Shown: piece by piece, positions 1 through 29,727 of the stretch
Layout: each line of letters opens with the position of its first letter
Numbering within the stretch: the stretch's first letter is position 1
DNA from: a virus
Direction: 5' to 3' (one strand)
Virus record (IMG/VR): IMGVR_UViG_3300026183_000028
Span: 1 to 29,727 of that record
DNA: 29,727 bases
The notes under the pieces: generated by a model
What the model was told of the DNA's origin: nothing
Seen by the model: only the letters and a program-made list of their open reading frames with translations
Database searches by the model: none
Program-made: the position numbers and the translations under genes

Positions 1-290
1 TCCCATTCTGGAAGGTCATCTGCATACCACCTTTCATACTTCTCGGTCATAGATTTGCTGGTCTTTGAATTTTTATAATCCGAATATCTCTTGCATAAAT
101 TGTAGGGAGGCGATGTTACAGTAACCTCTACACAATTTCTGTCTAAAAATGGAACCATCTTAGTTACCATTGTTTCTGGATCTTTCTTGTCTGGGACACT
201 TATCTGTCTTGTAGGATTATCTGATAGAACTTCTAGGCAATCACCCAAAATCATTACTCCACTTTTAAATTCTCTTGTTATAAAACTCAT
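1..290 (-). CDS. DNA methyltransferase, N-terminal part (runs off the window)
   Basis: Partial gene; the start is the ATG at 288-290 and the 3' end lies beyond base 1. The reading frame contains GDCLEVL near residue 18 and the catalytic motif TSPPYNL near residue 73, followed by a WYADDLPEW-type segment typical of N6-adenine/N4-cytosine methyltransferases. Because the catalytic SPPY motif comes early and no FxGxG SAM motif precedes it, the beta-class order (motif IV before motif I) is likely. A strong AAGGAGGG Shine-Dalgarno sits just upstream. The ATG overlaps the TGA of the preceding endonuclease gene (ATGA), so the two are translationally coupled and read as a restriction-modification pair. 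MvaI and BcnI methyltransferases are known N4-cytosine enzymes with SPPY, which fits but is not proof of specificity. Confidence 0.8.
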   Translation of the reverse strand, partial: MSFITREFKSGVMILGDCLEVLSDNPTRQISVPDKKDPETMVTKMVPFLDRNCVEVTVTSPPYNLCKRYSDYKNSKTSKSMTEKYERWYADDLPEW

Positions 291-991
291 TTTCCCTCCT
301 TGTATATTTTATTAATGTTCTTAGGGTCTACCCTAAAGCAAGTTCCTCTATTTCTCAATGTTTTTGAGGAGCCTTTTTTTATCGACAATCTTGTTTCGAC
401 GACGATTTGGCCGCTGATGATCATTTTTTTGAATGTCTCGATGTTTACTCCTTCTTCAATAGAGGATTCTAGAATTTCACCTTTCTCTGTCCTCTTTACG
501 ATAACCAAGCTGTCCAGCTTTGTGCGTGCAGATTCTAGTAGATCGTTTAGATCCCACTCTGCGCAATTGACCTTATTTTGATCGCTGATCAATAGTCGAG
601 ATTCGTCTAAAATCAATTTGAATCCTCGACTGTTTTTTTTGTCGGCCTTAATCGTCATGTTTAATTTTTGTCTTCCGTCGGATGATTCGTAAGAATGCAA
701 GTCAAAAAAATCTTTCATTTTTGAAAGATTTTTGTTGCAAGTCCAGTTTGGCTCTTTAGAAAATAAGGTAATTTTTGACTTACCGTTTGTTGTTTTTAAT
801 TCTATTCTGGTGCCATCATCTAGTTCTAGATCTCCAGTTTTTAAATTATTTTCACTAACACCTAGGTTTTTTTCTAGGCTTCTCCCAAAGAACCCATCAT
901 CCAGTTCTCTCTGCGGTGCGCTGTTCAGTTGAGACCCCTTCATTGATGAAAGAGTTTTTCGTAGTTGATTCTTGTTCAAATTATCCTCCAT
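287..991 (-). CDS. MutH/MvaI/BcnI-like restriction endonuclease
   Basis: Predicted PD-(D/E)xK nuclease. Counting from the ATG at 991, the segment GFFGRSLEKNLG (33-44) is followed by GDLEL (53-57) and IELKT (63-67). The likely active site is E40, D54, E64 and K66: the E-to-D distance of 14 and the E-x-K pair match MutH (E56, D70, E77, K79), and KITLF then continues the beta strand typical of MvaI/BcnI-type enzymes. It lies directly upstream of, and overlaps, a DNA methyltransferase gene, so a type II restriction-modification pair is inferred. A sigma70-like promoter (1007-1035) immediately precedes it, so starts further upstream are not transcribed. The ATG at 991 has no Shine-Dalgarno. A TTG at 979 follows GGAGG by 5 nt and may be the true start. 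Confidence 0.72.
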   Translation of the reverse strand: MEDNLNKNQLRKTLSSMKGSQLNSAPQRELDDGFFGRSLEKNLGVSENNLKTGDLELDDGTRIELKTTNGKSKITLFSKEPNWTCNKNLSKMKDFFDLHSYESSDGRQKLNMTIKADKKNSRGFKLILDESRLLISDQNKVNCAEWDLNDLLESARTKLDSLVIVKRTEKGEILESSIEEGVNIETFKKMIISGQIVVETRLSIKKGSSKTLRNRGTCFRVDPKNINKIYKEGK

Positions 992-1006
992 GATTGTTAT
1001 GTTATT

Positions 1007-1035
1007 AATGTAACACATTCAGGAAGACTTGTCAA
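1007..1035 (-). promoter_or_regulatory. sigma70-type promoter P1
   Basis: On the minus strand TTGACA (1030-1035), a 17-bp spacer ending TGTGT, then TACATT (1007-1012). It should start transcripts near base 1000 and drives the endonuclease/methyltransferase pair. The -35 box lies inside the 3' end of the preceding 52-codon gene. Confidence 0.8.
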
Positions 1036-1177
1036 GTATTTTCTCTAACTTTTTTAAAAATTCTTGCTGTTGCCTGTAAGACAGGTAGTAGAAACAGCAG
1101 AAGGCGATGGTTGGAATTATTAATCCAAAAAACATCGCCTTCCAGAATACTATCTTAAACCAAAGATCGACAATCAT
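1019..1177 (-). CDS. small single-span membrane protein, unknown function
   Basis: Encodes 52 residues. A hydrophobic stretch at about residues 14-33 (AMFFGLIIPTIAFCCFYYL) is followed by a charged, probably helical tail (QQQEFLKKLEKILDK). The start at 1177 is chosen because its ATG overlaps the stop codon of the preceding gene (ATGA), as for several neighbours. A start at 1207 would overlap that gene more. It could be an accessory lysis or envelope protein, but nothing in the sequence shows a specific role. It ends immediately before the promoter of the restriction pair. Confidence 0.6.
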   Translation of the reverse strand: MIVDLWFKIVFWKAMFFGLIIPTIAFCCFYYLSYRQQQEFLKKLEKILDKSS

Positions 1178-1524
1178 TTCATGCTTTTTGAGCCTCGACA
1201 CTTCCATTTCTTTCTAGAAAGGTCATTGGCACATGGTGGGTTCTTACACTTTTTGATCTTCGCAGATCGAGCGCAATAAGCGTCGCCCTTCTTTGTTCCC
1301 GGTCTAATGCGGTCTCCACCACCTTTGGCTTGACCTTTCTGTCCGTAAGAGCGGCACTTGCCGTTTACACGTTTTGCGAACCGTTTGCCTTTAGATGGTT
1401 TGCACGCCTTCTTCTTTTTCTTTTTTGCTTCATCGATCTCTTCTTCCTGCTCTTCGACCTCGGATAAGACAGCTTCTAATTCTTCTTGAATGATGTTTCG
1501 TAATTGTTCGTTTGTTAGTTTCAT
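1174..1524 (-). CDS. leader-bearing basic, Cys-rich protein A
   Basis: Encodes 116 residues. The first 22 carry the leader shared by five adjacent genes: M-K-L-T-N-E-Q-L-R-x-I-I-x-E-E-L with V-L-S-E at 19-22. Then comes an acidic stretch, a poly-lysine run, and a basic domain with several cysteines (ACKPSKGKRF, GKCRSYGQKG, PGTKKGDAYCARS, CKNPPC). The cysteine spacing suggests a small metal- or nucleic-acid-binding domain. I recall similar PGTKKGDAYCARS segments from marine phage proteins of unknown function. It has a good Shine-Dalgarno (AAGGAGA). The leader may be a capsid-targeting tag that is cleaved after L-x-E; this is inference. Confidence 0.75.
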   Translation of the reverse strand: MKLTNEQLRNIIQEELEAVLSEVEEQEEEIDEAKKKKKKACKPSKGKRFAKRVNGKCRSYGQKGQAKGGGDRIRPGTKKGDAYCARSAKIKKCKNPPCANDLSRKKWKCRGSKSMK

Positions 1525-1537
1525 TTGTCTCTCCTTA

Positions 1538-2158
1538 TTATGGTAATGATGTTTTTGGTAGATTGTCTAGGCCTAAGTCCATGTAAAGCGAATTCATCAA
1601 TTCGAAAAGATCTTCGGCTTGTAGAGTGTAATAGCTTAGGATTTCCGTTAAATTGTCCGCAAGGTTTTTTCCTTCGATTATCATTAGTTCGTCGACCTCC
1701 ACTCCGGTAATCCCGGCAGATTTCATTACAAATGAAAAATGTCCTTCGCGAACAAGATTTAATTCCATGGTGATAATTTTGGGAGAAAATGTTTCTGCGA
1801 AAAGGTCTGACTTATACATCGGGAGGCTTTGCCTGATCTTTCTGGTTGATTGGGATTCTCCTGTCAAAACAAGAAACCTCCAAGGTTTAGCAATTTCGTC
1901 TCCGAGTTGAACTTCGTTCCCGTCGAGTTGTTCAAAAGCATTTTCGATTGTAAAGTCCATCATCCAATGACCCCTGTCGTCGTAAAAGGAAATTCCTTTT
2001 TCTAGCCTTTCAGAGTCGCTACTAGCAAAAATGGTGTCGGAGAGTTTTTCCAAGTAGTTTCTTGCTCTATCCGATCCTTTTGTCTTTGATTTTTCGCTCA
2101 AGACATGAGAAAGCTCTTCTTTGATAATTCTTCTTAAATCTTTGTTTGTAAGTTTCAC
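1538..2158 (-). CDS. leader-bearing protein B, unknown function
   Basis: Encodes 206 residues. Residues 1-22 are the shared leader (MKLTNKDLRRIIKEEL, then HVLSE at 18-22). The body is not lysine-rich, unlike its neighbours, and looks like a folded alpha/beta domain, for example GHWMMDFTIENAF and KIITMELNLVREGHFSFVMK. I do not recognise the fold. Its start codon overlaps the stop of gene C (ATGA), so the pair is translationally coupled. Its stop is 13 nt before gene A, in the same operon. Confidence 0.75.
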   Translation of the reverse strand: MKLTNKDLRRIIKEELSHVLSEKSKTKGSDRARNYLEKLSDTIFASSDSERLEKGISFYDDRGHWMMDFTIENAFEQLDGNEVQLGDEIAKPWRFLVLTGESQSTRKIRQSLPMYKSDLFAETFSPKIITMELNLVREGHFSFVMKSAGITGVEVDELMIIEGKNLADNLTEILSYYTLQAEDLFELMNSLYMDLGLDNLPKTSLP

Positions 2159-2775
2159 TTCTTCTTTCCTCTTGATTTTGATTTCTTTTTAGCTTTTTTG
2201 CCCCAAGACTTGCCTTTACCTCTTTCCTTACATGCGCCCGGGGTAGGTCGGCAGGCTGGGTATTTCTTTCTCTTTTCTCCGTCTGATCTTCCGCAAGACT
2301 TGTATCCACCTTTTCCATCGGGAGCGTTGCAATCAACCCAACCGCCCTTCTTGCCTTTGGGGCCTTTGCGCTTGAACCAATCTCCAAGATTCGACTCCTT
2401 TGAGGATTCAGTTCCGGCTTTCTTCTTCTTCTTTTTCTTCTTCTTCTCAGAGACAACATTGTGATTTTTCCATGAAGCTTTATTGGTAGATTGTAGCTCT
2501 TGGTTTTTTGAAGTCACATAGCCATCTTCTATTAATTTTGCTATCCATAATTCAATAGCGCGTTCACGGATGCCAATTGGTATAATGGCATTAGCGACAT
2601 CAGAGTTGAACATAGCTTCTGCGTTTGTTCCGGGATTTTGTTCAATAAAGTTCAACAACCCTCGCATATAATCAGATCTGCTCAAGATCTGTTGATCTAG
2701 CTGAGCATCTTCTCTTAAGACGGATTGTAATTCTTCTCGGATTATTTGTTGCAATTCTTCGTGAGTAATGTTCAT
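2155..2775 (-). CDS. leader-bearing protein C with basic DUF5872-like C-terminus
   Basis: Encodes 206 residues from the ATG at 2775, which overlaps the stop of gene D (ATGA). A start at 2802 would add nine residues ahead of the leader. Residues 1-22 are the leader (MNITHEELQQIIREEL, ending SVLRE). A helical middle domain of about 80 residues follows, then a nine-lysine run, then a Cys/Lys/Gly-rich domain with GWVDCNAP, YKSCGR, KKYPACRPTP and GKGKSWGKK. That last domain resembles the small DUF5872-type domain known from phages and large viruses; its function is not established. The strongly basic tail suggests nucleic-acid contact. Confidence 0.75.
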   Translation of the reverse strand: MNITHEELQQIIREELQSVLREDAQLDQQILSRSDYMRGLLNFIEQNPGTNAEAMFNSDVANAIIPIGIRERAIELWIAKLIEDGYVTSKNQELQSTNKASWKNHNVVSEKKKKKKKKKAGTESSKESNLGDWFKRKGPKGKKGGWVDCNAPDGKGGYKSCGRSDGEKRKKYPACRPTPGACKERGKGKSWGKKAKKKSKSRGKKK

Positions 2776-3272
2776 TTCAATTCTTTCCCGCAAGCCTTGC
2801 AAGTCTTTTTCTCGTCGATACCGGCTTTTTTCAGTTTTGTGTAATATTCTGGATCTTCGAACACATGTTCCATTGCAATCTCATGAGCTTTCTTTTCGCC
2901 GTGTTCTTTGGCTTCTTCTTTGGTGCCCATTTCAAGCTGCATGTTGATCTTTTCTAAAGACACCCCGTGCTTGTCTGCAATTTGTTGATGCATTTCTTCC
3001 ATTGTTCCATGTAATTCATCACTATGGCCGCCTTTCTCAAGCTCTTCGTTTGTCTTGTTGCCCCAGTTCTTTGCTCCGACATTGCGACACTTTACAAGAG
3101 CACCGGAAGCATAGGCGGATGGCCAAACGTCATAGCGTGAGCGCACCTTATGATAGCATGCATCCTTTTTAGCAGCTTTTTTCTTCGCCTTTTTCTTCTT
3201 GCGCTTCTCGTCGAGGACAGCAGCTAGCTCTTCCTTGATGATTTGGCGAAGTTGTTCGTTTGTTATGTTCAT
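2772..3272 (-). CDS. leader-bearing protein D with small Cys domain
   Basis: Encodes 166 residues. The leader MNITNEQLRQIIKEEL ends AAVLDE (17-22). A lysine/alanine-rich basic linker (KRKKKKAKKKAAKKD) leads to a short domain with ACYHKVRSRYDVWPSAYASG and ALVKCRNVGAKNWG, a signature I recall from marine phage and algal-virus proteins of unknown function. The rest is charged and helical, and the protein ends with CKACGK, a possible zinc knuckle half. The Shine-Dalgarno GGAGA is well placed. The gene is in the same operon and overlaps gene C. Confidence 0.75.
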   Translation of the reverse strand: MNITNEQLRQIIKEELAAVLDEKRKKKKAKKKAAKKDACYHKVRSRYDVWPSAYASGALVKCRNVGAKNWGNKTNEELEKGGHSDELHGTMEEMHQQIADKHGVSLEKINMQLEMGTKEEAKEHGEKKAHEIAMEHVFEDPEYYTKLKKAGIDEKKTCKACGKELK

Positions 3273-3286
3273 TTAGTTTTCTCCAT

Positions 3287-3766
3287 TTAATTTGATGGTG
3301 TGCGCGTCATTTCCACTTGCATCGGATTGCTAGATGTCTCAACAAATCCATGCTTCGAGTAAAAATTAGCCAAGCCTCTGGCATCTGGTAACTCAGGGAA
3401 CTGCCGTTTGATCATTGGTGGAGGTGCCGCTATCAATTTAATGGTCACTCCGTGGTCGTCTGCTGCCTTTGTAAGAAGCTCCATCATTTCGCTCGCATAG
3501 CCCTTGCGGAAACATTCTCCATTAGGTCTGCCGTCGTTTCCAACAACATCTAGACTTTCCACCCAGAGCACTTCGCCCATCATTTCTACCTTAAGGACCG
3601 TTTTGCAATTCCCATGGTCGAGAACCAATATTGGTTCGCCAAAACGATCAGCTTGTTGCATGTTGCCTAAACTGGCTAGCATTCTAGAGACTGGTGTTTC
3701 TTGTTCTAGAACCAAGCTCAACTCTTCTTTTATGATTTGACGCAAGTCTTTGGCTGATATCTTCAT
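3287..3766 (-). CDS. leader-bearing GNAT-like acetyltransferase (protein E)
   Basis: Encodes 159 residues. Residues 1-16 are the shared leader (MKISAKDLRQIIKEEL), followed by SLVLEQ. Here the position that is L-x-E in the other four reads L-E-Q. The body matches the GNAT N-acetyltransferase layout: a strand VLWVESLDVVG, a probable acetyl-CoA pyrophosphate loop around RKGYASEMMELL, and near the end LANFYSKHGFVE, the usual motif B helix and strand. The substrate is unknown. The Shine-Dalgarno is GAGG. It is the first of five adjacent genes sharing the leader, and the only one with an evident enzyme fold. Confidence 0.7.
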   Translation of the reverse strand: MKISAKDLRQIIKEELSLVLEQETPVSRMLASLGNMQQADRFGEPILVLDHGNCKTVLKVEMMGEVLWVESLDVVGNDGRPNGECFRKGYASEMMELLTKAADDHGVTIKLIAAPPPMIKRQFPELPDARGLANFYSKHGFVETSSNPMQVEMTRTPSN

Positions 3767-3795
3767 TTCACTTCCTCTTTTCGACTATAAATAGT

Positions 3796-3966
3796 TCATG
3801 CAATGCGTTTTAGAAACATTTCTGAATGTAAACTAATGTGCCCATCGCACCACATTATCCTTACAAGTCCAAGTGCAAAGCTTATCCCTATAACTATCCC
3901 AAGCCTGTGTCTTGGTTCTGGTTCAACTGTCGCAAAAGCAACAAGATCGCCAGTCCTAAGAGTCAT
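3796..3966 (-). CDS. small SH3/KOW-like protein
   Basis: Encodes 56 residues. It begins MTLRTGDLVAFATV and continues RLGIVIGISF, ending FLKRIA. The ATG overlaps the TGA of the J-domain gene (ATGA), which strongly supports it. The pattern (x-x-G-D-L-V near the start, then a G-I/V-V strand, then I-S/L-H at the end) is like four other small proteins in this window, suggesting a small beta-barrel fold of SH3 or KOW type. Function unknown. It fills an otherwise empty 196-base gap. Confidence 0.65.
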   Translation of the reverse strand: MTLRTGDLVAFATVEPEPRHRLGIVIGISFALGLVRIMWCDGHISLHSEMFLKRIA

Positions 3967-4565
3967 TTATCTTTGGTCCAGCCAAATTTTGATCTCAGAT
4001 AAACTTCGATTACATTATCTCGACAATCTTCACTATCTCCACATTGAGAGAGAAACCATGAAAACGTTTTCTTTTTTCCTTCTATCGTCTCCGAGGCTTT
4101 CTCAATATCCTCAAGAAGCAATCGATTTGCTTCCTCGACTCTGTCCAGTTCTACGTTATACTTATCTGCGATCTCAAAGAATTCAGCCCACAAATTATCG
4201 TTCAAAGCCTTTGTCAACTTTTTGAAATCCTCTTCGTGCTCTTGTCGGCGTGGATCATTTGCACTTTGTCTATCTGGGTGTAGAATTTTAACTAATTTCC
4301 TATGAGCTTTCTTGAAGTGCTTCAGCTCTAGAGGTTCGGTGCTAGATTCGCAAATAGACTCATCGTCTTCTTCCACAACTTCAAGCTGTTGAGGTGGAGG
4401 CCTATTGAGATCGTCCTCGGACAGTTCGTTTTTTTCCAAATAACTTTGAAAAGCATCTTCAAATTCACTATCAGCTTCCATTAGAAAGTCCTTAATGTAT
4501 TCTTCTTCGAATTTCAATGACCTAAACTGATTTAGCAATTGCTTAAATTTAAGGTGTTCTCTCAT
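3963..4565 (-). CDS. J-domain (DnaJ-like) protein
   Basis: Encodes 200 residues. A J-domain lies in the middle: LKHFKKAHRKLVKILHPDR at about 80-98 holds the HPD tripeptide needed to stimulate DnaK ATPase, followed by the helix EEDFKKLTKALNDN. The N-terminal 75 residues are acidic and helical, and the C-terminal part is a charged helix (ELDRVEEANRLLLEDIEKA). There is no Gly/Phe region or zinc domain, so it is a type III (J-domain only) co-chaperone. It may direct host DnaK to a phage process. Its start overlaps the nucleotidyltransferase stop (ATGA). Confidence 0.75.
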   Translation of the reverse strand: MREHLKFKQLLNQFRSLKFEEEYIKDFLMEADSEFEDAFQSYLEKNELSEDDLNRPPPQQLEVVEEDDESICESSTEPLELKHFKKAHRKLVKILHPDRQSANDPRRQEHEEDFKKLTKALNDNLWAEFFEIADKYNVELDRVEEANRLLLEDIEKASETIEGKKKTFSWFLSQCGDSEDCRDNVIEVYLRSKFGWTKDK

Positions 4566-5461
4566 TCATCGTCGCTCCCCATTCTATTGTAACTAGTGCG
4601 TAAAAGCACGGAACTCTCGGGCTTTCTGATTTGTAGGGATTCGGAGCGACCCATGAAGGTGCAATACTCACTCCAATTACGAATATTATAAAAATCATCA
4701 ACTTTTATTTCATGAGCGTCTTCATAGTTCAGAGGTGCGAAAACATCTTTAGGCTCAAACCATCTTGCGGACCATCTTTCTTCGATTGGAAGCGTTAAGT
4801 CATCTAAATGACTCGTACCAGGTGGTCGGCGGCCTGTTCCGGATCTAATAACTCTTCTGAACTCTAACCAATCATCTTTTCCAAATGTAAAAGAAGAGAG
4901 GAATCCTTCTTTCACTCCTTGTCCTTGAAAAGTCAAGTAGCAATTTTTGTCTCCACTTAATAACTTTCTATGTTCTCGAATTTGCCAAGCTGGGAAGTAG
5001 CTATGTGGAAACCTGACATAATAGCGACTGGGCTTTGTCCAATTAGATAAGCTACTCATTAGCTTAAAGGCGGTCAATGATCCATGGACCACTGAGAATG
5101 CTGTAGAATCTCTCTTGTTGCGGTGTTTCATTGGAACAGCAGTATAAAAAATCGGGATTCTTTTCTTATGATTGTTTGGATTCGGCTCATATGCTCTATA
5201 GGCCCAGACTGGGTCTCCAGCATAGTCTCCAAGTCTTTTTCTTATGATGGGAGCAAAATCATCATTGACGACGATCCAAATCGATTTACAGCCGGCCCAT
5301 GCACACTCTACAACGGCTGCTTCTATTAAATTATAATCAGGAGCGATCGGCATCATGCAATCGGGCCATGGTTGGTTAAAGTCTCTACTGTCTTGTCCGG
5401 CTATTGGGATGATTCCTACAAGGTTCTTTGTTTGAACCTTAGTGTCTCGAACATCTTCCAT
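4562..5461 (-). CDS. nucleotidyltransferase-like protein (GT-A fold)
   Basis: Encodes 299 residues. The N-terminal half resembles sugar-phosphate nucleotidyltransferases: NLVGIIPIAGQDSRDF, then CMMPIAPDYNLIEAAVVEC, and KSIWIVVNDDFAPIIRKRLG, in the order of the nucleotide-binding loop, substrate loop and following strand of that family. The usual G-x-G-T-R loop is replaced by AGQDSR, so activity is uncertain. The C-terminal 150 residues are unrecognised. The start has a good Shine-Dalgarno (AGAAGGAG) and overlaps the upstream gene by 46 nt. It may modify a nucleotide or glycan, but that is inference. Confidence 0.6.
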   Translation of the reverse strand: MEDVRDTKVQTKNLVGIIPIAGQDSRDFNQPWPDCMMPIAPDYNLIEAAVVECAWAGCKSIWIVVNDDFAPIIRKRLGDYAGDPVWAYRAYEPNPNNHKKRIPIFYTAVPMKHRNKRDSTAFSVVHGSLTAFKLMSSLSNWTKPSRYYVRFPHSYFPAWQIREHRKLLSGDKNCYLTFQGQGVKEGFLSSFTFGKDDWLEFRRVIRSGTGRRPPGTSHLDDLTLPIEERWSARWFEPKDVFAPLNYEDAHEIKVDDFYNIRNWSEYCTFMGRSESLQIRKPESSVLLRTSYNRMGSDDE

Positions 5462-6186
5462 GGTTTCTCCTTCTGTTGTTCTAATTCAAATACTTCTTTA
5501 AACGTTTTCATTTGTTTAAATCTCGGGATGGCTTCTCGAGAGTGGAAATCCATTTTGATTCTCTTGTAATATTCTTTTCCATTCTTGATCATTCCCAATT
5601 GTCCTTTTAAACCGGCCTTATCCATCATTCTAAGCGCTTTAAGGCGAACCATGCCATTACCATAGTCCGGATCTAAAAGTTGATTCTCGTCCATTATAGA
5701 GGCTACAGTGAGGTCTTTCGTATCGGAGCGAACACCTTTCCTTCTCGAAGAATAAAAATTAATTTTTCTACAAAACCTTTCTCGCGATGTTAGCACATCT
5801 ACATCATGAGCTGTACCTCTTCTCCAATAGAATTCATCATAAACATCAAAGACGCTTTCTTGCTTTCCATCGAAAATTAATGGCTCTGCATCGTAAACAA
5901 TTGTTCGATTGTTGTTCGTGATAAGATTAATGTTCTCGTCTATCCTGAGGTTTTGGACGTTTGATGGTTGCAACAATAGGCCCGTGAAGCCCATGATGAA
6001 TGACAGGTTCGCTATCATCTCTACTGGATCACTTGTGTTAAACTCTGAGAGATCGAGATTTTCAAATTGTGGGTCACATCTGTGATATGTGAGTTGGTGA
6101 GTTAGGATGCAAGGCGCTTGAGTTCTCCAAGAAAATAAAAGGCAGGATGGTGTCCTGCCTATGATTATCTTATCGTGTTTTATCAC
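5416..6186 (-). CDS. conserved phage protein, function unknown
   Basis: Encodes 256 residues. It starts with GTG, which overlaps the TGA of the gene before it, with GGAG 6 nt upstream. The N-terminus HDKIIIGRTPSCLLFSW looks like a beta-alpha-beta nucleotide-binding unit of flavoprotein type, but the G-x-G-x-x-G loop is not present. The C-terminal half is charged. It sits with the nucleotidyltransferase, overlapping it by 46 nt, which suggests a shared pathway. A terminator-like hairpin lies inside its first 60 bases (see separate entry). Confidence 0.65.
   Translation of the reverse strand: MIKHDKIIIGRTPSCLLFSWRTQAPCILTHQLTYHRCDPQFENLDLSEFNTSDPVEMIANLSFIMGFTGLLLQPSNVQNLRIDENINLITNNNRTIVYDAEPLIFDGKQESVFDVYDEFYWRRGTAHDVDVLTSRERFCRKINFYSSRRKGVRSDTKDLTVASIMDENQLLDPDYGNGMVRLKALRMMDKAGLKGQLGMIKNGKEYYKRIKMDFHSREAIPRFKQMKTFKEVFELEQQKEKPWKMFETLRFKQRTL
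6131..6160 (-). terminator. terminator-like hairpin inside a coding region
   Basis: On the minus strand an 8-bp perfect stem AGGCAGGA / TCCTGCCT with a 5-nt loop (6140-6160) is followed at once by TTTATTTTC. It lies 26-55 nt after the GTG start of the 256-codon gene. The structure is as good as the intergenic terminators here, but translation through it would normally block it. Confidence 0.5.
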
Positions 6187-6905
6187 TTACGTCTCCGACG
6201 TTGTGCCTTCTGCTTCTCTTGATCATCAAAGAAGCTGTTGAAGAAATCAGCCTTCTCCCTTTGCTCAGCTTCAAACTCATCAGAGCCTCTTCCCAGATCA
6301 ACCGGTTGTGGATTGATTGTTGACGGACCTCGTTCCATGTCAGCAAAATAAGAGTCCATTATTTGGCGAGTGGCTCCAAACCCACCACCAAACATGTAAA
6401 AATCTTGCATAGAGCCTTTGAAGCCTGTTAGACCTTTAAAGGTCGCACCAGTGCCGTGGACAAAGCGAGATGGAGCCATGGTTGTTTCGCCATAATCCAT
6501 AATTGCTTCATAATTGTCTCGAAAGAAGTCTTTATGTTCCTGTGGCACTGATGGATCTTCGAAGTAGTAATTTAGCTTGATATTCACAATTTCTTCCATA
6601 GAGGGAACAGATTCTGCTAAGAATTGGTCGTTGGAATAAAAAGTAAAACCGGAAGAAACTCTAGAATAGATTTTATCAATTTCTTTTTTTTGAGCTTGAG
6701 TTAGGTCTGGATTAAACTTCATTCTCTGCAAAGATCTTAATGATGGTCTCATAATTTTTCTATAAGCTGGTAGAAAGTCGATTGGACCCATGTGCCTATT
6801 CCAAGTCTCGAACCAACCATCTGGTGCTCCTAATTCTTGATCTTGGTTCGATTGAGCTTCAGTTAACCTAAATCTTCTCCATTCATTCAGAATCTTTTTC
6901 ATCAT
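6183..6905 (-). CDS. phage protein with cleavable-looking N-terminus, unknown
   Basis: Encodes 240 residues. The start is MMKKILNEWRRFRLTEAQ. The short basic helix with L-T-E-A at 14-17 resembles leaders of internal capsid proteins cut after L-x-E by T4-type prohead proteases. The middle is mixed and the C-terminus is charged and ends in RRRRK. I do not recognise a fold. It overlaps the small SH3-like gene by 23 nt and the next gene by 4 nt, so it is part of the long operon that starts at P2. Confidence 0.65.
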   Translation of the reverse strand: MMKKILNEWRRFRLTEAQSNQDQELGAPDGWFETWNRHMGPIDFLPAYRKIMRPSLRSLQRMKFNPDLTQAQKKEIDKIYSRVSSGFTFYSNDQFLAESVPSMEEIVNIKLNYYFEDPSVPQEHKDFFRDNYEAIMDYGETTMAPSRFVHGTGATFKGLTGFKGSMQDFYMFGGGFGATRQIMDSYFADMERGPSTINPQPVDLGRGSDEFEAEQREKADFFNSFFDDQEKQKAQRRRRK

Positions 6906-7131
6906 TTTTCTCTAATCCTTTTAAAACTTCTTCCGGAACATTTCTATATGTTCTTCCATCAAACATTACGTCATAAGCATAAAATCTTATCTTACCACCT
7001 TGCGGCGAATAGTGGGCATACATCAGAACACCAGCTGTTACAACGATTCCTACATTCGCCGATGCATCTAAGGAATAATAAATTGTAGTGTCTGGTCTAA
7101 GCATCACTAAATCACCGGGTTCAAACTTCAC
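6883..7131 (-). CDS. small SH3/KOW-like protein
   Basis: Encodes 82 residues with a GTG start (in-frame alternatives are few). KFEPGDLVMLRPD near the start, NVGIVVTAG in the middle and FDGRTYRNVPEEVLK near the end give the same G-D-L-V pattern as other small proteins here and suggest a beta-barrel. It overlaps the thyX stop by 11 nt. The charged end (LEKNDEKDSE) overlaps the following gene. Function unknown. Confidence 0.6.
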   Translation of the reverse strand: MKFEPGDLVMLRPDTTIYYSLDASANVGIVVTAGVLMYAHYSPQGGKIRFYAYDVMFDGRTYRNVPEEVLKGLEKNDEKDSE

Positions 7132-7828
7132 ACCTCAACTCCCTATAAGCACCAATAGAATAGGGCCAAATCTCTTGAGCAATATCCAAACAAGCCTCAG
7201 CGACTTTTTGAATTTCCCATTGAGCGCCCTCGTGTGTTCTAAGGTCTATAAACTTAAGTAGATTGGAAAGATTTACGGTTCCATAATACTTTGCATAAAG
7301 ACTTTGAGGAAGTACTGCTCTGGCTTGTTCTCGACAAACTCCTTTCTCGATTAATTGATCGAAAAGGTTTAAAGAGTAGTCATGCCATTTTGCAATAGCA
7401 TCACTTGATTTTGAATAGGTATCCAGAAACATTGGCGCAATCGTTGGATCTTGCTGACTCTCTATGTTTGAGGCTTGTCTGTTGCTTTTGTGTTGCGTTC
7501 TGAACAGTTTAGGTTCATAAAATCTAAGATCTACATCGGTGTAGCGTCTGGAGATTTCATTGTAAGCCCAAGTCCTATGTCTCATGTGCTGAGAGCGGAC
7601 AAACATTGGAACTTCAAACAAAAAAGTAATCGAGTTATGCTCAAAGGGCGATGTGTGTTTGTGTTGGATCAAGTATTTGATCAGTTTCTCGTCTCGAGCA
7701 GTTAGTGGCTTGGTGTTATCTTGGCCAAATGAGACTCGAGCAGCATTAGCAATCATCTTATCGTCGCCGACGTGTTGGACATAGGAAACCTTTCCTATGC
7801 CATCGCCATATAATTCTATTTCTTTCAT
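7121..7828 (-). CDS. thyX: flavin-dependent thymidylate synthase ThyX
   Basis: Encodes 235 residues. ThyX makes dTMP from dUMP using methylene-tetrahydrofolate, FAD and NADPH. The signature lies at residues 83-96: RHRTWAYNEISRRY, against the family motif RHRxxSxNExSxRY. The usual serine at position 88 is alanine here. The C-terminal FIDLRTHEGAQWEIQ is the dUMP-binding region of the family. Length is typical. The ATG overlaps the previous stop by 1 nt (TAATG). With the class II ribonucleotide reductase and thioredoxin in this window it forms a self-sufficient dNTP supply. Confidence 0.95.
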   Translation of the reverse strand: MKEIELYGDGIGKVSYVQHVGDDKMIANAARVSFGQDNTKPLTARDEKLIKYLIQHKHTSPFEHNSITFLFEVPMFVRSQHMRHRTWAYNEISRRYTDVDLRFYEPKLFRTQHKSNRQASNIESQQDPTIAPMFLDTYSKSSDAIAKWHDYSLNLFDQLIEKGVCREQARAVLPQSLYAKYYGTVNLSNLLKFIDLRTHEGAQWEIQKVAEACLDIAQEIWPYSIGAYRELRCEV

Positions 7829-8661
7829 TAAACGCCTCTGTTAAAATCTTTAGGATCATCACTAGGGTTGATAGGTCTTACGTTGTAAAGATCTTCTCCG
7901 GACATTGGTGCGTGAGTTGGATCATCAGAATAGAATGGAATTACAAACTTTTTGCCGCCTGCTTGAGTGAACAAATCCGTTCTTGCTTGAACAGACGCGC
8001 CAGCCAAAATCATGTTTCTCGAATCTTCGATGTGATAATCCCCGGGCAACGATGGTTGATCGCTATAGTCCTTTCCACTGAAGTGGTTAGATTCTAAGTT
8101 GATCAAATCAAAGTCGAAATAAATTTTAGGAGAGCCGGCTGGGGATTGACTCATTTGAGAATCTGGGTCTCTACCAGCATAATCTGGGTCTTGGAAGTTT
8201 TGTTCGTAATCCGCTAGATTTGTTGCTCTCATTTTTTGACCAAAGACGATGGCGTCTTGAAGATATTTCTTTCCTAGAGTCATTGCGTCTTCTTTGCTTA
8301 TATTGAAGACAAGATAACTTGTTTCGGGTCCGAAATACTCACCTTCAACTTGCATATAGCTTAACCCTAGAGAGTTTAAATCAGATTCAAGTTCAGCCAT
8401 CTTTTGAGAATTGTCCCATTGGATTGGTTGGTCATTAACTCCATTGTTTACTTGAGCGAAGCTGTTTTGGAAATCTGGATCTGTAGGAGAAGCAACTTTT
8501 GCAGGTGGGTTCTCCGCTGTTAGAATAGCCATTGTAGCTGCGCCAGATTCTGATTGTAATGTGGCGAAGAAGTTTTGTAAATTTTGAGCAGAAGAGTCCA
8601 TCTTTTGTTCTCTCATAACTTCCATGATGAGGTTTTTTAATCTTTTAGATGTTAGTTTCAT
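7828..8661 (-). CDS. leader-like protein, unknown function
   Basis: Encodes 277 residues from the ATG at 8661, chosen for GGGAGA upstream. A start at 8712 would add 17 residues. The N-terminus MKLTSKRLKNLIMEVMREQ resembles the leader of the five-gene group at 1174-3766, although the I-K-E-E-L core has drifted. The rest is Asp/Gln/Ser-rich with no motif I recognise (PETSYLVFNISKEDAM, KIYFDFDLINLESNHF). It overlaps the GroES-like gene by 17 nt. It may be a virion-associated protein, by analogy of the leader only. Confidence 0.65.
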   Translation of the reverse strand: MKLTSKRLKNLIMEVMREQKMDSSAQNLQNFFATLQSESGAATMAILTAENPPAKVASPTDPDFQNSFAQVNNGVNDQPIQWDNSQKMAELESDLNSLGLSYMQVEGEYFGPETSYLVFNISKEDAMTLGKKYLQDAIVFGQKMRATNLADYEQNFQDPDYAGRDPDSQMSQSPAGSPKIYFDFDLINLESNHFSGKDYSDQPSLPGDYHIEDSRNMILAGASVQARTDLFTQAGGKKFVIPFYSDDPTHAPMSGEDLYNVRPINPSDDPKDFNRGV

Positions 8662-8935
8662 TGTCGAGTCTCCCATAGACGTAGTTTTCTTTAACGACGT
8701 AAATAGTCTCAAGATCCGCTTTTATCTCTTGTAAAGTGGTTCTATCTACTACGATACGGTCTCCGACATCTAGTGAGATTTCACAGTCACAAGCCATTCC
8801 AAGAATGTCGCAAATGACATAAGGTGATTTGGGCGGACGGTAGTCTCCCGGCATTACAAATAAGGGATCTTCTGCGGATTCCTCTTTTTCTACTGGTAGC
8901 ACCCAAAGGTGTCTGTTGTGTGGTTCAAAATGCAT
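8645..8935 (-). CDS. GroES-like co-chaperonin candidate
   Basis: Encodes 96 residues from the ATG at 8935, which has GGAGG upstream. A start at 8992 lies upstream of the promoter's transcription start and is rejected. The order HNRHLWVLPVEKE, VMPGDYRPP, SPYVICDILG, LDVGDRIVVDR, LQEIKADLETIYVVKENYVYG follows the GroES barrel: first strand, mobile-loop region, G-D-x-I-V-V turn, and closing strands. Phage versions (T4 gp31-type) fold capsid protein with host GroEL. Similarity is by pattern only. It is the first gene after promoter P2. Confidence 0.5.
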   Translation of the reverse strand: MHFEPHNRHLWVLPVEKEESAEDPLFVMPGDYRPPKSPYVICDILGMACDCEISLDVGDRIVVDRTTLQEIKADLETIYVVKENYVYGRLDNETNI

Positions 8936-8952
8936 ATAGCCTCCATAATAAA

Positions 8953-8985
8953 AAAACGTGTTACACATAAAGTATAACACGTTTT
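8953..8985. promoter_or_regulatory. perfect 11-bp inverted repeat at promoter P2
   Basis: AAAACGTGTTA (8953-8963) and TAACACGTTTT (8975-8985) are exact inverted repeats with an 11-bp spacer. They straddle the -10 box and predicted transcription start of P2. A dimeric repressor operator is the simplest reading. Confidence 0.5.
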
Positions 8986-8999
8986 GCATCATTTGTCAA
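8971..8999 (-). promoter_or_regulatory. sigma70-type promoter P2
   Basis: Minus-strand TTGACA (8994-8999), 17-bp spacer ending GTGT, then TATACT (8971-8976). It precedes the GroES-like gene and no clear promoter follows until P1, so it may drive about 8 kb of overlapping genes. Confidence 0.85.
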
Positions 9000-9008
9000 G
9001 TAGAAAAA

Positions 9009-9203
9009 TTAATTTTCTTCGTGATTTTTTTTGTGCTCTTGAACAACTGATCGAATGTCTCTTAGTTGCTTGGAGGCATCCATAAGAGCCTTTCGAGCGC
9101 GAGGAGCTGCTGATTTATAACCATAAGATCCAGCCTCCACTTTGTCGAGATCTTCTTTGATCTCAGTTAGGTTGCGAATAATTTTCTCCAATTCTTCTCT
9201 CAT
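9009..9203 (-). CDS. histone H1-like (Hc1-type) DNA-binding protein
   Basis: Encodes 64 residues with CAGGAG upstream. DLDKVEAGSYGYKSAAPRAR followed by KALMDASKQLRDIR matches the layout of the N-terminal domain of chlamydial Hc1-type histone-like proteins (a D-L-E-K-A-x-x-G-N-K-A-A-G-T-R-V-R-K type helix-turn), with a small difference where GNKAAGT is GSYGYKSAAP. A helical, charged protein that may bind DNA or RNA. The lysine-rich Hc1 tail is absent. Similar short proteins are, to my recollection, common in marine phages. Confidence 0.55.
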   Translation of the reverse strand: MREELEKIIRNLTEIKEDLDKVEAGSYGYKSAAPRARKALMDASKQLRDIRSVVQEHKKNHEEN

Positions 9204-9247
9204 AAATAACTCCTGTTAGAAAATTTCACAGACTACTTAGTGCCTGT

Positions 9248-9808
9248 TTATGTAACTAGTATTTCGGGGTGTTTTTCGGCAACTTTGCGACACATAGTGA
9301 TAAAGTATTCTTGAGAATAAGTCCTTTTCATAAAATTTACATGCTTGTGAACCCACTGAACGTTGTCCAATACATATCCTCTTGAACTATCGATTCTGTC
9401 AATACTAGCATCATTATATCTGTTGGTTCCTATCGTCAGAGGGAGTCCAGTCAATGCGCAACACCTATCTTGTTCAAGAAACAAGTTCCATGCTTCTTCT
9501 TTTGTTATCTCAACTGGGACTTTTGTTCTTACTCCTTGAGTGCGCTCTCTAAGAACATGGTCATGCCACCAGCCTCCAGATATGTCTCCTACACCATTCC
9601 ATTGATGATGGTCTTTGCCTGATTTATGCATTTGACAACCACAAGACTTGACCGGTGACTTCTTTCTAGTCAAGTGGTCTGTCGAGAAAACTTTTTTGTT
9701 GCCGCAGAAACATTCACAAAGCCACGTCCTAGATCCTTGTCTATTTGACGATGCTCTTTCCAAAACAGTCAAATTGTGAAATATTTGACCAATTAAATCT
9801 CTAGCCAT
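9248..9808 (-). CDS. HNH homing endonuclease 2
   Basis: Encodes 186 residues from the ATG at 9808, with GGAGGG 8 nt upstream. The N-terminal part has zinc-type cysteines (CECFCGNKK, SCGCQ) and DNA-contact motifs. The C-terminal part holds CALTGLPL and SIDRIDSSRGYVLDNVQWVH, the HNH nuclease core of this phage family. It is a paralogue of HNH endonuclease 1 (both end DRIDSS...NVQWVHK...N-x-M-K). It directly follows the orphan RNR 3' end and there is no third RNR fragment beyond it. It may be what remains of an older insertion. Confidence 0.85.
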   Translation of the reverse strand: MARDLIGQIFHNLTVLERASSNRQGSRTWLCECFCGNKKVFSTDHLTRKKSPVKSCGCQMHKSGKDHHQWNGVGDISGGWWHDHVLRERTQGVRTKVPVEITKEEAWNLFLEQDRCCALTGLPLTIGTNRYNDASIDRIDSSRGYVLDNVQWVHKHVNFMKRTYSQEYFITMCRKVAEKHPEILVT

Positions 9809-9815
9809 AAGAAAA

Positions 9816-9870
9816 CCCTCCATAATGATTCATGAGTAAATAGTAATAACTCACAAAACATTACGGAAGG
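9816..9870 (-). promoter_or_regulatory. hairpin hiding the ribosome site of HNH endonuclease 2
   Basis: In RNA, the arms at 9859-9870 and 9816-9827 form 12 consecutive pairs including two G-U pairs, with a further 6-pair stem inside. The 3' arm contains the GGAGGG Shine-Dalgarno of the ATG at 9808. Confidence 0.6.
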
Positions 9871-9892
9871 TTGCTTATTTATTTGCGAACTT

Positions 9893-10039
9893 TTAAAAGA
9901 TCTCGCAAGATCCTCCTCCGCCACAAGCTATCTCTCCTGACAAATCAGTTTCATCTGATGTCTCTATAACTAGGTCCAAGTCAACGTTTTTGACCAATGA
10001 GAGCATGCTTTCGTAAGTTTCAGCGTCGCAATCCTCATA
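9893..10039 (-). pseudogene. orphan second copy of the RNR C-terminal coding region
   Basis: In one frame it encodes 48 residues, starting YEDCDAETYESML and ending GEIACGGGGSCEIF, then TAA. This aligns without gaps to residues 572-619 of the RNR gene: 36 of 48 residues are identical by my count, including the last 20 and the C-terminal cysteine pair. There is no start codon or Shine-Dalgarno, and an in-frame stop lies two codons upstream, so it is not a gene by itself. The frame has stayed open, which suggests either recent displacement or selection. The stop codon of HNH endonuclease 1 overlaps its first codon. Confidence 0.88.
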
Positions 10040-10592
10040 GATTGGCTACCACCTTCTTACACATCTCGATAAAGTAGTCTTCTCCAAACTTGTTTTTCAT
10101 AACATTGATGTCTTTGTGAACCCACTGAACGTTTTCAACCTCATAGGGTTTGCTGCTATCGATTCGATCAAGAGACCAAGTCTCTTTTGTAAGAGTCATT
10201 CCTGTTAGGGCGCAAATAAAGTCTTGCTCTAACAGTTTCTCTTCAGCCTCTTCTATGGTCAGGTTTAAGGCGATACCTCTCAACTCTGCTCCTCTTTTGA
10301 TTCTATAAAACTTTCGTCCAGATAAAACTTTGGCACCTTTCCAAAAGGGATTGTCTGCCCCTTTCTGATAGTTTCTTTTCTTCATTGCACAATCGTAGCA
10401 TGAATTGGAAACTTGTCTTTCGAGATTTTCACATAATACTGGCTTTTCCAATCCGCAAGCACACCTGCACTTATAAGATAATTTATATTTACTATTTGGA
10501 TTTGCACTAAATGGCTTAGGGTCCAAAAGCTCCCAATCTCCAAATTTATGTCCCGTCTCATAGAGACCATCGTATTTTGATTTTCTAGGCAT
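10035..10592 (-). CDS. HNH homing endonuclease 1
   Basis: Encodes 185 residues from the ATG at 10592, chosen over the GTG at 10601 because AGGAGG lies 8 nt upstream. The N-terminal half has zinc-type cysteines (YKCRCACG, SCYDCAMKK). The C-terminal half has CALTGMTL and SLDRIDSSKPYEVENVQWVH, the HNH core. It is inserted between the RNR stop codon and an orphan second RNR 3' end. Its TGA overlaps the first orphan codon. This is expected if the enzyme cuts RNR genes at that point. Confidence 0.88.
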   Translation of the reverse strand: MPRKSKYDGLYETGHKFGDWELLDPKPFSANPNSKYKLSYKCRCACGLEKPVLCENLERQVSNSCYDCAMKKRNYQKGADNPFWKGAKVLSGRKFYRIKRGAELRGIALNLTIEEAEEKLLEQDFICALTGMTLTKETWSLDRIDSSKPYEVENVQWVHKDINVMKNKFGEDYFIEMCKKVVANL

Positions 10593-10650
10593 AAAAACCA
10601 CCTCCTTGTAAAAATAAATAGTCTTATCTTCATAAAGTGGTGGTTTTTAT
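10591..10650 (-). promoter_or_regulatory. hairpin hiding the ribosome site of HNH endonuclease 1
   Basis: Perfect 12-bp inverted repeat: ATAAAAACCACC (10591-10602) and GGTGGTTTTTAT (10639-10650). In the transcript the 3' arm covers the GG of the Shine-Dalgarno AGGAGG, the spacer and the first two bases of the start codon. Confidence 0.7.
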
Positions 10651-10671
10651 CTTAGGCTCCTTGTGGAGAAC

Positions 10672-12531
10672 CTAGAAGATCTCGCAAGATCCTCCGCCGC
10701 CGCAAGCAATTTCGCCTGATAGATCAGTTTCGTCTGTTGTCTCTACAACGTCATCCAAGTTCACACTTTTCAGTAATGGAAGCATTTCTTCATACTCTTG
10801 CTTGGAGCAGTCCTCGTAAGGAGCTTGCACGTAACTGTGGTTGGAATAAGGAAGAACAGACAAGCCATTATAGACACCGCGATTGTTCCACATCCACTCT
10901 CCAACAGTTTCCCACTCATTATCTTTGATAGATACTGTTGCTGAAACATTGTGAGTATTGCTTCCCTTCTTATGACCTGACTTAATCCATTCGGTAGAAA
11001 CTTTCTTTACTCTCTCGAGCAAATCAAGAGCACTCTCATGGCGCGTAATAGCCCCTTCAGGAGCTTTTTGGGGCACAGATAGGATGGCAGTGTCATGTGG
11101 ACGGAAACGGCAATCTTCGACCAATTCTGGAAGGTTATTCACTAGATATGAATAGATTGCTTCATTCTTTCCAACACGCAAACGACGAATGTAATAGTCA
11201 TTATGCCATGCGTGGATTCCACTTGACGTGCCAAGAGTAAGAGAAGTTGTTCCAGCAGGCTTAACACATGTCTGACGAGCAGCTTGGTTAATGCCGATTT
11301 GCATAGCAACTTGACGGTTCATCTTAGACACTTCCAAAGAAGCTTCAGTCATGTTCAGATCTAGAACAGCACCGGACGCAATACCAGTCATAGAAACGCC
11401 AATAAGGGCGTCTTTTTCCGTTGTGCGTTGCCAGATAGGTCTCAAGTAGTGGAAGTCCGTGTAAGACGCTTGAAGGGTGCCTATGAAGCTTGCAGCGCGT
11501 GATCTAGCGTTAAGATCGTCTTGAGTTGTAACGTCTGAAACATTGATCTCGACCAAGTTGCAGAATTGGAAAGGTCGAAGACCGATCTCGCAACATGGGT
11601 TGCAGCCCCAATCCTTATCGTTTGAGAAATAGAATCCGGGCTCTCCAGAACGAGACTCTTCAACGCGCTTCCATAGATTCATGAATGTTGGCTTGTCGAT
11701 ACGGTGACGCATAACAACTACAGAATTGTTTGCTCGTCCTCGTTGTGGGTTGAGTTCCCACCATGCTCCGGCTTTTGCACCAAGCATGTCTTCGTCGTCA
11801 GCACTGAATAGAGAAATGAGAGCGGCGCGACGAATACCTCCCGCCAAAACCGCATCCGCAATGTGGCAGATGATATCATGAACCTCAATGGGTGAAAGTT
11901 TGTCTCCGTTTTCTTTTGCATCTAAAATTCCCTCTACTTTTACTAAACACTCTCTCAATGGTTGTGGACCGGGAGCCTTACCGCCCGATGTAACCAAGCG
12001 AGCACCTTTTGGTCGAATGTCCGAGAAGTCAAAGCGTAACTTCGATGTGCCTTTGAAGTAAGACATTACAAGAGCCTTAACAGCATCGGCCCAACCTTCG
12101 ATTGAGTCTCCAACAAGAAAACGTCTTGTTCGCTTTGACGAAGGCTTATGAATCTCCGGCAACTTTTCTACGTGGTGGTGTTGCACAGAGTAACCGACAC
12201 CAGTTCCGCCAAGAAGCAAGAACATGATCTCGCCGAACACTCGAGGATCATCAGCAGGCGCATAAGCGCAGTTAAAGATGCGGTTCGGTGAAACCTCGAT
12301 TGGCTTACCTCCGAACTGCATAGAGCGCATGGAAGGAAGAACCTTCTTGTCATACACAAACTTATAGTTCTCCCGAATCTCTTGTTCTAAACTGGGAAAT
12401 TTTTTAATGTGCATTTCCATGTTTCTGGTAACTAATTCATTCCAGTTTTCTCGACGGTTTTTATCCTCGAGATAACGGGCATACTTCATGTGGACGGTGA
12501 TGTCCGATAAAATCTTTTTTTCTAAATCCAT
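10672..12531 (-). CDS. nrdJ: class II (B12-dependent) ribonucleotide reductase
   Basis: Encodes 619 residues, shorter than the 739-aa Lactobacillus enzyme but of common phage size. It reduces ribonucleotides using an adenosylcobalamin-derived thiyl radical. NPCCE at 311-315 gives the N-x-C-x-E active site with C313 as the radical cysteine. C88 and C324 are the likely redox pair (C313 to C324 is 11, as between C408 and C419 in the Lactobacillus enzyme). PAGTTS lies at 425-430. The C-terminal C610-GGGGS-C616 is the swinging pair that is re-reduced by thioredoxin. The start has AGGAGC. The last 48 codons exist in a second copy beyond the adjacent HNH gene, so the current 3' end may be a replacement. 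Confidence 0.94.
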   Translation of the reverse strand: MDLEKKILSDITVHMKYARYLEDKNRRENWNELVTRNMEMHIKKFPSLEQEIRENYKFVYDKKVLPSMRSMQFGGKPIEVSPNRIFNCAYAPADDPRVFGEIMFLLLGGTGVGYSVQHHHVEKLPEIHKPSSKRTRRFLVGDSIEGWADAVKALVMSYFKGTSKLRFDFSDIRPKGARLVTSGGKAPGPQPLRECLVKVEGILDAKENGDKLSPIEVHDIICHIADAVLAGGIRRAALISLFSADDEDMLGAKAGAWWELNPQRGRANNSVVVMRHRIDKPTFMNLWKRVEESRSGEPGFYFSNDKDWGCNPCCEIGLRPFQFCNLVEINVSDVTTQDDLNARSRAASFIGTLQASYTDFHYLRPIWQRTTEKDALIGVSMTGIASGAVLDLNMTEASLEVSKMNRQVAMQIGINQAARQTCVKPAGTTSLTLGTSSGIHAWHNDYYIRRLRVGKNEAIYSYLVNNLPELVEDCRFRPHDTAILSVPQKAPEGAITRHESALDLLERVKKVSTEWIKSGHKKGSNTHNVSATVSIKDNEWETVGEWMWNNRGVYNGLSVLPYSNHSYVQAPYEDCSKQEYEEMLPLLKSVNLDDVVETTDETDLSGEIACGGGGSCEIF

Positions 12532-12540
12532 TGTGTGCTC

Positions 12541-13896
12541 CTATTTTGCTTTCATTTGTGAATATTTTTCTTTTAACATCGAGAGTGCTTCTCCCGTTGA
12601 TTGCATCCTCTCCGCTCCTTCGTCACGATCCAAGACCTTGATGGTTACATCAGACCAATCGACAAAAGCGTCAAAGACTAGTCCATCAGGACCATTTCTG
12701 TTTTTTGCGACAAACAATCGGCCTTTGTTTGCCTGCTTGTCTTGAACTGTTCGAGACAGAGAGAAAATAAAGTCGGCAACAAAACATTTATTAAATGCTT
12801 CTGAGATTGCCTCCATTGTAATAACTTCTGCGTTGAGGCCGCTTCGGTTAGTTTGCGAAGCCGTCCAACATGGAACTTCATAGGTTTGCGCAAGTCCGCG
12901 TAAGCCTTCGTAAGTTTCTTCCAATTCATGTCGTTTTTCACTTGAACTCCTAGATGGTCTAAGTAAATCTGCATAGTCAACCAAGATCATGTCAGGCTCA
13001 ATGCCACGCTTACGTAACTTCTCAATGTGATTCTTGAGAGTTTGAACCGAGGCCGACTTGGTTGGATATTCCTTGATAATTAGAGTACCGCTTAAGTCTT
13101 TCACTTTGTCGACAATTTCTTTTTGTCTCATTCTATGTTCTTGCAAAGGAACATCTGAAATGCAACAATCAAATCTTTGACCTACAACAGTATCCTTAAG
13201 TTCCAGAGTGTAGTAAACGACAGTTTTGCCAGCAAGCAGTGCTTGAGTGGCCAAGTGAACAAGCACCATTGACTTTCCAGCACCGGTTGGAGCAATAACA
13301 ACTCCCAGTTCAGATTTGCCAAGGCCGCCTTTACAGATCTCATCCATTCTTGCCCAGCCAGTAGACTGAGGGTCTCGAGAAATCAACTCAAAGCGCTTAA
13401 GCAAATCTTTTCGAAAGTCGTGACCAAAGTTATTATCGGTCCCAAGAACCAATGCTTCCTTGATAACTTTTTCAATCTCTTCGAAAGAAGATGATTTAAG
13501 CAAAGATGCAGATTTAATCATCGCACCTTTCAAAACCTGCTTTCGACAAAAATCAATCGATTTATCTTTGATGAATTCTGCTTCTTCCACGCCATCAGAT
13601 GTGTGGATCCTAGCATAGAACTCCCTAACGTCTTTAGCTGTTGCCTTGTCGTGGTGATTTAACTCAGTTCTCAACAGGGTCATCATAACTTCTGCATTCG
13701 GGTGAGTGTTATATTTGTCTCTATAGTTTATAAGCGTTTGAGCAAAAACTTGAAGATATTTTTTCTCAAAAAATTGAACGTCTAAGACTTCTGTTATTTG
13801 ATCGAAAAAGGGTCGATCTTCCAACATCAGTTGGCAGAGATTCTCTTGGAAGTTCTTTCCAAAGCGCATAAAAGTTTCTTGTCTATCATTATTCAT
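12541..13896 (-). CDS. DnaB-type replicative helicase
   Basis: Encodes 451 residues. A helical N-terminal domain (about 1-160) is followed by a RecA-fold motor: Walker A APTGAGKS at 202-209, Walker B MILVDYADLL, and the SQTNRSG sensor-type segment after it. This fits the DnaB/gp41 family of hexameric 5'-3' helicases that unwind DNA at the fork. The start has GGAGG 4 nt upstream and follows promoter P3. No separate primase is visible in the window. The RNR gene follows 9 nt downstream in the same operon. Confidence 0.92.
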   Translation of the reverse strand: MNNDRQETFMRFGKNFQENLCQLMLEDRPFFDQITEVLDVQFFEKKYLQVFAQTLINYRDKYNTHPNAEVMMTLLRTELNHHDKATAKDVREFYARIHTSDGVEEAEFIKDKSIDFCRKQVLKGAMIKSASLLKSSSFEEIEKVIKEALVLGTDNNFGHDFRKDLLKRFELISRDPQSTGWARMDEICKGGLGKSELGVVIAPTGAGKSMVLVHLATQALLAGKTVVYYTLELKDTVVGQRFDCCISDVPLQEHRMRQKEIVDKVKDLSGTLIIKEYPTKSASVQTLKNHIEKLRKRGIEPDMILVDYADLLRPSRSSSEKRHELEETYEGLRGLAQTYEVPCWTASQTNRSGLNAEVITMEAISEAFNKCFVADFIFSLSRTVQDKQANKGRLFVAKNRNGPDGLVFDAFVDWSDVTIKVLDRDEGAERMQSTGEALSMLKEKYSQMKAK

Positions 13897-13923
13897 GTGT
13901 CCTCCAAATTTAATGTATGATTA

Positions 13924-13952
13924 AGTATAACCTGTTGAGAGCAAAGTGTCAA
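13924..13952 (-). promoter_or_regulatory. sigma70-type promoter P3
   Basis: Minus-strand TTGACA (13947-13952), 17-bp spacer, TATACT (13924-13929). It lies between the exonuclease stop and the helicase start and should drive helicase, RNR and the HNH genes. Confidence 0.85.
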
Positions 13953-13958
13953 GTAATT

Positions 13959-14909
13959 TTATCTTTTTATTTGACGAAAAATTTGTTGCAATGTGTCAAA
14001 GTTGAGATGACCGGCGTCATCGGCGAATAGCATTTGTGTAAATTTTATTTTATCGAAAAAAGGTTCAAAGTCGTCTATAGCCTTTGTAATCAATTGCCTA
14101 TTCATTGGTCGAATATTTGGATGTTGAAGTTGCATTATAGCATAGTTGTCTTTGATTAGTTTCTCGTTGCTCTCGATGTTTTGGTGTATCTTGAGCTTCT
14201 TAGCCGTCATTGCACATTCTTTGATCAAGTCGGCAACAACGTATTCATCTTCTCGAATAAGAAACGGGAACCTCTTTGCGATTGTTTTGAGCCCTGCTCC
14301 TTTGATTCCGGGAAGATTGTCCGAAGAATCTCCGGCCATTGCTCTTGCTAAAGCAAAGTTGTTTGGATGAATCTTGAACTCTTCGATAACAGAGTCTTTT
14401 GTAACAATTTTTTTCTGAATTGGTCGATAGATTTGAACGTCGTCTCGACACAATTGAAAAAAGTCTTTGTCGGATGAGATAATGGTTTTTAGCCAACCAT
14501 CATACCTGCTGTGATTGATTGCGTGAGCGATCACATCATCAGCCTCTGTAAAGTCTGCTACGAGTTGAATGCATGGCGTTTGATTGAGATACTCCATAAG
14601 CCTGACTTGTTGATAGCCTTTATTGGCTTCTTCTTTCTCTGGCTCCAATTCAATCATTCGCCTGTTGAATCTCACAGGTTTGCGGCCACCTTTGTAATCC
14701 TTGTTCATAGAACGCTTACGTTGAGAGCCCTCATGGCCGTCCCAAGCGACAATAACTTCGTCGGCGTTAAAGTCCCTTGCGACCTTCTGTAAAGACTTCA
14801 GAAAGCCAATTGTGCCACCCACAGGGTTACCTTTGCGGTCCATGTGTGGGCTAATAACATAAGAGCGCAGAAACATGTTCAGCGCGTCAATAATAATAAC
14901 GTTTTTCAT
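13959..14909 (-). CDS. 5'-3' exonuclease / flap endonuclease (T4 RNase H-like)
   Basis: Encodes 316 residues. FEN/Pol I exonuclease-type motifs run in order: IIIDALNMF at the start (first metal Asp), VIVAWDGHEGSQRK, EADDVIAHA, IISSDKDFFQL, and the helix-3-turn region AGDSSDNLPGIKGAGLKTI. It removes RNA primers and flaps during replication, supplying the 5' nuclease that the stand-alone polymerase lacks. Its ATG overlaps the thioredoxin stop by 1 nt (TAATG), so both are co-translated from promoter P4. Confidence 0.93.
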   Translation of the reverse strand: MKNVIIIDALNMFLRSYVISPHMDRKGNPVGGTIGFLKSLQKVARDFNADEVIVAWDGHEGSQRKRSMNKDYKGGRKPVRFNRRMIELEPEKEEANKGYQQVRLMEYLNQTPCIQLVADFTEADDVIAHAINHSRYDGWLKTIISSDKDFFQLCRDDVQIYRPIQKKIVTKDSVIEEFKIHPNNFALARAMAGDSSDNLPGIKGAGLKTIAKRFPFLIREDEYVVADLIKECAMTAKKLKIHQNIESNEKLIKDNYAIMQLQHPNIRPMNRQLITKAIDDFEPFFDKIKFTQMLFADDAGHLNFDTLQQIFRQIKR

Positions 14910-15205
14910 TAGTCCTCCGTCACAAAACTGATAACGGCGTCTCGAGGCTTTGCGCCCGGTGCTTGTCGAACTTCCTCTCCGTCTTGAAACACGACAAGCA
15001 AAGGAACGGATCGAACGCCAAACTGCATAGCTAACTCTCTTGATTGATCAACGTCGACTTTTGCAAACTCAACGCCTTCCAAGTCAATGCCTTCGATTGT
15101 CTTTGTTAGCATTTTGCATGGTCCGCACCAAGTTGCCGAGAATTGGACAACCTTACGACCAGTTGAAATGAATTCCGAAAATTCTTCTTTTGTAATAGTT
15201 TTCAT
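14909..15205 (-). CDS. trxA: thioredoxin
   Basis: Encodes 98 residues. The active site FSATWCGPCK holds the redox cysteines C27 and C30. VPLLVVF gives the conserved cis-proline loop preceded by a strand. This is a normal short thioredoxin. GGAGG lies 4 nt upstream of the ATG and P4 is just before it. It probably reduces the C-terminal cysteine pair of the class II ribonucleotide reductase. It is unlikely to be a polymerase processivity factor here, since the polymerase lacks a recognisable T7-type thioredoxin-binding loop; this last point is inference. Confidence 0.95.
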   Translation of the reverse strand: MKTITKEEFSEFISTGRKVVQFSATWCGPCKMLTKTIEGIDLEGVEFAKVDVDQSRELAMQFGVRSVPLLVVFQDGEEVRQAPGAKPRDAVISFVTED

Positions 15206-15227
15206 AAAACCTCCATGTTGTGTTTAC

Positions 15228-15256
15228 ATTATAACACATTTTGAAGAGGTTGTCAA
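15228..15256 (-). promoter_or_regulatory. sigma70-type promoter P4
   Basis: Minus-strand TTGACA (15251-15256), 17-bp spacer ending TGTGT, and a perfect TATAAT (15228-15233). Drives thioredoxin and exonuclease. Confidence 0.9.
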
Positions 15257-15267
15257 GTAGAAAGTAC

Positions 15268-15296
15268 AAAAAAACCCCAAGACCGAAGTCAAGGGG
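15268..15296 (-). terminator. intrinsic terminator after the orphan recA 3' end
   Basis: On the minus strand CCCC ... GAC-TTCG-GTC ... GGGG forms a stem with a stable UUCG tetraloop and a small internal loop (15275-15296), followed by seven T (15274-15268). It lies about 20 nt after the orphan recA stop, not after the intact recA stop, so the native recA 3' end is probably the orphan copy. Confidence 0.9.
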
Positions 15297-15317
15297 TTAT
15301 TGAGAGTTCCTTCAGGA

Positions 15318-15518
15318 TTAACCTTCGTTGGACTCTTCGTCAATTCCAAAGTTTTTGCCTTCAGAATCAAACTTTTTAATGATTTCTTCATCCATAATGT
15401 CGAATACAACAGAGCGGAACTCATCGTCTTTCAACTTATCTAACCATTGAGTACGTTGGAACTTGTGCTCCTTTCCGTCTCGACCGATTAGTTTGTTCCA
15501 TGCTCCTGCTTTGAAACG
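15318..15518 (-). pseudogene. orphan second copy of the recA C-terminal coding region
   Basis: In one frame it encodes RFKAGAWNKLI, then GKEHKFQRTQWLDKL, then DIMDEEIIKKFDSEGKN, and ends ESNEG with TAA. This aligns with residues 303-365 of the recA gene with one single-residue gap; about 37 of 63 positions are identical by my count. It has no start codon and an in-frame stop five codons before the homology begins, so it is a displaced gene end. An intrinsic terminator follows. The GIY-YIG gene's TGA lies within a few bases of its first homologous codon. Confidence 0.88.
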
Positions 15519-15519
15519 A

Positions 15520-16188
15520 TCATTCGTATCCTTTTATTCGTAAATGAATGTTTTTTATAACAGTTTTACTTACTCCATATTCCTTAGCCAAAGAATAGCG
15601 GCTTTGGCCTCTTTCCAGCTTTTCTCTAATCTCTTGCACAAGAAGATCGTCAGTTATTGCTCTTCTCCACTTCTGATTCTTCATCGTTTCAGAAATTTTT
15701 AACTTATCTCTTTCTGGTCTCTTTCTTCCTAAGTTCGCTTGGCGCATCTTTTCTTTGGTTTCATCGGACATCTTCTTTCCTAAATGGGACTGACGCATCT
15801 TTTCTTTGGTTTCTTCAGAGTGTTTCCTATTTTTCCAGTTCGTGTTGCCTTTTGATTTTTCAGACAATATAGACTTTGTTTCTTCTGTATGTTTGTATCC
15901 AAGTCGATTTCCTGCTATGGGACACATGTTAAACTCTGGACTTAGATCATCAATAAGTCTCTGTTCGTTTTCCAACAATTTACTTCTATCTGAGATTTTC
16001 AAAATCAGCTCAAAAGTAAATGCCTCTTCTCCATACTTGTCCCAAGAGTTTTGCAAATATTTCGAGTGGTGGATGCCTCTTCTTAAAAGAGATTTATGTT
16101 TCATCATCCTTCTCCTCGTGTTCACGGAACTTCCTATGTAAATTTGCGAAGTTATTAAGTTGGTTATTTTATAAATACCAGAAGACAT
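15520..16188 (-). CDS. GIY-YIG homing endonuclease
   Basis: Encodes 222 residues. The GIY-YIG nuclease domain has GIYKITN (4-10), IYIGSS (16-21), an arginine-rich helix, and the metal-binding glutamate region LLENEQRLID. Tandem NUMOD3-type DNA-binding repeats follow (GYKHTEETKS, NRKHSEETKEKMRQSHLG, KKMSDETKEKMRQANLG). The end is a helix-turn-helix-like segment SRYSLAKEYGVSKTVIKNI. It sits between the recA stop codon and an orphan second recA 3' end, the same arrangement as HNH endonuclease 1 at the RNR gene. It is probably a homing enzyme that targets recA. Confidence 0.92.
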   Translation of the reverse strand: MSSGIYKITNLITSQIYIGSSVNTRRRMMKHKSLLRRGIHHSKYLQNSWDKYGEEAFTFELILKISDRSKLLENEQRLIDDLSPEFNMCPIAGNRLGYKHTEETKSILSEKSKGNTNWKNRKHSEETKEKMRQSHLGKKMSDETKEKMRQANLGRKRPERDKLKISETMKNQKWRRAITDDLLVQEIREKLERGQSRYSLAKEYGVSKTVIKNIHLRIKGYE

Positions 16189-16229
16189 CTTGAGTCCCTC
16201 CCTTTATTACTAAGTAGCGGGACTCAAGA
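16188..16229 (-). promoter_or_regulatory. hairpin hiding the ribosome site of the GIY-YIG gene
   Basis: CTTGAGTCCC (16189-16198) and GGGACTCAAG (16219-16228) are perfect inverted repeats, plus one further A-T pair that includes the A of the ATG. The GGGAGGG Shine-Dalgarno overlaps the 3' arm in the transcript. Confidence 0.7.
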
Positions 16230-16251
16230 CGAAGACACCGAAAATAATTAA

Positions 16252-17349
16252 CTATTCTTCTTCTAAATTTATGTTTTTACCTTCAGAATCAAATTTTCTA
16301 ATAATCTCTTCATCGATAATATCATAAACAGCTTGTCGGAATTTATCATTATTTCTCATCTTATCAACCCATTCAGTTCTTCTGAATCGATGCTCATTGC
16401 CCTCAGAGTCAATTAGCGTATTCCAAGCACCAGTCTTAAGACGGGGAGAGCCAGATAACCTAACGGCTTCCAATAAACTCTCTTCATCTTGGATTCCCAC
16501 GTTCTTGCCCCAGAGAATCTTAAAGCCACATGTGCGACCTTCGGATCCGAAACGGGACTTCTCAACCTTTACTTTCACTTCAGATCCTACACGGAGTCCA
16601 GAATCGTCTGTGACATAAGAGGCTTTTGCTTTACGCTTTGTAAGCCAGATTCGAAGAGAACAGAAGTATTCAATTGCCTTTCCGCCGGGAGCAACATAAG
16701 GAGTTGTCATGGCTTCTGCGACGTTTGAAGTAATGTTCGTCTTAAGTTGATTGATTAGCAACATTGTGCATTGCTGATTCGCCAATGGAATAGTAAGCTT
16801 TGGGAAAGCTTTTGCGAAGATGCGGGGCTTCACAGCCATTGACGATTGAGGATTAAAATCACCTTCGAGGTCCTTCTCGGAAGAAGTTGCTGCAATGGAG
16901 TCCCAAATAAATAGAAACTGGGTTTCTGGATACTCGGACATTAGATCCTCAATTGTTTCCAAGGTTTTCTCAACAGAGACTGCTTGGATGTACAAGAAGT
17001 CATCATTAATATCGATACCAGAACTCGTTAAAAAGTTTGGATCGATTGCGGACTCGGCATCGAAATAAACGACACAGTGGCCCATTTTTTGTGCTTGAGA
17101 AGCAATTTGGCAAGCCATGTAAGACTTACCTGCGCTAGATAAACCAGCGAGTTCGGTAATTTTCCCAACGGGAATACCGGCCATCTCACCTCGGCAAATG
17201 ATAGAATCCAACCAGCGTGAGCCAGTTGGAATCCATTCTTTGACTTCGGTAGGATTGTCTTCATTTAGATCGTGAGCAATGTCAAGTCCGACTTTTTTGT
17301 TGACAAACTTTTTCATTGAACCGATATCAATCTTACCAGCCTTGGCCAT
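16252..17349 (-). CDS. RecA/UvsX-type recombinase
   Basis: Encodes 365 residues. The RecA core has Walker A GLSSAGKS (69-76), the catalytic-Glu strand VVYFDAESAID, Walker B-like FLFIWDSIAA, and the loop 2 region LLINQLKTN. It forms ATP-dependent filaments on single-stranded DNA for strand exchange. The last 63 residues also exist as a diverged second copy downstream of the GIY-YIG gene. The intact gene has no terminator after it, whereas the orphan copy does. The start has no strong Shine-Dalgarno and overlaps the lipoprotein stop by 1 nt, so translation may be coupled. Confidence 0.94.
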   Translation of the reverse strand: MAKAGKIDIGSMKKFVNKKVGLDIAHDLNEDNPTEVKEWIPTGSRWLDSIICRGEMAGIPVGKITELAGLSSAGKSYMACQIASQAQKMGHCVVYFDAESAIDPNFLTSSGIDINDDFLYIQAVSVEKTLETIEDLMSEYPETQFLFIWDSIAATSSEKDLEGDFNPQSSMAVKPRIFAKAFPKLTIPLANQQCTMLLINQLKTNITSNVAEAMTTPYVAPGGKAIEYFCSLRIWLTKRKAKASYVTDDSGLRVGSEVKVKVEKSRFGSEGRTCGFKILWGKNVGIQDEESLLEAVRLSGSPRLKTGAWNTLIDSEGNEHRFRRTEWVDKMRNNDKFRQAVYDIIDEEIIRKFDSEGKNINLEEE

Positions 17350-17537
17350 TATTGCTCCTCTGAAGTTGAGGTGTCTTCTGATTCTTCTTCAGTTTCCTCA
17401 GATCCAGTTTCTTCGGATTGCTCTTCGGAACCTGTTTCTTCAGTGCTTTCTTCTACAACTTCTTCGGTGGAAGTGTCTTGAGTTTCCTCTTCTTTATCTC
17501 CACATGCGAAGAATAGTGATAGTAGTAATGTAGTCAT
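17349..17537 (-). CDS. small acidic lipoprotein
   Basis: Encodes 62 residues from the ATG at 17537, chosen for AAGGAGC upstream. The start MTTLLLSLFFACGDKEEE is a short hydrophobic signal with a lipobox-like L-F-F-A-C, so cleavage and lipidation at C12 are predicted, although no basic residue precedes the hydrophobic part. The remaining 50 residues are almost all Glu, Ser and Thr with no fold expected. A surface lipoprotein expressed early could block superinfection, as Llp of T5 does, but that is only analogy. It sits between the SSB terminator and recA. Confidence 0.7.
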   Translation of the reverse strand: MTTLLLSLFFACGDKEEETQDTSTEEVVEESTEETGSEEQSEETGSEETEEESEDTSTSEEQ

Positions 17538-17563
17538 ATTTTGCTCCTTAATAGATTTATAAT

Positions 17564-17601
17564 AAAAAAAGGGTCGTTTTTTAAACCATGGGAAAACGAC
17601 C
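17564..17601 (-). terminator. intrinsic terminator after SSB
   Basis: Minus-strand 9-bp stem GGTCGTTTT (17601-17593) and AAAACGACC (17580-17572), followed by seven T (17570-17564). It follows the SSB stop by 30 nt. No sigma70 promoter is visible between it and recA, so recA probably depends on read-through. Confidence 0.85.
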
Positions 17602-17630
17602 AAACCCTACAACACAGGAGGACCTATAAC

Positions 17631-18404
17631 TTATTCGTCATTCATGAACGCTGCGAAAGCTTGATCTACGCTTGCTCCTGTTTGTTCTTTGCCACGATGA
17701 ACCTCTGAAGAAGAGGCTTCTGCTGAAGAGTCGGAGGACAGGTAACCATCCAGCAGAGCCTGAACATCTTCTGTAGTCTTACGCTCGAACAAACTATCAA
17801 TCACTGGAACTGAATCAAGAAGATCTTGACAGTCAGCAATTGCATCGTCGCATAGCACAGATGGGCGACGACGAGGTTGCAAGCTTGTCTTAGGAAATGC
17901 TCCGGGACCAGATGCAAGAGTGTAAGTCAACTTGATATCTGTTCCTGTTTGTGCGTCTGTAATGTCTCCATAGTCAGGATCTAAAACATAACCCAAAAGA
18001 GTTTCATAAGCGGTCTTACCGTAAGCCCAGATTTTTACACCTTCAGATTCATTTCCACGAATCAAAACAGGTGAATAGTAACGCTTTCGCGCGAACAATT
18101 TTTTTGCTTCATTTTTGAGATTTTGATCGTCAGACTCAGTTCCTTCTCGCCAAAGTTTTGATGCGAAGTCACAGATAGGGCATTCGCCGCCATCATTTCG
18201 CTTGTTGCAGTAAATTCCAGGATTCTTTCCTACATTGTAATGAAAGTGAAATTCACGGAACGGGTCGCCATCGGCTGTTGGCAAGATTCGAATGTGTTGA
18301 TCACCAGCTTGTGGTTTCCACATTGTGCTCTTACTTCCAGTTGGCTTGCCGCCGTTTTTTGATTGTTCGAGCTTTGCTCGCATTGTTTCTAAATTAATAG
18401 CCAT
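17631..18404 (-). CDS. single-stranded DNA-binding protein (gp32-like)
   Basis: Encodes 257 residues from the ATG at 18404. A start at 18416 is rejected because its own ATGGAG is the Shine-Dalgarno. A basic N-terminal segment (INLETMRAKLEQSK) is followed by an OB-fold core with a zinc site: HFHYNVG and YCNKRNDGGECPICDF supply the His/Cys ligands, as in T4 gp32. The C-terminus is Ser/Asp-rich and ends AFAAFMNDE, the acidic tip that usually binds other replication proteins. It has its own promoter (P5) and leader. Confidence 0.88.
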   Translation of the reverse strand: MAINLETMRAKLEQSKNGGKPTGSKSTMWKPQAGDQHIRILPTADGDPFREFHFHYNVGKNPGIYCNKRNDGGECPICDFASKLWREGTESDDQNLKNEAKKLFARKRYYSPVLIRGNESEGVKIWAYGKTAYETLLGYVLDPDYGDITDAQTGTDIKLTYTLASGPGAFPKTSLQPRRRPSVLCDDAIADCQDLLDSVPVIDSLFERKTTEDVQALLDGYLSSDSSAEASSSEVHRGKEQTGASVDQAFAAFMNDE

Positions 18405-18494
18405 AGTTATCTCCATTGTTAGTCTATTTTTTTGTGTTTTATCACTAAGGTAGGCAGGCTATTTTTTCATCCCGCCCCCATTGCAATTCGTTTA
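18405..18494 (-). promoter_or_regulatory. SSB 5' leader with hairpin and A-rich stretch
   Basis: About 90 nt lie between the P5 start and the SSB start. GGCGGG (18476-18471) pairs with CCTGCC (18458-18453) around a 12-nt loop. An unstructured A-rich stretch then runs to the ribosome site. The layout resembles the T4 gene 32 leader, where the protein binds its own mRNA. Confidence 0.35.
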
Positions 18495-18497
18495 TAA

Positions 18498-18549
18498 TGT
18501 ATTATAACATAGTTTTACTACCTTGTCAAGTATTTTTTTAAAGTTTTTT
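18498..18549 (-). repeat. 52-bp direct repeat, copy 1
   Basis: Identical over 52 bp to 18974-19025. It contains promoter P5 and the T-rich flank beyond the -35 box. The two copies enclose tRNA-Arg and the 88-codon gene. Confidence 0.9.
18501..18529 (-). promoter_or_regulatory. sigma70-type promoter P5
   Basis: Minus-strand TTGACA (18524-18529), 17-bp spacer ending TATGT, perfect TATAAT (18501-18506). Drives SSB. Confidence 0.9.
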
Positions 18550-18557
18550 AAAAAGAG

Positions 18558-18629
18558 TACACTCACTAGGATTCGAACCTAGAACAAAAGCTTAGAAGGC
18601 TCCTATGATATCCCTTTCACCATGAGTGT
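18558..18629 (-). tRNA. tRNA-Arg (anticodon UCU)
   Basis: A 72-nt cloverleaf. The acceptor stem ACACTCA/TGAGTGT is perfect, with A as discriminator. The T arm CTAGG-TTCGAAT-CCTAG is perfect. The anticodon stem GGAGC/GCTTT (with G-U pairs) closes the loop CTTCTAA, giving anticodon TCT, which reads AGA. The CCA end is not encoded. AGA is common in this AT-rich phage, so the tRNA may supply a codon rare in the host. Confidence 0.9.
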
Positions 18630-18657
18630 AAAAAGCGGCCTTTTGGTAGGTAGCCGC
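18630..18657 (-). terminator. possible terminator or processing hairpin before the tRNA
   Basis: Minus-strand GCGGC (18657-18653) and GCCGC (18639-18635) form a 5-bp stem, followed by five T that directly abut the tRNA 5' end. If it stops transcription, tRNA-Arg would depend on read-through, since no promoter lies between. Confidence 0.4.
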
Positions 18658-18678
18658 GAACCTTCATAAGGACAACTA

Positions 18679-18945
18679 TTAAAATAAACTTACGCTTACA
18701 TTTTGAGTTGTTGACGAGAGACTTCCAACTTGAGTGTTGGAATTGAATGTACGATATGCTTGACGATCAATATCATAAACGGTTTCATAACCTTCTTGCA
18801 AATTGCGTTGTCGAGCGATTGTCGGGAAAACGCCACTTGGTGCTTCGCTTGGTCGCACAAAGTTCATGGTTCGTTCGTTACCTCGTTGGGTTACAAATGT
18901 TCCAGTGTATACAGTCATTGATTGTGAATTGTTGTTGTTACTCAT
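18679..18945 (-). CDS. small conserved phage protein, unknown function
   Basis: Encodes 88 residues. The start has AAGGAGG 4 nt upstream and follows promoter P6. Ser/Asn-rich ends flank a central part, TYTGTF-like strand, RTMNFVRPSEAP and EGYETVYDIDRQAYRTFN, which reads like a small beta-rich fold with a basic face. I recall similar short proteins in marine phages but no function. Being alone behind a consensus promoter suggests high early expression. Confidence 0.65.
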   Translation of the reverse strand: MSNNNNSQSMTVYTGTFVTQRGNERTMNFVRPSEAPSGVFPTIARQRNLQEGYETVYDIDRQAYRTFNSNTQVGSLSSTTQNVSVSLF

Positions 18946-18973
18946 AAAACCTCCTTAATTGTTTTGAGTTCAT

Positions 18974-19025
18974 TGTATTATAACATAGTTTTACTACCTT
19001 GTCAAGTATTTTTTTAAAGTTTTTT
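18974..19025 (-). repeat. 52-bp direct repeat, copy 2
   Basis: Identical to 18498-18549; contains promoter P6. Confidence 0.9.
18977..19005 (-). promoter_or_regulatory. sigma70-type promoter P6
   Basis: Minus-strand TTGACA (19000-19005), 17-bp spacer, perfect TATAAT (18977-18982). It drives the 88-codon gene and, by read-through, tRNA-Arg. Confidence 0.9.
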
Positions 19026-19096
19026 TATTCGTAGAACGACATCCATGTCCAAACAAAGGCAAAGATGAAGCATACGATTCCAAAGAACGTTAACAT
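19025..19096 (-). CDS. 23-residue membrane microprotein
   Basis: Reads MLTFFGIVCFIFAFVWTWMS, then FYE and TAA. GGAGG lies 4 nt before the ATG and promoter P7 lies just upstream (predicted start near 19113), so it has complete expression signals of its own. Nearly the whole peptide is one hydrophobic helix long enough to span a membrane. Phage peptides of this kind can act as host-membrane or inhibitor proteins, but no specific role can be claimed. It is the only gene between P7 and P6. Confidence 0.65.
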   Translation of the reverse strand: MLTFFGIVCFIFAFVWTWMSFYE

Positions 19097-19119
19097 TGTT
19101 CCTCCATCGTGATAATAGT

Positions 19120-19148
19120 ATTATAACATATCCAAAAGGGTTTGTCAA
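19120..19148 (-). promoter_or_regulatory. sigma70-type promoter P7
   Basis: Minus-strand TTGACA (19143-19148), 17-bp spacer ending TATGT, perfect TATAAT (19120-19125). The TGA inside the -35 box is also the stop codon of the upstream gene. Confidence 0.9.
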
Positions 19149-19639
19149 GCGGAAAGGCAAACTTTTTTCAAAAAAAGTGATTCTGCTTGCATTGACTCCA
19201 ATCTTTCGAGATAGAAGTCGTTGTCAATCTGACCTTCCATTTTTCCTTGTTGAACCCACTTCATTTGTCGTTGAATGTAACTTGTGATTTCTTCTTCGGT
19301 CTCGAAAAGATATTCAGAGTGATCCATTCCTTCTCGGATTGCTTTTTCGTATTGTGGAAACAGATTGATTGCTGTTTGGTAAACGTGTCGATAATGAATT
19401 GCGTCTTCAAGATGTGTTTCTCCAGAAAAGGAAACGTAAACTCTCGGAGTTCCAAACTTCTCTTTTGTTTGAAGAACGCTAATGTTTGATCTTGTTACAA
19501 TGTCTGTTGTGTAGGGTCTGTGCATTGGTCCTATCAAAGCATAGCCAATCCAGTTTGCGATTGTTCCTATGGTGTAAAAATAATCTTTGTGTTCTTCGCT
19601 TTCGCTTCCCCACATGTTGTAATAAATTTGTTCAGTCAT
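19145..19639 (-). CDS. unknown protein
   Basis: Encodes 164 residues from the ATG at 19639, which has GGAGG 4 nt upstream (a start at 19663 has no such signal). It looks like a folded, mainly helical protein with many aromatic residues (YYNMWGSES, YFYTIGTIANWIGYAL, IHYRHVYQTAINLFPQYEKAI). No motif is recognised. It overlaps the previous gene by 8 nt and its stop is built into promoter P7. Confidence 0.65.
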   Translation of the reverse strand: MTEQIYYNMWGSESEEHKDYFYTIGTIANWIGYALIGPMHRPYTTDIVTRSNISVLQTKEKFGTPRVYVSFSGETHLEDAIHYRHVYQTAINLFPQYEKAIREGMDHSEYLFETEEEITSYIQRQMKWVQQGKMEGQIDNDFYLERLESMQAESLFLKKVCLSA

Positions 19640-19799
19640 TAATCCTCCATTGACCATTGACATTTATGATGTCTTTTAAATTTTTTTTTATTTTTTCGTC
19701 TGTTACAAAAATGATTGTAACCATTTGCTCTCTAATTCTTAAAACTTGACCCGTCAAGCCTCTTTTGTTACAGAGAACATTATCTCCTATTTTAATCAT
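19632..19799 (-). CDS. small SH3/KOW-like protein
   Basis: Encodes 55 residues from the ATG at 19799, which overlaps the previous stop. MIKIGDNVLCNKRGLTGQVL and VTIIFVTDE give the G-D-x-V ... G-x-V-x-x-I beta pattern of KOW/SH3 barrels, like four other small proteins here. The end (KKNLKDIINVNGQWRIND) is polar. Function unknown. Confidence 0.6.
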   Translation of the reverse strand: MIKIGDNVLCNKRGLTGQVLRIREQMVTIIFVTDEKIKKNLKDIINVNGQWRIND

Positions 19800-19980
19800 C
19801 GTCTTTTGTTTGCTCCAAAAAGTTTTTAAGTGCAATTATGTAATCTGCTATTTCAAAAAGTTTTTTGCAAACATAATTTTGCTCTTCTTCTGTTCCATCT
19901 CCAGCAGCAATTGCCAATAAGACTGTTCTTTCAAGTTCAAGCATTTTTTGCAACTCTTTTTTTATTGTTTTTCTGTCCAT
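19792..19980 (-). CDS. small helical protein, unknown function
   Basis: Encodes 62 residues, with GAGG 9 nt before the ATG. It is almost entirely charged or hydrophobic in heptad-like fashion (KKELQKMLELERTVLLAIAAG, KKLFEIADYIIALKNFLEQ), so a two-helix hairpin is likely. It overlaps the previous gene by 44 nt and the next by 8 nt. Confidence 0.6.
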   Translation of the reverse strand: MDRKTIKKELQKMLELERTVLLAIAAGDGTEEEQNYVCKKLFEIADYIIALKNFLEQTKDDD

Positions 19981-20269
19981 TCAAGTATTCCTCCAACTGA
20001 TTTAGAAGTCCCGTGTCGATTGACCATAGGGCTCCATTAATAACTACAATCGTCGTGCCACAAGTCTCTCTCACCATGTTGAGATCTCTAATGTTTAACC
20101 TTTGAATGAGTTTTTCCAAGAGATCATTTTTGTTGGATGAAATGTGTAAAGTGTTTGGCGATGTAAAAGTTGGGATCCGAGCTGCGCCAAATGGCAAACG
20201 AAGATTCCCTGTCCATTGCAATGTTTTCTCGAACAATTTGTTGGCAAGTTGGTAAAATTGTGTCGTCAT
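19937..20269 (-). CDS. unknown protein overlapping the tubulin-like gene
   Basis: Encodes 110 residues, with GGAGG 9 nt before the ATG and promoter P8 just upstream. The C-terminal half looks well folded (LLEKLIQRLNIRDLN, GTTIVVINGALWSIDTG, LLNQLEEYL). The first 49 codons overlap the last 49 codons of the upstream gene in another frame. If a start inside the overlap is used, the protein would be shorter. Function unknown. Confidence 0.55.
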   Translation of the reverse strand: MTTQFYQLANKLFEKTLQWTGNLRLPFGAARIPTFTSPNTLHISSNKNDLLEKLIQRLNIRDLNMVRETCGTTIVVINGALWSIDTGLLNQLEEYLNGQKNNKKRVAKNA

Positions 20270-20933
20270 TATCTAAGTCCTCCTCTTCTATATTCATATA
20301 ATAACATGTTTCTGTTATGTTGTCAAGTGGAAAAAGCATTTTTTCTTTTGCATCTTGAAGATTTGCAATTGATAAAGTAGAGATTCTCGAATGTTCTTTT
20401 GGATTATGAAGTTTTCCAAAATCTGGCTTTACGTTTTGACAATAATTTAAATTCTGCAGAGTGGAATAAATGAAATAGTTTACCTTTTCATAGTAATTTG
20501 CTATTGGTCCGGTGCCATTCATCTTTAAAAGCTGCTTGTTATCAAAGATCATCATCTCTTCTATCTTACCTGATCTCGCATACTCTTGCAAAACATGAAA
20601 GTGGACTCGGTGTCTCATTTTTTCTTCTCGAGAGGAAAATTCAAGATCGGGGACAATGTAAACAACGCTCATTTTGTGGCTTGATAAGGCCTCTAAAACA
20701 CGCAGTGAGGCTCCAGCTATCTTACCAGACCCACAAAGAAACAAAATGCCTTTATCGTGCGATTTGAGCCCTCTAGCGCTTATTTTTATTTGCTGCTCAT
20801 CATATTCTTCTGCTGTTGACTTTGCTTCAATTCCCTCTTCTTCATCAAGCATGACAACCTTGTAATTCTTGGAGTGAGGCTTGAATAGTTTCACTATGTT
20901 CTTCCCTGCTTCACCTAATCCAACTAAAATCAT
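20124..20933 (-). CDS. possible divergent tubulin/FtsZ-like protein
   Basis: Encodes 269 residues, with AGGAGA before the ATG. The order of elements resembles FtsZ: MILVGLGEAGKNI (first loop), VVMLDEE, ILFLCGSGKIAGASLRVLEAL (in the place of the GGGTGTGAAP signature loop), VVYIVPDLEFSSREEKMRHR (like the strand and R-M helix), MMIFDNKQLL (like I-V-I-P-N-D-x-L-L). The signature loop itself is not canonical, so GTP binding is uncertain. The last part (RISTLSIANLQDAKEKMLFPLD) may be the second domain. A host or phage cytoskeletal role would be inference. Promoter P8 lies inside this gene. Confidence 0.4.
   Translation of the reverse strand: MILVGLGEAGKNIVKLFKPHSKNYKVVMLDEEEGIEAKSTAEEYDEQQIKISARGLKSHDKGILFLCGSGKIAGASLRVLEALSSHKMSVVYIVPDLEFSSREEKMRHRVHFHVLQEYARSGKIEEMMIFDNKQLLKMNGTGPIANYYEKVNYFIYSTLQNLNYCQNVKPDFGKLHNPKEHSRISTLSIANLQDAKEKMLFPLDNITETCYYMNIEEEDLDNDDTILPTCQQIVRENIAMDRESSFAIWRSSDPNFYIAKHFTHFIQQK
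20298..20326 (-). promoter_or_regulatory. sigma70-type promoter P8 (inside a gene)
   Basis: Minus-strand TTGACA (20321-20326), 17-bp spacer ending CATGT, TATTAT (20298-20303). It lies within the 3' part of the tubulin-like gene and should drive the 110-codon gene and those after it. Confidence 0.75.
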
Positions 20934-20934
20934 T

Positions 20935-21141
20935 TTATTCTCCTATTTTCTCAACATATAAAATGGGAACAATCACTGTTATCGATGATGAAAAAACGTA
21001 AACCCTGACAGATGGTAGACTCATTGAGTCCGGATAAGGAAACGTTTCCAGAATAACAGCGATGTCTCCGTTTTCGTAGCCGAAAAGCGAGCGCTTTTCC
21101 CATGGGCTACTTATAATGATGACTAAATCACCCTTTGTCAT
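20935..21141 (-). CDS. small SH3/KOW-like protein
   Basis: Encodes 68 residues from the ATG at 21141, inside the end of the previous gene. MTKGDLVIIISSPWEKRS, YENGDIAVILETFP and VRVYVFSSSITVIVPILYV are a beta-strand series of the G-D-L-V type seen in four other small genes. The next small gene upstream (21128-21316) is of the same type, so the two may be tandem paralogues. Confidence 0.6.
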   Translation of the reverse strand: MTKGDLVIIISSPWEKRSLFGYENGDIAVILETFPYPDSMSLPSVRVYVFSSSITVIVPILYVEKIGE

Positions 21142-21316
21142 CAATTTTTCTCAATTCGGTCGGCCAAAAAGGTACTTCTTTGTCGTCGGGCATGAGAACC
21201 CATAAAATCTTCCATGACGATCCCATTTGCTCAACTTTTGTGACTAAACCAATCATTCCATTCTTGTAGCCAGAAGTCTGGCTTTCTTTTAAAACTACTA
21301 AATCGCCGGCTACCAT
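21128..21316 (-). CDS. small SH3/KOW-like protein
   Basis: Encodes 62 residues, with GGGAG upstream. MVAGDLVVLKESQTSGYKNG, MIGLVTKVEQMG and WKILWVLMPD follow the same G-D-L-V, turn, G-x-V pattern as its neighbour at 20935-21141. It overlaps the polymerase stop by 7 nt. The order of strands suggests a KOW/SH3-like barrel. Function unknown. Confidence 0.6.
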   Translation of the reverse strand: MVAGDLVVLKESQTSGYKNGMIGLVTKVEQMGSSWKILWVLMPDDKEVPFWPTELRKIDDKG

Positions 21317-22497
21317 TTAAACTCCCTCATGTCTCCAAGGTTCTTACCCAAAGAGCAGTTAACCTTAAACCTACCTAGTTTCGTATCTCCGAACATCTCC
21401 GATAATTGTGGGATTAAGAGTCGGTCGTCTCTGTGTAGATCGATGACAACGCTATCATGAACAACGAAAGCAACATGGGATCTCGTTGCCCTAAGAAAAT
21501 TAGAAATTTTGCAAAACCTATCAATGGTGTTGTCTGAGGAAGACGATTGGAGAAGGTAGTTAAGGGCTTTGCGAACGGGAGCATCAATTGACCTTCCAAA
21601 TGGCGTTTGAACCTTTTCTCCGTCATAATATTTTTGTTTAAGGCTTTGTCTATCGTAGAAATCCGATTGGATTGTTGTAGATTCTTCATTGTAGAGCCAA
21701 GCGAATAATTTTGTTTTTGCTTGTTCTCGGCTAAGATCTTTTTTAAAAATGTTTTTGATATTCCACTCATGGATATCCTCCTCTGGTTGTTCGTGGCCTT
21801 GTAGAGCCAACATTGTTCGGACTTCAGCAGCGTTGAAGTCAAGTTCTAGAAACACATCGTTGTTTGGTCTCACATGCTTCTTAAGTTCCTTCTTGAGATT
21901 CAAGATTGGGAACGAGTTCTTTTTTGTTGTCAGTCGACCAGTGACCGTTCCAAAAATGTCATAGTCAACAAATGGGGTTGAATCTCCAAATTGATCGTAA
22001 AGGTGTTTGGCCTTTAAGTCATCTGCGGCGTGACAATAGACTGCGAATGAATTTAAATTCACTGGATGTCGTCTCAACTCTTTCACTGCCGCTTGTGCAC
22101 GTTTTAATAAATTATAGTGCTGTGGTCTCTCAACATTCTCAAACACCCATTTCGTAATTTCATTTTTGGTATCGAAATAGTGTTGAAGATGTTTCTGAGG
22201 AATTAGATCATAAAAGCAAACGCTTGTTAAATCTATCTTTGTTAGCCCAATCGCCTTATAGTGGCTCCTGAGTAGATTATTGACCTCCTCCCAACGCTGG
22301 GTGAGGTGGGGAGGACATGTATCCGTTAGAGATCTGCCTCCAACCAAGAGGCTGGCATAATCAATATCCATGCCGTAAAGATGATCAGAATAAGACCAAG
22401 TTTTGGTTAATCCATCTGGGATTCGATCCCAGACAAACTGTCCATCGATGTAAGTGCCTGCGCAATCTAATTTGTTGTCTAAAAGTTGAAAAAACAT
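21310..22497 (-). CDS. family A DNA polymerase, polymerase domain only
   Basis: Encodes 395 residues from the ATG at 22497 (after GGAGG). The catalytic motifs of Pol I-type enzymes are present in order: motif A LELDFNAAEVR (family D-Y-S-Q-I-E-x-R), motif B REQAKTKLFAWLY with the exact R-xxx-K-xxx-F-xxx-Y spacing of the O helix, and motif C VVHDSVV, where the usual H-D-E reads H-D-S. There is no 3'-5' exonuclease domain and the thumb region is short. The separate FEN-type exonuclease at 13959-14909 may work with it. Promoter P9 lies upstream. Confidence 0.85.
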   Translation of the reverse strand: MFFQLLDNKLDCAGTYIDGQFVWDRIPDGLTKTWSYSDHLYGMDIDYASLLVGGRSLTDTCPPHLTQRWEEVNNLLRSHYKAIGLTKIDLTSVCFYDLIPQKHLQHYFDTKNEITKWVFENVERPQHYNLLKRAQAAVKELRRHPVNLNSFAVYCHAADDLKAKHLYDQFGDSTPFVDYDIFGTVTGRLTTKKNSFPILNLKKELKKHVRPNNDVFLELDFNAAEVRTMLALQGHEQPEEDIHEWNIKNIFKKDLSREQAKTKLFAWLYNEESTTIQSDFYDRQSLKQKYYDGEKVQTPFGRSIDAPVRKALNYLLQSSSSDNTIDRFCKISNFLRATRSHVAFVVHDSVVIDLHRDDRLLIPQLSEMFGDTKLGRFKVNCSLGKNLGDMREFKW

Positions 22498-22547
22498 TTG
22501 CGGTGTCCTCCGAAATATGTTATAATGTATTTGTAACTGATGAATAC

Positions 22548-22576
22548 AGAATAACACATTGGAGGTTGATTGTCAA
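22548..22576 (-). promoter_or_regulatory. sigma70-type promoter P9
   Basis: Minus-strand TTGACA (22571-22576), 17-bp spacer ending TGTGT, TATTCT (22548-22553). The TGA in the -35 box is the stop codon of the 389-codon gene. Drives the polymerase unit. Confidence 0.8.
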
Positions 22577-23742
22577 GTATTTTTTATTCTTTTTGTAAAA
22601 TAAGTCAAAGAGCCGTCTTTCTGGTTGTAGAACGATTTAAACTGATCTTCTACGTAAAGCAAGGCCTTTTCCCTGTCGTGTTTTGCGATGCTCTGAGCAG
22701 ATTGAGAAATCTGTTTCCGAGAGGATGGGGATAGTGGAGAACCCTCAAAAAAGTTTCGCATATTTATATATATTAATAATAAAGTATTATAATGTATATT
22801 AGATTTGTATTTAATATTAGTAATAGATGCTATTGTATTATCATTACATGATTTATACTTTGTGTTATATGGATTAAGATTAACATAAGAATTGTAAGTA
22901 TCCAATAGTAAACTTTCTAATAGATCTAAGTCTCTAAAGATTGTTTTGTCATACTGTTTATCGAACACTGATGTTACTGTTGTTAAGAAATAGCGTTTAC
23001 GATATTCTGCGGTTACTGGTGAGTCAAGATCTGAGATTATAACTCCCGGATTATTTTGGTTTACTCTAAAGCCATATTGTTTTGTTATGTTGATGAAATA
23101 CTTAAATGCTGGGGAATTGAACATTCTCTCTTCCTTAAGAGAATCGTTTGAGAAGTCAAGTTCTGCAATGTCAAGAGCAAGGCCGCTCTGAAACATGTTT
23201 GAATTTAAAGACTTCATGAAATCAGATAAAATAACGGTCTCGACAATGTCCGAATTGATGTAATAGTCAACAAAGACCCTTGTGAAATCTTCGAAATTGT
23301 TAATTTGAGCCTTGTGTTTTATGATAAAGTCATTAAGAATCTTAGACATAGCAGATTCAGATGTCCTTTTAAATGCGATTAGTGGATTCTCATATGATCT
23401 TTTTACTTTTAAAGACGATAAGACTGGATCATCAATGGGGATAACTCCCATTCTACACGCTTTTGCAAAGTGAATCTCCATGTCCTTGAATTGATCAACA
23501 ACAAAGTTCATGGCACGTTGGGATCCAACATCTTGATCAGACACTGTAATGTCTTTGAGAAATTCTTCTTTAACTACAACGGGTTCTAGTAGTCTATTGA
23601 CACGTCCATAAAAAGTTCTTTCGGCAAAACCCATATCGTAGACATGAGGATAGTCTTGTTCAAACGCTTCAAGTTTATACTTTGCCCTTTCAAATGCTAA
23701 CCTACTGGTTTTTAAGCTATTATTTCCATTAAATTTTGTCAT
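22573..23742 (-). CDS. tail/baseplate-associated protein, unknown
   Basis: Encodes 389 residues, helical and polar, with no motif I recognise. Its ATG overlaps the stop of the 1405-codon gene by 1 nt (TAATG), so it is translated with the baseplate-like proteins and is probably a virion component. The coding sequence between about 22757 and 22870 is very AT-rich, giving a run of Asn, Tyr, Ile and Lys codons. Confidence 0.7.
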   Translation of the reverse strand: MTKFNGNNSLKTSRLAFERAKYKLEAFEQDYPHVYDMGFAERTFYGRVNRLLEPVVVKEEFLKDITVSDQDVGSQRAMNFVVDQFKDMEIHFAKACRMGVIPIDDPVLSSLKVKRSYENPLIAFKRTSESAMSKILNDFIIKHKAQINNFEDFTRVFVDYYINSDIVETVILSDFMKSLNSNMFQSGLALDIAELDFSNDSLKEERMFNSPAFKYFINITKQYGFRVNQNNPGVIISDLDSPVTAEYRKRYFLTTVTSVFDKQYDKTIFRDLDLLESLLLDTYNSYVNLNPYNTKYKSCNDNTIASITNIKYKSNIHYNTLLLIYINMRNFFEGSPLSPSSRKQISQSAQSIAKHDREKALLYVEDQFKSFYNQKDGSLTYFTKRIKNT

Positions 23743-26700
23743 TACTCAATAATCCTACTATAATCTCTGACTACCCGTCTGACGTCTAAACTGCCGTTTC
23801 CATTAATTCCTTGAAAATAAACAGTGCCATCGCTCATTTCCGTAAACTGACCTTCTTGTTCCGTAAACTGTTGATTCAACTGCCCACCTGTTGAAGATGT
23901 AGTGGTTTGTCTCGAAATCATTGTTCTCAGCTTCCCAGAATAAGTTCTAATAATGGCTGGGGATTCATTTAGGATCTCACCTGTTATGGTTGAAGTGTTG
24001 GCATTTATTTCATCAGGAGTTTGTCGTGATCTCGCACCGATAATTTCATCAACAATGTCTTCAGGAGATGGTTCTGCTGTCGCACCGATAATTTCATCAA
24101 CAATGTCTTCAGGAGATGGTTCCTCAACCGATGCCACAGTTGAATTGTTTGAATTGACACTAGAAGATGTGCTGCCTTCCTCGAAGTCATAGTTCAGAGC
24201 AGCCAAAATAACGTTCTTGCAATTTGCAAAACCCTGTTCATTGTTTGGATCTTCTGGAGTATAACCGTCGATAGAGCTTGCCTCGCGATCTACATTCTTT
24301 TTCTTAACAATGTTCGGATTTCCTGATTCATCTCCTGAAAAGTACTGCTGAGCCGAGATAGAAGTCGTAAACTTTCCTGGAGTAATAGACGATTTCACTG
24401 ATGTGATCGTGTGATAGCCTCCGATACCTAATTTATTTGCATCCGATCCAGCAACAGTTGGATTAAAATCTTCTCCGCCAATTCCAAATGGGTTGAAAAA
24501 GAATTCCATTCCGGGATAGAATAAGGTATTTCCAAACATTTCTAGATTCGCCACATAGACAGCAGACAGTTGAAGTAGTCCATCGATCCCATTTTGAAAA
24601 AATCGAGCTTCACGAATGTATTGCATGTCAGACTTGGACAGAGATAGAGTCTTTACGAGTCCTGCGTTTTGACCAACATGAACATGGAATCTTCCTCTCT
24701 CGACGTCCTCTCCGTAGTTGCCATTCCCAGCGTAAGTTAGTGTTGAGCCAATGGCGCTAAGGACAACGAACGTGTGAAAGTCTTTAAAGTTGCTATTTGC
24801 ATCGTTCTCCGGTCCTCCACGTAACGGTAGTACACCATAGGTTCGTAAATTCTCTACATCTAAAGCAATAATATCCTCATTTCTATTATTTAAGTCGTAC
24901 CAAACGCTTATTGGGTTCACACCATTGGCCTCAAAGGCTGTAATTTGCGTTGTTTGAAATCTAAGTCGCGTTTCCAACTTTCTATTAACGCAATTTTCGA
25001 TAATCGAAGGCTTAATGAGGTAGTTTGACAAGCTTCTGATGAAATTCATAACAGGAAACGTTTTTCTAGTACTTTTTTGGCTCATGACATTGTCGACAAA
25101 CCATCTTGAAAAGAAGTCAACCGAAATCGGAAGATCCGAGATGTTATAAACTTTTGATCCGCCGGATATTTCTTGAAATGGCTCAAATTCAAATGATCCT
25201 AAAATGATAGAATTTCTATCGTAACCAGTACCAGCCCTTACATTGTCATTGGCATCGTAAACGCAATCTAAAATAGTGTACAATAGGTCTCCAAAATAAA
25301 AAAACTGAACAGACCTGTTTGCCGAATCGATAAATCCAAAATCTTCTGAGCTCTCTGGTAAGTCAGAGTTTAAAACTAGTTTTACATCTGCACCATTGCC
25401 ACCGTCGTCTTGCGATGTTCTTTCTAACTCGCATTTTCGAAAAAACCCCTTCTTTAAAAAATGTTCCTTGTCCTTCTTGTCAATTAATGCCTTGTAAATA
25501 ACTCCTCTATTCTTAAGCCTTGTTATGATAGACGAAAGAGATTGTTTAAGGATAATTTCTTCCTGCGCAGCTAGAGTTGCTTGAAGCTCTTTTAGTTGAT
25601 CTACGCTGCATTCTCTTTTTTGAACCTGTTCTGAAAACGTTTTTGCGTTTTCAATTCTTCTTGCGATTAACTCTGGAGATGCAAGGGCATCGAGTCTTGG
25701 ATGCTTGAGTAAGGATTCAAGATAAGCTCTGTAAGAAATTTTAATTTCAACTGTTCCATCTTTTCCAAAGCTAATGTCGTGGTCGACCATGTTCAAGAAA
25801 AATGACTTATTCGAGACTCTAATAGCTTCAATCTCATCTCTGCTAAACCCATCGGCTTCTGTTGGCAAGACGTAACCGACATCGGCTCTAATTCTATAGA
25901 ATTGAGGCTCATATTGCCTATCCGATTGAATGTCAATCCCCGCGTATTGACCTTTCTTGTCTGGTGTTGGTTGAATTACAAGGTCAACATATCTGTATTC
26001 ATCGCTATATCCTTGTCGAGTCCGAAGAAAATCTTGAAATGATTGAAAGAAAAGTGTTAAATTTGCCGTGATGTCATTGCGTGCGGTCGCTGGTGTCGTC
26101 CCGTTAAATTCAAATGAAAAATTCTTGAGTCCAACACCGGTTCCTTTATCGAACACATTAGGGTTCATGAATGTGTCTCGGATGTTAGATGATCTATCGA
26201 AGATGAATTCTACTTCTTTTTCACCTTTTTCATGATCATGAAAAACTTTAAATAGCCTTACTTTTGGCACAAGCTTTGAAACCTTCCACGACTCTAGTTC
26301 GAATAGCAGCTGCTCGTTTTTAGAAGAAACTAGACTCGTCAACATTGTCTCTTGCTCTTTATCTTTTGCATAAAGCGTTGTAAATCTTCCTCCAAATGGA
26401 AGTTTTCTTGCATATCTTTGCTTAAGTTTTTGTTGATAGCTATCTCTTAGCTCCGGCATGTTCAACATAAGAGCGCATTGCTTAAAGTACTTTTGTCGAT
26501 TTGCGACGTCTTCTTCGGATGGCCCTGACCCTTCGGGAATGTCTCCCCCTTGACCTTCTTTGAATGTCTGCAACGAATTTCTATAGGCTCTTTCTTTCTC
26601 CTCTTCTGTTATCGCTGCTCCACCAGGGGATTCTTCTGAGGTTGCAGCAGCCAAGTTGTCAAAAAATTTCTTTTTTGCTGAGATGATTTTCTCAAAAACA

Positions 26701-27959
26701 ATGAGTTCTTGAATTTTGAACGTGTAGATTGATTTTACTGCTTTATCATAGTGTTCCATGATTGTGTCGTTAAGAGAGCCATCATCCAAATCGGAAATTA
26801 AAGAAATTAAAAAATCTATATATCCCAATGTCACCAAAGCTTCGATTCGCTCGCTTGATGTGACAAAGTCATTCACGAACCCGACCATCGCCCTTTGGAC
26901 ATACCATTGTGACGGTGTGTCTGTGAGGTCCCAACCAAGAAAATTCTCATGCCTTATAGGATGTCTTTGGAATCTGAAATTATATTCTGTGATCATAGTG
27001 TCTTCTAAATCATTGAACTCTTCTAAATCTTTTTTTAAATCACTGTAAACATTTCCTTGTGCTCCTTTAATAATTGCATCTGGGAAACGTAGAACCGCAG
27101 GGGTTTTAAAAGATCTTGCTTCATCATCCGATAGTGCATCCTTGGGAACTTTGGTTTGTTCGCCACTATAAATTTTATCAGATAGAGTATAATAACCATC
27201 ATCGCCAAGAGTCAGTCCTATGTAATAATCAACGTCTGCTTTATCAAGCACGAGGGAAATGCGGGTCAACCCTTCAATCGAAGTACCAGCACCTCTTGCT
27301 GCTTTTCTGATATTTTCGGTAATATGCTTTGAGATCGATCTTTGATATTCTTTGAATGTTACATTTTCCCTAACAAATTGTCCAATAAGTTTCGTCGTAG
27401 CTCTGTCTAAAGCATCGGTTTGACTCATTCTTACCACATGTTCTGTGAATGGTATAATGAAGTTTTCACTCATGTCCTTAAAGATTAGTCTCTTGGGATA
27501 AAGCTCCGTGACACTCAGTCCTAATCCAATCTCAACTTCTCTAGTTGACCAGATGTGTCCCTGATTCATGAAAATTCTTAAAATAGAATCATCGGAAGAT
27601 TCGATCATTTTTTTCTTTTGGGCGGGTGTATAATTCTTATAGACGCTGAATGGATCTTCGTCATCGAAAACTCCAAGACCAACTCTTTCATTAATCCAAT
27701 CATTAATATCAACATGTAATTTTTCAACATTTTCTTCTGTTATGACATAGATTCCAAGAGCCAAGCCAAATGCGTAACCCTGGATAAGACCAGAGCCTTG
27801 AAGGGTCGACACTTTAGTTGGTTCATTGCCAACTGCGTAATTAAAAAGTTCCGTCGATGCGAATAAAACACTTTCGACTGGATTGAAATCCGTGTTATCA
27901 GCAAACAGTGCCGCTATGTTTTGGATTTCGTAATGATCTTTTTCTAAGAATTCACTCAT
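23742..27959 (-). CDS. large baseplate-like structural protein (1405 aa)
   Basis: This is the largest gene of the window. Its position after tape measure, a tail protein and LysM matches the baseplate hub/wedge slot of contractile-tail phages (P2 order T-U-X-D). About the first 500 residues are helical and charged. Around 600-760 there is a beta-rich part (VGLKNFSFEFNG, TANLTLFFQSFQDFL). Near 1150-1260 there is a second beta-rich domain (YPGMEFFFNPFGIGG, LGIGGYHTITSVKSSI) that resembles tail-protein barrels. The last 150 residues are Ser/Thr/Gly-rich and include an exact tandem repeat of SPEDIVDEIIGA. The ATG overlaps the LysM stop (ATGA). Confidence 0.75.
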   Translation of the reverse strand: MSEFLEKDHYEIQNIAALFADNTDFNPVESVLFASTELFNYAVGNEPTKVSTLQGSGLIQGYAFGLALGIYVITEENVEKLHVDINDWINERVGLGVFDDEDPFSVYKNYTPAQKKKMIESSDDSILRIFMNQGHIWSTREVEIGLGLSVTELYPKRLIFKDMSENFIIPFTEHVVRMSQTDALDRATTKLIGQFVRENVTFKEYQRSISKHITENIRKAARGAGTSIEGLTRISLVLDKADVDYYIGLTLGDDGYYTLSDKIYSGEQTKVPKDALSDDEARSFKTPAVLRFPDAIIKGAQGNVYSDLKKDLEEFNDLEDTMITEYNFRFQRHPIRHENFLGWDLTDTPSQWYVQRAMVGFVNDFVTSSERIEALVTLGYIDFLISLISDLDDGSLNDTIMEHYDKAVKSIYTFKIQELIVFEKIISAKKKFFDNLAAATSEESPGGAAITEEEKERAYRNSLQTFKEGQGGDIPEGSGPSEEDVANRQKYFKQCALMLNMPELRDSYQQKLKQRYARKLPFGGRFTTLYAKDKEQETMLTSLVSSKNEQLLFELESWKVSKLVPKVRLFKVFHDHEKGEKEVEFIFDRSSNIRDTFMNPNVFDKGTGVGLKNFSFEFNGTTPATARNDITANLTLFFQSFQDFLRTRQGYSDEYRYVDLVIQPTPDKKGQYAGIDIQSDRQYEPQFYRIRADVGYVLPTEADGFSRDEIEAIRVSNKSFFLNMVDHDISFGKDGTVEIKISYRAYLESLLKHPRLDALASPELIARRIENAKTFSEQVQKRECSVDQLKELQATLAAQEEIILKQSLSSIITRLKNRGVIYKALIDKKDKEHFLKKGFFRKCELERTSQDDGGNGADVKLVLNSDLPESSEDFGFIDSANRSVQFFYFGDLLYTILDCVYDANDNVRAGTGYDRNSIILGSFEFEPFQEISGGSKVYNISDLPISVDFFSRWFVDNVMSQKSTRKTFPVMNFIRSLSNYLIKPSIIENCVNRKLETRLRFQTTQITAFEANGVNPISVWYDLNNRNEDIIALDVENLRTYGVLPLRGGPENDANSNFKDFHTFVVLSAIGSTLTYAGNGNYGEDVERGRFHVHVGQNAGLVKTLSLSKSDMQYIREARFFQNGIDGLLQLSAVYVANLEMFGNTLFYPGMEFFFNPFGIGGEDFNPTVAGSDANKLGIGGYHTITSVKSSITPGKFTTSISAQQYFSGDESGNPNIVKKKNVDREASSIDGYTPEDPNNEQGFANCKNVILAALNYDFEEGSTSSSVNSNNSTVASVEEPSPEDIVDEIIGATAEPSPEDIVDEIIGARSRQTPDEINANTSTITGEILNESPAIIRTYSGKLRTMISRQTTTSSTGGQLNQQFTEQEGQFTEMSDGTVYFQGINGNGSLDVRRVVRDYSRIIE
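24033..24122 (-). repeat. tandem 48-bp repeat in the 1405-codon gene
   Basis: 42 bp at 24033-24074 recur identically at 24081-24122 (period 48 bp, 16 codons), each encoding EPSPEDIVDEIIGA. The identity at DNA level indicates a recent in-frame duplication. Confidence 0.9.
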
Positions 27960-28291
27960 CCCAACACCTCAAGTGCTATTCCTAAGTTCAATGGTATTTT
28001 CACAATGTCTCCTGCGTTGAATAATGCGTCTGTAGGCTTGTTGTTAAGCTTAGCTATGAGCCACCATAGCTTTGCGTCTCCGAGCTCCCTAGCAGCTATT
28101 CTCCAAAGCCTATCGCCACTTTTCCAGATGTAGTCGCGTGTTCTTACACGGGCAAGATCGTCCTCGGTTAATTTCTTGAATCTCGGAGTTGTGTATTGTT
28201 CAATTTCTTTAACTCCTCGATCTTCGAGTGTTTTTTCCCATTGTTCATTGCGATTAACGCCCTTTGTTCTTTTATTGTATCTCGACATCAT
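27956..28291 (-). CDS. LysM-containing baseplate/tail protein
   Basis: Encodes 111 residues. After about 45 basic N-terminal residues there is a LysM domain: YIWKSGDRLWRIAARELGD, AKLWWLIAKLNN and FNAGDIVKIPL, the usual D-x-L-W-x-I-A, W-x-x-I-A-x-x-N, and G-x-x-I-x-I-P spacing. P2 gpX and T4 gp53 are LysM-type tail proteins at this place. GGAGG precedes two consecutive ATGs, so translation may begin one codon later. It overlaps the neighbours by 1 and 4 nt. Confidence 0.85.
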   Translation of the reverse strand: MMSRYNKRTKGVNRNEQWEKTLEDRGVKEIEQYTTPRFKKLTEDDLARVRTRDYIWKSGDRLWRIAARELGDAKLWWLIAKLNNKPTDALFNAGDIVKIPLNLGIALEVLG

Positions 28292-28896
28292 TAGCCTCCG
28301 TCATATGGAAATTTTGCTTTGTTTTTTTCAGTTGAGTTGAATTTCAGATCACCTCTGTGTTGAGGGGTAAAATCCAAAGAGGCATTGTAAACTTTCGGTA
28401 ATAGCTCCGTTTGGTTAGGAGTGAACATTCCCATCTCTAAAACAGGGTTGGCAGACCACGTCCCGATCCATCCAAGAAGCCAGCCATTTTCAGAGCCGAA
28501 ATCTTTTATCAAGTTTGCAAACTTAATCTCAACCAAAGGAGCTTTCGATAAGATAAGTGCGTTTCTATTGACGCCTCCACTAAGCTCTTGTTGAACCTCG
28601 GCGTAAGAGGGGTAAAGCATTTGAGTCATTATATTAATACTTTTCATGTTTCCTCTTGCCTCATCCGCGTCATAGGAAACTATATCAAAACCTAAGCTTA
28701 TGCTTCTTTTTGTTCCTTGAAAAGTTCCAATTGGATCAATTCTACCATAGACTTGCTCTTCGTTCCATTGTGATGAAAAAGAGTTAGTAAAAGATGTTAC
28801 GAACGCTGGGAAGACTACAACTTCACTTGGATTTTGAGCAGATCTGATAAAAATCTCAGCTGACTTATTTGAAACATAACTTGTTTTGAAACTCAT
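28291..28896 (-). CDS. tail protein (tail tube initiator/gpU-like position)
   Basis: Encodes 201 residues with no clear motif. It is beta-rich (VVVFPAFVTSFTNSFSSQW, RSISLGFDIVSYDADEAR, PLVEIKFANLIKDFG). It sits between tape measure and LysM gene, where P2-like phages have gpU and T4-like phages have gp54/gp48, which complete the tail tube at the baseplate. This is assigned by position rather than by sequence. Its ribosome site AGAGG follows the tape measure stop. Confidence 0.6.
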   Translation of the reverse strand: MSFKTSYVSNKSAEIFIRSAQNPSEVVVFPAFVTSFTNSFSSQWNEEQVYGRIDPIGTFQGTKRSISLGFDIVSYDADEARGNMKSINIMTQMLYPSYAEVQQELSGGVNRNALILSKAPLVEIKFANLIKDFGSENGWLLGWIGTWSANPVLEMGMFTPNQTELLPKVYNASLDFTPQHRGDLKFNSTEKNKAKFPYDGG

Positions 28897-28910
28897 TTTA
28901 AAACCTCTTT

Positions 28911-29727
28911 TTAAAAATTGGCAATCTCTGCAACATAGCCTTCGAATTCTCTTTCTCCGATTTTAACTGTCATTGTCATGTTATCGAAGAAATTTTGGAC
29001 ATTAGCTGTTACGCTCGTTGTACTTGCGGAGATGCGTTCTCCTGTCATACTTGTTGCTTGACCTGCTGTAATTAGGGCCAAGTTCTCAATTGTTGAGCTT
29101 ACTTTTATGTCTTGACCCATCTTATTGACTTCTTCGGCCATCTTTCTTATTCCCTCGAGCACAAAGTCACCGGATCCAAAAGATGTTACAATCGAAGCCA
29201 TTGCCTCAAGGCTTCTTGTTGCTAATTCTTCTAATTGCAAATCGATTTCACTAGTCCCGAACATTGATCCAACAGCTTCAGCAATTCTTGCAGCACCTGA
29301 CATGACGGAATCAACAAGACCTGCAAAAAACCCACCAACCGAATCAATAACTCTGGCAATCGAATTACCTACCTCAGCCCAACCGTATCCCACGAGAGAA
29401 AATGCTGCCACCAACCCTGCCGCGACAAGGCCAATACCAATGATTTCTAGAGCTACAGCCCCAAGAGAACCAGCGAGACCAGACATGGTAGCTGTTAGGG
29501 ACGCAACTTGCGGTGCCGAAGTACTTGAAGAAAGTCCCAACGCCTTGATGCCCCCTGAGATAATACCCAATAGTGGACCACCCAAGATTGAAAATGATCC
29601 AACCACTGCTTTTAGAATAGGTCCAAGAAGAATAATTGCAGCTCCCAACGAAACCCAAAATGCTATCTGTTCTTTTTGTTCTGTTGATTTACCTTTGAAC
29701 CATTCTGTAAGCCATTTTGCACCGGCA
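28911..29727 (-). CDS. tail tape measure protein, C-terminal part (runs off the window)
   Basis: The frame is open to the right edge (the segment before LGAAIILLGPILK reads through GAKWLTEWFKGKSTEQKEQ), so the start is outside. At least 271 residues are visible: Gly/Ala-rich hydrophobic stretches (GPILKAVVGSFSILGGPLLG, ALEIIGIGLVAAGLVAAF) followed by an amphipathic helix region and a beta-rich end. This composition and the downstream tail/LysM genes are typical of tape measure proteins, which set tail length and pass into the host membrane. Confidence 0.75.
   Translation of the reverse strand, partial: AGAKWLTEWFKGKSTEQKEQIAFWVSLGAAIILLGPILKAVVGSFSILGGPLLGIISGGIKALGLSSSTSAPQVASLTATMSGLAGSLGAVALEIIGIGLVAAGLVAAFSLVGYGWAEVGNSIARVIDSVGGFFAGLVDSVMSGAARIAEAVGSMFGTSEIDLQLEELATRSLEAMASIVTSFGSGDFVLEGIRKMAEEVNKMGQDIKVSSTIENLALITAGQATSMTGERISASTTSVTANVQNFFDNMTMTVKIGEREFEGYVAEIANF

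What the first reader, a model, noticed from the sequence alone, without database searches (positions are those of the whole stretch)
15318..17349. The same arrangement in recA, with a GIY-YIG endonuclease
recA is intact to 16252. A GIY-YIG endonuclease follows, then a second in-frame recA 3' end (15318-15518) aligning to residues 303-365 at roughly 59 percent identity. As at the RNR gene, the endonuclease stop codon lies at the first homologous codon of the orphan. The intrinsic terminator is behind the orphan, not behind the intact gene, which indicates that the orphan is the native end and copy 1 plus endonuclease is the insertion. Two unrelated nuclease families using one architecture suggests a general homing strategy: 'replace the 3' end' instead of splicing.
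Basis: partly seen in the sequence, partly recalled or inferred. Interest (0 to 1): 0.92.

Follow-up and report, generated by a model that had tools for sequence, protein, structure and literature searches.

The report
Endonuclease cassette that replaces gene ends
In this bacterial virus, and in several relatives, a selfish DNA-cutting gene sits inside an important phage gene (recA or ribonucleotide reductase) together with a spare, re-coded 3' end of that gene, so the gene stays intact while its original end is left stranded downstream; this trick was known from fungal mitochondria, and I found no earlier report of it in viruses of bacteria.

Summary
Eighty related recA loci are all uninterrupted. 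In the closest ones the 3' end is 92-95% identical to the ORPHAN but only 56-60% to the tail of the intact copy. The orphan, its terminator and the next gene match an uninterrupted allele (L004) ungapped at 94.5% over 619 bp. The intact gene matches that allele with no mismatch for 245 nt, then has 44 mismatches in 115 nt. So the intact recA is a hybrid: native body, foreign last ~83 codons. The inserted unit is foreign tail + hairpin leader + GIY-YIG gene; the orphan is the native end. L081 carries a 78%-identical endonuclease followed by another lineage's recA end. RNR shows the same anatomy in this window and two other viruses, at the same codon, and trees show the tail travelling with the endonuclease, not with the gene body. 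All three endonuclease genes here have start-sequestering hairpins. Best explanation: a homing-endonuclease cassette that brings a re-coded replacement end instead of an intron or intein. The architecture is known in fungal mitochondria (atp6, atp9, cox2, nad3); in phage recA and RNR it is a new variant. Cleavage and mobility were not shown.

The parts
16505..17349 (-). native body of recA (UvsX/RecA-like recombinase), codons 1 to about 281
   Evidence: no mismatch to uninterrupted allele L004 over cds nt 600-844, i.e. up to window 16505; Pfam RecA 1e-36
16252..16504 (-). foreign replacement tail of recA (about the last 83 codons), in frame with the native body
   Evidence: 44 mismatches in 115 nt right after the 245-nt identical run; 56-60% aa to the closest natives; longest end branch in the tail tree
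16189..16228 (-). hairpin leader CTTGAGTCCC...GGGACTCAAG that buries the ribosome-binding site of the endonuclease; the loop holds CTACTTAGT (16209-16217)
   Evidence: fold -26 kcal/mol, z -3.66; motif
15520..16188 (-). GIY-YIG/NUMOD3 homing endonuclease, 222 aa; its TGA stop coincides with the native T|GAT at the junction
   Evidence: Pfam, PHROG homing endonuclease 6.6e-35, motif residues invariant in the alignment, 78% relative in L081
15318..15521 (-). orphan: the native recA 3' end, from codon 302 to the stop, without its own start
   Evidence: 92-95% aa to the ends of L001/L003/L004/L005/L006; no sign of decay
15267..15299 (-). native intrinsic terminator of recA
   Evidence: same stem behind intact recA in L001, L003, L004, L005, L006
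10672..12531 (-). class II ribonucleotide reductase with a foreign tail from about codon 556 onward
   Evidence: PHROG RNR 2.9e-127; tail 91-98% to L252/L253 copy 1, 70-75% to natives L093-L096
10593..10650 (-). hairpin leader of the RNR-tail endonuclease, with CTATTTATT (10613-10621) in its loop
   Evidence: fold -34.1 kcal/mol, z -6.81; 95-98% DNA identity in L252/L253
10035..10592 (-). HNH/endonuclease VII-like homing endonuclease (H1)
   Evidence: PHROG endonuclease VII 1.4e-20; 89% in L252, 62% in L253
9893..10039 (-). orphan: native RNR 3' end (YEDC...SCEIF)
   Evidence: 75% to copy 1, 83-91% to natives L093-L096; same junction codon in L252 and L253
9248..9808 (-). second endonuclease (H2) behind the RNR orphan; part of the native RNR locus before H1 arrived
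   Evidence: 94% identical gene directly behind uninterrupted RNR in L095

Best explanation
A mobile cassette made of [foreign, re-coded 3' end of the target gene + hairpin-locked leader + homing endonuclease gene] has been copied into recA (and a second, unrelated one into RNR). Inferred mechanism: the endonuclease cuts the conserved 3' part of an uninterrupted allele in a co-infecting phage. The left broken end invades the donor in the gene body and copies the donor's tail and the endonuclease gene. The right end is joined at the insertion point, so the recipient's own 3' end and terminator are left stranded downstream. The gene stays whole because body and donor tail are in frame, and the re-coded tail presumably no longer carries the target site, so it resists re-cutting. 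No intron or intein is needed. Later transfers can use the stranded native end as the right homology arm, which would explain the same junction codon in different RNR alleles. The hairpin keeps the nuclease untranslated on recA/RNR read-through mRNA; a late promoter-like motif in its loop would allow late expression. Shown: which parts are native or foreign, the breakpoints, recurrence, co-travel of tail and nuclease. Inferred: cleavage, target site, repair route, regulation.
For: 80 uninterrupted recA loci; orphan 92-95% but copy-1 tail 56-60% to the closest ends. Right flank 15522-14904 matches L004 ungapped at 94.5%. Sharp left breakpoint. Same terminators. Second recA case L081: 78% endonuclease followed by the 3' end of the L042/L046-type lineage plus terminator. 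RNR: same anatomy in window, L252 (184-kb contig) and L253, junction at the same codon. L095 is the pre-insertion allele, RNR+H2. Tail/body discordance: window-L253 tail 94% vs body 85%; window-L093 tail 72% vs body 95%. AU p 0.011 for the body tree and 0.014 for the tail tree. Leader DNA 95-98% identical in the three RNR cassettes. Hairpins, z -3.7 to -6.8. Beyond two endonuclease leaders, four of the five other CTATTTATT sites of the 184-kb contig lie just upstream of open frames. Same architecture in fungal mtDNA (PMC3630166).
Against: No cleavage or mobility data. No uninterrupted donor lineage for the recA tail was found; the best natives reach about 60-63%. The L081 contig ends at the endonuclease start, so its copy-1 tail is unseen, and its orphan starts about 30 codons later than here. 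Most RNR-associated members of the nuclease family have no orphan. The tail tree rests on 135 columns.
Confidence: 0.8

Rival explanations
1. Scar, not strategy: an ordinary free-standing homing endonuclease parked behind its target gene moved by co-conversion. Because donor and recipient did not match downstream, the right end was joined illegitimately once, stranding the native end by accident. The tail is just a co-conversion tract.
For: 42 of 117 RNR loci carry a related nuclease within 250 nt behind the RNR stop, without an orphan except L252 and L253. L255/L257 share a converted tail next to the nuclease without an orphan. Co-conversion and one-sided end protection are known for I-TevI (PMC2988022).
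Against: The junction is at the same codon in three RNR cassettes whose nucleases differ by up to 38%; tail, leader and nuclease travel as a unit. A single accident followed by ordinary homologous spread of the new allele would also give this, so the two readings overlap.
Confidence: 0.35
2. Duplication within one genome: the recA (or RNR) 3' end was duplicated in tandem, with the endonuclease between the copies, and one copy then diverged.
For: Two copies lie in tandem. Endonuclease-driven segmental amplification has been described in phage (abstract of PMC13096335).
Against: Copies are only 59-61% identical while the orphan is 92-95% identical to other phages' native ends; divergence starts abruptly inside the intact gene. 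For RNR the copy-1 tail groups with other cassettes, not with its own orphan.
Confidence: 0.04
3. Assembly artefact: two strains' recA 3' ends joined in a metagenome contig.
For: The window and its close relatives are metagenome contigs; L081 and L347 end inside or at the edge of the cassette, as at an assembly bubble.
Against: The join falls exactly at the nuclease stop codon, in two genes, and the RNR form recurs in three separate IMG/VR records (window, L252 within 184 kb, L253) at one codon. L347 reproduces the L253 gene end, tail and leader with 100% identity from a separate record.
Confidence: 0.04
4. The orphan is kept for a function, such as an RNA or protein fragment acting on RecA, or an alternative C-terminus joined by frameshift, splicing or trans-splicing.
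For: The orphan shows no decay: dN/dS about 0.1 to natives, no stop or frameshift.
Against: It has no evident start in frame ahead of the homologous stretch and lies directly behind the nuclease stop; copy 1 is complete without an intron- or intein-like insertion; no Rfam intron in the window. Absence of decay fits a recent insertion equally well. In the fungal cases the native end was not expressed for atp6 and cox2 (PMC3630166).
Confidence: 0.05

Closest known systems
Fungal mitochondrial mobile ORFs with replacement C-terminus (Allomyces atp6, Rhizopus atp9, Mortierella cox2, Glomus atp6/atp9/cox2/nad3; Beaudet 2013, PMC3630166, citing Paquin 1994)
   Same: Foreign C-terminal in frame with the native gene body, endonuclease ORF (LAGLIDADG or GIY-YIG) behind it, native C-terminal displaced downstream and more like the relatives than the inserted one.
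   Different: Organelle DNA, respiratory genes; in some the ORF is fused in phase with the gene. Here: phage recA and class II RNR, separate nuclease gene, GIY-YIG or HNH/endonuclease VII type, bacterial-type hairpin leader.
Free-standing T4 homing endonucleases (intronless homing: Seg and Mob enzymes; PMC2988022)
   Same: Phage nuclease gene next to a replication/nucleotide gene; hairpin over the ribosome-binding site (segB, mobE, I-TevI); co-conversion of flanking markers; a T4 GIY-YIG Seg enzyme cuts uvsX, the phage recA counterpart.
   Different: The T4 nuclease genes lie hundreds to thousands of bp from their cut site and are not described there with a displaced gene end; here the cassette carries a replacement end and splits the target.
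Aeh1 nrdA-mobE 'genes in pieces' and the split phage RNR genes surveyed in PMC3653736
   Same: Homing endonuclease inserted inside a phage RNR gene.
   Different: There the gene is encoded in two pieces; here the upstream copy is complete and the downstream piece is redundant.
Homing endonucleases in group I introns and inteins
   Same: Insertion at a precise site inside a conserved gene without losing the gene product.
   Different: No intron or intein; the gene is saved by a spare re-coded end.
F-CphI, an endonuclease VII-motif homing endonuclease of cyanophage S-PM2 (PMC6083498, abstract only)
   Same: H1 and H2 match the PHROG endonuclease VII family.
   Different: Membership beyond the PHROG match was not tested; H1/H2 sit behind RNR.

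Membership tests
Fungal-type replacement-end endonuclease element | second, diverged copy of the 3' end of the interrupted gene downstream of the nuclease ORF | tested here: met
   recA orphan 59-61% and RNR orphan 75% to copy 1
Fungal-type replacement-end endonuclease element | displaced copy is the native one (closer to uninterrupted relatives); the in-frame copy is foreign | tested here: met
Fungal-type replacement-end endonuclease element | hybrid gene expressed, nuclease cuts uninterrupted allele | not testable with these tools
   no RNA or enzyme data
GIY-YIG homing endonuclease | GIY-YIG catalytic domain plus modular DNA-binding part (NUMOD3) | tested here: met
   residues G4 Y6 Y17 I18 G19 R27 E75 N87 invariant in a 5-sequence alignment
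Free-standing (T4-type) phage homing endonuclease | not inside an intron or intein | tested here: met
   copy-1 recA aligns end to end with 80 uninterrupted genes without an insertion; Rfam finds only a tRNA
Free-standing (T4-type) phage homing endonuclease | nuclease gene inserted outside its target gene, target left whole and single-copy | tested here: not met
   the recA and RNR genes are split and their native ends displaced
Free-standing (T4-type) phage homing endonuclease | ribosome-binding site sequestered in a hairpin (segB, mobE, I-TevI) | tested here: met
   z -3.66, -6.81, -5.13 for the three genes
Group I intron or intein element | splicing core or intein motifs rejoining the interrupted gene | tested here: not met
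   no Rfam intron; no inserted segment in RecA; excision would not restore a single-copy gene
Homing endonuclease (any) | site-specific cleavage of uninterrupted alleles and preferential inheritance | not testable with these tools
   needs enzyme and mixed-infection assays

The most novel reading that the evidence does not exclude
Tailed phages carry a distinct, recurring class of homing element that solves the 'do not kill the host gene' problem by carrying a re-coded, cut-resistant 3' end of the target, with the displaced native end serving as the right homology arm: a natural counterpart of re-coded rescue homing drives, arisen with at least two unrelated nuclease folds and two core replication genes, and repeatedly swapping the C-termini of RecA and RNR between phage lineages.
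Probability: 0.4. Interest if true: 0.8.

Novelty: new variant of a known kind. Interest (0 to 1): 0.66.

Why it matters
It shows that the intron/intein route is not the only way a homing endonuclease can live inside a core phage gene: a spare re-coded gene end does it too, so far described only in fungal mitochondria as far as I could find. It explains chimeric recA and RNR 3' ends in phage populations, warns that RecA/RNR phylogenies of phages can be mosaic at the C-terminus, and offers a natural, testable model of a homing element with built-in rescue.

Tried and rejected
Tandem duplication (rejected by divergence and trees). Independent second recA gene (orphan is collinear with the native recA flank). 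Intron or intein (Rfam scan, alignment). Assembly chimera (judged unlikely from recurrence at one codon). Searches that led nowhere: no donor for the recA tail in viral contigs; no relative above 60% of either nuclease in INPHARED; no INPHARED match for the orphan; the recA-leader pattern had no match. A screen of about 340 loci for 'gene, nuclease, repeated gene end' gave only window recA, window RNR, L252 and L253 as clear cases; the other hits looked like internal repeats, paralogous nucleases or low-complexity frames and were not followed up. L081 escapes that screen because its upstream part is missing. The first run of the screen printed nothing because of an invalid option and was repeated correctly. 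Seven cultured-phage loci around related nucleases showed no displaced gene end. L347 proved identical to L253 over the stretch compared and was not counted as independent.

Full report
What is there. On the minus strand the order is recA (17349-16252, 365 codons), a 63-nt gap, a GIY-YIG/NUMOD3 endonuclease gene (16188-15520), an orphan recA 3' end (15521-15318), a terminator, and a thioredoxin-like gene. The orphan aligns to RecA residues 303-365 at 59-61% identity; shuffled orphans never score above 56 against the observed 220.

Which copy is native. A scan of IMG/VR with the recA protein returned 80 relatives (L001-L080), all uninterrupted. In L001, L003, L004, L005 and L006 the last ~66 residues are 92-95% identical to the orphan and 56-60% to the copy-1 tail. 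The terminator stem behind the orphan is the same as the one behind their intact recA. The window's 15522-14904, which holds orphan, terminator and the thioredoxin-like gene, aligns to L004 without gaps at 94.5%. L004 is therefore the uninterrupted form of this locus.

Where the foreign part begins. Within the intact gene, coding nucleotides 600-844 have no mismatch to L004; the next 115 nucleotides have 44. The breakpoint is at window 16505|16504, about codon 282. The insertion point, where the orphan resumes, is codon 302, so about 20 native codons were replaced and the foreign segment runs from 16504 to the nuclease stop at 15520. The nuclease stop codon TGA coincides with the native T|GAT at the junction. 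The copy-1 tail has synonymous differences near saturation to every native tail tested but fewer non-synonymous ones (0.73-0.90 versus 0.22-0.28 per site), so it evolved as a working protein end. The orphan shows no decay: its pattern to natives (9-13 synonymous, 3-6 non-synonymous changes) is like native against native. The insertion, or its last renewal, is recent.

A second recA case. L081 (contig end) holds a 78%-identical nuclease followed by a recA 3' end starting near codon 332 and belonging to another lineage (L042/L046 type), again with a terminator (tail tree). Its upstream part is not on the contig, and the later start could be a secondary deletion; this is inference.

The RNR parallel. 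RNR (12531-10672), a nuclease H1 (10592-10035) and an RNR 3' orphan (10039-9893) repeat the anatomy, followed by a second nuclease H2. L095 has RNR directly followed by H2 (94% identical) and no H1, so it represents the state before the H1 cassette. Searching with the nuclease family gave two further cassettes with orphans: L252, inside a 183,930-bp contig, and L253. In window, L252 and L253 the nuclease ends in a TGA that coincides with native xxT GAx at the same RNR codon, about 573. The copy-1 tails of these three are 91-98% identical to each other although the L253 body is only 85% identical to the window's; native genes L093-L096 with bodies 93-95% identical have tails only 70-75% identical. 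The tail tree groups the three copy-1 tails (support 100/99). Approximately unbiased tests reject that grouping for the body (p 0.011) and reject placing the window and L252 copy-1 tails with the natives (p 0.014). The leader is 95-98% identical between cassettes while the middle of the L253 nuclease has diverged to 45-65% at DNA level. So tail, leader and nuclease travel together. L347 repeats the L253 type with 100% identity and is not counted as independent.

How common. In the RNR scan, 6 of 80 relatives carry a nuclease of this family within 250 nt behind the RNR stop; with the nuclease-based scan added it is 42 of 117. Only L252 and L253 among them have an orphan. A screen of the fetched loci for repeated gene ends found no other clear case. 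The orphan form is thus the minority form of a common habit of sitting behind the target gene.

Regulation. All three nuclease genes in the window begin inside stable hairpins (z -3.66, -6.81, -5.13), the arrangement known for I-TevI, segB and Aeh1 mobE (PMC2988022). The loop of the H1 hairpin holds CTATTTATT, and the recA nuclease loop holds the variant CTACTTAGT. In the 184-kb contig CTATTTATT occurs seven times, all on one strand: two are nuclease leaders, four lie about 28-38 nt upstream of open frames that look like virion or late genes, one lies elsewhere. I read it as a candidate late promoter that would let late transcripts escape the hairpin. This is inference from few sites; the virion assignment is by eye, not by a family search.

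Mechanism. The best-supported reading is homing with a spare gene end: cut in the conserved 3' part of an uninterrupted allele, copying of donor tail and nuclease from the left, joining at the insertion point on the right. Ordinary intronless homing with co-conversion followed by one illegitimate right-hand join is the main rival and may be the origin of the same element. A T4 GIY-YIG Seg enzyme cuts the uvsX gene (PMC2988022), which makes a phage recA target plausible. Cleavage, site and mobility were not tested.

Known or new. Beaudet et al. (PMC3630166) describe the same anatomy in Glomus mitochondria for atp6, atp9, cox2 and nad3, with hybrid transcripts, and cite Allomyces, Rhizopus and Mortierella precedents. 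My paper searches found no phage example, but the library is open-access only and several searches were narrow. Dwivedi et al. (PMC3653736) report split phage RNR genes and state that no duplicated RNR genes were identified in phage genomes. I therefore rate this a new variant of a known kind.

Noticed in passing
L252 1236-2502 (184-kb contig, also L268-L270 and L283): The RNR gene in L252 is interrupted after codon 314 by about 1.3 kb, and RNR in L283 and L268-L270 is split at codons 313 or 427; probably intein or intron, in a gene that in L252 also carries the tail cassette.
   Followed up: no
contig of L252 (G001), CTATTTATT sites; window 10613-10621 and 16209-16217: CTATTTATT occurs 7 times on one strand and never on the other in 184 kb, mostly shortly upstream of open frames; candidate late promoter of this phage group.
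   Followed up: partly
L009 2855-3667; L015/L016 downstream of recA: Other GIY-YIG genes (about 34% identical in the matched part) sit behind the recA terminator without displacing a gene end: the recA 3' flank is a recurrent landing place.
   Followed up: partly
Streptomyces phages Patelgo, Limpid, Kenrey, LukeCage (L339-L342); Bacillus phages FADO and PJN02 (L343, L344): Related nucleases lie directly behind a Ro-like RNA-binding protein gene or an RNA ligase gene in cultured phages, no displaced end seen; possible laboratory models.
   Followed up: partly
window 23742-27959 (-): A 1405-aa open frame with no PHROG match, near a DNA polymerase-like gene (21310-22557).
   Followed up: no
window 287-1018 (-): Gene of the MvaI/BcnI restriction endonuclease family (Pfam 9e-23) in the phage contig.
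   Followed up: no
L255 versus L257, end of RNR: The last ~25 RNR residues next to the nuclease are nearly identical although the residues before them differ: a likely co-conversion tract without an orphan.
   Followed up: partly
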